From Sulfurospirillum oryzae (GTDB lineage Bacteria > Campylobacterota > Campylobacteria > Campylobacterales > Sulfurospirillaceae), in contig NZ_JANZKZ010000002.1 of the NCBI RefSeq assembly GCF_025770725.1, forward strand, positions 434,001-498,000: a DNA stretch of 64,000 nucleotides, in the 5' to 3' direction. Position numbers and translations under genes: made by a program. Position 1 is the stretch's first letter. Each line of letters begins with the position of its first letter. Of this stretch, positions 1-64,000 are shown piece by piece. The notes under the pieces were generated by a model, which did no database searches, had not been told where the DNA came from, and worked only from the letters and a program-made list of their open reading frames with translations.

Positions 1-503
1 TACGAAAAATAAAGTTTTCGCTCTTTATCGCCTACTTTGAAAATAGCCACAAACGTCCCATTACTTTTTTTCAACATGGTATCGGGAATGTGTATCCCCA
101 CTAATTGATACCGTTTAAAATCAACAGGGAGAGAAGATTTTGCAGAAATACGAGGTTTCTCTTCGATCAAAACAAATGGGGAAACCTCTTGAAATTTCTT
201 CAAAAAAGCATTTTCAATGGCATCTGATTTGCCCATAAGCGTACAATTTTGTTTGAAAATGACAATACCATCGCTACTGTCAATAACATTCATATTACGA
301 TCAGATAAAGCAGAAATAAGTACATTGGAATTGATAGAATACTGCATACGATCTTTAGGAATTTGGACAAGTACAGAGTCATCTTTGCCTTGGTAGCCAA
401 AAAATGAAGCTTTGATCGCATCTTGTTCAACACAGTATGTTTTGTCAATATAGATTGGTTCTGATGAAAAAAGGGAAGATAAAAAAAGAAGTAAAAATAA
501 AAT
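1..503 (-). CDS. flgA: FlgA-like flagellar P-ring assembly chaperone (partial, runs off left edge)
   Basis: The reverse strand is open from the tRNA end to the window edge, about 167 codons. It encodes a hydrophobic secretion-signal-like stretch ([14 protein letters not shown]), then a periplasmic-type domain, and ends at the edge in [20 protein letters not shown], which resembles the SAF-like C-terminal half of FlgA, the chaperone for FlgI P-ring assembly. The oddity is the start: no ATG, GTG or TTG lies in frame between the tRNA and the signal peptide. The nearest candidate is an ATT whose A is the last base of the tRNA CCA; in-frame GTG and TTG codons exist only further up, inside or beyond the tRNA. 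Family call is from pattern memory; the start is unresolved. Confidence 0.6.
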
Positions 504-577
504 GGAGCGGGAAACGAGGTTCGAACTCGCGACCCCAACCTTGGCAAGGTTGTGCTCTACCACTGAGCTATTCCCGC
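503..577 (-). tRNA. tRNA-Gly (anticodon GCC), CCA encoded
   Basis: The reverse strand folds as a full cloverleaf: acceptor GCGGGAA pairing with TTCCCGC, D-arm AGCTCAGTGGTAGAGC, anticodon stem-loop AACCTTGCCAAGGTT with GCC at the anticodon position, and T-arm with GGTTCGAACCTC-type sequence. Discriminator T is followed by an encoded CCA (503-505). The flgA-like reading frame begins directly downstream with no spacer. Confidence 0.97.
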
Positions 578-674
578 AAAACGGACGGAATTCTACCAAA
601 AAAAACCCTTTATGTCAATCTATTTGGATTACAATTGTAGCACAAATAGATTTTAAAGGGCTTAGATTGATTTT

Positions 675-2300
675 TTAAACTTTAAAAATAGTGATTTCTT
701 TCTCTAATTCAGCCGTTGATGCATTAAGATTGGTTGAGACATTCATTAGATTATCGGCAATCTTTTTGTTTTCATGGGCAAGCCCTGTGGCTTCCTCAAC
801 ACCTTGTGTTAAAAGATCAATCTCTTTGGAGATACTCAACGCTTTTTCATAGGCGACATTGGTAATTTCTAAGCTTTTCGCTGTTTTTTCTTTGGTTTCA
901 TTTGCCATCGACGATATTTTAATAGCATTCTCGTTCAGATCAACGACTTTTTGGCTGTTTTCTTTGATATTTTCACTCGCACTTGAAACACTTTGAACCA
1001 CAACGCTGATCGTAACATCAATCTCTGAGAGTGATTTTTGTGTACGTTCCGCTAGTTTTCGTACTTCATCGGCAACCACAGCAAAACCGCGTCCATGTTC
1101 ACCTGCACGTGCTGCTTCTATGGCAGCATTAAGCGCTAAAAGATTTGTTTGATCGGCAATATCTTTAATCATTTCAAGAACTGAGCGTATCTGAGTTGTT
1201 TGTTCTGCGAGATCATGCATCTGCGAAGAGATATGCTGTTCATCTTGACTCACGCGATTGATGCTATCAACAATTTGATCGAGTGTATCGATCATTTGAT
1301 CAAGCATCACATAATCTTCTTTCATGTACGTAGCAGATGTTTCAGAAATATCGCGTGATTCTTGTAATTCTCGATTGATTTTAGAAGTCAGTTTTTTGAC
1401 GTTATCGACAATACCATCCTGATCTTCTGCAATGCTGGTTATTTTATGCGAAAAGCTTTGCATACTTTTGTTGATTTCAGAGTTTGATATCATCGTCACT
1501 TTAGCCTTAATCAAGGCTTGTTGCAATGTAGCAAGTAAGATATTGAGATTTTCACTGATATGTCCTATTTCATCATGATTGACAACAACAAGAGGGCGAT
1601 TGAGAGCTAAATCTTGCGTAATCTCAGATAAGTGAACACCGATGCGATCAATGCGTCTGACAATATAACGACTAATGGCAAGTAGAAGGCTGGAAGTAAT
1701 CGCTAAAATCAATAAAGAAATACCAATAACGAGATAAAGGTTTTTATCGAGTTTGGCACTGATTTCAACGCTGATGTCTTTGACTCTCTGATTGGTAAAC
1801 TTTGAGATATTATCAAAACGCTTTGAGATGTATTTGCAGTCTGATTCAATTTCAACCGCCATATCACCAATATCTTCGCGGTTATCTTTTACATAAAGTG
1901 CATAAATGCGTTCGTATTTTGGTGCTATCTTTTGGCTATAACGCTCATACGCTTCATTGAGGTTTTGTTTGAGCGTTGGTTCAGCGTAAAAGTCACTTTT
2001 CAGTGCTTTATCAAAAAATTCTTTCATCTGTTTTTCAATCAGTGGAAGACGATCTTTTGCTTGACCGGTAGGAAGAAATTCACTGGTAACGTGAATAAGG
2101 TCGTTTAAAATCAGCTCAAATTTATCACGAGCTGCTGTAATTTCACTATCAGGGACAACATTTTTTTCATAAATGGTCTCTAAAGAGTTTTTACCAATAA
2201 TACTAGAGTTAATACTCACATAACATAGAATTACTAAACCAAGAACTGTCACAATCGATATAAAAAGCAATTTCGTCGAGATCTTTATTTCGTTAAACAT
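675..2300 (-). CDS. Methyl-accepting chemotaxis protein (transmembrane chemoreceptor)
   Basis: Senses a periplasmic ligand and controls the CheA kinase. From the chosen ATG it has an N-terminal membrane helix (about residues 9-31), a helical periplasmic region of the 4HB type, a second membrane helix, a HAMP domain and a C-terminal signalling domain with the invariant hairpin-tip region around [20 protein letters not shown]. The frame extends upstream to a TTG at 2351, but that codon lies within a good sigma-70 promoter (TTGACC 2365-2370, TAACAT 2341-2346), whereas ATG 2300 is preceded by AAGGGAATGG. The ATG is therefore preferred, giving 541 residues. The ligand cannot be told from sequence. 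Confidence 0.93.
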
Positions 2301-2340
2301 TCCATTCCCTTGTCTTTTCACTTTGTCATTTTCTGACACA

Positions 2341-2370
2341 ATGTTATCCAAAAAGGAATGAAAAGGTCAA
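2341..2370 (-). promoter_or_regulatory. Sigma-70-type promoter of the chemoreceptor gene
   Basis: Reading the reverse strand, TTGACC (2370-2365) is followed after 18 nt by TAACAT (2346-2341), about 40 nt before the ATG at 2300. No sigma-28-like element was evident. Confidence 0.5.
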
Positions 2371-2420
2371 GTTTTTTAAACTATTTTTTAAAAAAGAGAT
2401 GTGAATGTTAAAAATAAATA

Positions 2421-3617
2421 TTATAGTAATAAAATTTTAATCTCTTCACCTGCTTCTACATGGGTACTTATTTCGTCACTTACCCATAATGCATTACTAT
2501 TTATAAGAGGTTTTACCATACCTGAGCCATATTTATTTTTATCAAAAACATGAAATGTGCCTTCTGAGAAATGACCTAAGACAAGGTTGACACGACCTGA
2601 TTTAACCGTAAAATGTTCACTATTTTGAGCATTTATTTCTTCAAAGTTAAATTTAATTTGACCTTGTAGCTTTTTAAGTAAAGGAATTAAAAATAAAAAG
2701 GTATTGGTATACGCTGCGAGTGGATTGCCAGGCATTGAAGCTACAATCGTCTCACCCATTTTACCCATCATTGTCGGTTTTCCTGGCTTTATATTGATGC
2801 CATGATATGAGGCTACAAAGCCATTGGCAAGTAATGCACGTTCAACAAAATCTGCCTCGCCCATGCTAACACCACCACTGGTAAGTAACACATCATACTG
2901 CTTCATGCGTTCAAAATAGACAATCGCAGCACCTAAATTATCAGGGATAACACCACAATAGTGTGCTTCAAAACCATGTTCGGCTAGCAAAGAAATTAAA
3001 GCAAGGGCATTAATGTCATATATCTCATCTTCACTCGCAAGTTCCCAGGGCGATTTAAGCTCATCACCTGTTGAAAAAACAGCGATGTGAAGCTTTTTAT
3101 AGACTTGCACCATACTGATACCTTGTGAGGCAAGAAGGGCGATTTCACGAGAACTAAGGCATATTCCTTTTTCCAATAAAAGAGAACCAACACGCTCCTC
3201 TTCACCTTTTAGACGCACGGCATTGCCCTTTTTCATAAAAGAAGAAAGGACCACTTGCGTTTCATCGTACGAAGAACAATCTTCAAAAGGAACAATCGTA
3301 TCGGCATCGTCAGGAATTTTTGCTCCTGTCATAATTTTATAGCACTCATTTTCGCCTAAACTTGGCTCAACAACCATGCCTGCAAGAATCGTTGTTTTAA
3401 TATGAAGTTCACTTAAATCTTCTTGGTATTTAAAAGCAAAACCATCCAATGCAGCGTTATTGTAAGAAGGGAGGTTTTTCTTACATGTAATCTCGCAAGC
3501 AAGGGTACGCCCAAGAGCATCAAAAAGACTTACCCATTCTAAGTGTGGCTTTGTCGTAACAAGCGAAAAACCCAAATTGATTGCTTCATCAAAACCAACG
3601 GAGTAATTTTTGTTCAT
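2421..3617 (-). CDS. moeA: Molybdopterin molybdenumtransferase MoeA
   Basis: Inserts molybdate into adenylylated molybdopterin, the last step of molybdenum cofactor synthesis, in the cytoplasm. The 398 residues match full-length MoeA: N-terminal domain with AALDGFAF and MTGAKIPDDADTIVPFE, central MoCF-type domain with FSTGDEL, TSGGVSMGEADF and PGKP, the MPGNPLAAYT loop, and a C-terminal beta domain. It lies 3 nt downstream of murA and is probably co-transcribed with it. Supports molybdo- or tungstoenzymes such as nitrate reductase or formate dehydrogenase, which are not in this window. Confidence 0.95.
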   Translation of the reverse strand: MNKNYSVGFDEAINLGFSLVTTKPHLEWVSLFDALGRTLACEITCKKNLPSYNNAALDGFAFKYQEDLSELHIKTTILAGMVVEPSLGENECYKIMTGAKIPDDADTIVPFEDCSSYDETQVVLSSFMKKGNAVRLKGEEERVGSLLLEKGICLSSREIALLASQGISMVQVYKKLHIAVFSTGDELKSPWELASEDEIYDINALALISLLAEHGFEAHYCGVIPDNLGAAIVYFERMKQYDVLLTSGGVSMGEADFVERALLANGFVASYHGINIKPGKPTMMGKMGETIVASMPGNPLAAYTNTFLFLIPLLKKLQGQIKFNFEEINAQNSEHFTVKSGRVNLVLGHFSEGTFHVFDKNKYGSGMVKPLINSNALWVSDEISTHVEAGEEIKILLL

Positions 3618-3620
3618 TTT

Positions 3621-4889
3621 CTATTCCTCTAGTCTTTCAATATGAGCGCCGAGTTTTGAAAATTTACCTTCCAAATCTTCATAACCTCGATCAAGATGAT
3701 AGATTCTGTGAATTTTAGTGGTTCCATCTGCCACAAGAGCCGCTAAAATAAGCGCTGAACTGGCTCTAAGATCGGTAGCCATAACATCAGCGGCATTGAG
3801 CTTCATTTTACCCTCAACCGTTGCACTATGACCTTTAAGTTTTATGTTTGCACCCATACGAGAGAGTTCACTCACGTGCATAAAGCGGTTTTCAAACAAA
3901 CGCTCATCGATAATGCTTGTCCCCTTAGCTTGTGTGCAGAGCGCCATAAACTGAGCTTGAAGGTCGGTTGGGAAGCCTGGGTATTCGGTTGTTTCGATAT
4001 CAGAAGGAAGGATTTTTTCTGCGGGATGAATGGTTAGAGTATCGTCTTTTTCGTCAATTTTAAAACCCATCTGCTCTAATTTTAAAATAACAGCATCAAG
4101 ATGGCGTGGATTGACATTTTTTAATGTAATTTTTGACTTGGTAATCGCACCAGCACACAAGTATGTACCCGCTTCAATACGATCTGGAATCACGCTAAAA
4201 TCTGGAATATCTAACAGCGTTCCGCCACTTCCTTTGATAACGAGTTTGGATGTTCCAATCCCTTCAATGCTAACCCCAGCTTCCGCTAAGACTTCACACA
4301 CTTGTACCACTTCAGGCTCTTTTGCAACATTGACAAGCGTTGTAACACCATGTGCTAGAGCCGCCGCCATGATGATATTCTCACTACCTGTCACCGTTAC
4401 TTTATCAAAAATAATGGTTGCACCTTTGAGTCCTTTAGGTGCTTTGGCTAAAACATAACCTTGTTTGATCTCGATGACAGCACCCATTTGCTCTAACGCT
4501 TTTAAGTGCAAATCAATCGGACGCTGTCCAATCGCACACCCACCAGGCAAAGAGACTTCACAATGTCCAAAACGTGCGAGCAATGGTCCAAGTGTTAAGA
4601 TAGATGCACGCATTTTTCGAACAATGTCATAATTTGCACAAGCAGAATTAACCGTTGTAGAGTCAACTTCAACAACATTTTTTTCTTTACATGTAAAGGT
4701 TGCGCCCAAATTTGAAAGCAGTTGCAACAATGTTTTTACATCAGCAACTTGAGGCATATTAGAAATAGTAATTTTTCGTTTTGAGAGAAGCGTTAACGCT
4801 AAAAGAGGAAGTGCGGCATTTTTGGCTCCAGAAATAGAGACCGATCCGCTAAGTTTTTGTTTCCCTTTGATCGCTAAATAATACATCAT
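3621..4889 (-). CDS. murA: UDP-N-acetylglucosamine 1-carboxyvinyltransferase MurA
   Basis: First committed step of peptidoglycan synthesis: transfer of enolpyruvate from PEP to UDP-GlcNAc. Length 422 is typical. Substrate loop SGAKNAALP near the N-terminus and the catalytic cysteine motif [11 protein letters not shown] with Cys118 (the fosfomycin target) are visible, with repeated inside-out alpha/beta segments. Two adjacent ATG codons (4889, 4886) can serve as start. One copy of the window's iterated palindrome lies inside (4686-4697), read as Phe-Thr-Cys-Lys. Confidence 0.97.
4686..4697. repeat. Iterated palindrome TTTACATGTAAA, inside murA
   Basis: Perfect 12-mer, flanked by C and G so the symmetric unit is 14 bp (4685-4698). 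In the murA frame it reads Phe-Thr-Cys-Lys. Confidence 0.9.
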
Positions 4890-4991
4890 TCGTCGTTTCC
4901 TTTTAAAAGATAAGTTATTGTAGTTAAAAAATGATTAAAATTTCTATGAATTTTGGTAGAATTTGAATTACTAAGATTGTGAGGAATTTGA

Positions 4992-6899
4992 ATGCTTTTA
5001 GAACAATTTTTGCATGAAACGCGCTATCTTTCGATTGCTCATCTCTATTTTGATGAAGAAAAACTCTTTATTTTCAATCGTGCAAAAAATGAACATCCGA
5101 AATTTCAATCCTTTGATCTGCAAAAAGATATTAAGATTATTCCACCTGCTGATATTTTATTGATCGAAATAGGCGAAAGCACCAAAGAAAAACTCAAAGT
5201 GCTCGTAAGCCTTTTTGCCAAACATAAACCCATTGTCTCTTACCTTTTTGCAGATGATGTCGAAAACAGGCTTTTACTGAAGTTTGCTCTGCACTTCGGT
5301 ATCACCGATGTACTGCCTTTAAAGAATGAAGAGAGTTTACTGTTTTCCATTTTTACCAAAAATGCCAACAAACTTGATGATAAACTCTATACGTTCCAAA
5401 AAATTGAACTTGAAAAAAAGATAGAACACTTTTTCCCTTTCCTTGTCTTTCAAGGAGAAACGCTTACCTATGCCAATGCCAAAGCAAAAATGCTTTATGA
5501 AACCAACGATTTAACAGCACTTCAAGCACAAATAAATCGTGACGAAGAGTTATGTGAAGCACTCAAAGAAAATGGAGATGCACAAGGAAGCATCGTCATT
5601 GAAACTTCTGATGGAGAGCCTAACGTTTATCTGTGCGTCATCAAATCATTTCCTCAAAGTAGTGAAAAAATCGTCACATTGATCAATTATGACGGAGAAA
5701 GTGAACCTAAGCACCATAATACTCCTTCCATTCTCAATCGTTTTGATTTCGTGGATATACTCAAAGACCGCCTTGCACAACAAAGTGTTACAAAGTCGCC
5801 TATCTCACTTATTTTTATTAATATCTCAAACCTAGATAAACTCAACAAAACATTTACCAGCACAACACTTTATGATGCCTTTAAAAACTTGATGCTCAAA
5901 CTCTTTCAGCTTAAGGAAGAGGGACAAGAGATCATTCAGTGGAGCCCAAATTTATACATCATTATGGGCGAAAAAGATACCTTTGAGCACGCATGCGATC
6001 AAACGAGACATATCCAACAAGAGCTTATACATGCAACCGCCAATGAAAAAATAACACCCATCATTCTCACCTCAGCCTTTCACGTCGAATCCGATGATCT
6101 CAATGTTGTTATCGACTATATTGAAAAAATTAATACCAAAAATTTACTCCCGCATGACATCGAAAAAATTAAGTATTTTGAATTAGAGTATTTGGATAAC
6201 GTCATTGAAGAGCAAGAGCAAATTGCTTATTTGATGCATAATTGCGTCAACAATAAAATCCCTATTAAACTACTCAATATCTATAAAGGTCTTTGCATCA
6301 ATACCAATTCATTTATTTTGAAAATGACAGAAGATAGCTATCAAATGAGCTGTGAAAACCTTCAAGGCTACGCAATGCAATTAGAAGGAGAGACGGTTTT
6401 ACAAGCTCCTAATTTCTCAAAAGACATTAAAGCAGAGGTCTCGTTGGTAGATATTAAACGCTCTCTGGTTATCATCAAAAATCTCAAGTTTATGCCCTCA
6501 AGTGCAAACAATAGACAACATACACGTGTGCAGACCAGTGTACGAACACCTGTCCTCATAAAATACGCCCATCGCTCTTCCGCACAAGGCGATATTCTCG
6601 ATATTTCAGTCAATTCCATTGCTATGAAAGTAGGTAAATCATTTCGAGAAGAAGAGATGCTGAACCAAAAAGTACGGCTCAATTTTTCACTGCCAAACGA
6701 AGAGGGCGAAAATGGCTACGTGATTATGGATATTGAAGCAACTGTAACCTACATCGCACAAAGGGATGATTTTACAAAAATTGTCGTGATGTTAGGAAAC
6801 CTTCCAAAACCTTACGATGATTACTTGCTACGGTACATGTACAACCGTCAAAAAGAGCTAATTACTGAGATACGAAGGGCAACCAAAGCGTATAACTAA
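4992..6899 (+). CDS. PilZ-domain c-di-GMP effector with degenerate GGDEF-like middle
   Basis: A 635-residue cytoplasmic protein. Residues 1-130 look like a CheY-like or pseudo-receiver fold; a PAS-like segment follows; residues about 250-380 resemble a GGDEF fold (SLIFINISNLDKLNKTF, HACDQTRHIQQEL) with no GGDEF motif. The C-terminus is a PilZ domain: RQHTR near residues 508-512, then DILDISVNSIAMKV matching the (D/N)xSxxG-type second motif without its Gly. It probably binds c-di-GMP and regulates motility or surface behaviour, which is inference. It stands divergently from murA and convergently to larB; its stop codon abuts a 22-bp palindrome acting as a likely terminator. Confidence 0.75.
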   Translation: MLLEQFLHETRYLSIAHLYFDEEKLFIFNRAKNEHPKFQSFDLQKDIKIIPPADILLIEIGESTKEKLKVLVSLFAKHKPIVSYLFADDVENRLLLKFALHFGITDVLPLKNEESLLFSIFTKNANKLDDKLYTFQKIELEKKIEHFFPFLVFQGETLTYANAKAKMLYETNDLTALQAQINRDEELCEALKENGDAQGSIVIETSDGEPNVYLCVIKSFPQSSEKIVTLINYDGESEPKHHNTPSILNRFDFVDILKDRLAQQSVTKSPISLIFINISNLDKLNKTFTSTTLYDAFKNLMLKLFQLKEEGQEIIQWSPNLYIIMGEKDTFEHACDQTRHIQQELIHATANEKITPIILTSAFHVESDDLNVVIDYIEKINTKNLLPHDIEKIKYFELEYLDNVIEEQEQIAYLMHNCVNNKIPIKLLNIYKGLCINTNSFILKMTEDSYQMSCENLQGYAMQLEGETVLQAPNFSKDIKAEVSLVDIKRSLVIIKNLKFMPSSANNRQHTRVQTSVRTPVLIKYAHRSSAQGDILDISVNSIAMKVGKSFREEEMLNQKVRLNFSLPNEEGENGYVIMDIEATVTYIAQRDDFTKIVVMLGNLPKPYDDYLLRYMYNRQKELITEIRRATKAYN

Positions 6900-6919
6900 A
6901 TCTTTACATGTAAAGATTT
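6898..6919. terminator. Palindromic terminator-like hairpin built on the iterated palindrome
   Basis: A perfect 22-bp palindrome with TTTACATGTAAA at its centre (6903-6914) overlaps the PilZ gene stop codon (6897-6899) and is followed by TTTT on the + strand. A second core copy, TTACATGTAA, lies at 6938-6947 just before the convergent larB end (6960). Confidence 0.6.
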
Positions 6920-6959
6920 TTTGGATTAAAAAAAAACTTACATGTAAAGCTACAAATCG

Positions 6960-7706
6960 TCAAAGATGGTTAATAATACTCGCGTTATACGCCGCGCCAA
7001 AACCATTGTCAATGTTGACAACACTCACACCACTTGCACAGCTGTTGAGCATGGAAAGTAGGGCAGCAACGCCTCCAAAACTTGCACCGTATCCAACACT
7101 TGTGGGTACAGCGATGACGGGCTTGTCGACCAATCCGCCAATGACGCTTGCAAGTGCTCCTTCCATACCAGCGATGACAATGACCACTTTGGCATTTTGG
7201 ATGACATCTAAGTGTGCAAAAAGACGGTGAATTCCCGCAACACCTACATCGACCACTTTTTTAACATGATTGCCTAAAATACGAGCCGTCTCGTATGCTT
7301 CTTCCACCACGTAAAGATCGGATGTTCCAGCCGCAATAATGGCAATGTAACTATCTGGTGGTGTTGTAATCTCGCGCTCGATGGTAATGGTACGACCTAG
7401 CACATTGTATTTTGCCTCAGGGGCAATTTCTCGGACAGCTTTGTATGCTTTTTCATTCGCGCGAGTGATGAGAATGTTGTTTTCTTTATCAAGAAGTTTT
7501 TGGGTAATTTGAGCAATCTGCTCAGGCGTTTTACTTTCTCCATAGATGACTTCTGGATAACCCAAACGAACACCTCGATGATGATCTATTTTGGCAAAGT
7601 CCAACTCTTCAAAAGGTTGTCCTTTTATTTTTTGCATCGCATCGGCAATGCTGACATCACCCTTTTTAACCGCTTCTAAAAGTTTCTCGATTCCTTGTCC
7701 ACACAT
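6960..7706 (-). CDS. larB: LarB, nickel-pincer cofactor (NPN) biosynthesis carboxylase/hydrolase
   Basis: LarB carboxylates nicotinic acid adenine dinucleotide and cleaves off AMP, the first step of nickel-pincer nucleotide synthesis. The 248-residue protein has the PurE-like (AIR carboxylase) C-terminal half with AIIAAGTSD, VIAGMEGALASVIGGLVDKPVIAVPTSVGYG and an N-terminal segment FAKIDHHRGVRLGYPEVIYG conserved in the family. It is the last gene of larA-larC-larE-larB, starting 1 nt after the larE stop, so it is translationally coupled. Confidence 0.93.
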   Translation of the reverse strand: MCGQGIEKLLEAVKKGDVSIADAMQKIKGQPFEELDFAKIDHHRGVRLGYPEVIYGESKTPEQIAQITQKLLDKENNILITRANEKAYKAVREIAPEAKYNVLGRTITIEREITTPPDSYIAIIAAGTSDLYVVEEAYETARILGNHVKKVVDVGVAGIHRLFAHLDVIQNAKVVIVIAGMEGALASVIGGLVDKPVIAVPTSVGYGASFGGVAALLSMLNSCASGVSVVNIDNGFGAAYNASIINHL

Positions 7707-7707
7707 A

Positions 7708-8502
7708 TTACAGGCTCTTTTCTGCGACAGAACCTTGACGGTAACCTTCTAAATCAAGCGTTACATACACAAAACCTAATGACTTGAGATGATCTCTCAT
7801 TTCTCTCATACGAGCATCATTAATAAATCGAATCATCTCGCTCTCTGGCATCTCTATACGTACCAACCCATCAACATAGCGCACACGAATATGTCCATAT
7901 CCTTGGGTTATCATGTACCCCTCAGCATTGCCAACACAAGTGAGAGCTACGTCATTGATGGTTTGATTGTAAGGGAAACGGGTGAGCAAACATGCGTAGG
8001 AGGGCTTATCCCATGTACTTAGACCAAATTCTTTTGAAAGAGCACGAATTTCACTTTTGGTCAGTCCTGCATCTAACAAAGGTGTTTTGATGCCCAGTTC
8101 GCCAAGAGCAACACGCCCTGGACGAACTTCTTTCGTGTCATCCACATTACTCCCTTCAGCAACTGCACTAAAACCTTTTTGCTGTGCAAAATCAAGAAGC
8201 GAAGAGAAGAGAGCATGTTTGCATATGTAACAACGATTGTCAGGATTGCTCTTAACCGCTTCTATCCACGGCTTTTTCACCACTTCATGATGTACACCAA
8301 TCTCTTTGGCGATACGCACAGCATCAGTGATCTCCCAATCTGCAATATACGGCGTAGAAGCAGTAATCCCAATGGCTTTGTTTCCTAAAACATCGTAAGC
8401 AGTTTTGAGTAAAAAACTACTATCAACACCGCCTGAAAAGGCAACCAAAAGGCTGTCATAGGAAGCAATAATCTCTTTTAAATGTTCATATTTTTTATAC
8501 AT
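7708..8502 (-). CDS. larE: LarE, ATP-dependent sulfur insertase for the NPN cofactor (three-cysteine type)
   Basis: LarE adds the two sulfur atoms to the pyridinium dicarboxylate mononucleotide made by LarB. The 264-residue protein has the PP-loop SGGVDSS at residues 23-29, the family signature GSNVDDTKEVRPGR, and Cys at 91, 94 (CYIC) and 171 (SYACLLTRFPY). The Lactiplantibacillus enzyme sacrifices one cysteine; family members with a CxxC plus a third Cys bind a 4Fe-4S cluster and recycle sulfur. The arrangement here fits the cluster type, which is inference. Its start overlaps the larC end by 8 nt. Confidence 0.92.
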   Translation of the reverse strand: MYKKYEHLKEIIASYDSLLVAFSGGVDSSFLLKTAYDVLGNKAIGITASTPYIADWEITDAVRIAKEIGVHHEVVKKPWIEAVKSNPDNRCYICKHALFSSLLDFAQQKGFSAVAEGSNVDDTKEVRPGRVALGELGIKTPLLDAGLTKSEIRALSKEFGLSTWDKPSYACLLTRFPYNQTINDVALTCVGNAEGYMITQGYGHIRVRYVDGLVRIEMPESEMIRFINDARMREMRDHLKSLGFVYVTLDLEGYRQGSVAEKSL

Positions 8503-9754
8503 CTCTTTTTCTCTCTTTCATAGCGACGGTAACACTCTCGTAAACTCTTAAAATGGGCAGCTGGTGTTTAAGTGCTGCTTGTTTACACTCTTCGTATTCG
8601 GCTTTGTATTTGAGCATCTTTCCGCTCATAAAAACGCATTTGACATGAATATCACCGTAAGGCGTTGTAACGCTGATAATCTCACGATCTAAGGCCACTT
8701 TTTCAACACGTTGACGTCTAAGCCCTATGGAAGTTGTTTCTGAAAAGATCACCTCCATCGCTTCAGCTTCTTTCTCAGCACTGACTAAAACACTAAGCTT
8801 CACACCCAAGCGATTTTTCTTCGTCGTAATGGCTGTGGTATAGACATCTTTAACGCCTATTGAAAACAACCTCTCTTGCACGTAAGAGAGTATTTCAGGG
8901 CTCATATCATCAATGTTTGTCTCTAAAACGATCTCTTCATCCATCGTCGATACGATATCTTCTTCGATTTCACCTAAAAGCACACGTAACACGTTTGGAA
9001 TTGTAAACTCTTTGTGCCCAATGCCATAACCAATCTTCTCAATCATTAAAGATGGCTTCTCACAAAATTCATCCACATTGGCTTTAATGATCGCCGCACC
9101 TGTTGGTGTTGTGGTCTCAGAAGGTACACGACCCAATGTCACGGGTACATTTTTTAAGATCTCAAGCGTGGCAGGAGCTGGGACGGGCAATGTACCATGT
9201 TCGCAGTTCACAAACCCACCACCCAGCTCAATCTTAGTAGCGATAATTTTCTGGACATTTAAAGCCTCTAAACAGATAGCAGAGCCCACAATATCGACAA
9301 TCGAATCAACAGCTCCCACTTCATGAAAGCCTACATCTTGAGGCTCTTTACCGTGTATTTTCCCCTCAGCCAATGCCACACACCAAAACATTTTCAAGCT
9401 TCGCGCTTTAATGGCATCACTCAAAGCACTTTTTAAAATCAACGCTTCAATCGTCGCATACGTACGATGTTCATGATGGTGGTGTTCATGTGCATGAGAG
9501 TGTGGATGAACATGCCAGCCACTTTGAGGCGCATGATGATGCTCATGCACTTGCTTCGTAAGCTTCACATCAACTTTTGTCCCACTAATGCCCATTTTAC
9601 TGGCTTTTTGTATATCAATACTAAATTCAGTGTCCAAAGAAAGCTTGGAGAGCTCTTGCTTTAGGTAATCACTATCTACACCCAAGTCTATCATCGCGCC
9701 AAGGTGCATATCGCCGCTAATACCGCTAAAACAGTCATAATATAAAACTCTCAC
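8495..9754 (-). CDS. larC: LarC, nickel insertase (CTP-dependent cyclometallase), single uninterrupted ORF
   Basis: LarC inserts nickel into the dithio precursor to complete the nickel-pincer nucleotide. The 419-residue protein starts MRVLYYDCFSGISGDMHLGA and has a strongly histidine-rich insert at residues about 70-96 (EHHH, HVHPHSHAHEHHHHEH), probably nickel-binding, then GFHEVGAVDSIVDIVG and the C-terminal ETNIDDMSPE segment. In lactobacilli larC is split by a programmed frameshift; here it is one continuous frame. It lies between larA (17 nt gap) and larE (8 nt overlap). Confidence 0.94.
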   Translation of the reverse strand: MRVLYYDCFSGISGDMHLGAMIDLGVDSDYLKQELSKLSLDTEFSIDIQKASKMGISGTKVDVKLTKQVHEHHHAPQSGWHVHPHSHAHEHHHHEHRTYATIEALILKSALSDAIKARSLKMFWCVALAEGKIHGKEPQDVGFHEVGAVDSIVDIVGSAICLEALNVQKIIATKIELGGGFVNCEHGTLPVPAPATLEILKNVPVTLGRVPSETTTPTGAAIIKANVDEFCEKPSLMIEKIGYGIGHKEFTIPNVLRVLLGEIEEDIVSTMDEEIVLETNIDDMSPEILSYVQERLFSIGVKDVYTTAITTKKNRLGVKLSVLVSAEKEAEAMEVIFSETTSIGLRRQRVEKVALDREIISVTTPYGDIHVKCVFMSGKMLKYKAEYEECKQAALKHQLPILRVYESVTVAMKERKRDV

Positions 9755-9771
9755 AAGGCCTCTTTTTTACG

Positions 9772-11031
9772 TTATTTTGTCACAAGTTTTGGAACAGTAA
9801 TTGAACCAAATGGAAGCACGATGATACTCGCATCTTCACCTTTTTCTTTGATAGCATCTGCAAGCGCTACATGCAAATCATGGTAAGGTTTAAGATGCAC
9901 TGCCTTCATCTCTTCATCAGTGAGTTCACTCACTGCCCAACTTTGCGCCCAAAGGTTAATTTCAGCCATTTTAGCCGCTTTATGGTAACCCAGTTTATAA
10001 CCGCATTTGATTTTATTAAGCACTTCTTGCGCACAGTGTGCCGAACTCATGAGTTTAAAAAAGCCTTCCTCACCAATACCCGTACGACATTTTGCCACCA
10101 TAATGAGAATACCTTTGTCTTTGAGAGCCAGCTTGCCATTGTCAAGTGCTTTTTGAGATTGGTAAAGGTCGATGTCCATAGGATACGGAGCAACAGAGAT
10201 AACAATGTCCGCTTTTTTAGGAATATTCACACAAAAAACTTCATCAGCTTTATCAATACCTGCATAAAATGAATCACTAAGATCGCCCGCAGTTACGGCG
10301 CAAATATCGTGGTCACTGTCTAAAACGGTCATAATGGCAAAGACATCAATGTGTTTTAGCACACCCATTGCATCCATCATATCTTCATGCACAGGATTGC
10401 CTTTTAAGCTGAGTGCTTGAGCGTTTGGATCAAGGGCTAAAAGATGGTTTTGCTGGATCGTCTCATACGCTGCAACTCCTGGTAAAAATGCTTTTCGTCC
10501 ACCCGTGTAACCTGCAAAGTAGTGCGGTTCAACCGAACCAATCGCACAGACTTTTTTAGCCTCTGCTACGATTTTATTGAGGTACATTTCTGTACCGTTG
10601 GTCGATTTGCCAAGGTAGACCATCTCGTCTTTATGAGAATCATGGCTCCATAGGCGATTTTTAGTTTTAAGGTCTTCGTATATCTCTTTGCCTAAGATAA
10701 AATGCCACTCTTCCTCTGTGGGTGCTCTATGACAACCCGTCGCTACGATAAAGAAAATATCTTTATCTTTAATCTTTGGATAGATGCGAGCAAGCACTTT
10801 ACGCGTTGGAGTAGGGCGAGTGCCATCATTGACAATAAAAACAATACGCTCATTGGTATCGCTAAAATGATCAAAACTCTCTTTGCCAATAGGGTTTGCC
10901 AAGGCTTCATCAATCGCTTTATTGTAATCAATTTTTGCAACACTGTTTGGATTATAAACGCCTATTAGCTGTTTATCGTTAATGTCCAACTCAAATTTTT
11001 CATCTTTTCCATAACCAACTGTAACTTTCAT
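9772..11031 (-). CDS. larA: Nickel-dependent lactate racemase LarA (or LarA-family 2-hydroxyacid racemase)
   Basis: Interconverts D- and L-lactate, or in some family members other 2-hydroxy acids, using the nickel-pincer nucleotide bound to a lysine. The 419-residue protein shows NDGTRPTPT, TGCHRAPTEEE with the first catalytic His, SHD, and GSVEPHYFAGYTGGRKAF holding the second His and the cofactor-attaching Lys, then QQNH. It heads a four-gene block with larC, larE and larB, so cofactor supply and enzyme are co-produced. No lactate permease or lactate dehydrogenase lies nearby. The real substrate could differ since LarA paralogues have diverse specificity. Confidence 0.9.
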   Translation of the reverse strand: MKVTVGYGKDEKFELDINDKQLIGVYNPNSVAKIDYNKAIDEALANPIGKESFDHFSDTNERIVFIVNDGTRPTPTRKVLARIYPKIKDKDIFFIVATGCHRAPTEEEWHFILGKEIYEDLKTKNRLWSHDSHKDEMVYLGKSTNGTEMYLNKIVAEAKKVCAIGSVEPHYFAGYTGGRKAFLPGVAAYETIQQNHLLALDPNAQALSLKGNPVHEDMMDAMGVLKHIDVFAIMTVLDSDHDICAVTAGDLSDSFYAGIDKADEVFCVNIPKKADIVISVAPYPMDIDLYQSQKALDNGKLALKDKGILIMVAKCRTGIGEEGFFKLMSSAHCAQEVLNKIKCGYKLGYHKAAKMAEINLWAQSWAVSELTDEEMKAVHLKPYHDLHVALADAIKEKGEDASIIVLPFGSITVPKLVTK

Positions 11032-11064
11032 ACATTATCCTTCATCACCATTTATAGAGTTTTT

Positions 11065-11082
11065 AACTTAGAACACTAAGTT
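11065..11082 (-). promoter_or_regulatory. Small hairpin in the larA leader
   Basis: AACTTAG and CTAAGTT flank a 4-nt loop about 35 nt before the larA ATG. It would fold in the leader transcript; function unknown. Confidence 0.35.
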
Positions 11083-11138
11083 GTAATTATCAGCAAGCTT
11101 CATTTCTGTGCGCTCACACCAATCTTGATTTTTTATAA

Positions 11139-11153
11139 GTGATATTTTATCAC
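11139..11153. promoter_or_regulatory. Dyad GTGATA-TTT-TATCAC upstream of larA, candidate operator
   Basis: A perfect 6+3+6 inverted repeat 108 nt before larA in a 259-bp gene-free stretch. The GTGA-N7-TCAC spacing recalls CRP/FNR-family sites, but no regulator is adjacent; the assignment is inference. Confidence 0.4.
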
Positions 11154-11244
11154 CGATAAAAAATGCTAATAAAATTTTTATCGAAAAAAATGACTCAAGC
11201 AACAAAGCCAAAAAGATTTTGATAAAGATTTTACACTAAAGAAC

Positions 11245-11271
11245 GCGATAGAGCTTAAAAGACTCTATCGC
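11245..11271. terminator. Hairpin after the fumarase beta subunit gene
   Basis: GCGATAGAG and CTCTATCGC form a 9-bp stem with a 9-nt loop 20 nt after the reverse-strand fumarase beta stop codon. The U-tract is weak. It separates the fumarase block from larA. Confidence 0.55.
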
Positions 11272-11290
11272 TAAATTTTAAAGAAGTGTA

Positions 11291-11851
11291 TTAAAATACT
11301 TCGTATTGTGCGCGACCAATTTTATAAAGGTCAGCACCATAAGTGTCATTAATAACAGTCAAAGGAAAATCCACAACTTCAAGTCTTCTAATCGCTTCAG
11401 GACCTAGTTCTGGATAAGCGATAACTTCAGCACTTTTAATTTGACGTGCAAGTAAAGCACCTGCACCGCCTGTTGCACCAAAGTAAATTGCTTTAGATTT
11501 TACACAGGCATCAATAACATCTTGATTACGTTTACCTTTACCAATCATACCTTTGAGACCTTGCTCATTGATAAGTCTTGGAGAGTATGAGTCCATTCTA
11601 TAACTTGTTGTAGGACCTGCACTACCAATTGGATCGCCCGGTTTTGGAGGAGTTGGTCCAACAAAATAAATAACCGCGCCTTTCATATCAAAAGGAAGAG
11701 GCTGTCCTGCATCTAAAAGATCAACCAATTTTTTATGTGCTGCATCACGTGCTGTATAAACAACACCTGTTAAATAAACAATGTCACCTGCTTTAAGTTG
11801 TACTACATCTGCTTCACTAAGTGGTGCTGTTAAATGATAAGTTTTGCTCAT
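11291..11851 (-). CDS. Class I fumarate hydratase beta subunit (or tartrate dehydratase beta)
   Basis: C-terminal subunit of the oxygen-sensitive iron-sulfur hydratase that interconverts fumarate and malate. The 186 residues include GDIVYLTGVVYTARDAAHKK, PTPPKPGDPIGSAGPTTSYRMD and the GKGKR(N) and ATGGAGALLA segments of the family. It follows the alpha subunit gene by 10 nt. Class I two-subunit enzymes also include L(+)-tartrate dehydratase; because Campylobacterota use this enzyme in the TCA cycle and a DASS carrier is upstream, fumarase is preferred. Confidence 0.9.
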   Translation of the reverse strand: MSKTYHLTAPLSEADVVQLKAGDIVYLTGVVYTARDAAHKKLVDLLDAGQPLPFDMKGAVIYFVGPTPPKPGDPIGSAGPTTSYRMDSYSPRLINEQGLKGMIGKGKRNQDVIDACVKSKAIYFGATGGAGALLARQIKSAEVIAYPELGPEAIRRLEVVDFPLTVINDTYGADLYKIGRAQYEVF

Positions 11852-11861
11852 TATATTCTCC

Positions 11862-12713
11862 TTATAGCTTGATATGCATGTGTCTAGAACTATGGCATTG
11901 AACGTTAACGCTCACTGGCAAGCTCGCAATATGACATGGGTTTTTCTCAATATGAACACCAAGAACTGTGTTTGTACCACCCATACCCATAGCACCGATA
12001 CCGAGGTTATTAAGGAGTACCATCAACTCTTCTTCCATTGATTCCAAAACTGGATCTGGATTTTTGCTTCCAAGTTCTCTAAAGAGTGCATGTTTAGAAG
12101 AGATAACCGCTTTTTCAAATGTTCCACCAATACCAACACCAACAGTAAGTGGAGGACATGGATTTGGACCCGCATCAGAAATGACTTGTTTAACGTATTC
12201 AATAATACCTTTTCTTCCTTTTGCAGGAGGAAATACAGTAGCACGTGAGACATTCTCAGAACCGCCACCTTTTGCAGCATATTCAATATCTAAGCCATCA
12301 CCTTCAACAATATCAAAGTGAATGATCGCTGGAAGGTTGTAGCCCACTTCATCTTTAAGATTGGCACGAGTGTCCCAATGACAAGTAGATGCTCTTAAAT
12401 AACCTTCTTTATAACCTTGTTCCGTTCCCTCGTTGATTGCTTTTTTCAAGCTTCCACCAACAACTTTGAGATCTTCGCCCACTTTAACAAAGAAAACAGC
12501 TAAACCTGTGTCTTGGCATAGAGGTCTTGCTTCATTTTTTGCGATATCCGCATTTTCTAAAATCTGCTTTAACACTTGTTTACATACTTCACTTTTTTCA
12601 GTTTTGTATGCATTTTCTAATGCAGTATAAGCATCTTTTGGCAAGTTGGTTGCACTATAAAGGATCATATCCTTTACACTTTTGACGATCTCTTCGTACT
12701 TGATTTCTCTCAT
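11862..12713 (-). CDS. Class I fumarate hydratase alpha subunit (4Fe-4S)
   Basis: N-terminal, cluster-bearing subunit of fumarase. The 283 residues carry the three cluster-ligand cysteines expected of the family: Cys66 (PLCQDTG), Cys186 (AGPNPCPPLTVGVG) and Cys273 (VQCHSSRH), plus the GGGSENVS motif. The pair catalyses fumarate plus water to malate, linking to fumarate respiration and the oxidative or reductive TCA cycle. Upstream by about 160 nt, on the same strand, is the DASS transporter, with two hairpins in between. Confidence 0.93.
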   Translation of the reverse strand: MREIKYEEIVKSVKDMILYSATNLPKDAYTALENAYKTEKSEVCKQVLKQILENADIAKNEARPLCQDTGLAVFFVKVGEDLKVVGGSLKKAINEGTEQGYKEGYLRASTCHWDTRANLKDEVGYNLPAIIHFDIVEGDGLDIEYAAKGGGSENVSRATVFPPAKGRKGIIEYVKQVISDAGPNPCPPLTVGVGIGGTFEKAVISSKHALFRELGSKNPDPVLESMEEELMVLLNNLGIGAMGMGGTNTVLGVHIEKNPCHIASLPVSVNVQCHSSRHMHIKL

Positions 12714-12764
12714 TTTTCCTCTCCGAAAAAGTTAGTTTTGGTCACACACACATAGTACTAAGCG

Positions 12765-12810
12765 TAGAGGTGCAATGCTTAAGTTTACATTTAAAAGGAG
12801 GGCACCTCTA
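12765..12810. repeat. Inverted repeat TAGAGGTGC / GCACCTCTA
   Basis: Nine-bp arms at 12765-12773 and 12802-12810 separated by 28 nt, in the intergenic stretch between the DASS carrier and fumarase. It could fold in the shared transcript. Confidence 0.4.
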
Positions 12811-12834
12811 CAAATCTTTACATGTAAAGATTTG
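12811..12834. repeat. 24-bp perfect palindrome containing the iterated TTTACATGTAAA
   Basis: CAAATC + TTTACATGTAAA + GATTTG, perfectly symmetric, between the DASS carrier and fumarase alpha genes. The transcript would form a strong hairpin, possibly attenuating or protecting the downstream fumarase mRNA. Confidence 0.75.
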
Positions 12835-12841
12835 TAAAAGT

Positions 12842-12866
12842 GTACATCCCAAAGAATGGGATGTAC
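12842..12866. terminator. Hairpin GTACATCCC / GGGATGTAC after the DASS carrier gene
   Basis: A 9-bp stem with a 7-nt loop, 8 nt past the reverse-strand stop codon. The T-tract is on the + strand side, so for the carrier transcript it is a processing or weak termination hairpin rather than a classic terminator. Confidence 0.5.
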
Positions 12867-12874
12867 CTTTTTTA

Positions 12875-14284
12875 TTATACAAAAATAAACACACCTGCAA
12901 GAAGAACTGCAAGGTAAAGACCACCAAAAACTGCACCAAGTGCCCACCAACGTGCTTGGCTGATATAACCAGCACCATACCAAATTGGAGAAGGACCTGT
13001 ACCATAAGGAGTGATAATACCCATAATACCAAGGCTACCTGCAAAAAGAATCATAAACGCTGGCAATTGCTCAGGAGCAATAAATTTAACAGCGATCAAT
13101 GCAAAAACAGGAACCAATGCAGAAACGTGCGCAGTAACGCTTGCAAAGAAATAGTGTAGCAAGAAGAATACAATCAACATAGCAACCATCAATGTAGTTG
13201 GGCTAAGACCTGTTAAAGAAGATTCTGCCAAAGTACCAATCCATTTCAAGATACCCACTTTTGCTAAACCACCTGCAAGTGCAACAAGAGTTGAGAACCA
13301 CACTAAAACGTTCCAAGCACCTTTGTTTCCGACAACATCATCCCAAGAGATAACATTACAAAGAACCATAAGTGAAACAATTGTAATCGCAGCCATAGTT
13401 GCATCAACACCAAGATCTTTACCAAAAATCCAAAGAACAAGTGCAAGAACAGCAAAGAGTAACATCATGATCTCTTTAAATGTAATTGATCCCATTTTTT
13501 TAAGCTCATTAGCAGCCCAGATAGGTGCTTCTGGAGATTGTTTTTGTGTTGGAGGATATACAATGTACGCTAAAAATGGAGTCAATAAGAAAAGTGGTAA
13601 CATCAAAGGAATCATGATTTGTGCCCATGCACCCCATTCAATCGTTACTTTAGCACTTTTAGCAATAAGATCAACGGCTAATAAGTTTGGTGCAAGTGCT
13701 GTAAGGAACATTGAACTGGTGACACATGTTGCAGCCATCGCTACCCATGAAAGATAAGAACCTAGTTTTCTTGGCTCATTTTCTGGAGTAGAGTTAAAGA
13801 TTTGTGGAATATTGATCGCAATTGGGAAGATTGTACCACCGCTTCTTGCTGTGTTTGATGGCATAAATGGCGCAAGAAGTAGGTCAGCAAATGCAACCGC
13901 ATAACCAAGACCCAATGAGCTTTTACCCATAAATTTAACCATGATAAGAGAAATTCTTTTACCAAGCCCTGTTCTTTGATAACCTGCTGCAAACATAAAC
14001 GCTGCAAAGATTAACCAAATTGTTGCATTAGAAAAACCAGAAAGTGCCCATTTAACACTCTCAGCAGGTTTTGGATCGATAATACCCATCAAGGCAATCA
14101 AACAAACACCTATCAAACCAACAAGCGCAGCAGGAACTGGCTCAATAATAAGACCGACGACAACTCCAAGAAAGATTGCCATAAAATGCCATGCATTAGC
14201 ACTCAATCCCTCAGGAGCAGGGATAAACCAAACAACCAACATTACCAATACTGGGACCAGCATGGATATTGCTTTTTTCGACAT
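12875..14284 (-). CDS. DASS-family (CitT/SLC13) dicarboxylate carrier
   Basis: Inner-membrane anion carrier of 469 residues with a dozen or so hydrophobic segments and family features: PSNTARSGGTIFPI and the C-terminal GSLGIMGIITPYGTGPSPIWYGAGYI. The closest named relatives are 2-oxoglutarate/malate or fumarate/succinate exchangers such as CitT/TtdT. Context (fumarase downstream, two-component system divergent) suggests malate, fumarate or succinate, possibly tartrate. RBS GGAGG lies before the ATG. Sodium symport versus antiport cannot be decided from sequence. Confidence 0.88.
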   Translation of the reverse strand: MSKKAISMLVPVLVMLVVWFIPAPEGLSANAWHFMAIFLGVVVGLIIEPVPAALVGLIGVCLIALMGIIDPKPAESVKWALSGFSNATIWLIFAAFMFAAGYQRTGLGKRISLIMVKFMGKSSLGLGYAVAFADLLLAPFMPSNTARSGGTIFPIAINIPQIFNSTPENEPRKLGSYLSWVAMAATCVTSSMFLTALAPNLLAVDLIAKSAKVTIEWGAWAQIMIPLMLPLFLLTPFLAYIVYPPTQKQSPEAPIWAANELKKMGSITFKEIMMLLFAVLALVLWIFGKDLGVDATMAAITIVSLMVLCNVISWDDVVGNKGAWNVLVWFSTLVALAGGLAKVGILKWIGTLAESSLTGLSPTTLMVAMLIVFFLLHYFFASVTAHVSALVPVFALIAVKFIAPEQLPAFMILFAGSLGIMGIITPYGTGPSPIWYGAGYISQARWWALGAVFGGLYLAVLLAGVFIFV

Positions 14285-14412
14285 CGCGAAACCTCCATCA
14301 ATAAATTTTACTCAACATCTCATAATTAAGACTGATGTAATTATATGGCGATACAAAGAGATATAAATGAGACTTTTTTGATAGAATTACAAAAAAACTA
14401 GACGGAAACCTT

Positions 14413-16599
14413 ATGAAAATCTTAAAAATTATAATTGTACTCTTTTTTTACAGCTCAATTTTATATAGTAATGAAATTTTATTACTGCATTCATACAATA
14501 AAGGACTCAAGTGGAGTGATGGAATTTCACGTGGTATTGAAGATATTATGCTAAAACATCCACAGTATGAGCTAACAACAGAGTATATGGATAGCAAGAA
14601 AATAGAATCTGAAAACTATTTTGAGGAACTCCTTGATCTTTACAAGAAAAAATTCCGTAATCGACACTATAGTGCCATCATCGTTGCAGATAATTACGCG
14701 TATGAATTTGCTCTGAAGTACCATCGTGTACTTTTCCCTAATACCCCTATTGTTTTTTGCGGTGTTGAGAACTTCAATCCTAAAGAGTTGGACACTTATC
14801 TCAAACAGTATGTAACCGGTGTTATCGAATACAAAGATATACGCGTCAATTTAGAACTGATCTATCAGCTTTTCCCTGCAACAAAGATGGTCTATATTAT
14901 CAGCGATGATGCGTATTCATCTTTGGTCATTAAAGATCAGATTATTGAAGAGTCGAATAATTTTAAAGATAAATTTCGTGTTGTTTTTGATAACCAAATC
15001 GATATCAATACAATTGACGAAAAAATAGAAAAACTTCCAAAGCATAGTGCCATTCTTTTTACCAGTTTTTACCGAGATATGTACGGAACGTATGTCCCTT
15101 ATTATAAACTCCGATCTTTTTTCCAACGCTCTAAATTTCCGGTTTTTGCACTCAACCATATTCATGTCGGCGAAGGTGTCATTGGTGGTTATATGGTCAA
15201 CCCTTATGAGCAGGGCACACGCGCTGCTAAAAAAGCGTTTGAACTTATTAATGGTAAAAAAATCGCTTCAGTTCCAGTTGAAACACCTGCTGGGAACTAT
15301 TTTTTTGATAACAACATTTTACGTAAATTTGGCATACCCCTTAGCGATATACCAAGCCCCGCTGAAGTTCTTAATGGTGTTGAAAGCTTTTATGAAAAAC
15401 ACCGTAAATTTGTTGAAAATGCCTTTGCGCTTATGCCTCTATTATTGCTACTTACGACCATTTTAGTCCTCAATATTATTAAACGTATTTCATTAGAGAA
15501 AGAGCTTTTGCGACAAGGAAAATTGGACTATGTTCTTTTAAATAACATCCAAAGTGCTATTTTTTGGAAAGCCAATGATGGGAAAATACTTGGGTGCAAT
15601 GATCTTTTATGTGAAATTTTAGAACGAGATAAAATTGATATTATCGGTAAACACGTTAAAGAAATCATGCCAGGAATGTGTGACAAAATCCAAGAAGTAC
15701 CTCTAGATTGCCCCAATAGTGCAGAAGTTGAAATGAATATGCCTTATAAAGATAAGCGTATTTTTGCCGTTAGACGAACGTATTATACCGATGAAAACAA
15801 CCAAGAAGCAGGCGTTGTTACCATTTTAACCGATGTAACAGAAAAAAGACGCATTGATACAGAACGAAAACGCCATGAACAGTTTGTTATTCAACGATCC
15901 AAACAATCCGAAGTGGGTGAGATGATCGCCAGTATTGCACATCAATGGAAAACACCTCTTGTCGAAATCTCTGCCATTGCGCAAGAGCTCATCTACAAAC
16001 GTCGAAGAAAGCCGCTGGACGAAGAGGATACTCAAAAATTTGTTGATGACATCATGACACAAGTAAAGTACATGTCCAATACGATCGATGATTTTAGACA
16101 ATTCATTAAACCTTCTTCCATGCAAACAGCCTTTGATGTTCGTGAAGCCATTGATACACTCCTAAGCGTTGTCAATCATAATGTTAAGTACAATTACATT
16201 ACCATCAACATTACACAATCCTCACCAGAGCAACTCTTAGCTTTTGGTTACCCTAATGAATTTAAACAGTGCGTTTTAAACATCATTAATAATGCAAAAG
16301 ATAGTATTGTGAAAAAAAGAGAGAGTAAGAAGACGGATGGTATTATTGATATTGAAATAGGAAGCGATGATTCGCATATCTATCTCTCCATCAGCGATGA
16401 TGGTTGTGGTATTGAAAAAAGTAAACTCGAATCCATTTTCGATCCATTTATGAGCACCAAAGAACATGGGGACGGTTTTGGGCTTTATATGGCTCGCTTG
16501 ATTATTGAAGATAAAATGGGTGGAAAAATTATTGCAAAACAAAAAAACGGTGGTGCGCAAATTTGCATTACCATTAAAAAAGCTAAGGGAGCTGCATGA
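14413..16599 (+). CDS. Sensor histidine kinase with periplasmic ABC-substrate-binding-type sensor
   Basis: A 728-residue kinase. Signal or membrane anchor at residues 1-18, a periplasmic domain of the ABC_sub_bind type to about 320 (HSYNKGLKWSDGI, GVIGGYMVNPYEQG), a membrane helix at about 336-355, a PAS domain at about 370-470, then the HisKA box MIASIAHQWKTPL with His510, and a HATPase domain (NIINNAKDS, DDGCGI, GFGLYMAR). Its gene is divergent from the DASS carrier and overlaps its response regulator by 4 nt, so regulation of C4-dicarboxylate uptake is a reasonable inference. Confidence 0.93.
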   Translation: MKILKIIIVLFFYSSILYSNEILLLHSYNKGLKWSDGISRGIEDIMLKHPQYELTTEYMDSKKIESENYFEELLDLYKKKFRNRHYSAIIVADNYAYEFALKYHRVLFPNTPIVFCGVENFNPKELDTYLKQYVTGVIEYKDIRVNLELIYQLFPATKMVYIISDDAYSSLVIKDQIIEESNNFKDKFRVVFDNQIDINTIDEKIEKLPKHSAILFTSFYRDMYGTYVPYYKLRSFFQRSKFPVFALNHIHVGEGVIGGYMVNPYEQGTRAAKKAFELINGKKIASVPVETPAGNYFFDNNILRKFGIPLSDIPSPAEVLNGVESFYEKHRKFVENAFALMPLLLLLTTILVLNIIKRISLEKELLRQGKLDYVLLNNIQSAIFWKANDGKILGCNDLLCEILERDKIDIIGKHVKEIMPGMCDKIQEVPLDCPNSAEVEMNMPYKDKRIFAVRRTYYTDENNQEAGVVTILTDVTEKRRIDTERKRHEQFVIQRSKQSEVGEMIASIAHQWKTPLVEISAIAQELIYKRRRKPLDEEDTQKFVDDIMTQVKYMSNTIDDFRQFIKPSSMQTAFDVREAIDTLLSVVNHNVKYNYITINITQSSPEQLLAFGYPNEFKQCVLNIINNAKDSIVKKRESKKTDGIIDIEIGSDDSHIYLSISDDGCGIEKSKLESIFDPFMSTKEHGDGFGLYMARLIIEDKMGGKIIAKQKNGGAQICITIKKAKGAA

Positions 16600-17246
16600 A
16601 AATATTGATACTCGAAGATAATGAACGCCTAGCTAACCTCATTGTGGAAGCACTTGAGCAAAAAAAGTATCATGCTGACCTTTTTAAAGATGGAAAACGT
16701 GCCCTTGAAGCGATTGATAACGGCTATGACTGTTTTATCTTAGACATCAACGTTCCAGGCATTGATGGGCTCAGTCTTCTTAAAGAGATACGCGTTATGG
16801 ATGCCACAACGCCTGCTATTATCATCAGTGCCAATGTTGAACTTGACACCATCCAAGAAGCTTACAGCAAAGGGTGCGACGAATACCTCAAAAAACCTTT
16901 TTACATGTATGAATTAGAAATGAAAATCGAAAAACTGTGTAAACCTAAAGTTTGTGTCGTCTCATTGCCTGAAGGTTTTAGCTACTCGATGGAGCAAGAA
17001 ATCCTCCTTGATGGCGAAGGCGAAGAGGTCAAACTCGCTAAAAAAGAGATTTTACTGCTCAATCTCTTTACAAAAAATCTCAATAAAAATATCTCTTTTG
17101 AGCGCATAGAACAGTATGTTTGGGGCGGAGAGCTTACAACAACTGAAAATATACGAGCCTTAGTGAAACGTCTGCGTAAAAAACTCCCTGAAGACACTAT
17201 CGAAAACCAAGGCGGCATAGGGTATCGCCTGCATTATGAACATTAA
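16596..17246 (+). CDS. OmpR/PhoB-family response regulator
   Basis: Partner of the preceding kinase. Receiver domain at residues 1-115 with acidic pocket EDN (7-9), phosphoacceptor Asp50 (FILDIN) and the conserved Lys in LKKPF. The C-terminal winged-helix ends in the family's VWGGE...RALVKRLRKKLPEDTIENQGGIGYRL. The ATG overlaps the kinase stop; the downstream MFS gene overlaps by 11 nt. Probable targets are the divergent carrier/fumarase block or its own operon. Confidence 0.93.
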   Translation: MKILILEDNERLANLIVEALEQKKYHADLFKDGKRALEAIDNGYDCFILDINVPGIDGLSLLKEIRVMDATTPAIIISANVELDTIQEAYSKGCDEYLKKPFYMYELEMKIEKLCKPKVCVVSLPEGFSYSMEQEILLDGEGEEVKLAKKEILLLNLFTKNLNKNISFERIEQYVWGGELTTTENIRALVKRLRKKLPEDTIENQGGIGYRLHYEH

Positions 17247-18387
17247 ATCCATACTTTTTGCCTCGCGTGAGCAGCTTCTCTATCTTTTTGCAGCAGCTGT
17301 GCCCATTGCATTTACGGCTTGGTCATCCTTGCTTAACAACTTTGTCATTGAAGTAGCGCATTTTGATGGCGAAAAGATAGGTTTGCTTCAAAGCATTCGT
17401 GAAGTTCCAGGTCTTTTGGCGTTTACCATTGTTTTTATTTTGATGTTTTTACGACAACAAAACGCCGCGTATCTTTCGCTCTTTCTTTTGGGCTTTGGTA
17501 CTTTAATAACAGGCTTTTTCCCTTCAACGTTTGGGCTCTATACCACAACACTGATTATGTCCGTTGGATTTCACTACCTTGAAACACTGCACAATTCACT
17601 CTCCTTGCAATGGATTGACAAAAGTAGTGCTCCCTCTTTTTTAGGCAAGCTTTCTGCCATTCGCTCTTTTGTGGGGCTGGGTGTTTTAGGGGCACTCTAT
17701 GTGCTTATGAAATTTTTTGATGTCGGATACATGGGAATTTATCTGCTCAGTGGTGGGGCAACGATATTTTTAGCGTTTGTGGCATGGCTAGGGTTTGAGC
17801 ATTTTAAAGATGATGTTGTGCAAGAAACCAAACTATTTTTACGCAAAAAGTATTGGCTTTTTTATCTGCTTACCTTTCTAGCGGGTGCAAGACGTCAGAT
17901 CGTTGTCGTTTTTGCAGGCTTTTTACTGGTTGAACGGTTTCATTTTAGCGTTGAGAACATGGTACTTTTACTTATTACCAATACTGTTTTAAACATGATC
18001 TGCGCGCCTTATGCGGGAAAACTTATTGAGCGTTTTGGTGAAAATCTCTCTTTAAAACTCGAATATATCTCTATTGTTCTCATTTTTATCCTTTATGGTT
18101 TGGTACAATCTCAAGCGATGGCAGTGTCATTGTATATTTTGGACAATCTTTTCTTTACAATAGCCATTGCCTTAAAAACCTATTTTCAAAAAATAGCCGA
18201 TCCTAAAGATATTGCAGTAACCTCTGGTGTTGGTTTTGCGATCAACCACATTGCAGCGGTTTTTCTGCCCTTTACTTTGGGTATCGTTTGGATTTATTCG
18301 GCAAGTGCTGTCTTTTTTATAGGAGCGACCATAGCATTTGTTTCGTTTTTACTGACATTTTTAATACCTAAAAAGGAGCCTGCATGA
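17236..18387 (+). CDS. Major facilitator superfamily transporter
   Basis: A 383-residue membrane protein with about 10-12 hydrophobic segments (AAAVPIAFTAWSSLLNNFVIE, LYVLMKFF, FLAGARRQIVVVFAGFLLV), consistent with an MFS permease. Substrate unknown. It overlaps the response regulator gene by 11 nt and the next small gene by 4 nt, so it belongs to the kinase operon; it might export or import the sensed compound, but nothing in the sequence proves that. Confidence 0.8.
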   Translation: MNIKSILFASREQLLYLFAAAVPIAFTAWSSLLNNFVIEVAHFDGEKIGLLQSIREVPGLLAFTIVFILMFLRQQNAAYLSLFLLGFGTLITGFFPSTFGLYTTTLIMSVGFHYLETLHNSLSLQWIDKSSAPSFLGKLSAIRSFVGLGVLGALYVLMKFFDVGYMGIYLLSGGATIFLAFVAWLGFEHFKDDVVQETKLFLRKKYWLFYLLTFLAGARRQIVVVFAGFLLVERFHFSVENMVLLLITNTVLNMICAPYAGKLIERFGENLSLKLEYISIVLIFILYGLVQSQAMAVSLYILDNLFFTIAIALKTYFQKIADPKDIAVTSGVGFAINHIAAVFLPFTLGIVWIYSASAVFFIGATIAFVSFLLTFLIPKKEPA

Positions 18388-18662
18388 GTTTACATGTAAA
18401 GGAAGATTTTTTACAACTTGACTATATACAAGATCATACCATCTACGATGAAAAGCGTTATTTTGAAGAAGAGAGTGGCGAACCGTTTGATAAACACTCA
18501 GCAAAACAGATGCTTCTTATGATGAACCGCGTTGCTTACGATTTGCGCCTTGATGAATACTCAATGAAAAAGCTCGAAATAGTCTTAAGAGAAGAGTTGC
18601 CATTTTTTGCAGTGAACCGAAGATTGGTCTTAAACTGGATCAATGAGAACTTTTTATTTTAA
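18384..18662 (+). CDS. Conserved small hypothetical protein (92 aa)
   Basis: Not recognised. An acidic, probably cytoplasmic helical protein with EEESGEPFDKHSAKQMLLMMNRVAYDL and C-terminal NRRLVLNWINENFLF. It starts 4 nt inside the MFS gene end with a clear AAAGGAG upstream. Residues 2-5 (Ser-Leu-His-Val-Lys) are encoded by the iterated palindrome at 18389-18400, which has thus entered right after the start codon. Confidence 0.7.
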   Translation: MSLHVKEDFLQLDYIQDHTIYDEKRYFEEESGEPFDKHSAKQMLLMMNRVAYDLRLDEYSMKKLEIVLREELPFFAVNRRLVLNWINENFLF

Positions 18663-18708
18663 TCTCATCCTTTGTCGTCTATAATGCAGCATTCACAAAA
18701 GAGGATAC

Positions 18709-19209
18709 ATGAAAAAGATTTATTTGATAAGACATGCAAAATCAAGCTGGAAAGACGAAACACTCAATGATTTTGAAAGACCACTCAATGGTCGTGGAAA
18801 ACGTGATGTTGTTTTTATGGGAAAACGTCTTAAAATGTTTGATGTTAAACCTGATGTTATTTATACCAGTCCTGCGAAAAGAGCTTTGAAAACGGCTAAA
18901 GAGATTGGTGAAGAGATTGATTGTGACAAAAAGAAGATCAAAAGCGTTGATGCGCTTTATGAAAGTTCTTATGAGCAGTATATAGAGCTTATCCATAACA
19001 TCGATGATAAATGCTCCTCGGTATTTATCATTGCGCATAACCCAACGATTACCGAAGTAGGGGAACGCCTAAGTGGTGCCATTTTGAGTAATATTCCCAC
19101 CTGCGCGATTGTTTGCATTAGCTTTGATGTTGAGAGCTTCAAAGAGATTACCGAAGAGAGTGGGCACATCCTCTTTTTTGACTACCCCAAAAAACATCTA
19201 AAAGATTAA
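18709..19209 (+). CDS. sixA: SixA-type phosphohistidine phosphatase
   Basis: Histidine phosphatase (phosphoglycerate mutase fold) that removes phosphate from HPt-type phosphohistidines. The 166 residues start MKKIYLIRHAKSSW with the RH(A) phosphate-accepting motif, contain LNGRGKRD, and a second catalytic His in IIAHNP. A TATAAT -10 element lies at 18680-18685. It overlaps the convergent CorA-like gene by 4 nt. No HPt domain is seen nearby. Confidence 0.88.
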   Translation: MKKIYLIRHAKSSWKDETLNDFERPLNGRGKRDVVFMGKRLKMFDVKPDVIYTSPAKRALKTAKEIGEEIDCDKKKIKSVDALYESSYEQYIELIHNIDDKCSSVFIIAHNPTITEVGERLSGAILSNIPTCAIVCISFDVESFKEITEESGHILFFDYPKKHLKD

Positions 19210-19988
19210 AGCCTCTTTTTAAAAAATAAAATCAACCCTATCATGGTTACTGCACACGTTGCCATTATCAAGCTTACCAAGCTTGTTCCATAAGGGATTT
19301 CATTAAAGGGAAGCCCTTGGCTGTTCATGCCAAAGTAGCCTGCAAGAAAGTGAAGTGGTAGAAAAATGCCTGACAAAATTGTCAAAAGATAGATGGTTTT
19401 ATTCATGCGCTCGTTATTGCGACTGGTATAGAAGTTATAGAGGTTGTTTAATTTATCCATTGCAAGCAAAGTAGAGCGATTGGTACGGCTTAAGTGTTCA
19501 TGAATATCTTTAAAGTGGATTGCTAAAAAGTCCTCTTCTTTAAGATACGTTTGTATGAAACTCTCCAAAACTTCTTCACTCAGTGTTAAAAGACGATTGA
19601 TACGACTGAGATCTTTTTTATTGCCGAGCCAATAGCGCATAAAAGAGCTAAAATAAGCATTTTCATAAAGATTTTCTTCCATCCAATCAATGCTTTCATG
19701 CAATGAAACCAGCATTTTCATTGTGATGTTTGTTTTTTCATTTAAAAGTTCATACACTTTTTCCATTGTTTCAAAATCGATGAATTCATGTGTGTTTTTA
19801 TCGAAGTAATAGCACGACGTATCGTCAAAAACAAACGCATACGAGTCAATTTTAAGCTCTTTATCTTTTGAGGGAAGGGCTAAAATCAAAATATCATAGG
19901 TTGCTTCTTCCACGAACATCGAAGGATGGGTAGGATTTTTAAGATCTAAAAGGTGAAAGCGATCAATTTGTTCATATAAGTGTGTCAT
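19206..19988 (-). CDS. CorA-like divalent cation transporter family protein
   Basis: A 260-residue protein with a long helical cytoplasmic N-terminal part and two C-terminal membrane helices separated by the signature GYFGMN, which defines CorA-type Mg/Co or ZntB-like Zn transporters. It is shorter than typical CorA (about 315-320), missing part of the N-terminal domain. It overlaps xerH upstream by 4 nt and is probably transcribed tgt-xerH-corA-like. Confidence 0.85.
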   Translation of the reverse strand: MTHLYEQIDRFHLLDLKNPTHPSMFVEEATYDILILALPSKDKELKIDSYAFVFDDTSCYYFDKNTHEFIDFETMEKVYELLNEKTNITMKMLVSLHESIDWMEENLYENAYFSSFMRYWLGNKKDLSRINRLLTLSEEVLESFIQTYLKEEDFLAIHFKDIHEHLSRTNRSTLLAMDKLNNLYNFYTSRNNERMNKTIYLLTILSGIFLPLHFLAGYFGMNSQGLPFNEIPYGTSLVSLIMATCAVTMIGLILFFKKRL

Positions 19989-21049
19989 TGTACATCATCC
20001 ATCGTGTTAGCTGCAATTTTAAGACGCTCTTTATCAAAGTGAGTATAAATGCGAGAAGTGTTCAAATCTGAGTGTCCAAGGGCTTCTTGTACCAAAATGA
20101 GGTCTCTATTTTTTTGATAAAGCAGTGTTGCAAAAGTATGGCGCAACATGTGCGCACCGTTTTTCTCTTTCCTGATTCCTGCACTCATTAAGATTTTATC
20201 CATAACATAACTGACATACGCTTGCGTCAATGGCTTTCCTGTTCGACTTTGAAATAAGAGGGCATTCTCGCCATTTCGGTACTCCATCCACTCTTTTAAG
20301 TCGTGCTCAATCTGTTCTGTTTTAATCATCGCCGTACGGGGTTTATTGCCTTTTCCACGGATCTGAAAGACGTAATAGTCACCATCTCGAACCATATCTT
20401 TTAACCTTAAACCTAAAGCCTCACTGACACGCATTCCTGTGAAGATAATCATCTTGATAAGAAGCCTATTTTTAGCCTGAACATAGGGTTTAAATTCTGT
20501 CTCTTCGATGGCTTTAAAAAAGCGTGAAAGCTCCTCTTTGTACATGTGAGCAGGGAGTTTTTCACCCTTCCTTCCACCAAGACCTCCCCAGTTTTTAAGC
20601 TCAATGCGAAACTGATGCGAATTGCCTTTGTCATCTTCATTTTGTTTGTCGATGAATTTAAAGAGTGAAACAACTGCCATACGGTAGTTTTTCTTTGTGG
20701 CATCGGAGAGTGAGCCAGTTTGTGAGGCTAAAAACTCACTAATGAGCTCCTCATCAATCTCCTTGAGGCTCTCAAGTCCCATAGGAGCGATGTAATAGTA
20801 AAATTTTTCCAATGGGTTGATAAAAAGATTGATGCCAATCAGCCCGATATTGCGGGCTTCTTTAGCAAGATTTTTCAGTTCATCCATACTTTTTGAGCCA
20901 TGATTGAGTGCGCCAATAATGGCGGAGAGTTTGGCATTTTCTTCAACATGGCGATTGGAAAGGGAAGTGAGCTTGGACTTAATAAATTTATCAAGCCAAA
21001 AAAGCAAGCTTTGCTCAAAATTCTCCTTTGCATCCACCGCATAGCGCAT
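19985..21049 (-). CDS. xerH: Tyrosine recombinase XerH (chromosome dimer resolution)
   Basis: The single Xer recombinase of Campylobacterota that acts at difH to resolve chromosome dimers. SAM-like N-terminal domain, then a catalytic domain with Arg in FTGMRVSEALGL, HMLRHTFATLL (His-x-x-Arg), and LGHSDLNTSRIYTH holding the second His and the nucleophile Tyr. The frame extends to a TTG at 21094 within tgt, but the ATG at 21049 follows the tgt TAA by 1 nt and is preferred through translational coupling. It is a house-keeping recombinase, not a phage integrase: no attachment site or cargo is seen. Confidence 0.9.
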   Translation of the reverse strand: MRYAVDAKENFEQSLLFWLDKFIKSKLTSLSNRHVEENAKLSAIIGALNHGSKSMDELKNLAKEARNIGLIGINLFINPLEKFYYYIAPMGLESLKEIDEELISEFLASQTGSLSDATKKNYRMAVVSLFKFIDKQNEDDKGNSHQFRIELKNWGGLGGRKGEKLPAHMYKEELSRFFKAIEETEFKPYVQAKNRLLIKMIIFTGMRVSEALGLRLKDMVRDGDYYVFQIRGKGNKPRTAMIKTEQIEHDLKEWMEYRNGENALLFQSRTGKPLTQAYVSYVMDKILMSAGIRKEKNGAHMLRHTFATLLYQKNRDLILVQEALGHSDLNTSRIYTHFDKERLKIAANTMDDVQ

Positions 21050-21050
21050 C

Positions 21051-22196
<1,146 letters not shown>

Positions 22197-22214
22197 TTAT
22201 GGGAGTCGCGTATA

Positions 22215-23618
22215 ATGAAAAAGATTTTAATCATCGCTGATGGCATTCTAGCAAAACAATTTTTAGAAAAGGTTATGGAAACCGAAGCAGGCGAAAATAG
22301 TTATACTATCGTTACGTATAAAGAAGAGACTTTACCTAAAAAACGCCCTGAAAATTTTAAATTTTTTGAATTTGATCCAACGAGTTACGAAAAACTTGCT
22401 ATTGTCCTTAACGAGCAATTTTTTCAAGTCATGATTATTATGTCTAATGAGCTTGATGTCAAGGCTACTTATACCAACATCAGACGGGTTGATGGCAAAG
22501 TGCGCATCGTCATTATGGACAGATGGGACTTGCAGATTGAAGATAAACGCCTTTTGATGCTCAACTCTCGTGAAATTCTTGCTTCTCGTTTTACCGACCA
22601 TCTTCCCAATACGCCTATTGTCGCTCAAAACATAGGACTTGGCATTGGTGAAATTATGGAAGTCTCCGTGCCTGTGGGAAGCTCTTATGCTTACCGCCAT
22701 CTAGCGTCCATTGAGCAGAGCAAATGGAAAATCGCAGCGGTATACCGCTCCAGCACGCTTATTTTACCGCGTCCTGCGCTGATGCTTCTGCCCAATGATC
22801 TTTTGCTCCTTGTGGGTGATCCTAAAGTATTGCAAAGTGTCTTTAAAAGCATTAAGCGTGAGCTAGGTCAGTTTCCTTCTCCTTTTGGTAGCAGTATTTA
22901 CTGCCTTATCGACATGTTGCGCATGAATGACAAAGAGATCGAAGTATTGATTAACGATGCTCTTTTACTGCACTCAAAACTGAATAGCAACAAGTTACAT
23001 GTAAAGATTATCAATCCAACGTATTCCAAAATATTGGAAAAAATCAAAAGCTACAGCAACCACCATATTAACGTCATTATCGATTACTTTGAAAGCAATC
23101 CACGCAAGGTATTGAAAGAAGATACAGAGAAAATGGACATTGGACTTATTGTGGTTATGAACACCTTTTTTCAAAAAAACAAACGTACCCTCTATAAAAC
23201 AAAACTCCCGATCTTTAAGATGGGAAAACGTGGTTTTGGAAGCCTCAACCAAGGTGTCGTTTTAAGCAACGATGCCCATGAAATTGAGCAAGAGTCTTCC
23301 GTTATCTTTGACGTTGCAACACAACTTTCACTAGAGCTCAAACTTTACTCGTACAATCCTGACCATGAAAATGCTAAAAATAGCCTCATTGAGCATTTTG
23401 ACAACCTTTCAAAGATTTTTGGACGTGAAGTTGATGTGGTTCAAAGCGATAAAAATCCACTGGTAAAACTTCGAAATAAAGACAATATTTTGCAATTTTT
23501 ACCGTTTAGTCCAAAAATTTTAGACGCAAATTTTCTTTCAATTTTTTCAACCGATATGGAAAAACTTCACTTTAAGCTTGCCAATAATTATCAGCTATTT
23601 ATCCCAGTCAATGCATAA
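22215..23618 (+). CDS. TrkA-N/RCK-domain protein (COG3400-like, K+ transport regulation)
   Basis: A 467-residue protein with an N-terminal Rossmann-type RCK_N domain (MKKILIIADGILAKQFLEK), then RCK_C-like repeats (LPRPALMLLPNDLLLLVGDP), and a C-terminal half resembling universal-stress-like alpha/beta folds. It has no transmembrane segment, so it is probably a cytosolic nucleotide-sensing partner of a potassium channel or Trk system encoded elsewhere. Divergent from tgt with a 42-bp gap. Confidence 0.7.
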   Translation: MKKILIIADGILAKQFLEKVMETEAGENSYTIVTYKEETLPKKRPENFKFFEFDPTSYEKLAIVLNEQFFQVMIIMSNELDVKATYTNIRRVDGKVRIVIMDRWDLQIEDKRLLMLNSREILASRFTDHLPNTPIVAQNIGLGIGEIMEVSVPVGSSYAYRHLASIEQSKWKIAAVYRSSTLILPRPALMLLPNDLLLLVGDPKVLQSVFKSIKRELGQFPSPFGSSIYCLIDMLRMNDKEIEVLINDALLLHSKLNSNKLHVKIINPTYSKILEKIKSYSNHHINVIIDYFESNPRKVLKEDTEKMDIGLIVVMNTFFQKNKRTLYKTKLPIFKMGKRGFGSLNQGVVLSNDAHEIEQESSVIFDVATQLSLELKLYSYNPDHENAKNSLIEHFDNLSKIFGREVDVVQSDKNPLVKLRNKDNILQFLPFSPKILDANFLSIFSTDMEKLHFKLANNYQLFIPVNA

Positions 23619-23645
23619 TTAAGTGCTTTTTGAGTATTATATACA

Positions 23646-23811
23646 AGACTTCTTTCATAACCCATTGAAAAAAGAGTATCGCATATAGCACATCACTTTT
23701 TAAAACTAAAAACATCGCCATAGCTTTGGCTATGACTCAATTTTGAGTTTTAAAAATTAACGCACTCTAAGCAAGAGCTCTTTATCTTTTCAAGGGTTAC
23801 GAAAGAAGTCT
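23646..23811. repeat. 166-bp nested imperfect inverted repeat, possible structured RNA or MITE-like element
   Basis: Outer arms (23646-23670 and 23787-23811) match in inverse orientation over about 24 nt with one mismatch and one bulge (AGACTTCTTTCxTAACCC). Inner arms TTTTTAAAACT / AGTTTTAAAAA and a central hairpin CATAGC-TTTG-GCTATG nest inside. The whole gap between the TrkA-N gene and aroB is taken up by it. Confidence 0.6.
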
Positions 23812-23834
23812 AAACAAAAAAATTTGGATAAATA

Positions 23835-24881
23835 ATGCAAGTGAATGTTGTTTTAAGCGAACCCGCTTCAAAAAATTACAGTGTTTATATTGATACATTA
23901 GAAAAACTGCACTTTGACACAAAAGTTTTGATCGTCACCAACACTACGGTGGCAGCTTTACACTTAGAAAATCTCACATCACGCATAGAAGCAAAAGAAC
24001 TTCATACAGTCATCTTGCCTGATGGTGAAATGTATAAAAATTTTGACAGCCTAAACCTCATTTTAAACGCCTGTTTTGAGCATCGACTTGACCGCAAATC
24101 ACTTTTGATTGCTTTTGGTGGTGGCGTCGTGGGCGATATGACAGGCTTTGCTGCTTCCATTTACCAACGCGGGATTGATTTTATTCAAATTCCAACAACC
24201 CTTTTGGCACAAGTGGATGCCAGTGTCGGTGGAAAGACGGGCATTAACAACAGTTATGGCAAAAATCTCATTGGCTCATTTTGGCAACCTCGCGCGGTTT
24301 ACTGTGAAAGTAAATTTCTCAAAACATTACCCAAGCGTGAATTTTCAGCAGGCGTTGCTGAGATCATCAAAATGGCAGTCACTTTTGATAAAGCCTTTTT
24401 TGAGTGGCTTGAAACGCATGATCTTCACGATGAAAAGAACCTCAAAATCGCCATTCATAAAAGCATCTCCATTAAAGCCGATGTCGTTTCGCAAGATGAA
24501 ACAGAGAAGGGTATACGCGCCGTTTTAAATTACGGACATACCTTCGCACACGTCATCGAAAACCAAACAAAATACAGCACTTACTTGCACGGTGAAGCTG
24601 TAGCCATAGGCATAGTCAAGGCAAATGCTTTGGCTCAAAAATTAGGGCTTTTAAGGAAAGATGAGGCTAAAAGAGTTCAAGCTCTTTTGGAAAAGTATAA
24701 CCTTCCAACACACTACCATATCGACTCGCTCGAAGCTTTTTACGATGCTTTTTTCTTAGATAAAAAAAGTGCCAATGACAAAATCACTTTTATCTTGGCA
24801 AAAGAAATTGGTGGCAATGAAATGCGTAAAGATATTCCAAAAGAGGTCGTTTTGGAAGCTTTAGGAGACGCCAATGTTTAA
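23835..24881 (+). CDS. aroB: 3-dehydroquinate synthase AroB
   Basis: Second step of the shikimate pathway, NAD- and metal-dependent cyclisation of DAHP. The 348 residues include [49 protein letters not shown] and the metal ligand motif [11 protein letters not shown]...HGEAVAIG. It opens an operon aroB-mscS-mtaB-ftsH-like-bioV-trx in which every junction overlaps; the order matches, as I recall it, HP0283-HP0287 in Helicobacter pylori. Confidence 0.96.
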
Positions 24882-26484
24882 AAAAATTCTTTGGCTTATC
24901 TTTCTTACATGTAATCTTCTTTTAGCAGAAACCAACAGTGCTTCTAAGCTTGAAGATTCTATTAAAACCGATGCGCTTCGCCAAAAAGTTACCACCATTG
25001 ACGAAACCATTCAAGACAACTTGTGGTACAAGCGTTATGGCAATTATCTCAGCTATCAAAAACTGATTGAAGAGCTCTCTACGGTTGATGCGGAAGTTAA
25101 AAAACTTAGAAATGCCAAAGATAAAGTCTCTGTTGAAAAGCGCGAAAGACTCTCAAGCAAACAAGAATCACTTGAGAAACAAATCGAGCTATTGCAAGAG
25201 TACAAAAACTCGCCTTTTAGCAAGATGGTTGAGTCAACCGATTTAGAGACATACCCTAAAATTACCAACCCGTTTGGCATTATTTCAGCACTTTCATACA
25301 TCAAAAAAATCAAACAAGACAGTATGGATTATAAAGCGCGCATTGATCGCTTGGACATTTTAATCAACAAACTAAAAGAAAAACTCTCCTTGCTTGAGGA
25401 AATTTATCAGATTGAGCCGATTATGACCAACGAAGATTTGGTCTATGAAGCGCAAAAAGAACTCAACGCTTTTATAGCCGCGCAAGAGGTTGCAAGTACG
25501 AGTTACTCTTTACATGTAAAAAAAGTGGAAGAGGCGAGTATTCGCATTACCCAAGATATTACATTGCAAATGAAACGTGCCTTTAATATTGGTATTTTCA
25601 TTGTCGTTGTTATTGTCATTACGCTTCTGCTCAAATTTGTTGCCAAGCGTTACATCAAAGATAATGAGCGTTTTTACACCGCCAATAAAATCATCAACTT
25701 TGCAAACGTCACGCTTATTTTGCTTATTTTACTTTTCTCCTACATCGAAAACGTCTCCTACCTTGTCACGGTTTTAGGATTTGCTTCTGCGGGTATTGCC
25801 ATTGCGATGAAAGACTGGTTTATGAGCATTCTTGGTTGGATGGTCATCATTTTCGGTGGAAGCTTTCACGTTGGCGATCGCATCAAAGTCAAAAAAGATG
25901 GGCTTTCGTACGTGGGTGACATCGTTGACATCTCTTTGCTTCGTATGACCGTCTTTGAAGATATTACATTAACATCGTATGTTGAGAACATTCGTGCAGG
26001 ACGTATTTTCTTTGTTCCTAATAACCTTATTTTTTCTTCGGTGATTTCCAACTATACCCACGGCACGATGCGTACCGTTTGGGATGGCATAAACATCTAT
26101 ATTACTTTTGAGTCAAACCATAAAAAAGCGGTGCATATTGCCCGTGAAATTACTAAAAAATACTCAAAAGGCTACACAGACATTGCCCGTAAACAACTCA
26201 ATTTACTTCGCAATCAGTACAGCCTCAAAAATACTAACGTCGAGCCACGTGTCTTCTCGTTTGTTGAGCCACAGGGTTTTTGTATCAGCACATGGTATAT
26301 GACCAACTCTTACGCAGCACTTACGCTTCGTGGAACGATTGGCTGTGAGATTATCGATGCGTTTAACCAAGAAGATGACATCACCATTGCATACCAAACA
26401 CACAATATCAACGTGGGCAAGCAACAAAAACCTTCCATGCCATCCGATGAAACAAAGAATTTTGATGAAAAAAGTCTTTTTTAA
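24874..26484 (+). CDS. MscS-family mechanosensitive channel with long N-terminal coiled-coil extension
   Basis: A 536-residue protein. Signal peptide [19 protein letters not shown], then about 200 residues of charged helical or coiled-coil periplasmic sequence, membrane helices from about residue 230, and the MscS pore-lining helix and beta domain ([38 protein letters not shown]). Probably releases osmolytes on hypo-osmotic shock. It overlaps aroB by 8 nt. Two palindrome copies fall inside: the core in the signal peptide (24905-24914) and a full 12-mer at 25509-25520. Confidence 0.9.
25509..25520. repeat. Iterated palindrome TTTACATGTAAA, inside mscS
   Basis: Perfect 12-mer read as Leu-His-Val-Lys in the periplasmic helical region of the channel protein. 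Confidence 0.9.
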
Positions 26485-27709
26485 AACGTTCGGCTGTCGC
26501 ACCAACATCTACGATACCCAAGTGATGATGGCAAACCTTACAGATTTTGAAGTGACAGAAGATGAAAAAGAGGCTGAGATCATCGTTGTCAACTCCTGCA
26601 CCGTCACCAATGGAGCCGATACGGGTGTACGAAGCTACATCAACCATGCAACAAAAGAGGGTAAAAAAGTCATTGTTGCGGGGTGTGGCGCGATTAGCAA
26701 GGGAGAGAGTCTTTTTAACCAAAAAAAGGTTTTTGGCGTTATGGGACACTCCGAAAAAGCTCACATCAACACACTTTTGAAACAAGAGAGACCTTTTTAT
26801 GAAATTGGCGATCTTACCTCTTTAGATGAAACAATTGTCCACGAGTACACAGGCAAAACCAAAGCGTTTATCAAGATCCAAGAAGGGTGCAATTTTAGAT
26901 GTTCTTACTGCATTATTCCCTATGTGAGAGGCAATGCGCGAAGTCAAGACGAGAGCAAGATCATTGAGCAAGTGCAAAAGTTAGCTCTTAATGGCTATGG
27001 TGAATTTGTCCTCACAGGCACGAATATCGGAAGTTATGGCAAAGATAAAGGAAGCTCACTGGGTAAACTGGTTCAACAACTAGGCTCCATTAGAGGCGTT
27101 AGGCGTATTCGTCTTGGCAGCATTGAGCCTGTTCAGATCGATGAGAGTTTTAGAGAAATTCTAAGCGAGCCATGGCTTGAGCGACATTTACATGTAGCTT
27201 TACAACACACCTCTGAGCGCATGTTGGAGTTGATGCGAAGACGCAATAACGTTAAGCGTGATTTAGAGCTTTTTCAAGAACTAAGTGAAAAAGGCTTTGC
27301 TTTGGGAACCGACTATATCACAGGGCATCCAGGCGAAAGTGAAGCGATTTGGCAAGAGGCATACAGCACATTAGAGCAGTTTCCACTCACACATCTGCAC
27401 GCATTTACCTACTCAAAACGTGATGGTACACCCTCAAGTACGATGAAACCAGAGGTAAAAGGCGATGTAGCCAAAGAACGCCTCAAAAGTATAGAAGCGC
27501 TTGTAGAGTCGAAAAACATTACTTTTAGACAAAAAAATAATGCAATACCTTTAAATGTCTTAGTCGAAGAGTACAAAGATGACCGCTACATCGGATACGA
27601 CCAGTTTTTCAATAAAGTCATCATTCAAAGCAAACGCGACCTGCTCAAAGAGTGGGTCAGCATCGAACATTATGAAATAAAACAGGAGGCAAACTATGCG
27701 CATTTTTAA
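26465..27709 (+). CDS. mtaB: tRNA t6A37 methylthiotransferase MtaB (MiaB-like radical SAM)
   Basis: Adds a methylthio group to N6-threonylcarbamoyladenosine 37 in tRNA. N-terminal UPF0004 domain with cluster cysteines (FGCRTN, NSCTVTN, AGCGA), radical SAM motif GCNFRCSYCIIP, and a C-terminal TRAM-like region. The frame runs upstream to 26330, but the family start [11 protein letters not shown] is at the ATG 26465, 20 nt inside mscS, giving 414 residues. Translational coupling with mscS is likely. Confidence 0.9.
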   Translation: MKKVFFKTFGCRTNIYDTQVMMANLTDFEVTEDEKEAEIIVVNSCTVTNGADTGVRSYINHATKEGKKVIVAGCGAISKGESLFNQKKVFGVMGHSEKAHINTLLKQERPFYEIGDLTSLDETIVHEYTGKTKAFIKIQEGCNFRCSYCIIPYVRGNARSQDESKIIEQVQKLALNGYGEFVLTGTNIGSYGKDKGSSLGKLVQQLGSIRGVRRIRLGSIEPVQIDESFREILSEPWLERHLHVALQHTSERMLELMRRRNNVKRDLELFQELSEKGFALGTDYITGHPGESEAIWQEAYSTLEQFPLTHLHAFTYSKRDGTPSSTMKPEVKGDVAKERLKSIEALVESKNITFRQKNNAIPLNVLVEEYKDDRYIGYDQFFNKVIIQSKRDLLKEWVSIEHYEIKQEANYAHF

Positions 27710-29357
27710 ATCCCAAAAGCTCATGCTTTCCATCATGGCACTGAGTATTTTTGCTGTATTACTTGCATTTGGGTATTTACGCATAACGCCTAAGATTATT
27801 GATCTACCGACCTATCATGCGCTTTTAGAGAGCGGCAGCATCAAAAAAGCCAAAGTCGAAGAAAATGAAGTATGGTTGTATGGTCTTAATGACCAGTTTG
27901 TCATCATAAAAGATGGTATAGATATACAAGCCTTACTTAAAAAAGTACCGATAGAGGTGCAAAAATCCAATCCTTTTTTTGAAGACCTCATTATCTTAGG
28001 AATGCTAGGAAGCTTGCTCTTTGCACTGCTTGTTTATGCGCGTAGAAAACGAGCTGAAGATGTCAAAAGAGAGCAAGAGACGAACCAAAAAGCTTATGCA
28101 AGCTACGATCCTTTTATGAGCAGCATCATACGACCAGTACGTGCCAATGTCAGCTTCAAAGACGTTGCAGGCATCAAAGATGTCAAAGAAGAGCTCGAAG
28201 AGATCGTTGATTTTCTCAAAAATCCTGCACGTTACAAACGCTATGGCATTACGCTTCCCAAAGGTGTGCTTTTAGTAGGTCCCCCAGGTGTGGGTAAAAC
28301 GATGATCGCTAAAGCCGTCGCAGGCGAGGCGAGTGTGCCGTTTTTCTACCAAAGTGGCGCGACCTTTGTGCAGATTTATGTGGGTATGGGCGCAAAGAGG
28401 GTTAAAGAGCTTTTCTCGCAAGCTAAAGCCAATGCCCCATCCATTATCTTCATTGACGAGATCGATGCCGTAGGGCGTGCGCGTGGTGGCATGCGTAACG
28501 ATGAGCGTGAATCGACTCTCAACCAGCTCCTTACTGAAATGGACGGCTTTGAGGACAGCAGTGGCGTTATTGTCATCGCAGCAACCAATAAAATCGACAT
28601 CATCGATGAAGCGTTGCTTCGTTCTGGTCGTTTTGATAGACGTATATTTATTCCTCTTCCCGATAAAAACGATCGCTTGGAAATTTTGAAAACCTATATG
28701 CGCAATAAACCAACCGAAGTCAATTTGGAAGAACTTGCCAACATGAGTGTAGGCTTTAGTGGCGCAGCACTGGCAACCTTTGTCAACGAAGCCGCCATCA
28801 ATGCGCTTCGCCGAGGTTCTACCATCCTTGAACTCGCTGATTTTGTAGCGGTGCGCCAAAAAGTGTTGATGGGTAAGAAAAAAGTGCTCAGTTTCTCTGA
28901 TGAAGAGAAGAAAATCCAAGCGCTCTATCAAGCCGCAAAAGCGCTGTGCGCGTACTGGTTTGAGATAGACTTTGATAAAATCAGCATCGTCAATGACCGC
29001 CTAAAAGACATAGATCGAGAAATCGAGTCTAAAACACAAATGCTCTCAAAAATCAAAGTGTACCTTGCGGGCATGGTCGCAACCAAACTCGCGTACAATG
29101 AAAAATTTACCAACGCCACCGAAGATTTAGAACGCGCTACGACCATTGCCAAAGAGATGGTCGAAGTCTACGGCATGGGCGAAAAACTCATTCCATACGA
29201 GAATGATGTGCTCATCATCTTAGAAAATGCACACAAAGAACTTGAGCACTTTTTGGAAGGCATGAACACCGTACTGACCAAAATTTCCGATGAGCTTTAC
29301 AGTGTAGAGAGCATCTCAAAAGTGCGTTTAAAAGCCATCATCGATGAAGTTCTTTAG
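27696..29357 (+). CDS. FtsH-like membrane AAA+ protein lacking the HEXXH protease site (pseudoprotease)
   Basis: A 553-residue FtsH relative: membrane helices at about 10-28 and 96-114, Walker A GPPGVGKT (195-202), Walker B IIFIDEID (250-257), second region of homology RSGRFDRR (309-316). Where FtsH has HEAGHAL, this protein reads YQAAKAL (411-417), so both zinc-binding His and the catalytic Glu are gone; the third-ligand region (NATEDLERATTIA) is kept. The pore loop is FVQIYVG instead of FVEMFVG. It is probably an ATP-driven unfoldase or adaptor, possibly partnering the true FtsH. It overlaps mtaB and bioV by 14 nt each. Confidence 0.88.
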   Translation: MRIFKSQKLMLSIMALSIFAVLLAFGYLRITPKIIDLPTYHALLESGSIKKAKVEENEVWLYGLNDQFVIIKDGIDIQALLKKVPIEVQKSNPFFEDLIILGMLGSLLFALLVYARRKRAEDVKREQETNQKAYASYDPFMSSIIRPVRANVSFKDVAGIKDVKEELEEIVDFLKNPARYKRYGITLPKGVLLVGPPGVGKTMIAKAVAGEASVPFFYQSGATFVQIYVGMGAKRVKELFSQAKANAPSIIFIDEIDAVGRARGGMRNDERESTLNQLLTEMDGFEDSSGVIVIAATNKIDIIDEALLRSGRFDRRIFIPLPDKNDRLEILKTYMRNKPTEVNLEELANMSVGFSGAALATFVNEAAINALRRGSTILELADFVAVRQKVLMGKKKVLSFSDEEKKIQALYQAAKALCAYWFEIDFDKISIVNDRLKDIDREIESKTQMLSKIKVYLAGMVATKLAYNEKFTNATEDLERATTIAKEMVEVYGMGEKLIPYENDVLIILENAHKELEHFLEGMNTVLTKISDELYSVESISKVRLKAIIDEVL

Positions 29358-29853
29358 TGGATTTTGCCTTGCAAACGAGCAAGAACTCTTCGCTCCCTAT
29401 CTAAACCAAAGCGATTTTACCGTCGCTGGGTTTAGTTACGGGGCGATCAAAGCTTTTGAATACGCTCTTACATGTAAAGAGCGCATCGACACCCTTCAAC
29501 TCTTTTCTCCTGCGTTTTTCCAAGACAAAGATGCTAAATTTAAAAAGCTTCAAACCCTCTCTTTTTCCAAAAATAGTGAAGCTTATACACAAAATTTTAT
29601 GCAAAATATTACATATCCATCTAGCTTTGACATGCAACCTTTTTTCAAACAAGGAAGTTTAGAAGAGCTAAATGAGCTGTTAAACTACACATGGGATGAA
29701 ATACATTTGCAAGCTCTGAAAGAGCGTGGCGTAGTCATCGAAGTCTATGTAGGCGAGCAAGACACTATCATTGATCCTTTACATGTAAAGGATTTTTTTG
29801 TGCCTTATGCGAGTGTTTACTACTTTAAAAGAGTAGGGCATATCTTGAAATGA
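29344..29853 (+). CDS. bioV: BioV-like pimeloyl-ACP methyl ester carboxylesterase
   Basis: Alpha/beta-hydrolase of 169 residues that in Helicobacter cleaves pimeloyl-ACP methyl ester to make pimeloyl-ACP for biotin. The start MKFFSGFCLANEQELF and nucleophile elbow GFSYGA match my memory of H. pylori BioV; candidate acid Asp lies in GEQDTIID and the His in VGHILK at the C-terminus. It overlaps the FtsH-like gene by 14 nt and the next by 4 nt. The gene contains two palindrome copies, one inside a 20-bp perfect palindrome. Confidence 0.75.
   Translation: MKFFSGFCLANEQELFAPYLNQSDFTVAGFSYGAIKAFEYALTCKERIDTLQLFSPAFFQDKDAKFKKLQTLSFSKNSEAYTQNFMQNITYPSSFDMQPFFKQGSLEELNELLNYTWDEIHLQALKERGVVIEVYVGEQDTIIDPLHVKDFFVPYASVYYFKRVGHILK
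29774..29793. repeat. 20-bp perfect palindrome inside bioV
   Basis: ATCC + TTTACATGTAAA + GGAT, read Asp-Pro-Leu-His-Val-Lys-Asp in the esterase. A second core copy flanked by GCTC/GAGC is at 29468-29477, read Leu-Thr-Cys-Lys. Confidence 0.85.
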
Positions 29854-30212
29854 TGCAACCTTTAGATGAAACAGCCGTTTTCAAACGCTTTGAGAAGCCA
29901 TCTTCTCGTGCCTTTTTTTTTCTGTTCTACACCACCCACTGCGCGCAATGTAAAATCGCCAATGCAAGAATAGAACGCGTCATGCAAAACGGCACATTTG
30001 AAGTCGATTTTTTCAAATGTAATCTGGATGAAGCGCCCAAAGTAAGTGAGCATTTTGGCATTCGCTCTGTGCCCGTGTGCATGACCTACAACCAAAAAGG
30101 CGAGCAACAAAGGGTCGAATACGCTCTCAAATCTGAAGCGGTTTATGAGAGTATGGTACTGAGTGTGAATACGCGAAAAGGTGATCCAAAATTGCGGTTA
30201 CTTGGGTTTTAG
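29850..30212 (+). CDS. Thioredoxin-like protein
   Basis: A 120-residue cytoplasmic thioredoxin fold with a CxxC in THCAQCK (Cys-Ala-Gln-Cys, unlike canonical CGPC), FFKCNLDEAPKVSEHFGIRSVPV with the cis-Pro loop, and no signal peptide. It overlaps bioV by 4 nt and closes the aroB operon. The atypical active site means a thiol-disulfide role in general is supported, but not the specific partner. Confidence 0.82.
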   Translation: MMQPLDETAVFKRFEKPSSRAFFFLFYTTHCAQCKIANARIERVMQNGTFEVDFFKCNLDEAPKVSEHFGIRSVPVCMTYNQKGEQQRVEYALKSEAVYESMVLSVNTRKGDPKLRLLGF

Positions 30213-30361
30213 AGGTTTTATATGTAAAAAAAGGTAAAAGTTTATCTTTGCTTCACTTTTCATTAGATTATTTTATATAGACCAAATGTTCGTTAAATAA
30301 ATAGTTATATTAAACAGTAGTAGCAAAAAATAAGATAGTTAAATATTATAATAGGAGGTGA

Positions 30362-30391
30362 ATGATGATTGTAGGTAGGAATAAGATATAA
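30362..30391 (+). CDS. Possible 9-residue leader ORF with near-perfect Shine-Dalgarno
   Basis: ATGATG preceded at once by TAGGAGGTGA opens a frame of nine codons (Met-Met-Ile-Val-Gly-Arg-Asn-Lys-Ile) then TAA, 80 nt before the TipAS gene. The Shine-Dalgarno is far stronger than those of neighbouring genes. It could be a regulatory leader peptide or the remnant of a broken gene. Confidence 0.3.
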   Translation: MMIVGRNKI

Positions 30392-30471
30392 ATCTTATGT
30401 TTAAGACAGTCTTTGTAGATGTATAAGACATCAATATTAAATTTTATTGACATAAATAAGGTACAAAAATT

Positions 30472-30852
30472 ATGATTAAAAATGCAAGTGAAGAGTATTT
30501 AAACTCTTGTCGAGAAGCTCTTCAAGAAGAACAAAACAAAAGTCTTTCCAAAACAAATAATTGGGAACATGTTGATAGAGCTAAAGTACATAGTAAATGG
30601 GATCTTTTGTATAAAGAAATTGCCCAACATATAGACAATACGAAGCCAGATGATATAAAAATTCAAGAATTGATTGCTAAGCATTATGCTATAGCATGCC
30701 AGTTTTATATACCAACAAAAAAAGCTTATATTGCAATGGGTTTATTTTATGAAGATAACCAAGATATGAAAAATTATCATAATGCTTATCATCCTAAAAT
30801 GGCTGAGTTTTTGGGTAATGCGATGTACTTCTATGCAAAAGCTAATTTATAA
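30472..30852 (+). CDS. Stand-alone TipAS antibiotic-recognition domain protein
   Basis: A 126-residue helical protein matching the C-terminal TipAS domain of MerR-family drug-responsive regulators: HYAIACQFYIPTKKAYIAMGLFYEDNQDMKNYHNAYHPKMAEFLGNAMYFYA follows the family pattern. No DNA-binding HTH is attached. Such solo domains may sequester thiopeptide-like ligands. The gene sits in markedly AT-rich DNA between well-packed operons, suggesting later insertion, and is followed by its own terminator. Confidence 0.75.
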   Translation: MIKNASEEYLNSCREALQEEQNKSLSKTNNWEHVDRAKVHSKWDLLYKEIAQHIDNTKPDDIKIQELIAKHYAIACQFYIPTKKAYIAMGLFYEDNQDMKNYHNAYHPKMAEFLGNAMYFYAKANL

Positions 30853-30948
30853 AAAAGATAAGCTTTATAAAGCGTTATAAGTGCTTAATATAACGAAATA
30901 AAGGAGATAGTCCACTTTAAAAATCTTTAAATAAAGGGAAGAATATAA

Positions 30949-30984
30949 AAAGTAGCCTGACAATTAAAAGTGACAGGCTACTTT
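30949..30984 (+). terminator. Rho-independent terminator after the TipAS gene
   Basis: AAAGTAGCCTG and CAGGCTACTTT form an 11-bp stem around a 14-nt loop; an AT-rich tail with several T-runs follows. It is 97 nt after the stop codon. Confidence 0.7.
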
Positions 30985-31015
30985 AAATAATTTCTATTTT
31001 TCTCCATCCAATTTT

Positions 31016-31049
31016 TTTACATGTAAAGCTATTCTCTACTTGCTATAAT
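31016..31049 (+). promoter_or_regulatory. glsA promoter region with extended -10 and an iterated palindrome
   Basis: TGCTATAAT at 31041-31049 is an extended -10. No good -35 is present; instead the palindrome TTTACATGTAAA (31016-31027) occupies that position, so it may overlap RNA polymerase contacts. Confidence 0.5.
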
Positions 31050-31079
31050 GGTACATTTTAAAAAGTAAGGGCAAATGTG

Positions 31080-31997
31080 ATGTTAGATTATCAAGCGATT
31101 CTTGACGAAATTTTGCATGAGATTACGCCTTATTTGGGCGAGGGGAGTGTGGCTTCGTACATTCCAGAGCTTGCACGTGTTGAGCCAAACTCTTTTGCGA
31201 TGTCGCTTATGTGCGTTGATGGAAGAGAGTTTCATGTAGGCACACACGAAAAACGCTTTTCAATTCAGAGTATTTCCAAGCTTTTTACACTCACTTTAGC
31301 GATGCGACTTGCTAATGATTCGCTTTGGGAGCGCATCGGCAAAGAGCCCTCTGGCACATCTTTTAACTCACTCATTCAGCTCGAATACGAAAATGGCATC
31401 CCACGAAATCCTTTTATTAACGCAGGTGCCCTTGTTGTCACCGATGTGATTTTAAGTCACCTTCAAGACGCACACCAGAGTGTTTTGGAGCTTATGCGTA
31501 CACTGAGTGCTAAAGACGACATCAATTTTGATTTTAGTGTCGCAAAATCTGAAGCGCAAACAGGTTTTCGTAACCACGCTATGGCAAATTTTCTCAAAAG
31601 CTTTAACAACTTAGACCACGATCCAGCGCGTGTTCTGAACGCTTACTTTCATCACTGTTCCATCGCTATGAGTACGCAAGAGTTAGCCGCATCAGGACTA
31701 TTTTTAGCCAATGGCGGCAAACAGCTGTGGATAGATGAGCCTATCTTAAATGCACGCCAAACTAAGCGCATCAATGCCTTGATGTTGACATGCGGAACAT
31801 ACGACTCAGTGGGGGATTTTGCTTATCGTGTAGGATTGCCCGCCAAAAGTGGGGTAGGTGGGGGCATTTTAGCCACACTTCCTGGGAAATTTAGCCTTTG
31901 TGTCTGGTCACCACGTCTCAATGAAAAAGGAAACTCCTTTGCAGGCACGAAAGCGCTAGAGCTTTTTACAACCAAAACCAAACTCTCTATTTTTTAG
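31080..31997 (+). CDS. glsA: Glutaminase GlsA
   Basis: Hydrolyses glutamine to glutamate and ammonia. The 305-residue serine-dependent beta-lactamase-like fold shows the SxxK nucleophile motif in FSIQSISKLF, NPFINAGA, and GVGGGILATLPGKFSLCVWSP. Two overlapping starts exist, GTG 31077 and ATG 31080, after TAAGGGC; the ATG is preferred. Followed by def after 9 nt. Confidence 0.94.
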   Translation: MLDYQAILDEILHEITPYLGEGSVASYIPELARVEPNSFAMSLMCVDGREFHVGTHEKRFSIQSISKLFTLTLAMRLANDSLWERIGKEPSGTSFNSLIQLEYENGIPRNPFINAGALVVTDVILSHLQDAHQSVLELMRTLSAKDDINFDFSVAKSEAQTGFRNHAMANFLKSFNNLDHDPARVLNAYFHHCSIAMSTQELAASGLFLANGGKQLWIDEPILNARQTKRINALMLTCGTYDSVGDFAYRVGLPAKSGVGGGILATLPGKFSLCVWSPRLNEKGNSFAGTKALELFTTKTKLSIF

Positions 31998-32006
31998 GAG
32001 CAATCC

Positions 32007-32555
32007 ATGTCCCAACGCTTAGAAATCTCACAACTAGGTTCACCCATCATTCGCACTGTCGCGAAAAAAGTCATAGGTATTCGTTCGCCTGAAATTCAAA
32101 CGCTGATTGACGATCTGATCTTTACATGTAAAGAGTCTAAAGGTATGGGTATTGCCGCTCCACAAGTTGGATACTCTTTGAGCATTCTCATTATGGCTTC
32201 AGCTCCAAATCAACGCTATCCTTTTGCTCCGCTAATGGAGCCAACCGCACTTATCAACCCAAGAGTCATTGATTATTCTGAAGAGCAAGTAAAAGACTGG
32301 GAAGGGTGTTTGAGTCTTCCCGGTATCAGGGCGCTTGTACCACGACACACAACGATTGAAGTGATGTACTTGGATAGAGAGGGTAAAGAGCAAACCGTCA
32401 TCTTTAGAGACTTTCTTGCACGTCTTTTCCAACATGAGTATGACCATCTTATCGGCAAAGTGTTTATCGACAGAGTCGAGAGCACAAAAGATATTATTAC
32501 GGAAAAAGAGTACCAACGCATCATGAAAGAGAAGGAAGAGATTCAAATACTCTAA
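32007..32555 (+). CDS. def: Peptide deformylase
   Basis: Removes the N-formyl group from nascent proteins. The 182 residues have all three motifs: GMGIAAPQVG, WEGCLSLPG with the metal-ligand Cys, and the metal site QHEYDHLIGK (HExxH). It is somewhat divergent from the canonical essential copy (e.g. long C-terminal helix) and could be a second deformylase; no fmt gene is adjacent. Contains a palindrome at 32121-32132, read Phe-Thr-Cys-Lys. Confidence 0.93.
   Translation: MSQRLEISQLGSPIIRTVAKKVIGIRSPEIQTLIDDLIFTCKESKGMGIAAPQVGYSLSILIMASAPNQRYPFAPLMEPTALINPRVIDYSEEQVKDWEGCLSLPGIRALVPRHTTIEVMYLDREGKEQTVIFRDFLARLFQHEYDHLIGKVFIDRVESTKDIITEKEYQRIMKEKEEIQIL
32121..32132. repeat. Iterated palindrome TTTACATGTAAA, inside def
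   Basis: Perfect 12-mer (14-bp symmetric with flanking C/G), encoding Phe-Thr-Cys-Lys just before the first catalytic motif. Confidence 0.9.
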
Positions 32556-32556
32556 G

Positions 32557-33618
32557 TTAACCTACATTCTTTACATGTAAAGACAACCACGTTTTAGGGC
32601 TTACACCATACCACTTCTTAAAAGCCCTTAAAAAGGGGCTTGGTTCAGCATAACCCAGATAGGAAGCAATCGTAGGCGTATCAAGTCCTTTTTGTAAATA
32701 ATGTACTACTAATTTCTGACGTACTTCGCCTAAGAGCAATACAAAACTACTTCCTTCCTTTTTGAGTTTTTTTTGAAGTGTTCTAGGATGTATGCCCACT
32801 TTGTGTGCAACACTTTCTAGTGAGACATCAAGCTCACCTATGGCAATGAGTATGTAGCCTAAGACTTGATCCTTGAGGCTTCCATGCACGCTCATGCCTA
32901 AGCTTTGCTCCGCCTCTTTTTCAAAAACACTGAGCAGATAAGGATTGTCATAACTTGTTCTCATCTCCAGTTGTGCTTTGTCGAAGAAAAGGGCGTTTTC
33001 AACCTCATCAAAAAGAATCGTCTCGCCAAATATGTTCTGATACGCTTTTACATGTAAAGGTTTCGTGTGCCTAAATGTCGTCTGTTTAGGGAAAATTGGC
33101 TGAGGAATAATTTTGTTAATAAGGTGCAAAAGCGCACTTAGATGAATCTCTGCACTATACTTTTCAAGATGTGTTACTTCATTCTCTTTGTGAATGAGTA
33201 AACTCAGTTTATAGTTTTCCTTTTCAGTGACAAAGAGAGGTTTGAGTGTTTTACCAATGAGCGGATAGTAGCGACACAGTTTGATAATCGCCTCTTCAAC
33301 ATTACGTGAATGGAGCATCAAATAGCCCAAAATTCCTAAATTATTAGGGCTTACAGCCTCAGCAAACTTAAAAAGGAGACCATCATCACCAGAGATCGTA
33401 ATGGCTTCTTCGATCAGTTCATTGACATACGATGCTCTCACCTTTACACCTTTAACGTGTAAAGTCTGCATCGTCATATCGCGAGCATTCATAAACGTCG
33501 TCGCATCAAACGCATAGTGTTTGGTTAGAAATGAGAGGATAAATAAAAATGCCTCCGCAGGGGCTTGTTTAACTGTGTCTAGTCGCAAAATGTCATACCT
33601 TGAGTCGTAAAATGTCAC
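32557..33618 (-). CDS. AraC-family transcriptional regulator (Arabinose_bd/OruR-type N-terminal domain)
   Basis: A 353-residue regulator with an N-terminal ligand-binding-like domain (AVSPNNLGILGYLMLHSRNVEEAIIKLCRYYPLIG) and C-terminal double HTH (VAHKVGIHPRTLQKKLKKEGSSF, TPTIASYLGYAEPSPFLRAFKKWYGVSPKTW). Target unknown; divergent from hemJ and convergent to def with a 1-nt gap. Its last residues, Leu-His-Val-Lys-Asn-Val-Gly, come from the palindrome at 32570-32581, and another (33047-33058) is in mid-gene, so motif gain may have reshaped the C-terminus. Confidence 0.88.
   Translation of the reverse strand: MTFYDSRYDILRLDTVKQAPAEAFLFILSFLTKHYAFDATTFMNARDMTMQTLHVKGVKVRASYVNELIEEAITISGDDGLLFKFAEAVSPNNLGILGYLMLHSRNVEEAIIKLCRYYPLIGKTLKPLFVTEKENYKLSLLIHKENEVTHLEKYSAEIHLSALLHLINKIIPQPIFPKQTTFRHTKPLHVKAYQNIFGETILFDEVENALFFDKAQLEMRTSYDNPYLLSVFEKEAEQSLGMSVHGSLKDQVLGYILIAIGELDVSLESVAHKVGIHPRTLQKKLKKEGSSFVLLLGEVRQKLVVHYLQKGLDTPTIASYLGYAEPSPFLRAFKKWYGVSPKTWLSLHVKNVG
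32570..32581. repeat. Iterated palindrome at the convergent def/AraC gene ends
   Basis: Perfect 12-mer, 15 nt beyond the def stop and inside the last codons of the AraC gene; a hairpin here could end def transcription. Confidence 0.85.
33047..33058. repeat. Iterated palindrome TTTACATGTAAA, inside the AraC gene
   Basis: Perfect 12-mer read Leu-His-Val-Lys on the reverse strand. Confidence 0.9.
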
Positions 33619-33679
33619 TAAGAATTTCTAGGCAGATTATATACTAACGAGCATTAACCCCGCTTATTAAGGAAGCCAA

Positions 33680-34108
33680 ATGAACACTTACAGCCTAGTA
33701 CTCGCATTTCACGTTATCTCCATTGCGACATGGATGATAATGCTTGTGTATTTGCCCAAACTCTTTGTCTATCACATTAATGCGCCACATAATGCACAAG
33801 TGGTCATTGTACTGCAAGAGAAAAGCCTTTTCAAAGTCGGCACAGTCGCTATGATCTTTTCGATCAAATTTGGGCTCATTTTACTCTACCTCAATCCTCA
33901 TCTTTTAAACAGTGGTAGCTGGTTACATGTAAAGTTTTTTCTTGTTGCTCTTATGGTGATTTATCACTTTACATGTAAAAAATTCATCATTCAATTATCG
34001 AAAAATAGAATAGTACTACAGAACCTTTTGTTTTTTAAAATCTTTAGAATTATTCCCGAGATTACGACTTCGATCATTATTCTTCTTACGATTATCAAGC
34101 CACTTTAA
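33680..34108 (+). CDS. hemJ: HemJ-family protoporphyrinogen IX oxidase
   Basis: A 142-residue four-helix membrane protein with the family pattern AFHVISIATWMIMLVYLPKLFVYH at the N-terminus and HVKFFLVALMVIYH in the third helix; conserved His and Lys match HemJ, the oxidase that replaces HemG/HemY in Campylobacterota. It completes haem synthesis together with hemC and hemA found at 52-58 kb. Two palindrome copies, a core at 33923-33932 and a full 12-mer at 33968-33979, lie 45 nt apart in the coding sequence. Confidence 0.85.
   Translation: MNTYSLVLAFHVISIATWMIMLVYLPKLFVYHINAPHNAQVVIVLQEKSLFKVGTVAMIFSIKFGLILLYLNPHLLNSGSWLHVKFFLVALMVIYHFTCKKFIIQLSKNRIVLQNLLFFKIFRIIPEITTSIIILLTIIKPL
33968..33979. 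repeat. Iterated palindrome TTTACATGTAAA, inside hemJ
   Basis: Perfect 12-mer read Phe-Thr-Cys-Lys; the core copy at 33923-33932 just upstream is read Leu-His-Val-Lys, so both permitted frames are used within 15 codons. Confidence 0.9.
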
Positions 34109-34158
34109 TGCTAAAAAGAGTGGTATTCAACTTTTAACTTTTTTAGGAAATAGCGGCT

Positions 34159-36228
34159 TTAGGATGACAATTCTTCTAATAATTTCTCAATAAAAAATGG
34201 CTTTTGAATACCATAGCCTTGCCCATAATCGATATTCATTGTTTTAAGTACATCTAAAATCGCCTCATTTTCAACATATTCAGCAACGGTTTTAAGATGA
34301 AGAAGTGTTGAAATCTGAGCGATAGACTCCACCATGACTTTATCGATAGGATCTTCTAAAATACTACGAACGAAACTGCCATCAATTTTAAGATAATCCA
34401 CCCTAAAGTTTTTCAAATAAGCAAACGATGAAAGACCTGTTCCAAAATCATCTAACGAAAACTTACAACCAAGGGCTTTAAAATGGTTAATAAACTGGGT
34501 CACGCGCTTAAAATTGGACATCGCTGATGTCTCGGTAATCTCAAAAATAATCTTATGCCCATCGGTATGGTACTTATCAAAAAGCGCTTCAACGTGCCCT
34601 TCAAAATCGTCTTTCATCAAGGACTGCCCTGAAAGATTGATCGCAAAAGTGATGGAGGCGAGCGTTTTATTGTCACGCAACAATCTAAACAATGTCTCAA
34701 TGACCCACAAGTCAATTTTAGGCATCAAAGAGTAGCGCGCTGCTGAGGGCAAGAACGAGTCAGGGTAAAAAACATCTCCCTCATCATTTTTCATTCGAAT
34801 CAATACTTCATAATGATCGTCCTCACCTTTTAAACTTTGAATCTTTTGTATGTAGAGCACAAATAAATTGTGATTGATCGCATCGTATATCTTTGAAATC
34901 CAGTCCATTTCATGGTGCAAACGCACAAACGATTCGCTTTTGGCATCCATAATGTGAAGATTGTTGACACCATTTTCTTTGGCAATGTAACACGCCGTAT
35001 CTGAAAGGCTCAAAAGCTCTAATGCCGTACCAATCAAGCCATCAATCATCACAATACCAATGCTCACACCAACTTTATAGCGTTTATTTGTCCATGTAAA
35101 GTTAAATTTTTCGACATTAATGATAATTTCCCGTGCTTTGATTTGCGCACAGGCAAGATCACAATTGCGTAGAACAATGCCAAATTCATCCCCGCCAAAC
35201 CTTGCTAATAAATCATTTTCCCCGATACTCGACTCAAACAAAGAAGCAATCTGTTGCAACAAGGTATCACCTGCTAAATGCCCAACACTGTCATTGATCA
35301 CTTTGAATTTATCCAAATCTAAAAAGAGAAGGGCATGCGTTGTCCCTTTTTCACGTACTTCGTTAATACTCTCTTCGATTTTTTGCTCGAACATTCTGCG
35401 ATTGAAAAGCCCAGTGAGGCTATCATGTTGCGCGAGCCATTTGGTTTTCATCTCACGCTCAAGCAACTCTGCTATATAAGATTTTATGGAGGTTATCATG
35501 ACACGAAACGCTCTAGAGACTTTAGCAACTTCATCATTACCTTCAACGACAGGCAGAGTAATATCAAACTTTTGATCGGCTATGCTGGAGGCAACATCGG
35601 CTATTTCATTGAGATTTTCCGTTGTTGAGCGAATGGAAAACCATGCAAACAGTGCGCCTGTAAAAATGGCAAGAAAAATATAAAAAAGCCCCTTGTTCGT
35701 AATGACAGACAACTCATCTTCAAGGCTTTGACTGTTTAAAATGATACGTGCATAGCCAATCGTTGTATTCTTTACTTTGATACAATGCGCAGAGTCTATC
35801 AATGTTGTATGTCTGATTTGCGCGGTATCGTCTTGAGTGCTATTATTTGCCATTTCAAGCAATTTAACACTTTTATCATCATCTAATGTTTGATTGAAAT
35901 AACTTTTATCGGTACTGGCTTTAACTTTTCCACGTGCATCAAGCAAAAATACCATGTAGATATTTTTGTTTTCGCGAAAACTATGCAACAGTTCATCAAG
36001 GGCAATAAGATCGTTGTTGAGCAGAGGTGTTGCAGCATTAATGGCAAGAAGCGTTGCAAACTCCCTACCTTGATTTTCAAGCTGTTTTTCCATAAATTCC
36101 GACTGTCTTTCCACGAGATCATAGACAACAAAACCCATAAGGACAGCATGAATCAAAATGACATTGGTAATGAGTTTATGCTTGATAGAACCATAAAAGA
36201 AGTGAACGATTTTTTTTATAATATTCAT
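34159..36228 (-). CDS. Membrane GGDEF/EAL c-di-GMP turnover protein
   Basis: A 689-residue bifunctional signalling protein: N-terminal membrane helix (about 18-38), periplasmic sensor, second helix near 185-205, HAMP, a GGDEF domain with intact RFGGDEF (about 342-347), and an EAL domain whose signature reads YEVLIRM (about 472) but retains the Glu, NLSGQSL, ITETSAM, LDDFGTG and LKIDGSF. Both cyclase and phosphodiesterase activities are plausible. It overlaps the upstream periplasmic binding protein gene by 4 nt (ATGA), so the two form a sensor pair. Confidence 0.9.
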   Translation of the reverse strand: MNIIKKIVHFFYGSIKHKLITNVILIHAVLMGFVVYDLVERQSEFMEKQLENQGREFATLLAINAATPLLNNDLIALDELLHSFRENKNIYMVFLLDARGKVKASTDKSYFNQTLDDDKSVKLLEMANNSTQDDTAQIRHTTLIDSAHCIKVKNTTIGYARIILNSQSLEDELSVITNKGLFYIFLAIFTGALFAWFSIRSTTENLNEIADVASSIADQKFDITLPVVEGNDEVAKVSRAFRVMITSIKSYIAELLEREMKTKWLAQHDSLTGLFNRRMFEQKIEESINEVREKGTTHALLFLDLDKFKVINDSVGHLAGDTLLQQIASLFESSIGENDLLARFGGDEFGIVLRNCDLACAQIKAREIIINVEKFNFTWTNKRYKVGVSIGIVMIDGLIGTALELLSLSDTACYIAKENGVNNLHIMDAKSESFVRLHHEMDWISKIYDAINHNLFVLYIQKIQSLKGEDDHYEVLIRMKNDEGDVFYPDSFLPSAARYSLMPKIDLWVIETLFRLLRDNKTLASITFAINLSGQSLMKDDFEGHVEALFDKYHTDGHKIIFEITETSAMSNFKRVTQFINHFKALGCKFSLDDFGTGLSSFAYLKNFRVDYLKIDGSFVRSILEDPIDKVMVESIAQISTLLHLKTVAEYVENEAILDVLKTMNIDYGQGYGIQKPFFIEKLLEELSS

Positions 36229-37124
36229 TTAGGAAGTCCTATCTCTTTATCGTATTGCTCTAAAAATTGTACGACTTTATCGTATGTTTCATTACTGGCT
36301 AATTCAAATCCAGAAAAACCAGCGTCGTGAAGTAGTTTTTTCCCCTCGTTATGCGTATCAAGTGTAGCAAGTAAAATAGCTATGCGTTCGGCTAAAAAGA
36401 GAGGAACTCGTTCATGCACAATAAAACCATTATTGACAAGTATTTCAGTTTCCCATACGACTTCCATCTCTTGGGCTTTTTGAGCGTTTTGTTTACACCA
36501 ATCCTCATACGAAGTAGGCCAAGTCGCTCCTACTATGGTGTCACCACTATACGCATTCATAATAGATGAAAATTGCGAGCCCACATAAACTTTTTTAATA
36601 TCTTTATCAATATCTAAACCATGTGTTTTTAAAAAATAAAGCGGCATCATGGCAGCGGCGAGGGCAGTTGGAGCTGGAAAGCTTATTTTTTGATTTTTAA
36701 GTTGTTCAAACGTACGCAAATGCGAACTTTTACGGGCTACAAAAATACCTTTAAATGCAGAATCTGGCTTCATTTTAGCAATGACATGGTATCCATAATT
36801 AAAACTTGTAACTGTTTGATAGGGATTGGGAAGCGAAAAGTCAAAGACGCGTGCTTGAAGCTTTTGATTGTACTGTGCATAATTTTCGGAAGTTTCTAAA
36901 ACAAAAAGTGTATTGGGAATATTTTTTTCTAAATAATCCAAAATAGGGCGATAGGAAAGAAACATTTGCTGGGTATTGATATAAGGATGTATTCCAACAA
37001 TATAAATATTAGAGGCGATCTCTTTTGATGTTGGTCGATACAATGCTTCTTTAGCAAAAATTTCGCATTTTGAAAAAAGCAATATGACGCTTAAAAAAGC
37101 GTAAAGAACTGTTTTCACATTCAT
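36225..37124 (-). CDS. Periplasmic PhnD-type substrate-binding protein, partner of the GGDEF/EAL protein
   Basis: A 299-residue exported protein with signal peptide MNVKTVLYAFLSVILLFSKCEIFA and a PhnD-like type 2 periplasmic binding fold (GIHPYINTQQMFLSYRPILDYLEK, FDFSLPNPYQTV, VGATWPTSYEDW). No ABC permease or ATPase is nearby; the gene overlaps the GGDEF/EAL gene, so it probably delivers ligand information to that protein's periplasmic domain rather than transporting. Confidence 0.85.
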   Translation of the reverse strand: MNVKTVLYAFLSVILLFSKCEIFAKEALYRPTSKEIASNIYIVGIHPYINTQQMFLSYRPILDYLEKNIPNTLFVLETSENYAQYNQKLQARVFDFSLPNPYQTVTSFNYGYHVIAKMKPDSAFKGIFVARKSSHLRTFEQLKNQKISFPAPTALAAAMMPLYFLKTHGLDIDKDIKKVYVGSQFSSIMNAYSGDTIVGATWPTSYEDWCKQNAQKAQEMEVVWETEILVNNGFIVHERVPLFLAERIAILLATLDTHNEGKKLLHDAGFSGFELASNETYDKVVQFLEQYDKEIGLPK

Positions 37125-37201
37125 CCTTGTATCGCTTTAGAACATTTTCTTATTATATACAAAATTTGTGTGTTAATCCGTTAATTTATCGCTTAAAGTC
37201 A

Positions 37202-37230
37202 TTGACATGTGTCACAAAATGTAGTACTAT
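37202..37230 (+). promoter_or_regulatory. Strong sigma-70 promoter of the tetR-efflux operon
   Basis: Consensus TTGACA (37202-37207), 17-nt spacer, TACTAT (37225-37230). A dyad TGACA-TG-TGTCA (37203-37214) overlaps the -35. Confidence 0.75.
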
Positions 37231-37241
37231 TTCACAAAATG

Positions 37242-37258
37242 AATGACCGTCAGTCATT
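37242..37258. promoter_or_regulatory. TetR-type operator AATGAC-CGTCA-GTCATT
   Basis: Perfect 6-bp half-sites around 5 nt, placed from about 12 nt after the -10, i.e. over the transcription start region and before the tetR ATG. Typical for autorepression of a TetR-led efflux operon. Confidence 0.7.
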
Positions 37259-37272
37259 TAAAAAGGTGCGCT

Positions 37273-37887
37273 ATGGCAAGAATTATTGATAAGGAAGAGA
37301 AACGGTGCGACATTGCACGTGCATCTATTGAGCTTTTTTGCGACAAAGGTATTCAGCAAACAAGCATTGATGAGATTGCAAAGAGTGCAGGAGTCGCCAA
37401 AGGAACGGTCTATCTCTACTTTAAAAACAAAGAAGAGATTATCTTTACAATTTGGGATATTATCGCTCAAAATCATCGTGATACCTTTCAAAAACGCGTC
37501 AAAGAAGAGATGAGTGCTAAAGAGAAAATTTTAGACTTCTATAACTTTAGTGAGTGTGATAAAGAAGAAAACAAAGAGCAGATTCTAAAACTCTATCAAC
37601 ACTTTGTAAGCTCCATGCTTATCGATAAAACAGGGCTTTATACAGCCTATTTTGAGAGTTTTTTTCAAGAAGATTATGATTTTATTACCAATACTTTAAA
37701 AGAGGGTATGGCAAAAGGTGAGTTCTATGTCGACAATATAGATATACTGGCCTATACCATCATCATGCTCCTCAAAGGTGCTTTAGTCAGAGCAAAAGCC
37801 AGTAACATGGACTTCTATGAAGCCCAAAATACACTTACGCAACATATTAAGTATCTACTCGATCAATGTACAAGGACGGAACCATGA
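37273..37887 (+). CDS. TetR/AcrR-family repressor of the efflux operon
   Basis: N-terminal HTH at about residues 12-55 (FCDKGIQQTSIDEIAKSAGVAKGTVYLYFKNKEEI) and a helical ligand-binding C-terminal domain. The frame could start at 37243, but that ATG lies inside the operator palindrome; the ATG 37273 preceded by AAAAAGG is preferred, giving 204 residues. It heads tetR-OMF-MFP-RND with a 4-nt overlap to the next gene and probably represses the operon until a toxic ligand binds. Confidence 0.92.
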   Translation: MARIIDKEEKRCDIARASIELFCDKGIQQTSIDEIAKSAGVAKGTVYLYFKNKEEIIFTIWDIIAQNHRDTFQKRVKEEMSAKEKILDFYNFSECDKEENKEQILKLYQHFVSSMLIDKTGLYTAYFESFFQEDYDFITNTLKEGMAKGEFYVDNIDILAYTIIMLLKGALVRAKASNMDFYEAQNTLTQHIKYLLDQCTRTEP

Positions 37888-39113
37888 AAAAATTAACTCT
37901 TTTATGCCTCGTTCCACTGTTTGCCTTTTCTGGAAATTTGCCTGAACTACTAGGTCTTGCAGAACAAAACAAACACGTGGAAGCTTCACGTTATAACCTA
38001 GAAGCAGCTAAAGAGCAAGAATACGCAATGAAAAGTGGATACATGCCTAGCCTCTCTTTGGGTGCCAATCAGACCTATAACCAACAAGAAAACATGTTTA
38101 CACCCGAAAAAAGTCGTACAGGTGCTGCCACGCTCTCCTTTATCCTTTACGATGGTGGGAAAAGAGAAGCGATGTTTGACCAGCAACAAGCTCTCGTTAA
38201 AGCAGCTACATTCTCACTCTCATCTGTACAAAACAATGTTTCACTGAATGTTATCTATTATTATTACAACTACATCAGTACGCTTGCAAGTAAAGAATCA
38301 ACATTACAGAAGATGGAACAACTCGAAGCAGAGCGTTATCGCTTAGAAAAATTCCTCTCTGTTGGCTCTGCAACAGCCGACGAGATCCAAAAGATCATTT
38401 CGACCATCGAACAAACGAAGGTCGACCTTTTAACCCTAGACAACACATTAAACAACATCTCCAATACGCTTGAATATCTAACCGGCAAAGCCGTAAGTGT
38501 TGAAGCAGGCTCAACTATCACGCTCAAAGAGGGCAAAGTGGAAGATGCAACACGATTTGACATCTTAGCGTTAGAACAGAGCGTACAAAGCGCCCGTGCT
38601 GAAGCACAAGCCGCTAAAGCACCTCATCTTCCAACGATTAAACTCGAAGATACCTACTCACGTTTCAAATACGACTACTCCAACCCTGCGTGGGAGTCTG
38701 ACAATAACCACCAAAACACCGTTCAACTCTCTATGCAGTGGAAAATTTTTGACTTTGGCTCTACTTCAGCAAGTGCAGAAGCCGCGCAAAAAAATTACCT
38801 CTCTAAAAGCAGCGATTTAGCGTATGAAAAACATAAAGCTAAAGCGAGCTTTAAAAGTGCCCAGAACAGTTATGAAACAGCTCTTGCGAAGATTGAAGCG
38901 GCTAAAGCCAGACTTACAGCCTCAGAGATGACCTATGAGCTGGTTAAAAAGAAATTCCAACAAGGCATCGTCAATAACGTTACGTATCTTGACGCCCTTA
39001 GCGATAAATTCAATGCAAGGTCTCAGCTTCAAACAGCCCTCAACGAAGTTGAATACCAAAAAGCCGTTCTACTCTACGAAATGGGTAAAGAAATAAAAGG
39101 AGCTATCCAATGA
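37884..39113 (+). CDS. TolC-family outer membrane efflux protein
   Basis: Outer-membrane channel of a tripartite pump. From ATG 37884 (AAGGACGG upstream, ATGA overlap with tetR) it has signal peptide MKKLTLLCLVPLFAFSG and two OEP repeats with long amphipathic helices (SSVQNNVSLNVIYYYYNY, ARAEAQAAKAPHLPTIKLEDTYSR). About 409 residues, typical of the family. Confidence 0.9.
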   Translation: MKKLTLLCLVPLFAFSGNLPELLGLAEQNKHVEASRYNLEAAKEQEYAMKSGYMPSLSLGANQTYNQQENMFTPEKSRTGAATLSFILYDGGKREAMFDQQQALVKAATFSLSSVQNNVSLNVIYYYYNYISTLASKESTLQKMEQLEAERYRLEKFLSVGSATADEIQKIISTIEQTKVDLLTLDNTLNNISNTLEYLTGKAVSVEAGSTITLKEGKVEDATRFDILALEQSVQSARAEAQAAKAPHLPTIKLEDTYSRFKYDYSNPAWESDNNHQNTVQLSMQWKIFDFGSTSASAEAAQKNYLSKSSDLAYEKHKAKASFKSAQNSYETALAKIEAAKARLTASEMTYELVKKKFQQGIVNNVTYLDALSDKFNARSQLQTALNEVEYQKAVLLYEMGKEIKGAIQ

Positions 39114-39808
39114 GAAAAATTTTTGTAGTCACACTATTTATGTTTCAAGCACTAGTTGCAGCAGATGTTTATGCAACCTTTGATGTTGTTAGCGAAAAAA
39201 GCTCCGAGCTAGGACTTTCGATTTCAGGTGTCGTAGGTACTTTACATGTAGACGTTGGCGATCGTGTCAAAAAAGGTGATTTACTCCTTTCTTTGCAAAA
39301 TGCACAAGAAAAAAACGAGTATGAAATTGCACGAAAAAATGCCGAACATTCGGTTAAAACGTATGATAGATACGCCAAAATATCTGATGTGATTGACAAA
39401 GAGAAGATGGAAAACTACCTCTATGACAAAGACATTCAGCTCTTAAATGCACAAAACAGAGAGATTATTTTCAAAAAAACAGAACTTCGCGCACCTTATG
39501 ATTTGGTCGTAACGAAGAAAAATACGGAACTAGGTGACATCGTACTAGGCTCCCAAACAAAACTTTTAACCGTTGCCAGCACACGCGATGTAAAGCTCGT
39601 ACTCAAACTGGATGAAAAGTACTGGAACAGTGTTAAAGTAGGGCAAAAATTTACCTATAAAGTCGATGGTAGCGATAAAAAGTATGAGGGTGTGATCAGT
39701 AAAATCTATCCAACCATTCTTCCAAGTACGCGCGAAATGCAAGCCGAAGTTAAAGCAGTCGACCTTATGCCAGGTCTTTTTGGCAATGGCATGATAAGTG
39801 CGGAATAA
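39110..39808 (+). CDS. RND periplasmic adaptor (membrane fusion) protein, short form
   Basis: Links the RND pump to the outer membrane channel. A 232-residue protein, well below the usual 350-400: signal peptide, lipoyl-like half motif (GVVGTLHVDVGDRVKKGDLLLSL), a very short hairpin, second half motif (ELRAPYDLVVTKKNTELGDIV), and a beta-barrel domain (VKLVLKLDEKYWNSVKVGQKF). The C-terminal membrane-proximal domain is absent. It overlaps the OMF gene by 4 nt. Confidence 0.87.
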   Translation: MRKIFVVTLFMFQALVAADVYATFDVVSEKSSELGLSISGVVGTLHVDVGDRVKKGDLLLSLQNAQEKNEYEIARKNAEHSVKTYDRYAKISDVIDKEKMENYLYDKDIQLLNAQNREIIFKKTELRAPYDLVVTKKNTELGDIVLGSQTKLLTVASTRDVKLVLKLDEKYWNSVKVGQKFTYKVDGSDKKYEGVISKIYPTILPSTREMQAEVKAVDLMPGLFGNGMISAE

Positions 39809-39811
39809 ATC

Positions 39812-42800
39812 ATGTATAAATTAGCCATAAATCGTCCCATAACCACCCTTATGGGTGTTTTAACTTTTATAGTTTTTGGTTTGATGTCTTACAACACCAT
39901 GCCCATCAATCTTTTCCCCAATGTCGACTTTCCTATTGTTACCGTACAAACGACCTACAATGGCGCAGATCCAGCCACGGTGGAAACAAAAGTAACCGAC
40001 AAAATCGAAGAGGCAGTCTCTGGCGTTGATGGCATCGATAAACTGATGTCAACCAGCTACGAAGGCTTTAGTGTTGTGACCATTCAGTTTAAACTGACTA
40101 AAAATATTGATATCGCAACCAATGACGTACGTGATAAAATCGGTGCGCTTAACCTTCCAACAGAAGTTGAAAAACCTGTGGTCAAAAAACTGGGTGCAAC
40201 GGGAGGTGTCATCAACCTTTTTGTTGCCAGTGATGGAAAAAATGACATCGCATTGATGCGTCTTGCCGATGAAAAACTCAAACCAAAACTCCAGCGTGTT
40301 AAGGGTGTTGGTGAGGTGAATATCATTGGTTTTCAAGAGCGTGAGATTCGCATCTTTATAGACCCTTTTTTACTGAACAAATACAACCTAAGTGCCTCAG
40401 ATCTTAGTGGTATCATCTCAAAGCAGAACATCAAGCAAGGTGCTGGAAAGATGATCAATCAAAACCAAGAGATCATCATTAAAGCAGAGGGCGATGCTGC
40501 CAATATTCAAGAGATCGAAGAACTTTTGGTCAAACCGGGTGTACGCCTAAAAGATGTTGCAACCGTTGTTGATGGACTCAGTGATGCTAAGAGTTTTTCT
40601 TCTTACAATGGTCAAAGAGGTGTCACACTTGAAGTTAAAAAAATTGCAGGTGAGAATGTTCTGAACATCATTAAAGGTGTTAAAAAGATCATGCCTGACC
40701 TTCAACTTTTAGCGGGTAAAAACAATGAGATCAAAATCTTACAAGACCAATCTGAAAAAATTATGGTCAACATCAACAATGTTCGTTTTGACCTTATTTT
40801 TGGTGCATTTCTTGCTATTATCATCGTTTTTGCCTTCTTGCGTAACTTTACAGCCACCATTGTTTCAGCCCTTGCTATTCCAACGTCTGTTATTGGTACA
40901 TTTGCCATTATGAACGCTCTAGGCTACGACCTTAACCGTTTAACACTCATTGGTCTTACCCTTGCTATTGGTATTTTTATTGATGATGCGATTGTTGTTA
41001 TTGAAAATATCATGAAAAAAATGGAAGAGGGTATGAAACCTTTTCAAGCCTCTTTTGAAGGTATCAAAGAAGTTGCCTTTTCTATTCTAGCGATCTCTTC
41101 TGTTCTTTTAGCGGTCTTTATTCCTGTTGCTTTTATGGACGGAATCGTAGGTATGTTCTTTAACTCTTTTGCGATGACCGTAGCTTCGGGTATTGTTATC
41201 TCTTACCTTGTTGCTGTTATGTTTGTCCCATCTATCGGTGCGCGTCTTTTAAGTGCGAAAGAGAGTAAATTTTACTACGCTACTGAGCCTATTTTAAAAG
41301 CAATTGATAAAGGTTATGTATCGCTTTTAAAGCCACTTATTCGCTTTAAGACCATTACCGTTCTTGCGACATTTGGACTTTTGTTTGCTTCTATGACACT
41401 TAAAGTGGGTATGGACTTTCTTCCAATGCAAGACAACAGTGAGTTTCAAGTTACCATTAAAGCTCCTGTGGGTATCAATTTAGAGACAATGAAGCAAAAG
41501 GTGATTCCTGTTGATGAGATGCTAAAGGGTGATCCATCCATCGCATATTCTATCATCTCAGTCGGATATGATGCGGCTAAAAGTCTTCATAAAGCACGTA
41601 TTTATGTCAAATTAAAACCTGTTAAAGAGCGAACCGTTTCTCAAATTAAACTTATTCAACAATACCGAGAGAAAATGAAAGGTATTGAAGGGCTTGTTAT
41701 TGCTGTTGAAAAAGTGGATGACTTTGATACAGGTGGCACGACAGCACCGCTTCAAATTGTTCTTACCGGCGATAAATTTGAAACTTTAGATGAAACCTCT
41801 ACCAAGCTTATGGAGTATTTGAAATCAACGCAAGGTATCGTTGATGTCGATAGAGACTATGAGAGCGGCAAGCCAGAGATGAAACTAAGTATTCTTCGTG
41901 AAAATGCCCAAAGAGTAGGGGTAAGCGTTAAAGAGATTGCCGCCGTTCTTGGGTCTGCTTATTCAAGCGATAGTGCCATCTCTTATTATGAAGACAACGG
42001 CAAACAGTTTGACATCACGATTCGTTTTAGAGATGATTATCGAATGTCACTTGAAGATATGAAAAAACTCCAAGTTAGAAACGCCAATGGCGAGTTTGTA
42101 GCACTTGAAGGACTCATTGCCTTTGAAGACTCACTAGGAACTGCATCCATCAACCGTTTTGATCGTGAGCGTAAAATCCTTGTAACCGCCAATATAGTGG
42201 GTACATCTCTTGATAAAGTGGTTGTTCTTGTTGAGGATAAAATGAAAGAGATTCTTCCTGAGGGGTATCATTACCGTTTTACAGGCGATGTTGAGAATAT
42301 GAACGATACGGGTAAAGCTTTTGGAGCAGCGGTTCTTTTAGCGGTTATCTTAATCTACTTGATCCTAGCAGCCCTTTATGAGTCACTCATTCAGCCGTTC
42401 ATCATTATGATCTCTATGCCACTTTCCTTAACGGGAATCATGGTGGCGTTGTATCTCACAGACAATACGTTTAGTCTTTTTGTTATGATTGGTATTATCT
42501 TACTTCTGGGAATGGTGGGTAAAAATGCTATTCTCGTTGTTGACTTTGCCAACCGTGCGATCAAAGAGGGCAAAAGTATTGACGATGCGCTTCTAGAAGC
42601 GGGTGAAAAACGCCTTCGCCCAATTTTGATGACAACCTTTGCGATGATAGGTGCGATGATGCCTCTAGCCTTTGGAAGCGGAGCAGGGCATGAAGCGAAT
42701 GCTCCTATGGCACTTGCTATCATTGGTGGACTTCTCAGCTCTACTGTTTTAACCCTGCTCGTTGTTCCTGCCATCTATAAGTTCATGTACCCAATGGACA

Positions 42801-42841
42801 GATGGTTACGTTCATGGTACGAAAAAGGTACTGTTAAATAA
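39812..42841 (+). CDS. RND-family multidrug/solute efflux pump inner-membrane protein
   Basis: Proton-driven exporter of 1009 residues: 12 membrane helices in the 1+5+1+5 pattern with two large periplasmic loops; start MYKLAINRPITTLMGVLTFIVFG, GADPATVETKVT, the helix-4 proton relay Asp pair in IGIFIDDAIVVIEN, and repeat features such as FRDDYRMSLEDMKKL and RRPILMTT-like KRLRPILMTTFAMIGAMMPLAFG. It belongs to the HAE1/AcrB-like group; substrate unknown. The iterated palindrome sits 2 nt after its stop codon. Confidence 0.93.
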   Translation: MYKLAINRPITTLMGVLTFIVFGLMSYNTMPINLFPNVDFPIVTVQTTYNGADPATVETKVTDKIEEAVSGVDGIDKLMSTSYEGFSVVTIQFKLTKNIDIATNDVRDKIGALNLPTEVEKPVVKKLGATGGVINLFVASDGKNDIALMRLADEKLKPKLQRVKGVGEVNIIGFQEREIRIFIDPFLLNKYNLSASDLSGIISKQNIKQGAGKMINQNQEIIIKAEGDAANIQEIEELLVKPGVRLKDVATVVDGLSDAKSFSSYNGQRGVTLEVKKIAGENVLNIIKGVKKIMPDLQLLAGKNNEIKILQDQSEKIMVNINNVRFDLIFGAFLAIIIVFAFLRNFTATIVSALAIPTSVIGTFAIMNALGYDLNRLTLIGLTLAIGIFIDDAIVVIENIMKKMEEGMKPFQASFEGIKEVAFSILAISSVLLAVFIPVAFMDGIVGMFFNSFAMTVASGIVISYLVAVMFVPSIGARLLSAKESKFYYATEPILKAIDKGYVSLLKPLIRFKTITVLATFGLLFASMTLKVGMDFLPMQDNSEFQVTIKAPVGINLETMKQKVIPVDEMLKGDPSIAYSIISVGYDAAKSLHKARIYVKLKPVKERTVSQIKLIQQYREKMKGIEGLVIAVEKVDDFDTGGTTAPLQIVLTGDKFETLDETSTKLMEYLKSTQGIVDVDRDYESGKPEMKLSILRENAQRVGVSVKEIAAVLGSAYSSDSAISYYEDNGKQFDITIRFRDDYRMSLEDMKKLQVRNANGEFVALEGLIAFEDSLGTASINRFDRERKILVTANIVGTSLDKVVVLVEDKMKEILPEGYHYRFTGDVENMNDTGKAFGAAVLLAVILIYLILAALYESLIQPFIIMISMPLSLTGIMVALYLTDNTFSLFVMIGIILLLGMVGKNAILVVDFANRAIKEGKSIDDALLEAGEKRLRPILMTTFAMIGAMMPLAFGSGAGHEANAPMALAIIGGLLSSTVLTLLVVPAIYKFMYPMDRWLRSWYEKGTVK

Positions 42842-42843
42842 TC

Positions 42844-42881
42844 TTTACATGTAAAGAGGCTGTTAAAAAAACAGCCTCTTT
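42844..42881 (+). terminator. Terminator of the efflux operon, fused to an iterated palindrome
   Basis: TTTACATGTAAA (42844-42855) runs into a 12-bp stem AAAGAGGCTGTT / AACAGCCTCTTT (42853-42864 and 42870-42881) with a 5-nt loop, then a T-rich tail. Confidence 0.85.
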
Positions 42882-42894
42882 ATCTCTCTTTTTC

Positions 42895-43102
42895 TTCATT
42901 TACATCCGCAGTAGGTACACTTTTTGCTTTTGACCTATATAGATTTTCGGTTTTATTTTACACTGAGTTTCTATGTTCAGTTCACAGGTTCTCTCTGAAA
43001 GAGTTAATACAAGAGCAAAGCTCTTTAACGCGATGTGATTGCATTTGCTTTCACGCAAAATTCCGTTGATTCGGATATGTAAATGCTTTTTAAGGACAAG
43101 TA
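42895..43102. other. Gene-free stretch upstream of the outer-membrane protein gene
   Basis: About 200 nt without an ORF. It contains a hairpin GAGCAAAGCTC (43012-43022) and a spaced inverted pair GCATTTGC / GTAAATGC just before the next gene, so a structured leader is possible. No promoter could be assigned with confidence. Confidence 0.3.
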
Positions 43103-43585
43103 ATGAAAAGAACAGTATGTCTCATTTCAGTAGCCGCAGTGCTTGGAATGAATGCTTACGCAAAAGACTATGTTGAAGATGTACATGGTGGCATCTCCCG
43201 TGCAACGATTGATGGAGAGCACAAGGCTGCTTTTGACATTGGCTATGGTATGACAAAAACATTGGATAACAAAGTGCTTTTTGGTGTTGCTTTTAATGGT
43301 GAATATTCAAATCTACGCGATGGCTCAATGTATGGCGCTGGTACGGATTTTAAACTGGGTTACAACGTTTGGGAGAAGATGAACGCTTATGGCATTGTTG
43401 GCGCAAAGCTACAATCCGTTGATGGTAATGCAGGTTATGGTTTGGGTTATGGTTTAGGTGTTGACTATCCTATTACAAGAGCAATTTCAGCAGCAGTTGA
43501 ATATAAAAACTACAATATGAATGCAAGCAATATTCCTGATTATGACTATAAAACTTTAGGACTTAATCTCAAATACGCTTTTTAA
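43103..43585 (+). CDS. Small outer-membrane beta-barrel protein
   Basis: A 160-residue exported protein: signal peptide MKRTVCLISVAAVLGMNAYA, then alternating hydrophobic/aromatic strands rich in Gly and Tyr (FDIGYGM, YGAGTDFKLGYNV, YGLGYGLGVDYPI) ending in the terminal Phe (LNLKYAF) typical of outer-membrane barrels recognised by BamA. Likely an 8-stranded barrel of the OmpA/OmpW-like porin-fold group; function unknown. Terminator follows. Confidence 0.82.
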   Translation: MKRTVCLISVAAVLGMNAYAKDYVEDVHGGISRATIDGEHKAAFDIGYGMTKTLDNKVLFGVAFNGEYSNLRDGSMYGAGTDFKLGYNVWEKMNAYGIVGAKLQSVDGNAGYGLGYGLGVDYPITRAISAAVEYKNYNMNASNIPDYDYKTLGLNLKYAF

Positions 43586-43596
43586 TCTACAAAAAC

Positions 43597-43624
43597 AAAG
43601 AGATAGCTTAAAAACTATCTCTTT
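43597..43624. terminator. Bidirectional terminator between two convergent genes
   Basis: AAAGAGATAG and CTATCTCTTT (10-bp stem, 8-nt loop) lies between the barrel protein gene and the small reverse-strand gene, with A- and T-rich flanks on both sides. Confidence 0.8.
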
Positions 43625-43835
43625 ACTTATTTCTTTTTCTATCTTTTTTGGCTTGTTTCGCTTTGGCTTTGGCTTGTGCTTTACGCGCATCGCTCATTTT
43701 AGCTTTATCAGAGTTAACCTCACCTACATTTGTTTGTTTCCCTACATACGGTACTGTATGCTTTTGCTGTGTTGAAAGAGCTGCTAATTTATAGCCTTTT
43801 TCCATTTTAACGCTATTGTTAAGTAATCCACCCAT
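43623..43835 (-). CDS. Small basic lysine/alanine-rich protein (70 aa)
   Basis: Not recognised. Starts MGGLLNNSVKMEKGYKLAALS after AAGGACATATA and ends in a highly basic Lys/Ala tract (KAQAKAKAKQAKKDRKRNK) likely to bind nucleic acid or the ribosome; this is inference from composition. Good Shine-Dalgarno and shared terminator support a real gene. Confidence 0.6.
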   Translation of the reverse strand: MGGLLNNSVKMEKGYKLAALSTQQKHTVPYVGKQTNVGEVNSDKAKMSDARKAQAKAKAKQAKKDRKRNK

Positions 43836-43945
43836 TATATGTCCTTAGTATTTTTAGAAATGTGATTGGAGAAAAATCGTTGAGAGTTTTGTAACGATAT
43901 ATCTTTTAATTATACTTTATCCTTGCTTTAACCCATGTAAAAGAA

Positions 43946-44018
43946 TTTACATGTAAAGAATTTTGCTTTTATTTCAGCCTACTTGATTAAAATACCACCA
44001 AATGTTTTTACATGTAAA
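43946..44018. repeat. Two iterated palindromes 61 bp apart upstream of a small gene
   Basis: Perfect TTTACATGTAAA at 43946-43957 and 44007-44018; a half-site CCATGTAAAAG lies just before the first. The second copy directly precedes the AAAGGAAAAAT ribosome-binding region of the gene starting at 44028. Confidence 0.85.
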
Positions 44019-44027
44019 AGGAAAAAT

Positions 44028-44342
44028 ATGCTTGAGCAAAACCTTATGACCATCCAACAATACGCCATAAAACACAAAATGAGTACCTTTGCAGTTCTAA
44101 AACTCGTCAATGCAAAGAAACTCAAAACAATCAAAAAAAGAGTTGACAATCAAGAGCATGAATATATTATTGATGAGACGATTTCATCAAATAAACCAGC
44201 GGTAATAAATCAAGAGTTAGAGGCACTAGAATCGCCAGAGCAGGGCAAAAGCATCGACTATGAAATCGAATTTCATAAGCTTTTGGCTAAATACATTGAC
44301 CTTCAAGAAAAATACGCCAAACTTATCGAAGAAACAAAGTAA
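44028..44342 (+). CDS. Small protein with predicted HTH-like N-terminus (104 aa)
   Basis: Not a named family. The N-terminal part (NLMTIQQYAIKHKMSTFAVLKLVNAKKLKTIKKRVDNQEHEYIIDE) looks like a MerR/excisionase-type winged-helix segment, followed by a charged C-terminal helix (EIEFHKLLAKYIDLQEKYAKLIEE). The frame extends to 43983 through the palindrome, but ATG 44028 follows AAAAGGAAAAAT and is preferred. Confidence 0.65.
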   Translation: MLEQNLMTIQQYAIKHKMSTFAVLKLVNAKKLKTIKKRVDNQEHEYIIDETISSNKPAVINQELEALESPEQGKSIDYEIEFHKLLAKYIDLQEKYAKLIEETK

Positions 44343-44358
44343 ATTTGGAATCAGTGTT

Positions 44359-44376
44359 ATTTACATGTAAATAAGA
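44359..44376. repeat. 18-bp perfect palindrome TTA-TTTACATGTAAA-TAA
   Basis: Lies 17 nt after the small gene's stop, directly before a GGGCATC/GATGCCC hairpin (44378-44399) shared with the convergent FIST-chemoreceptor gene; together they probably form the terminator region. Confidence 0.8.
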
Positions 44377-44406
44377 GGGCATCTTTGAAATGATGCCCCA
44401 TAAGTA

Positions 44407-46416
44407 TTAATGATTTAAAATATCGAGCGTTTTTTCATAAACACTAAGCTTTCTAAGCTCATTATTGAGCTCCTCAGTCAATTTTGATTGAGATTTTAGT
44501 TCAGCAGAGATAACTTGGCTCTTGCCAGCTAGATTTTCCATATCAGAAGAGAGGGCATTGCTTTTTGACGAGACCTCTAAAAGTCCACTGCTCACACCTG
44601 TCATTGTTTTACTGATATTTTCAACCGCCTGAATGATCGTACTAACCGATACATTGGTCTCTGAAAGGCTTTTTTGTGTACGTTCAGCAAGTTTTCTAAC
44701 TTCATCAGCAACAACCGCAAATCCCCTTCCATGCTCTCCCGCACGCGCCGCTTCAATCGCCGCATTGAGCGCTAAAAGATTGGTTTGGTCAGCAATATCG
44801 GAAATAACGCTTAAAACAACGCGTATATCACGAACATTATTCGTAAGGTTTTCCACTTCGATAACAAGGTTGGCATTATCAACACTGCCTCGCTCCATGC
44901 TTGAAGAGAAGACAACAAACTCTTTTTCAACGCCACTAAGTTGTGTCTCAATCGCATCGATTGCGCTAATTGCATTTTGAAGGGTATTTCCAATACTTTC
45001 AAGTACAGGCATACTCTGTTTCATTTGCCCTAACATTGCTTTATTAATGTTATTGATCATATTTTGACGGTTGATCTTACGCAATAAGAAGTAACTCTGA
45101 AATCCAGCGTATTTTTGTACAAAATTATCGATGTAATCATCTTCAAAGTTTGCTTGATCAACCTGATAGAAAAAGATTGCCGTCAAGGTTTGATTAATGT
45201 TGACGCCCAAAAGCTCGCCAAAAGTCGAAAAGCCCACAACAGGAATCTCTTTAAAGGTAAGAAGCTGATTGATCTCCTTGCCATTGCACAGACGTCTTAA
45301 AATACAATCATTGAAAATCGCTCCAATCGCTTTTGGTTTGTTGCGACTAAACTCTGCAAAATCATGGTTTGTAGTCTGGACAAAGTCTGTTTTTTCAAGC
45401 AAAAGAAGTTCTTCACCTGCTTCTATATCACAATAAAAATTAATTCTATCGTTTGTGACATCAATAGCAGCAACCGAGCGAATATAAATCTCTCCATTGA
45501 TTTCAATACCAAATGTATAATTGGCAAGTTTATTATTTAACTCATTAGCAGAACATCTAAAATGACTTGTAAGCGCTGCTACGACACCTAGCCCCATGTT
45601 GGTATTACGATCTAAAAAGGCGCTAACAGTACGCGTAATCGGATTTGCTTCTAATACAGTAAACGATGTCGATGTTTTTCTAAAATTTTGACTTTTAAAG
45701 ACACCAAAACGGTACTGTGGTGTCAATTTGATAAATGTAACGACTGCATGATGACGCAAAGTACGTGTTCCATCATAGATATAGGTATTTTGAAAATCTA
45801 ATTTACCACCAGCACTGCCACCAATGAGTAAACAGGGGAATTTAGCCACATTGTAAACAGCTTCCATAAAAAAGCTCTCACTCGCACTAAGACCATCAAT
45901 GAGCGTATAACCAAGCGTGTCATCTGAGCGCATTTTAAAAGGAACGCGTACTTTTTTGACTTCTTCAGCAATCATAGCAGAGCGTTCAGCGGCTGTTTTC
46001 TTACTTGTAGCCATATCTTCGCTTTTTAGCGCAATAGATGCCACATAGACATCGCTGACCATTTCAGGAGAAAAAAGCATCAAAACAATGTTATCGCCTT
46101 CACCAGCTCCAGCAGAAGAATAGAGTGAGGGAAGGGGATTTGAACGATCCAAACTGCACAATTCACCTGCAGTAGTCGAAAGTATCAAAGTCGTATCAGT
46201 TGGAAGTGTTTGCTTGAGTTTTGATGCAATAGAAGGAAAATCAAGCGCAGGAGAGACAAAACCTAAAACAACTTTAGGTTTAAAAGGGAGATTTTCAAGT
46301 CCTGTTGTAATCGTTCTTTCTTGAAGCGTCAAAGTAACAATAGCTTGATTTGGGAAAGTACGATTGGATGAGCTAAAAGTCTGGTCTTGCGTTGATGATC
46401 GAAAAAAATTCAACAT
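44407..46416 (-). CDS. Cytoplasmic FIST-domain chemoreceptor (FIST_N-FIST_C-MCP signal)
   Basis: A 669-residue protein without membrane helices. Residues 40-390 match FIST N and C sensory domains ([65 protein letters not shown]), thought to sense small ligands such as amino acids. Residues about 440-669 form the MCP signalling domain with the hairpin tip [20 protein letters not shown], identical to the receptor at 0.7 kb. So a soluble sensor feeds the chemotaxis array. Terminator hairpin shared with the preceding convergent gene. Confidence 0.92.
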
Positions 46417-46953
46417 GACAGGATTTCCTTTAGAATGAAATTTATAACACCAAGATTACAATGTTGTGCCACAATTATAACAATTATACTCAAAGCATAG
46501 AAAGCAAATAGCCATAAATATATAGACAATATATGACCATACTATGACCTTTGTATTTATGCTAGCTCACAAAAAATAAAGATGTACTTAAAACATCTTT
46601 GCCCAAAGACGTGACCTATGAACAATCAAAGAATAGTAACTTTTCTATTTTATTAATTATTGAAAACTTAAATTTTCATAGTTAATACTCAATAGTATAT
46701 TCAAAAATACTACATTAAATTCGTAGCATGAAAATAGCTTATAACCGTATCGTTTTCATTTTCTCTCTTTTATTGCCTTAACATGTAAAAAAGCTACTTG
46801 TCGTAACAAAATATGTTACTATTTGTATATTAAAGGTAAAAGTTTAGCTCCGATTCCTTTTCTTCTAAGCACTAAGAAAAAAATCTTATTTTTAAGACCC
46901 ATTTTGATGCCCCTTCCCTTTATTTTATTATTGATTTTTTCATCCTTTTAGCC
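46417..46953. other. 537-bp AT-rich gene-free region
   Basis: No credible gene. It holds a small hairpin AAAGATGT / ACATCTTT (46578-46600), the dif-like element at 46653-46686, an inverted repeat GTAAC / GTTAC at 46804-46820 and one copy of a 15-bp direct repeat (46810-46824). Composition is clearly lower in GC than neighbouring genes. Confidence 0.5.
46653..46686. other. Candidate difH-like XerH recombination site
   Basis: TTAATTATTGAAAA - CTTAAA - TTTTCATAGTTAA: two imperfect inverted arms with a 6-nt spacer, resembling, as I recall it, the GAAAA-N6-TTTTC core of XerH/difH sites. The left arm has one extra T relative to the right arm. It lies in the gene-free region about 26 kb from xerH. 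Confidence 0.4.
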
Positions 46954-47700
46954 TTACATGTAAAGTCGTTTAACACCAGTCAATTCACCGCATTGTGTAC
47001 AACAAGAAGGGACATTATTCTTTTGTGCTAAGTGTTGTTGTATCTGTTTAGTTGGTAAAACCTTTGTAGCATCTATCATAAAGCAACATGGGGCTTTTGT
47101 TCCATCGACAAAGTAATAACGCATCTTTTCGTTCTCTAAGTATGAGCACTGAAATGTTGTATAAGGTAAAGGTTCAGTAGTGTAATGTACTTGGTAACTC
47201 TTTTTTGGTTGTATCTGCTGAATCGCAAGAGCAATTCCATGTTCTTGTGCAAAAGCTTTAAGTGGTGCTAGGTCTTGCCCATAATTTAGAGCATAAATTT
47301 TGATCTTTTTAGGTGCTAAAGCATGGCAGGCTAAAAGATGCTTGAGAGCTTTTGAAGGTGATGTTCTGCCACTTCGTTTAGCCAGTGCTTCATCTAAGGT
47401 ATCAAGCGAAAAACCAATGTGATCAAGTAGTACACTGTGTGTTGCAGATAAAGCAATAGTACCATTAGTAATAGTACTAACACGATGGCCTTTACCTTTA
47501 GCATGAGCAACCATTTCCCAGAAAAAAGGGTGCAATAGTGGTTCACCTGTTCCATAAAGTAAAAGCATTGTAGGGGATTTTTCGGCTTGAAGAATGCGTT
47601 CAAAACATTCCCAAGACATGTGTTTATGTTCTAGTGTACCATTGGGGCAATAGAAACATTTGGCATTACATGCGGTAGTGATTTCGATTTGAGTGAACAT
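46954..47700 (-). CDS. Stand-alone radical SAM/SPASM-like protein
   Basis: A 248-residue radical SAM enzyme starting MFTQIEITTACNAKCFYCPNG with the CxxxCxxC cluster (Cys11, 15, 18), LLLYGTGEPLLHP (SAM-binding GGEP variant GTGEP) and a cysteine-rich C-terminus (FQCSY, KAPCCFMID, VPSCCTQCGELTG) resembling a SPASM auxiliary-cluster domain. Reaction unknown; SPASM proteins often modify peptides or mature enzymes. Flanked by long AT-rich gene-free DNA. The stop codon is supplied by the iterated palindrome (46954-46963), here in the frame that reads Tyr-Met-stop. A 23-codon ORF sits 12 nt upstream. Confidence 0.82.
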   Translation of the reverse strand: MFTQIEITTACNAKCFYCPNGTLEHKHMSWECFERILQAEKSPTMLLLYGTGEPLLHPFFWEMVAHAKGKGHRVSTITNGTIALSATHSVLLDHIGFSLDTLDEALAKRSGRTSPSKALKHLLACHALAPKKIKIYALNYGQDLAPLKAFAQEHGIALAIQQIQPKKSYQVHYTTEPLPYTTFQCSYLENEKMRYYFVDGTKAPCCFMIDATKVLPTKQIQQHLAQKNNVPSCCTQCGELTGVKRLYM

Positions 47701-47712
47701 TTTATATACTTT

Positions 47713-47784
47713 CTACAAAACTTGATTCTGCATTTTGAGCATATTTCTAACTTTGTTAATACCATCATAACGGAAATTAAGCAT
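47713..47784 (-). CDS. Candidate 23-residue peptide ORF directly upstream of the radical SAM gene
   Basis: ATG at 47784 preceded by ACAAGGATCAAA opens a 23-codon frame (MLNFRYDGINK then VRNMLKMQNQVL) ending with TAG 12 nt before the radical SAM start. Good Shine-Dalgarno spacing and co-directional placement make it a possible precursor peptide or leader; no cysteine, serine or threonine is present, and no similarity is known to me. Confidence 0.3.
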   Translation of the reverse strand: MLNFRYDGINKVRNMLKMQNQVL

Positions 47785-48058
47785 TTTGATCCTTGTCATA
47801 TTGTTTTATAATTTAGGCTTCGATGACAGATAAAATATCAATGTCATCACGAATATATTTACATGTAACAAATTTACCAGTATAAAATATGTTTAATGAA
47901 GACATTTTAACCTAATGGTGTCACAATTCGCGTCACAAAAAATGATTTTTTATACAAATATTTAGAAAAAATGAAATTAGATAGGTAGATCTTTATGGGA
48001 TTGAAAGTAATATGTTACTATTTTATTGCATTAATAAAAATCAAGCCTTTAGGAAATA
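47785..48058. other. AT-rich gene-free stretch before the hydrolase gene
   Basis: Contains a palindrome core (TTTACATGTAA, 47858-47868), a GATGACA / TGTCATC pair around 47822-47848 and the second copy of the 15-bp direct repeat (48009-48023). No convincing gene. Confidence 0.4.
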
Positions 48059-48913
48059 ATGGTGAGTGATTTTCGTTTGATTCCTCTACTTATTGCTTTT
48101 GCATTTAGCCTATCTCAAGCTGCAATTATCGAAGACACTGTTGAAATAAAAATCCCCGTCAAAACAACTTTGAGCACATCAACAGAGAAAATTGTCGTTA
48201 CGATTTGGCACGACGACACCAAAACAAATACTCCTTTTGTTCTGATCAATCACGGAAGATCCGCGTCACCTACGGATAGAGAAAAATTTGGTAGAGGAAG
48301 ATACGTCAAAGAATCAAAACGCCTTGTAGAACTAGGTTTTACAGTACTTGTTCCAACACGCATCGGATATGGCGTATCGGGTGGCCCTGATTTGGAGTAT
48401 ACCCCTACAAAACTTTCTCATGCTAATTATCAACACGCTTTTGAAGTCATGGCAACAGAAGGCGTTCATGTTGTAAAACTTGCACAAACTTTGCCGTATG
48501 TCAATCCCGAGAATGGCGCGCTTATTGGTATATCGTATGGCGGAGCAATGGTCATAGCGATGAGTACAAAAAATATCCCTAGCATTAAAGCCATCCTCAA
48601 TCTTTCAGGAGGTGTTGGTGGCGACCCCATCAAAAATCCTGGCAATCCAAGAGATCCACAAAACGCAGAAGATATTTTTCGAGCCTATGGCAAACTCTCT
48701 AAAATTCCAACCGTATGGGTTTATGCAAAAAATGATGAATATTGGGGTAAGGAAATTCCTATACAATGGTTTAAGGCTTTTGCTGAGGGTGGGAGTAAGA
48801 CGGTTATGTACCATTTGGGAACTTCGACTGCTGGGCATTCTGTATTTCGGAAAGATTTTGACACATGGTTTCCAATTTTTACAAAATTAGCCAAAGAACA
48901 CAATATACTGTAA
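48059..48913 (+). CDS. Exported alpha/beta hydrolase (dienelactone hydrolase-like)
   Basis: A 284-residue secreted hydrolase: signal peptide ending near FAFSLSQAA, oxyanion region LINHGRSASPTDRE, nucleophile elbow GISYGGAM (Ser in GxSxGG), probable acid Asp in VYAKNDEYWG and His in TAGHSVF near the C-terminus. Resembles DLH/prolyl oligopeptidase-type esterases. The ATG follows TTTAGGAAATA. Substrate unknown; periplasmic. Confidence 0.85.
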   Translation: MVSDFRLIPLLIAFAFSLSQAAIIEDTVEIKIPVKTTLSTSTEKIVVTIWHDDTKTNTPFVLINHGRSASPTDREKFGRGRYVKESKRLVELGFTVLVPTRIGYGVSGGPDLEYTPTKLSHANYQHAFEVMATEGVHVVKLAQTLPYVNPENGALIGISYGGAMVIAMSTKNIPSIKAILNLSGGVGGDPIKNPGNPRDPQNAEDIFRAYGKLSKIPTVWVYAKNDEYWGKEIPIQWFKAFAEGGSKTVMYHLGTSTAGHSVFRKDFDTWFPIFTKLAKEHNIL

Positions 48914-48948
48914 AAGCAGAAACCCCGAGTTAGGTAGCTTCTGCTTTT
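48912..48948. terminator. Bidirectional terminator between hydrolase and desulforubrerythrin genes
   Basis: AAAAGCAGAA / TTCTGCTTTT stem around a 17-nt loop, followed by TT on the + strand and A-tract on the other, between convergent genes. Confidence 0.75.
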
Positions 48949-48958
48949 TTGATTTAAC

Positions 48959-49609
48959 TTAGATGCCTAGTTCTTGTCTTTTAAAGTACTCTTTACCCAC
49001 TTTACACAATGGACAAGCATTGGGTGCTTTTTTTCCTCTGTGAATATGTCCACACACCTCGCACACCCAAATCTCTTCTTCTTCATCCTCAAAGAAACCA
49101 TCTTCTTTCATCGCATCTTGCAATGCTTTATACTCGCGTTCATGTTCGATTTCTACTTTACCGATGGCATTGAAAAGTCGTGCAAGCTCTTTGTGCCCCT
49201 CTTCTTCCGCAATTTTTGCAAAACCTGGATACATTGTTGTATGCTCATAGTTTTCACCTGCCATTGCTGCATCAAGGTTTTTGAGTGTTACTTCAGTCTC
49301 AGCACCATCAACCAATTTATGGTAGGCTTTAAACTCAGCTCTTGCGTGCCATTTTTCATTTTCTGCCGCTTCTCTAAAGTGGCGTGAAACGGCATGCCAG
49401 CCCTCTTCTAGCGCAATGTCAGCAAATAAATCGTATTTGTTACGCGCTTGTGACTCACCAGCAAATGCTTTCATAAGATTGACCGCTGTCAAATCTGTTG
49501 TCACACACTCCATTTCTTGACCACAACAGGTAAGCTTACCACCACCTACATTTTGAACTTCAACTTCGTTACCACATTTATTACATTTGTATGTTTCATA
49601 CTGTCTCAT
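48959..49609 (-). CDS. Desulforubrerythrin (rubrerythrin with desulforedoxin and rubredoxin domains)
   Basis: Oxygen/peroxide-protection protein of 216 residues in three parts: N-terminal desulforedoxin-type Fe site ([20 protein letters not shown]), central ferritin-like diiron bundle ([28 protein letters not shown]), and C-terminal rubredoxin ([21 protein letters not shown]). This three-domain layout and length match Campylobacter jejuni Rrc/DRbr. It probably reduces hydrogen peroxide. Confidence 0.94.
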
Positions 49610-49740
49610 TTTTTCTCCTCAAGTTTTTATGATGTAATTATAGAGAAATAAGCTTAAAAGATAATAAATACTAAACAATAAAATTTATTATTTGTTTCTT
49701 CTTCTTTTGATTCACAAAATTATAGGCAAATAGATCTATT

Positions 49741-50019
49741 TTAGGCTATTTTAGTACGTTTTGCTATTTTCTTTCTAAGGTTTTTACCAATACCATAGAG
49801 TGTAATTGCTATCCAAAATACCTCTATCAAAAAAGATCCTAAGTTAAAATGAACCAATAAAGAGACGATCAATGCCAAAGCACCTACAAGATTTAAAATC
49901 TGATAAGCTAAGGAGTGTATGTCGCATCGTGCAATTTGAAGTAGAAAATAAGCCAAGACAATGCACAACATCCCTACAAAACCGAGCCATTGGAAAAGAT
50001 CCATCTCTATATTCATCAT
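49741..50019 (-). CDS. Small multi-helix membrane protein (CBU_0592-like)
   Basis: A 92-residue protein with three hydrophobic helices (FVGMLCIVLAYFLLQI, ILNLVGALALIVSLLV, VFWIAITLYGIGKN) and a basic C-terminus, matching my memory of the CBU_0592 domain family of unknown function. It starts just after the preceding gene, with tandem ATGs. Confidence 0.6.
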   Translation of the reverse strand: MMNIEMDLFQWLGFVGMLCIVLAYFLLQIARCDIHSLAYQILNLVGALALIVSLLVHFNLGSFLIEVFWIAITLYGIGKNLRKKIAKRTKIA

Positions 50020-50022
50020 TAA

Positions 50023-50616
50023 CTACAAAATTCCTTTTTTACTAAAAAACTCTTCAATAGCTTTGGAGCAAAACGCTTTGTCATACATGTAGAGCTCTTG
50101 CCATGTTTTACCCTCTAAAAAACTCTTTGTCTCAATCTGATATTTATGTTTGATAAAATGTACAAACTCCAAAACGGAACTAAACAAAAGTGCATATTGC
50201 GCCGCTGTAAACTTTTTGAGAAGATCAAATAAACGATAGTAATTCACCATCTTTTTACTCGACTCTTCACCCATACGAAGCGACCAGATGCGTCCAGCAA
50301 AATCGTGTTGATACTCAACGCCAGTGCGAATTTCTAACGAAAACTCTCGCAAATTCTGTAAAAATGTCTCTTTGGGGATAAAATCTGTGGTATTGTGGAA
50401 AAAAAGATAGATACTAAAAAGAAAAAGGTCTTCGACGCAAGGCGCAAACGCTTTGATCTCACTATACGTCTCTTTTTCAACACTCAACTGCATCCTAAGA
50501 TAAGCAAGGTGCTTTACGCGCCAGTTATCTTTTTGCTCTGCCCTCTTCTGCCACTCAATCAATGTAGGTCTAGGTATATCGTAACGCTCAACTAAAGGCT
50601 TGTAAGATGTCTGCAT
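50023..50616 (-). CDS. Conserved hypothetical protein with HTH-like N-terminus (197 aa)
   Basis: Not recognised. N-terminal SYKPLVERYDIPRPTLIEWQKR resembles a helix-turn-helix of the MarR/Xre kind; the rest is helical and aromatic-rich (VEDLFLFSIYLFFHNTTDF, FAGRIWSLRMGEE). It precedes the small membrane gene by 3 nt, suggesting a two-gene unit. Confidence 0.55.
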   Translation of the reverse strand: MQTSYKPLVERYDIPRPTLIEWQKRAEQKDNWRVKHLAYLRMQLSVEKETYSEIKAFAPCVEDLFLFSIYLFFHNTTDFIPKETFLQNLREFSLEIRTGVEYQHDFAGRIWSLRMGEESSKKMVNYYRLFDLLKKFTAAQYALLFSSVLEFVHFIKHKYQIETKSFLEGKTWQELYMYDKAFCSKAIEEFFSKKGIL

Positions 50617-50707
50617 CGCTTACTCCCAAGTCAGAATAGGCTATTCTATTACTTTTTTTGAAATATTTCAATACGAAAAGTTGATTTGGGATTTATAGAG
50701 AGAAAAT

Positions 50708-50744
50708 GTATACCATTTGTTATTTTTCTAAACAAATGGTATAC
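50708..50744. terminator. Strong hairpin after ubiD
   Basis: GTATACCATTTGTT and AACAAATGGTATAC form a perfect 14-bp stem with a 9-nt loop, 14 nt after the reverse-strand ubiD stop; T-runs flank it. Confidence 0.8.
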
Positions 50745-50757
50745 ATAAAAAAAGATA

Positions 50758-52566
50758 TTAGATATGAAAGTGTTTTAAAAACTCTGGGTTGTTATCAACT
50801 AAACCACGCGCAATCAAGTTTTTGATAACAGTTTGATCGCAGTCGGTATCTTTTGGCCACTCTCTGGTGTATCCATCAAGTGCATTTTTTGTCGTTGCAT
50901 CAATACCGATAAATTCATCTTCAATAAAAATATCGCGAAGCGCATCAATATTATTGACCACACGCCAGATTAGCATATACGCATTATCCACATCATTACC
51001 TTCACAATCAACAACGATCAAGAGCTTCATGTACTCTTTTAAAGGTTTGAGTGCTTCATACACCTCTTTGCCTGCCCTCTTTTTATTGATGGTTATAACG
51101 GTAATCGGTGTTTTTGTATCTGTTTTATACTGTTTAAGAGCCTTCACTTCTGGAACCAATGTCGTTACTTTAAAAAGAAGATCTCTATCGCTCAAAATAG
51201 TCTTAGAAGGCGCATCAATGACACCTCCTGTACAATCCACCCCAAGCTTACCACCAAAGAGTGCATTCGGAGAAGCATGGTCGAGCGCATCGCATACGCC
51301 CTCACTAATGAGTAAACGCTTTGCACTGACACGATTCAAAATGTAATCGCTCAGTTTTTCATAATCATCTAGTTCTGGTGCATTTTCATCTACAAAAATC
51401 GCATGCTTCACAAAGCTCATCTGCCCTACACCCCAAAAAGCATGCATAAACTGTTTCGCATGCCCTGGGTAAAGTACATTCATTTTCGCCAAAATAAAAT
51501 TATGGAAAACCCCATTTTCAGGCATATTATAATCAATCAAATCGGGTGCTGTTGTTTTTAAAAGTGGTAAAAAGATGCGTTCTGTCGCCCAGCCCATGTA
51601 TTTATCTTCCAATGGAGGTTTGCCTACAACCGTGGCTTGATACACTGGTTTTTCTTTACATGTAATGCAGGTCACATCCATCACAGGATACGGCTCTTTA
51701 AGTGTGTAATAGCCAGTATGGTCACCAAAAGGTCCTTCGATCTCACTCAAAGCAGGATCAACCCATCCCTCAATGACAATGTCCACGTCTTCAGGCACGT
51801 AGATAGGATTGGTCAGTGACTTCACAAGACGAGCACTTTTATCTTTGATGAAACCGTAGAGTAAAAGCTCAAACATACCGATCGGCATTGGCGCTTGTCC
51901 ACACCAAATATAAAGTGGATCGCCACCAATTCCAATGCTTACAGGCATCTTTTTACCCGCTTTTTGGTACTCATGGAAAAAATGCGCACTGTCTTTGTGA
52001 ATTTGCCAGTGCATACCAAGGCGGTTCTTATCGTACACTTGCAAGCGGTACATGCCTAGGTTTTGTTTTGTGCCATCCAAACTTTGCGTATAGACTTGTC
52101 CCATCGTGATGAAAGGTCCACCATCTTCGCTCCATGTCGTTAAAATGGGAAAATCATAAAGATTTGGCTCTGTGTAGACTTTCGTTTGACAGACACCCTT
52201 GCTTTTAAGTCGTTTTGGCAGAGCATTTTTAAGATTAAAAAGAGTTCCAAGCATCCCCATTTTATCCATAAAGGAGGTTGGCGGTTTCATGTGCATTAAA
52301 GATTCTATCTGGTTTGCCACAACATTAGGATTTTTGCCAAATATAAGCTCTGTGGCTTTGGTTGAGCCAAACACATTCATGAGGACGGGCATATCAAAGC
52401 TTTTACCCAGTCTTTTGCTCACAGGTTTTGTAAATAAAAGTGCTTTAGAGTCCTCTTTTTTAACTTCAATGTAAGCAAGATGCGGAATTTCAAGGTCTAT
52501 ATCCAACTCTTCATCAATGACACGTAAAAGATCATTTTGGCGTAAAAGATCAATGATTTTCTGCAT
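50758..52566 (-). CDS. UbiD-family decarboxylase (probable menaquinone-pathway)
   Basis: A 602-residue prFMN-dependent decarboxylase with the UbiD fold: GGDPLYIWCGQAPMP, EGPFGDHTGYY, and PPLEDKYMGWATERIFLP motifs, full length. Campylobacterota make menaquinone by the futalosine route, whose last decarboxylation is thought to use UbiD/UbiX; that assignment here is inference. It is the last gene of the hemC-led block, 9 nt after hemC. Confidence 0.88.
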   Translation of the reverse strand: MQKIIDLLRQNDLLRVIDEELDIDLEIPHLAYIEVKKEDSKALLFTKPVSKRLGKSFDMPVLMNVFGSTKATELIFGKNPNVVANQIESLMHMKPPTSFMDKMGMLGTLFNLKNALPKRLKSKGVCQTKVYTEPNLYDFPILTTWSEDGGPFITMGQVYTQSLDGTKQNLGMYRLQVYDKNRLGMHWQIHKDSAHFFHEYQKAGKKMPVSIGIGGDPLYIWCGQAPMPIGMFELLLYGFIKDKSARLVKSLTNPIYVPEDVDIVIEGWVDPALSEIEGPFGDHTGYYTLKEPYPVMDVTCITCKEKPVYQATVVGKPPLEDKYMGWATERIFLPLLKTTAPDLIDYNMPENGVFHNFILAKMNVLYPGHAKQFMHAFWGVGQMSFVKHAIFVDENAPELDDYEKLSDYILNRVSAKRLLISEGVCDALDHASPNALFGGKLGVDCTGGVIDAPSKTILSDRDLLFKVTTLVPEVKALKQYKTDTKTPITVITINKKRAGKEVYEALKPLKEYMKLLIVVDCEGNDVDNAYMLIWRVVNNIDALRDIFIEDEFIGIDATTKNALDGYTREWPKDTDCDQTVIKNLIARGLVDNNPEFLKHFHI

Positions 52567-52575
52567 CCCTACCCT

Positions 52576-53520
52576 TTAAAAAATTTCATTAAGTGCGATA
52601 TGTTCAGCGCGTTCTAAAAGAGCTTTTGCACCACGGTCGAGTACTTTTTGAGCGAGGGCTTTTCCCACAGTTGCATATTCCAAACGTGTGACACTTATCT
52701 CTTCAGTGAGCATTTCTGAGCCATCAGGAAGACCAAGAATAGCTCTTACATGTAAAGCATTTCCATTAATCTGCGCATTCACGCCAATAGGCACTTGACA
52801 ACCACCTTGAAGCACAGTGATGAAATCTCGTTCAACACGCGTTTCGATGATCGCATCTTCATCGTTAAGTACCGAAACCAAGCGTTCAACTTCTGCATCA
52901 CAGACAATTTCAATACCAAGAGCCGCTTGACCAGACGCTGGAATCATCACCTCTTTTGAAATAGGCGTAAAGTAAGTCACTTCCGAGCTCAGACCTAAAC
53001 GATTTATACCAGCACTTGCCAAAATGATAGCATCGAACTCGCCCTCTTTAAGCTTGCGAATCCGTGTATTGACATTGCCACGTAAGTTTTTGATCACAAA
53101 ATCAGGGCGCAGTTTCAAAAGTTGCATTCGGCGTCTCAAACTCGTTGTACCAACCACAGCCCCTTGAGGAAGTGCTTCTAATGAAGCGTATTTTTCAGAA
53201 AGCATAGCATCACGAACATCTTCACGCTTTGTTATGACACCAAGTTTTAGTCCCTCTGGAAACTCCATCGGAACATCTTTAAGACTATGCACCGCAATGT
53301 GTGCTTCACCTCTTAGCATTGCCTCTTCAAGTTCCTTTGTGAAAAGTCCTTTACCACCAATTTTTGCCAGAGCAACATCTAAAATTTTATCACCTTTGGT
53401 CATCATAACAGAAAGCTCCACTTCCAAACCAGGGTGCGCCTTTTCAAGTTCAGCTTTAACATGTTCTGACTGCCAAAGGGCTAGTTTACTACCACGAGTT
53501 GCAATAATTAGTTTTTTCAT
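52576..53520 (-). CDS. hemC: Hydroxymethylbilane synthase (porphobilinogen deaminase)
   Basis: Polymerises four porphobilinogens into hydroxymethylbilane in haem synthesis. The 314 residues have [44 protein letters not shown] and the dipyrromethane-attaching Cys in [10 protein letters not shown]. Co-directional with hemA downstream-in-window (upstream in operon) and overlaps the Dsb gene by 4 nt. Contains a core palindrome at 52746-52755. Confidence 0.96.
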
Positions 53521-54377
53521 TTAGACTCTTTTATAAATTTTCTATACGCGCGTTTTGTGTCATCTTTTTTGCCATCAAGGTAGATCGTAGGTGTACCATT
53601 GACCATCATAGCATTTGCTAATTCTTGGTCATTGTTGAGTTGTTTGAGAATAGGCGCTTGATTGATCTGCTCAACGGTAAAGTTTTTGCCTAGAGCTTTG
53701 TTGAAAATATCAAGTATCGCTTTTTCATCGGTCTCTTTAATGTCAAAAAACTCTTTATAAACCTTATAAACAATCTCTTTATCGCCCAATTCTTCGGCTA
53801 AAATCATTGCTTTAACTAGCGTTGGTGATGCTGGATGGATATTGAGCGGAAAGTGATAATAAAAAAGGGCAAACGTTTCAGGATATTTTTTAACATCCGC
53901 AATCACTTCGGGCACAAAGTCCATACAGAAAGGACAGAGGGGGTCGCTAAAAACAACGATTTTATGCGGTGCGTTTATGTTACCAAGAAGAAGATGCTCT
54001 TTGTTATACGCAGAAGCTTCCATGTCAAGTGAATAATTGCCTTTCATACTTCGACCGCTACTTAAATCTGCAAAATCTTTACTCAAAATTTTTCCATTTG
54101 TAAAGACAATGTCATTGACCGAGATTTTTTTACCCTCTTGTTTCACCAAGTTTAAGTCAATACGTACAAAATAAACCATCCAACCCGAAAGATCTTTCAT
54201 CTCTTCTTTTTTAAGAATAACGACTTTGTCAAATGTATAGTTTTCATTCGGTGCTATCGCTTTTTGTAAAAATGTTGTAACTTTAGCATCAAGTCCCACA
54301 GAACTCTCTGCTGCGAAAAGCGAAACACTACTTAATGCGATGATTGTCGTCAATAACTTCAACATCAATGATTTCAT
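53517..54377 (-). CDS. Periplasmic thiol-disulfide oxidoreductase (DsbA/DsbC/Com1-like)
   Basis: Exported thioredoxin-fold protein: signal peptide then active site CPFC in [12 protein letters not shown], cis-Pro in [12 protein letters not shown], and an alpha-helical insert. Length about 286. The frame has ATGs at 54383, 54377 and 54365; AAGGA spacing favours 54377. All overlap fxsA by about 50 nt. Likely oxidises or isomerises disulfides in secreted proteins. Confidence 0.85.
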
Positions 54378-54750
54378 CTTCATTTCCTTGTTTAAAATGA
54401 TGTGGAGGATTTTCCTCTTTTACATGTAAAAATTTTGAAGCAAGCAGTGTCACGATAGAGCTAAATTGCAACAAAAGCCCTATAATATCACCTAAAAAGC
54501 CGGGCAAAATGAAAAGGATTGCTCCTACAATTGCCCAAAGATTAAGTCTTTGAAACGACTCAATGCTGATTTCTCCTTGCATGAGGGCATTTAGATTTTG
54601 CATCAGCGTGACACGCATATTTGCAAGTAAAATAAACCCAACAACTGCAGATAAGATAAGCTCAACAAATGTTGCAACGGCACCGATAGCTGAAGCGATG
54701 TTGACACTTACCATTACCTCTAAGAAGAGATAGATCAAAAAGTATTTCAC
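54328..54750 (-). CDS. FxsA-family membrane protein
   Basis: A 140-residue protein with three or four helices ([59 protein letters not shown]), matching FxsA, known in E. coli as a suppressor of F exclusion of phage T7. Charged tail contains Leu-His-Val-Lys from the palindrome at 54419-54430. Overlaps the proS start by 4 nt. Confidence 0.85.
54419..54430. repeat. Iterated palindrome TTTACATGTAAA, inside fxsA
   Basis: Perfect 12-mer read Leu-His-Val-Lys in the hydrophilic C-terminal tail. Confidence 0.9.
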
Positions 54751-56450
54751 GCGAGTAGTTCCTTAAGTTTTGAAAGAGCTTCCTCTTTTTTAACAACAGT
54801 TTTTTCTAAAGTTTTTCGCTCAACAATCTCAACAAAGCCCTCTTCAAGCTCTTTACCAACGATAAGCGCATAAGGAAGACCAATGAGTTCATAATCTTTC
54901 ATTTTAAAACCAAAACGCTCATTACGATCATCCAAAAGCACACTCAAACGCTCTTTTTTCAAAGCATTGTATATCTCTTCAGCATAAGCACTTTGAGCCT
55001 CATCTTTACCATTAGAGACGATGATGTCAAGCAGATATGGAGCCGTTTGCTTGTTCCAGATACATCCTTTATCATCGTGGCTTGCTTCGATCATAACTGC
55101 AACCAAACGACTCACACCGACACCATAGCATCCCATGTAAAACGGTTGTGCTTTGCCATTTTTATCTAAAAAGGTTGCGCCCATAGCTTTGGCGTATTTT
55201 TGTCCTAATTGGAAAATATGCCCTACTTCAATGCCTTTCGTCACACCTAGTTCGCCACCACAACAAGCACAACGATCTCCTGCTTTAACGCTCACAAGGT
55301 CTTTATAACGATCTTCGTTGAAGTTAAACATGGAAACACCGACCATGTGAAAGTCTATTTCATTGGCACCACAGATAAGATTTTTAGCCTCTTTCAGTTC
55401 AAAATCTATGTAAAATTTTACACATTCTAATCCAACAGGTCCAATAAAGCCCGCTTTGAGCCCTGCACGCTCAACCTCTTCAAGGCTTGCATCGACAAGA
55501 TCGAGTGCGCCACACGCATTTTGCGCTTTGGTCTCTTGAAGCTCATCGTTTCCTCTTACAAAAAAGACAACGACTTCTTCTTTGTCAACATAGATTGCTT
55601 TTTTAACAACGGCTTTAATACTATAAAAAGGATCGACTTTAAAAAAGTCGCACACGTCGTCAATTGTTTTCATATCGGGAGTTTTGAATTTGGAAAGATT
55701 GGCTTCTGGTGCTTCTGCATTCGTTGTTTTAGGAGCACGTTTGGCTGCTTCAATATTCGCGGCATAAGAGCACTTCTCACATACAACGATGTCATCTTCG
55801 CCATTTTGTGCCAACACCATAAACTCTTTGCTACCACTTCCGCCGATGGCGCCACTATCGGCTTCCACCGCTCTAAAGTTTAGACCTAAACGTGTAAAGA
55901 TTTTGGTGTAGGTTTTTTCCATAACATCAAACTCTTTTTTCATACATGCTTCATCTTCATGAAAGCTGTAACCATCTTTCATTGTAAACTCACGACCTCT
56001 TAAAAGTCCAAAGCGAGGACGTGCCTCATCACGGAATTTTGTCGTAATTTGGTACAAATGCAGTGGTAATTGCTTATAACTGTTGATGCGGTTGCGAACG
56101 ATGTCTACAACAACCTCTTCATGCGTTGGTCCTAAAACAAATTCATTCTCTTTTCGATCTTTAAAACGGCACAACTCTTTGCCAAAAACATCATAACGTC
56201 CACTTTGTCTCCAAAGTTCTGCAGGTGTAACGACATCCATCTGGATCTCTTGTGCACCCGTTTCATCCATCTCTTCTTTAACGACATTTTTGATTTTATC
56301 AAATACGATTTTTCCCATAGGCAAAAAGTTATACAATCCACTACCTACTTGTGAGATAAAACCGCCACGCACCAAATATTGATGGCTTGGAAGCGTTGCA
56401 TCTTTAGGCGCATCTTTTGTTGTTGGTGCATATAATTTTGAAAACTTCAT
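54747..56450 (-). CDS. proS: Prolyl-tRNA synthetase (bacterial type, with editing insert)
   Basis: Class II synthetase of 567 residues: motif 1 [26 protein letters not shown], motif 2 [26 protein letters not shown], YbaK-like editing insert, motif 3 [11 protein letters not shown], and a C-terminal anticodon domain. It overlaps hemA by 1 nt and fxsA by 4 nt. Confidence 0.97.
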
Positions 56451-57751
56451 TACTTAACTCCCATTTGGTATTCACATTTATACATATTCATTCGTTTTGT
56501 TTGATCTTCGTTAATATTAAAAATATATTGAACCGCTTGTACAATGGTATCGGATTCTGGTTTTTCAGCGACTTCTTTAAGGTTTTTTGTTGGCGTGTGT
56601 AAAAAGGAGTTAAAAGCATGGTGAAGGACTTTTGAAACTTGATCTTGTATCTCTTCAGGAATATACCCTTTTTTCACCGCTTTTTCTAACTCTTGCAACG
56701 AGCACTCTTTTGCATGATCGCGTATCTCTTTAATGATAGGATCAACACACATGCTCTGCAACCATTTGAAGAAATCCATCGTTGAACGCCCTACAATAGA
56801 ATAGGCAATCTTAGCTTGTTCTTCACGAAGTGACATGTTCTTATTGACAATCTCTTCAAGATCATCCACCGCGTATACATGTAAGTCTTTATGCTCTTTT
56901 ACATCAATGTCGCGAGGTACTGCAATGTCGAACCAATAGCGTGAAAACTCCCTCTCTTCAACCATATCATCGGTAATCACACTGTGAGGTGCGCCTGTGG
57001 CAGTAAAAACAAGGCGATAACGGTTGATATACTCGGTCAGTTTTGCATAAGGAGCTGTCGTTGCAAGCTCCCCTAGTTCGGTGGCTAATGCCTGAGCATG
57101 CTCTAAATTGCGGTTAATAATAATAACATTAACCCCATTAGCAATAAGATGTTTTGCCGCCAATTGGCTCATCTCTCCTGCTCCTACAACCAATGCACTC
57201 AAACCACCAATTGTGCCAAAAATATCTTTGGCTTTATTGACAGCGACACTAGAGACCGAAACGGGGCTTTTTGAGATGTCCGTACGACTGCGTACTTCTG
57301 CGGCACAGCGAAACGCATGATGCATCGCACGTCCTAGTTTTTGTCCACAATAGTTATTTTCAAAGGCAAATTTAAACGCCTCTTTCAGCTGCCCTGCAAT
57401 TTGTGTCTCACCAATTACCAAACTGTCCAGAGAAGAACAGACGGTAAAGAGATGATGAATCGCACCATTGTCTTCATAAATATCAGCTCTACCCTCTAGC
57501 TCTTCGCGTGGAACGCTTGAAACATGGCTTATAAGATCAAACGTATCACTTAACGCTGATGCACATTCTGTTACACTCATGATCACTTCAACACGATTAC
57601 ACGTTGAAAGTAAAATGACCTCATTGATCGCAGCACAAGAGATCAATGTGCCCATGAAATGGCGGCTTTTTTCTTCCGAATTAAACGCTAATTTTTCGCG
57701 AATGCTAATATCGGTGTTCTTGTGTGTAAAACTAATGGTGAGATAATGCAT
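56450..57751 (-). CDS. hemA: Glutamyl-tRNA reductase
   Basis: Reduces Glu-tRNA to glutamate-1-semialdehyde, first step of the C5 haem pathway. The 433 residues have the catalytic Cys in [10 protein letters not shown], the [10 protein letters not shown] motif, NADPH-binding [13 protein letters not shown] and the C-terminal dimerisation helix. Sits between proS and the polyprenyl synthase gene with 1-nt overlaps on both sides. Confidence 0.96.
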
Positions 57752-58647
57752 TAAAAATTCCTCTCAATCATATCTTTAATAATGGAGCTAAGACCTACAT
57801 CTTCTTCTTTTTCGATAACCGCTAAAGCTTCCAAGCCTAACTTTCTTGCATAAGCAATTGAATCTTCCAGCGCATTTGTTTCGTTCATTTTAGTTTTGAT
57901 CCACTCTTTTTGTGCATCGTCAAGCTCTTGTTGAAAGAAGGAAAGAAGTTTAGTTTGATCATCTTTGCAGAGTTTGCGGTACATGTAAAGATAAGGGAGT
58001 GTTGTTTTTCCCTCTTTAAAATCGTTCAAAGAAGGCTTTCCAAGGGTTTCGCTGCTTTGGGTAATGTCTAATATGTCATCGATGATTTGAAAAGCAAGCC
58101 CCAAATTTTTGCCATAGAGTGCATAAATTTCACCATTTTTTCCAGCAAGCAATGCAGCCGCTTTGGCTGATGCTTCAATCAATGAAGCGGTTTTTTTATA
58201 AATCATGTCAAAATAGCGCTCTTCGCTGTCGTTAAAAGCACTAGAGAGTTCAACATCTAAAAGTTCACCCACAGAGAGGAGTGCTACGGCATGAGAGATA
58301 CTATAGGCAACATCATCCGGCATTCGCGTGAGTTCGCTAAAGCCTTTGGAGTAGAGAATATCGCCTAACATAATGGCTGTTTTGTTGCCAAAAAGAGCGT
58401 TTATAGAATCTTCACCGCGCCTTGTGTAAGCGTCATCGATCACATCATCGTGAAGCAAACTTGCCGCATGAATAAGCTCGACAATAGCTGCTAGTTTGAG
58501 TGAGTCTTCACTCACTCCTGCAATCTTCAAAATAAGTTTTGCTCGTAACCGCTTACCTTTAGGAACTCTGTGAAAGAGCTCAACACTGCGTGCGTCACCT
58601 AAAGAGGCAACCATCTCAACCATCAAATTTTCAACTTTTTCTAGCAC
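57751..58647 (-). CDS. Trans-isoprenyl (probably octaprenyl-type) diphosphate synthase
   Basis: Makes the prenyl chain for menaquinone. The 298 residues show both aspartate-rich motifs, HDDVIDDAYTRRG and FQIIDDILDI. Typical length of long-chain IspB-like enzymes is about 320. A variant of the palindrome, ending in TACATGTAAAG, lies inside and encodes Leu-Tyr-Met-Tyr. Confidence 0.9.
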   Translation of the reverse strand: MLEKVENLMVEMVASLGDARSVELFHRVPKGKRLRAKLILKIAGVSEDSLKLAAIVELIHAASLLHDDVIDDAYTRRGEDSINALFGNKTAIMLGDILYSKGFSELTRMPDDVAYSISHAVALLSVGELLDVELSSAFNDSEERYFDMIYKKTASLIEASAKAAALLAGKNGEIYALYGKNLGLAFQIIDDILDITQSSETLGKPSLNDFKEGKTTLPYLYMYRKLCKDDQTKLLSFFQQELDDAQKEWIKTKMNETNALEDSIAYARKLGLEALAVIEKEEDVGLSSIIKDMIERNF

Positions 58648-58655
58648 CTGTTATC

Positions 58656-59120
58656 CTACCGTGGTTTCTTTTTTGGTTTAAACTCAACTTCTACGCGTTG
58701 TAAATTATCTTCTATAAATATATCTAAAATTGCCTCTTTATTCCTTTGATCGAAGTCATTAAAGACGATAAAGAGATAGGTTCTTGAATTCATTTTGTTT
58801 TCACCATCAGGCAACAAAGGTATCATCACCCGTTGCAATGGGTATTTTTTTTCTAAAATGTACTGTGTCGGGTACCCTCTATAGTTGACTAAAAGAGTCA
58901 ACATATTGTTTGTAAAGAGTGTCCAGCGAAGCTTTAACAGATACTCATTATTCGGATTTTCAGCTGTTGGCTTCTTTGTGACCTCTTTATGATTGATAAA
59001 AACCAATCCAGGTTCATCCTTTTTAAGGATAAATTGATGCGAATATTCATATTCTACCACAGCAAAAAGCGTGTGCGAACTAAAAATAAGCCAACACAAT
59101 CCACACCATATTTTATTCAT
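58656..59120 (-). CDS. Exported hypothetical protein (154 aa)
   Basis: Signal peptide MNKIWCGLCWLIFSSHTLFA, then a beta-rich domain (YSHQFILKKDEPGLVFINHKEV, LLVNYRGYPTQYILEKKYPL) of unknown function. Overlaps the DUF2018 gene end by 8 nt. It matches the position of HP0241 in the Helicobacter pylori string, as I recall it. Confidence 0.65.
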   Translation of the reverse strand: MNKIWCGLCWLIFSSHTLFAVVEYEYSHQFILKKDEPGLVFINHKEVTKKPTAENPNNEYLLKLRWTLFTNNMLTLLVNYRGYPTQYILEKKYPLQRVMIPLLPDGENKMNSRTYLFIVFNDFDQRNKEAILDIFIEDNLQRVEVEFKPKKKPR

Positions 59121-59391
59121 TTTTAGTTAATATATCCCCAACAGCGGTTATAAAAAGATCATTACTATGTTCCATCACAGCATCCATATCTTCCATTAAA
59201 ACCGTACCAATCATGTTCTCTAGGGCATCTGCATCCATCTGCTTTTCCAGTAAAATTTCCATAGCACTGTAACGATCAACCAGTTCTAAAAGTCTTGTTT
59301 TAACAAGCTCTTGGTTAGCATTAAAGAGAATATCGAAAAATTTGCTTCGAGGACTCCCCATAAAAAAGTCATCTTCATCTTCATATAACAT
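59113..59391 (-). CDS. DUF2018 (HP0242-like) small helical protein
   Basis: A 92-residue helical acidic protein (DFFMGSPRSKFFDILFNANQELVKTRLLELVDRYSAMEILLEKQMD) matching DUF2018; the H. pylori member HP0242 forms a pseudo-knotted dimer. Function unknown. It is first in the long reverse-strand operon to ubiD; its promoter is in the gap to 59812. Confidence 0.75.
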   Translation of the reverse strand: MLYEDEDDFFMGSPRSKFFDILFNANQELVKTRLLELVDRYSAMEILLEKQMDADALENMIGTVLMEDMDAVMEHSNDLFITAVGDILTKNE

Positions 59392-59485
59392 CGTTTCTCC
59401 TCTGCTTTATAAAGAAAAGATTATAGCACACTAAAGCTTGTCTCATCTGAAATAAAGAAACATTGTTTTGATTTAAAAGAGATTT

Positions 59486-59510
59486 TAGTGCTAACAAAGT
59501 GTTAGCACTA
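59486..59510. repeat. Perfect 11-bp-stem hairpin TAGTGCTAACA / TGTTAGCACTA
   Basis: Three-nt loop AAG. No gene ends here, so it is not an obvious terminator; it could be an operator or an end of an unannotated RNA. The sequence is reminiscent of an inside-out CIRCE (HrcA) half-site pair, which has a 9-nt spacer. Confidence 0.5.
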
Positions 59511-59753
59511 GCCTACTGATCAACCTAAAATCAACAGTATAAGAATGCCTAAATTACAATATTTACATAAAATTATATGTATAATAATCAGCATATTTTA
59601 TTGTGTTAGTATCATCAAAATCATGAAATGTATTTGTATTATTTGTCTATGAACGTACGTTACATGTAAAGATTTAATGTGACATTTTTCACCCTCCTCT
59701 GCCCACAAATGCAATCCCTACTTTTTTAATCATTACTTTTTTTATAAGGTTAC

Positions 59754-59782
59754 TTGACATTGAAAAAAAAATAGTCTATACT
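59754..59782 (+). promoter_or_regulatory. Strong sigma-70 promoter of the sulfur assimilation operon
   Basis: TTGACA (59754-59759), 17-nt spacer, TATACT (59777-59782), 30 nt before the ATG with AAGGATT as RBS. Confidence 0.8.
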
Positions 59783-59811
59783 TTCAGCAACAAAACAAAA
59801 AAGGATTTGAA

Positions 59812-61074
59812 ATGAATCAAGAAACACTCGCTTTACATTACGGATATGATAAACAGCAGTTTGGTACAATGTCAGTTCCTATCTATCAAACTACTGCATA
59901 CGACTTTGGGAGCGCAGAAACTGCGGCGAACCGTTTTGCACTCAAAGAACTTGGACCTATTTATACACGTCTGAACAATCCTACAACAGATGTCTTAGAA
60001 GCACGCATTGCCGCCGTTGAAAATGGTGAAGCAGCGATTGCAACTGCAAGTGGTCAAGCAGCCATCTTTTTTGCCATTGCAAACCTCGCAGAAGCTGGCG
60101 ATAATATCATTGTTGCAAAGAAGATTTACGGTGGAGCAACAACGCTTTTAACACATACGATTAAACGTTTCGGCATCAAAGCGAAAGTCTTTGATAGTGA
60201 TAGCGCTGATGATTTGGAAGCACTCATTGATGATAAAACCAAAGCGATTTTCTTTGAAACGCTTTCAAACCCACAGATTGCGATCCCAAACATCGACAAA
60301 ATCGTCTCTATCGCTAAAAAATACAACATCCTTACCGTCGCTGACAACACTGTAGCAACGCCTATTCTTTTCCAGCCACTTAACCATGGCATTGATGTTA
60401 GTGTTCACAGCGCAAGCAAGTATATTAGTGGTCAAGGGAGTGCCATTGGCGGCTTGGTTGTTGAAGCAAAAGGACTTAATGCTAAACTTATTGGAAACCC
60501 ACGCTATCCACAATTTAATGAGCCAGATGAGAGTTACCATGGTTTAGTCTATGCAACCTTGCCATTCCCGATTTTTTCACTTAGGATTCGCCTTTCTCTG
60601 ATTCGTGACATTGGAGCAACGATAGCACCGTTTAACTCTTGGTTACTTATTCAAGGGCTTGAGACACTCTCTTTACGTGTTAAAGAGCACTCACGCAATG
60701 CGTACAAAGTGGCAAAATTCTTAGCTTCACATCCAAAAGTGAAAAAAGTTTCTTATCCAGGGCTTGAGAGCGATCCTTTACATGTAAGAGCCAAGCAGTA
60801 CTTTAAAGACGCTCAAACATCAGGTCTTTTAAGCTTTGAAGTGGAAGGCTTAGAGTTTGCAAAACATATTTTAAACTCAACAAAAATCTTCTCTGTTGTG
60901 GTTAACATTGGTGATTCTAAGTCTATTATTACCCATCCAGCAAGTACAACACATCAGCAACTCTCACTTAAAGAGTTAGAAAAAGCAGGTGTCAAAGCGG
61001 GACTGATTCGTTTAAGTATCGGACTTGAAAATGCGGACGACTTAATTGAAGATCTTAAAATTGCGTTAGGTTAA
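59812..61074 (+). CDS. metY: O-acetylhomoserine sulfhydrylase (MetY-like PLP enzyme)
   Basis: Condenses O-acetylhomoserine (or O-acetylserine) with sulfide. The 420-residue Cys/Met-metabolism PLP fold has TRLNNPTTDVLEARIAA, ASGQAAIF, ADNTVATP and the PLP lysine in HSASKYISGQGS. The downstream Rrf2 regulator and cysK make a sulfur assimilation operon. A core palindrome at 60778-60787 reads Leu-His-Val-Arg. Confidence 0.92.
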   Translation: MNQETLALHYGYDKQQFGTMSVPIYQTTAYDFGSAETAANRFALKELGPIYTRLNNPTTDVLEARIAAVENGEAAIATASGQAAIFFAIANLAEAGDNIIVAKKIYGGATTLLTHTIKRFGIKAKVFDSDSADDLEALIDDKTKAIFFETLSNPQIAIPNIDKIVSIAKKYNILTVADNTVATPILFQPLNHGIDVSVHSASKYISGQGSAIGGLVVEAKGLNAKLIGNPRYPQFNEPDESYHGLVYATLPFPIFSLRIRLSLIRDIGATIAPFNSWLLIQGLETLSLRVKEHSRNAYKVAKFLASHPKVKKVSYPGLESDPLHVRAKQYFKDAQTSGLLSFEVEGLEFAKHILNSTKIFSVVVNIGDSKSIITHPASTTHQQLSLKELEKAGVKAGLIRLSIGLENADDLIEDLKIALG

Positions 61075-61083
61075 GGAGTATCA

Positions 61084-61497
61084 ATGTCATTACTCTCAAC
61101 CAAAGGGATGTATGGTTTAAGTGCCATGTATCAGCTCTTTTTATCAAAGAGTAACAAGCCTTTACAAATCAAAGAGATCTCGGCACGTGCTGAGATCCCT
61201 CAGAATTATTTAGAACAACTTTTGATCCTGCTTCGACAAGCAGGCTTAGTGAACAGTGTTCGAGGTGCTTATGGTGGGTATCTTCTTGCGAAAAACGCTG
61301 AAGATATTTTGGTCAAAGATATTTTGATCGCACTTGAAGGTAGCCTTGTTGTGACCGATGGAGAGGTAAAAGACCCTGTTTTACGCATTTTTTATGAAGA
61401 AAGTAATGCTAAAATACAAGAGATTTTTAACCTACCTCTATCAGAATTCGAAGTTTACGCTCAGCGTCTGAACAACCAACTAAACTATAGTATCTAA
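61084..61497 (+). CDS. Rrf2-family regulator (CymR-like)
   Basis: A 137-residue winged-helix regulator: MSLLSTKGMYGLSAMYQLFLS, HTH LQIKEISARAEIPQNYLEQLLILLRQAGLVNSVRGAYGGYLLA. It has no cysteine, so it is not an iron-sulfur IscR/NsrR type and is closer to CymR, which senses cysteine synthesis through CysK, here the next gene. Probably autoregulates the metY-rrf2-cysK operon. Confidence 0.9.
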   Translation: MSLLSTKGMYGLSAMYQLFLSKSNKPLQIKEISARAEIPQNYLEQLLILLRQAGLVNSVRGAYGGYLLAKNAEDILVKDILIALEGSLVVTDGEVKDPVLRIFYEESNAKIQEIFNLPLSEFEVYAQRLNNQLNYSI

Positions 61498-61507
61498 GGA
61501 GTTTATC

Positions 61508-62437
61508 ATGTATGCACACAATGTAACAGAACTTATTGGCAATACACCCCTTGTAAAACTTAACCATGCATCGAATGCGTCAAACGCTTTGGTTCTTGGC
61601 AAATGTGAATTTCTAAATCCTTCGCACTCTGTTAAAGATCGCATTGGATTCAATATGATTAAAACGGCACTTGATAAAGGTTTAATCGATCATAATTCAA
61701 TTATTATCGAACCAACCAGTGGCAATACAGGTATTGGTTTAGCAACCGTGTGCGCAAGCCTTGGGCTAAAACTCATTCTGACAATGCCTAGTTCTATGAG
61801 CTTAGAAAGACGCAAACTTTTGGCTGCACTTGGGGCTGAACTTGTACTTACTGAGCCAACATTGGGCATGAGGGGTGCGGTAGAGAAAGCAACTGAGCTT
61901 TCAAAAGAGACGCCAAACTCTTATGTACCACAACAATTTGCCAATGAATCAAATCCAGCCATTCACTATGCCACTACTGCAGAAGAAATTTGGAAAGATA
62001 CTGACGGAAAAGTGGACATCTTCGTTGCTGCAGTAGGAACAGGTGGAACGATCACAGGAACAGGAAAAAGACTTAAAGAGCTCAATCCAAATATTCAAAT
62101 TATTGCGGTTGAACCAGAAACATCCCCTGTTCTTTCAGGAGGAGCTCCAGGACCTCATAAAATTCAAGGCATTGGTGCAGGATTTATTCCAGCTGTTTTG
62201 GATACAAAAGTGTATGATGAGGTCATCAAGGTAAGCTATGAAAATGCTATTGAAACTTCTCGTAATTTGGCGAAACAAGAAGGACTACTTGTTGGCATTT
62301 CCGCTGGTGCAAATGTCTTCGTTGCCTCAGAAATTGCACAAAAAGCAGAAAACAAAGGTAAAACTATTGTTACTATTTTATGCGATACAGGTGAGCGCTA
62401 TTTAAGTGCAGGTTTATATGAGTATAAAGAGTCGTAA
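61508..62437 (+). CDS. cysK: Cysteine synthase A
   Basis: Makes cysteine from O-acetylserine and sulfide. The 309 residues have the PLP lysine in HSVKDRIGFNM, PTSGNTGIGLA, GTGGTITGTGK and GISAGANV. RBS AAGGAG precedes the ATG. The terminator stem contains its stop codon. May complex with the CymR-like regulator encoded just upstream, by analogy. Confidence 0.96.
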   Translation: MYAHNVTELIGNTPLVKLNHASNASNALVLGKCEFLNPSHSVKDRIGFNMIKTALDKGLIDHNSIIIEPTSGNTGIGLATVCASLGLKLILTMPSSMSLERRKLLAALGAELVLTEPTLGMRGAVEKATELSKETPNSYVPQQFANESNPAIHYATTAEEIWKDTDGKVDIFVAAVGTGGTITGTGKRLKELNPNIQIIAVEPETSPVLSGGAPGPHKIQGIGAGFIPAVLDTKVYDEVIKVSYENAIETSRNLAKQEGLLVGISAGANVFVASEIAQKAENKGKTIVTILCDTGERYLSAGLYEYKES

Positions 62438-62449
62438 AAACGACTCTTT
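62426..62449 (+). terminator. Intrinsic terminator of the cysK operon
   Basis: AAAGAGTCGT / ACGACTCTTT stem with a 4-nt A-loop, followed by a T-rich tract. The cysK TAA lies inside the stem. Confidence 0.9.
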
Positions 62450-62530
62450 CTCTTTTTTATCTCTATTTCCTTTGCCTTTAATTGATTTTATGGTACTATT
62501 TTCCCAACACAAAAGGGGCATGTGTATACC

Positions 62531-63331
62531 ATGAAAAGAATACCTAGCATTATTCTCAAAAAGCCTATATTACTCGGCTCAATCACTTTTGTTGTTAATC
62601 TTTTTATTAGTACAATACCTGTTTTAATCCTCCATGAAAAACATTTAGAGCAATTCAAAAATACATTTGACCTTACAGATTTTCTCAACTCAAACTTACT
62701 CCTTGAACAACAAGGAATTGTCCATGGTGCACTTTTTTACTCTTTTTTATTTTCCATTATTCTCTCAACACTTGTAACATTTCTTGCGTTTTTTTTAAAA
62801 AAATCTTACCTTGAAGTTGAAAATCTCTCACACTTTGATGGACTCACAGGATTGTATAACCGTTTAATGTTTATGACGATTTTTGAAAAAGAGATTCATA
62901 AAGTTAAACGTAACCGTAGCAACCATCTCTTTTTAGTTATTCTTGATATTGATGATTTTAAACCTATTAACGATACTTTTGGACATCTTGTTGGTGATGA
63001 AGCCATAAAAACAACAGCACATACACTCCAATACCTCCTTCGTACTTCTGACACAATTGCGCGTTTTGGCGGTGATGAGTTTATTATCTGTATTGTTGAC
63101 CATGACAAAGACGCAGCTTCGGTTATCGTCAATCGTATTTTAAATGAATTTAACAACAAAACGATTCCAGTGACACGCAATGGCGATAAACATGACCTTC
63201 AAATAAACCTAAGCATCGGTTACACTGCCTATAAAAATGAAGATGACTTTAAAACAATGCTTCATCGTGCCGACCAAGCCCTCTATATTTCCAAGGAAGC
63301 TGGCAAAAACACCGCTACCTTCTTAGCTTAA
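62531..63331 (+). CDS. Membrane-anchored diguanylate cyclase
   Basis: Makes c-di-GMP. Two N-terminal membrane helices (about 15-34 and 75-95) and a C-terminal GGDEF domain with DIDDFKPINDTFGHLVGDEA and intact RFGGDEFIICI. No obvious inhibitory RxxD motif upstream of GGDEF. Start may be this ATG or GTG 62522; the AAAGGGG lies between in a spacing that does not decide. Confidence 0.9.
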   Translation: MKRIPSIILKKPILLGSITFVVNLFISTIPVLILHEKHLEQFKNTFDLTDFLNSNLLLEQQGIVHGALFYSFLFSIILSTLVTFLAFFLKKSYLEVENLSHFDGLTGLYNRLMFMTIFEKEIHKVKRNRSNHLFLVILDIDDFKPINDTFGHLVGDEAIKTTAHTLQYLLRTSDTIARFGGDEFIICIVDHDKDAASVIVNRILNEFNNKTIPVTRNGDKHDLQINLSIGYTAYKNEDDFKTMLHRADQALYISKEAGKNTATFLA

Positions 63332-63533
63332 AAACATTTCTAAAGTTCTTACAGAACTCTTAACACGTTTTCAAAGCAAAGCTTCTCAAACTACGTTAAC
63401 ACTTGGTTTTGCTCAGCGCAATGCTCGCGCACATACGTGCTTTGACTTCTTCCAGATTGAAAAGTCTATTAATCAAGCTTTTACCCCCATTTTTGTATAA
63501 TCTCTTAAAAACTTACATAAGGCACACAGACTC
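63332..63533. other. Structured intergenic region before valS
   Basis: Contains a small hairpin AGTTCT-TAC-AGAACT near 63344-63358, inverted pairs such as AAGCAAAGCTT and GTTAAC repeats, and a TATAAT -10 (63496-63501) 32 nt before valS. No gene seen. Confidence 0.4.
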
Positions 63534-64000
63534 ATGAGTGAAAAAAGCACCGTTTACAACCCAAAAGAGATCGAAGAGAGTTACTACAAAATTTGGGAAG
63601 ATAGAGGCTATTTTGAAATTGATGGCAATAAAACAATTCAAGAAGAAGGTAAAAACTTCTGTATTATGATGCCTCCTCCAAATGTCACAGGAAGCCTCCA
63701 TATCGGTCATGCCCTCACTTTCACACTTCAAGATATTATCACCCGTTTTAAACGAATGGACGGTTTTAAAACCCTTTGGCAGCCGGGAACCGATCATGCA
63801 GGTATTGCTACACAAAATGTGGTTGAAAAACAACTCTTAGCACAAGGCATTACAAAAGAAGAGCTAGGACGCGAAGCATTTTTAGAAAAAGTTTGGGAAT
63901 GGAAAGCTTACAGTGGCGGGCAAATTGTTCATCAGATGCGAAAGCTTGGCGTTTCTCCTGCTTGGAGTAGAGAACGCTTTACGATGGATGATGGACTTAA
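63534..64000 (+). CDS. valS: Valyl-tRNA synthetase (partial, runs off right edge)
   Basis: N-terminal 155 residues of a class I synthetase: KTSTVYNP-like [15 protein letters not shown], the HIGH motif in [14 protein letters not shown], and [12 protein letters not shown] characteristic of ValS. The catalytic KMSKS part and editing domain lie beyond the window. A -10 element precedes the gene. Confidence 0.97.

Follow-up and report, generated by a model that had tools for sequence, protein, structure and literature searches.

A MITE with a probable IS5-family partner and a conserved hairpin core in front of aroB in Sulfurospirillum oryzae

Introduction

The gap in front of aroB, the gene for 3-dehydroquinate synthase, in a 64,000-nucleotide stretch of the Sulfurospirillum oryzae genome (hereafter the window) is occupied by a large palindrome, which raises the question of whether this sequence is a mobile element or a structured leader RNA of aroB. 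An earlier note on this DNA had offered both readings. MITEs are small passenger transposons that move only by means of a transposase made elsewhere, and the usual account of them concerns their ends alone. REP/BIME palindromes are recognized by a 20–40-nt hairpin with a 5′ tetranucleotide and by a RAYT partner. Bacterial MITEs such as QMITE2 of Coxiella and MITEAba12 are small, AT-rich and intergenic, carry terminal repeats and target duplications, give rise to stem-loop transcripts and are mobilised in trans by IS elements (PMC10969869). The parts of that review reached by a term search hold no mention of Campylobacter or Helicobacter, and our literature search turned up no publication dealing with MITEs of Sulfurospirillum or Campylobacterota.

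Results

The nested inverted repeat spans 166 bp (23646–23811, AGACTTC...GAAGTCT), to the base where the earlier note had placed it, and occupies the gap between a gene for a TrkA-C domain protein (22215–23618, + strand; PF02080) and aroB (23835–24881, + strand; PF01761, 1.3e-49; PF24621). The outer arms (23646–23670 and 23787–23811) are 25 nt each and 84% complementary; arms of about 24 nt had been claimed and are present, and their description as near-perfect was slightly generous. The inner arms (23681–23724 and 23729–23772) are 44 nt long, 70% complementary and joined by a 4-nt loop, and 23646–23811 contains no ORF of at least 80 aa, both in agreement with the first description. The RNA minimum free energy of 23600–23850 is −62.3 kcal/mol compared to −38.6 ± 4.4 kcal/mol in dinucleotide shuffles (z = −5.43), none of 200 shuffles being as stable. 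Elsewhere in the window, positions 19985–21094 (− strand) encode a Phage-integrase-family recombinase with an N-terminal Phage_int_SAM_6 domain, possibly XerH-like.

The window genome contains 11 full copies of the element, 84–95% identical over its length, along with one half copy and about five short stubs of 31–34 bp, all of these being counts of search matches. Across the genus the element is present in 15 of 24 genomes, and 61 full copies were read from 13 genomes, the window genome included. Named matches were Sulfurospirillum genomes or MAGs; a search of 20 sister-genus genomes did not find the 166-mer, and no copies were found in the plasmid and viral collections searched. Concerted evolution of the copies was considered and rejected, as they group by locus and not by genome.

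The same 3-mer, never a longer one, stands at both ends of 26 of the 61 copies and is ANT in 24 of these 26; an exact duplication is absent in 35, a count that includes orthologous, non-independent copies. At aroB the duplication is imperfect, with ACA on the left (23643–23645) and AAA on the right (23812–23814). The element before aroB is absent in all 23 congeners, in 22 of which the gap is short and alignable. Two of them, G017 and G001, have the empty site GAGTATTATAGAAACAAAAAAATTTGG, i.e. GAGTATTATA-GAAACAAAAAAATTTGG, where the window genome has GAGTATTATATACA-(166 bp)-AAACAAAAAAATTTGG. The length difference fits a 3-bp AAA duplication with two later substitutions on the left, and the ACA would then be the decayed remnant of the AAA seen in the empty sites. 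By this alignment, the element before aroB is a lineage-specific insertion, later than the split of the species from its congeners.

A candidate source of transposase is found in a congener, G006, in which a 907-bp IS occurs four times; its ends, AGACTTCTTTCATAACCC, are identical to those of the MITE at 18/18 bp, and all four copies are flanked by AAT/AAT. In the aroB copy this left terminal inverted repeat lies at 23646–23663 (+ strand) and the right one, with one mismatch (TTACGA for TTATGA), at 23794–23811 (− strand). The IS encodes two overlapping, frame-shifted ORFs that provide the IS5-type helix-turn-helix (HTH_Tnp_4, PF13613) and DDE transposase (DDE_Tnp_4/DDE_Tnp_1, PF13359 and PF01609) of an IS5-family element. 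The best NCBIfam model for the transposase is NF033581, IS5 family, with each half of the split ORF scoring below the whole-protein cut-off of 140 bits. A sister IS of 916 bp with ends AGACATCTTGCAAAACTC is present in five congeners and shows ANT duplications at all loci read but one, and ANT is the target duplication of the ISL2 group. The match of the G006 IS to the IS5_4 model and its 3-bp duplications are as in the IS5 family, ISL2 group. Moreover, the ISL2-group elements ISCaa2 and ISCaa3 (IS5 family) are 914–916 bp long with two ORFs and a frameshift (PMC3196728), and the G006 IS is like them in size and in its ORF arrangement. The MITE has only its ends in common with the partner IS, and its interior is not derived from it.

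Judged from these sequences, the 907-bp IS is the likely transposase source for the MITE. An IS5-family (ISL2-type) transposase would have excised and inserted the MITE in trans, and the aroB copy would since have been left without it. We found no DDE_Tnp_1 match and no relative of the G006 transposase in the window genome, and the copies there, that at aroB included, are therefore probably now stranded. The element is thus short, non-coding and multi-copy, with 18–25-bp terminal inverted repeats, 3-bp ANT duplications, empty sites and ends shared with an autonomous IS in a congener, which bears out the earlier description of a MITE-like mobile hairpin. We put at about 93% the probability that it is a 166-bp non-coding MITE whose ends are recognised by a transposase and which was inserted 5 nt beyond the −10 box of aroB.

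The predicted −10 box, TATTAT (23635–23640, + strand), has the form TAnnAT in almost every congener, and 5 nt separate it from the element. This places the predicted start of aroB transcription in the first bases of the element, which would serve as a hairpin leader. The aroB mRNA would begin at or within the element with a closed 5′ hairpin, and the ribosome-binding site, with its Shine-Dalgarno core GGA outside the hairpin (23826–23828, + strand), would be left free, so that aroB would still be expressed. Genes with a copy in front are unrelated to one another, and the copy may face either way; among 59 contexts having two flanking genes only one is a convergent pair. Counting one entry per orthologous site, a −10-like hexamer is found within 20 nt upstream of the element on 18 of 36 gene-facing sides compared to 19 of 288 control windows (p = 3.5e-10), an enrichment reached by none of 500 composition shuffles; the median distance from copy to start codon on these sides is 25 nt. 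By landing behind −10 boxes, the element would equip aroB and many other genes with hairpin leaders of one kind. A role as intrinsic terminator was rejected: terminator-like calls were weak and on both strands, no T-run follows the element, and long elements have not retained the T-run.

The interior of the element contains a conserved core (model R1; 23684–23771, + strand) with the asymmetric internal loops GCACATCAC / TTAACGCACTC and ATCGC / ACTC. A covariance model of this 88-nt short-type core identified it in 21 of 399 Campylobacterales genomes, in families f1, f6, f7 and f8; one f8 genome has at least 11 core copies, in elements that again have AGACTT ends. The partner IS has no such core. 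Within the genus, double compensatory changes occur in 17 of 51 pairs (63 cells vs 14 ± 3 shuffled), and across the four families in 24 of 51 (139 cells vs 45 ± 5 shuffled and at most 29 in slid controls). While the stems turn over, the loop bases ACATCAC, TTAAYGCAC and ACT are almost fixed across families, and identity across families is about 90% in the core compared to 78% in the outer arms, which are drifting. The earlier note had staked its reading on copies, conservation or covariation; with 11 full copies in the window genome the element is not single copy, and it is both conserved and covarying. Rfam searches at gathering and relaxed thresholds returned only tRNAs and chance miRNA- or sRNA-like hairpins far below the cut-offs. 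A kink-turn reading of the internal loops was dropped, its geometry fitting poorly.

The tip of the core is formed by the apical hairpin motif CATCGCCATAGC-TTTG-GCTATGACTC (23713–23738, + strand). With up to two mismatches, the 26-nt pattern CATCGCCATAGC-N4-GCTATGACTC occurs in 30 of 399 Campylobacterales genomes from four families, and the reversed-pattern control gave one chance match. Beyond the short type, the motif sits in Y-shaped elements of ~265–275 bp, one of which (266 nt) folds with z = −16.4. Such elements possess a second arm, with an AGGC / TAACGAAG loop, as well as a CCCGNAGGG junction. Their terminal repeats are of no fewer than three kinds (AGACTTCTTGCATAACC, ACTGACCTTACGCAC and GGGCACCTCTAAAAACCC), so that the motif is shared with MITEs having other terminal repeats than the aroB element. 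Y-shaped ~265-bp MITEs with common interior modules were seen in families f1, f7, f10 and f17 (loci L229, L234–L238, L241–L250, L252, L253, L256–L260 and L266–L268). The genome G026 of a sister genus (many contigs) holds many ACTGACCTTACGCAC end pairs 268 bp apart, with at least 59 end matches, and this end type is a very abundant MITE type there. For the other terminal-repeat types, G026 included, there was no autonomous partner IS among the matches listed. Near-perfect hairpins of 46–50 bp with AGACTTCTTGCATAACC ends and matching ANT flanks (L106 501–550 in G008:C11, and L105 in G016:C13) represent minimal MITEs.

Discussion

The aroB palindrome adds a new element to the MITE class, one with a probable partner IS of the IS5 type. 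It is like QMITE2 and MITEAba12 in size, AT-richness, intergenic site, repeats and duplications, and a stem-loop transcript and trans mobilisation are predicted here. Unlike them, it retains an asymmetric-loop core over several families and has an apical motif common to MITEs with different ends. Because the core is spread across the order, we regard the family as an unusual variant among MITEs.

The strong fold (z −5.43), the covariation in the stems and the predicted 5′ leader position could also be expected of a chromosomal structured RNA or aroB leader riboregulator that is palindromic by chance. Copies before unrelated genes in both orientations, the target duplications flanking them, the lack of any element upstream of aroB in 23/23 congeners and the absence of an Rfam match speak against such an RNA, and since empty sites exist it is largely refuted; we consider it very improbable. 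What stands of the earlier suggestion of an aroB leader RNA is the predicted location of the element within the aroB 5′ leader; the congeners and Rfam do not support the rest. Even less probability attaches to a REP/BIME-type palindrome moved by a RAYT (Y1) transposase, the other identity that had been put forward. The element resembles such palindromes as a dispersed extragenic hairpin, but its 166 bp, 18–25-bp terminal repeats and ANT duplications do not fit them, and the partner that was found encodes a DDE transposase of the IS5 family.

The core poses a separate question within the MITE reading. Palindrome correction would abolish mismatched loops, yet the most constant bases are among those of the loops, and the apical motif survives a change of ends; we infer that the core is a constrained structural module, either ssDNA hairpin or RNA, separate from the transposase recognition site. 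That a host protein binds it is a guess and the least certain step in our account. A rival explanation, to which we give somewhat less than an even chance, holds that the core has no function and that its covariation and conservation come from DNA processes only, namely template-switch palindrome correction, recent spread and introgression. The ratio of G-U to A-C mismatches in the transcribed sense, 36:25, is not clearly biased to RNA, in keeping with this rival, as is the inversion of the core hairpin in one copy (G007). Moreover, where species share a locus, their copies of the element are closer in sequence than the coding DNA beside them (e.g. 163/164 vs 80%), the raised identity spills 40–80 nt into the flanks, and at the uvrD-rhodanese locus the element is patchily present and its carriers share flank alleles. 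At these loci, then, homologous recombination may have carried the element between species, and such introgression, as a serious alternative to selection, could account in part for the conservation there. DNA processes alone do not readily explain why the mismatched internal loops, which palindrome correction should erase, are nearly invariant in four families, or why the apical motif recurs within MITEs having unrelated ends.

With the core read as a constrained module, we tentatively suggest, at odds that are against us, that the Campylobacterales MITEs form an ancient clan whose structurally constrained cargo, an asymmetric-loop hairpin of single-stranded DNA or RNA recognised by a host factor, was kept while ends were exchanged and was delivered into 5′ leaders. 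If true, the cargo hairpin would be a mobile regulatory part for such leaders. Since variable ends here surround a structured module that persists from family to family, selection on the interior of a MITE becomes directly testable.

Some copies have decayed to stubs in which the arms are retained and the interior is deleted, as in a 32-bp stub in G000 at a locus where G001 and G007 hold the full element and a 34-bp stub in G012 at the uvrD-rhodanese locus. One copy (L043 3001–3162, with orthologues at L143, L151, L164, L165 and L170) is placed where a UvrD-like helicase gene ends; seven Sulfurospirillum-genus genomes have it, G012 in the form of the stub, and it is cleanly absent in close relatives. 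Its G007 orthologue (L170 1495–1656) has the central hairpin inverted relative to all other copies, as if flipped across the inverted arms. Finally, in G000, G006, G007 and G008 the UvrD-like gene terminates at a TAG stop codon provided by the element's opening bases.
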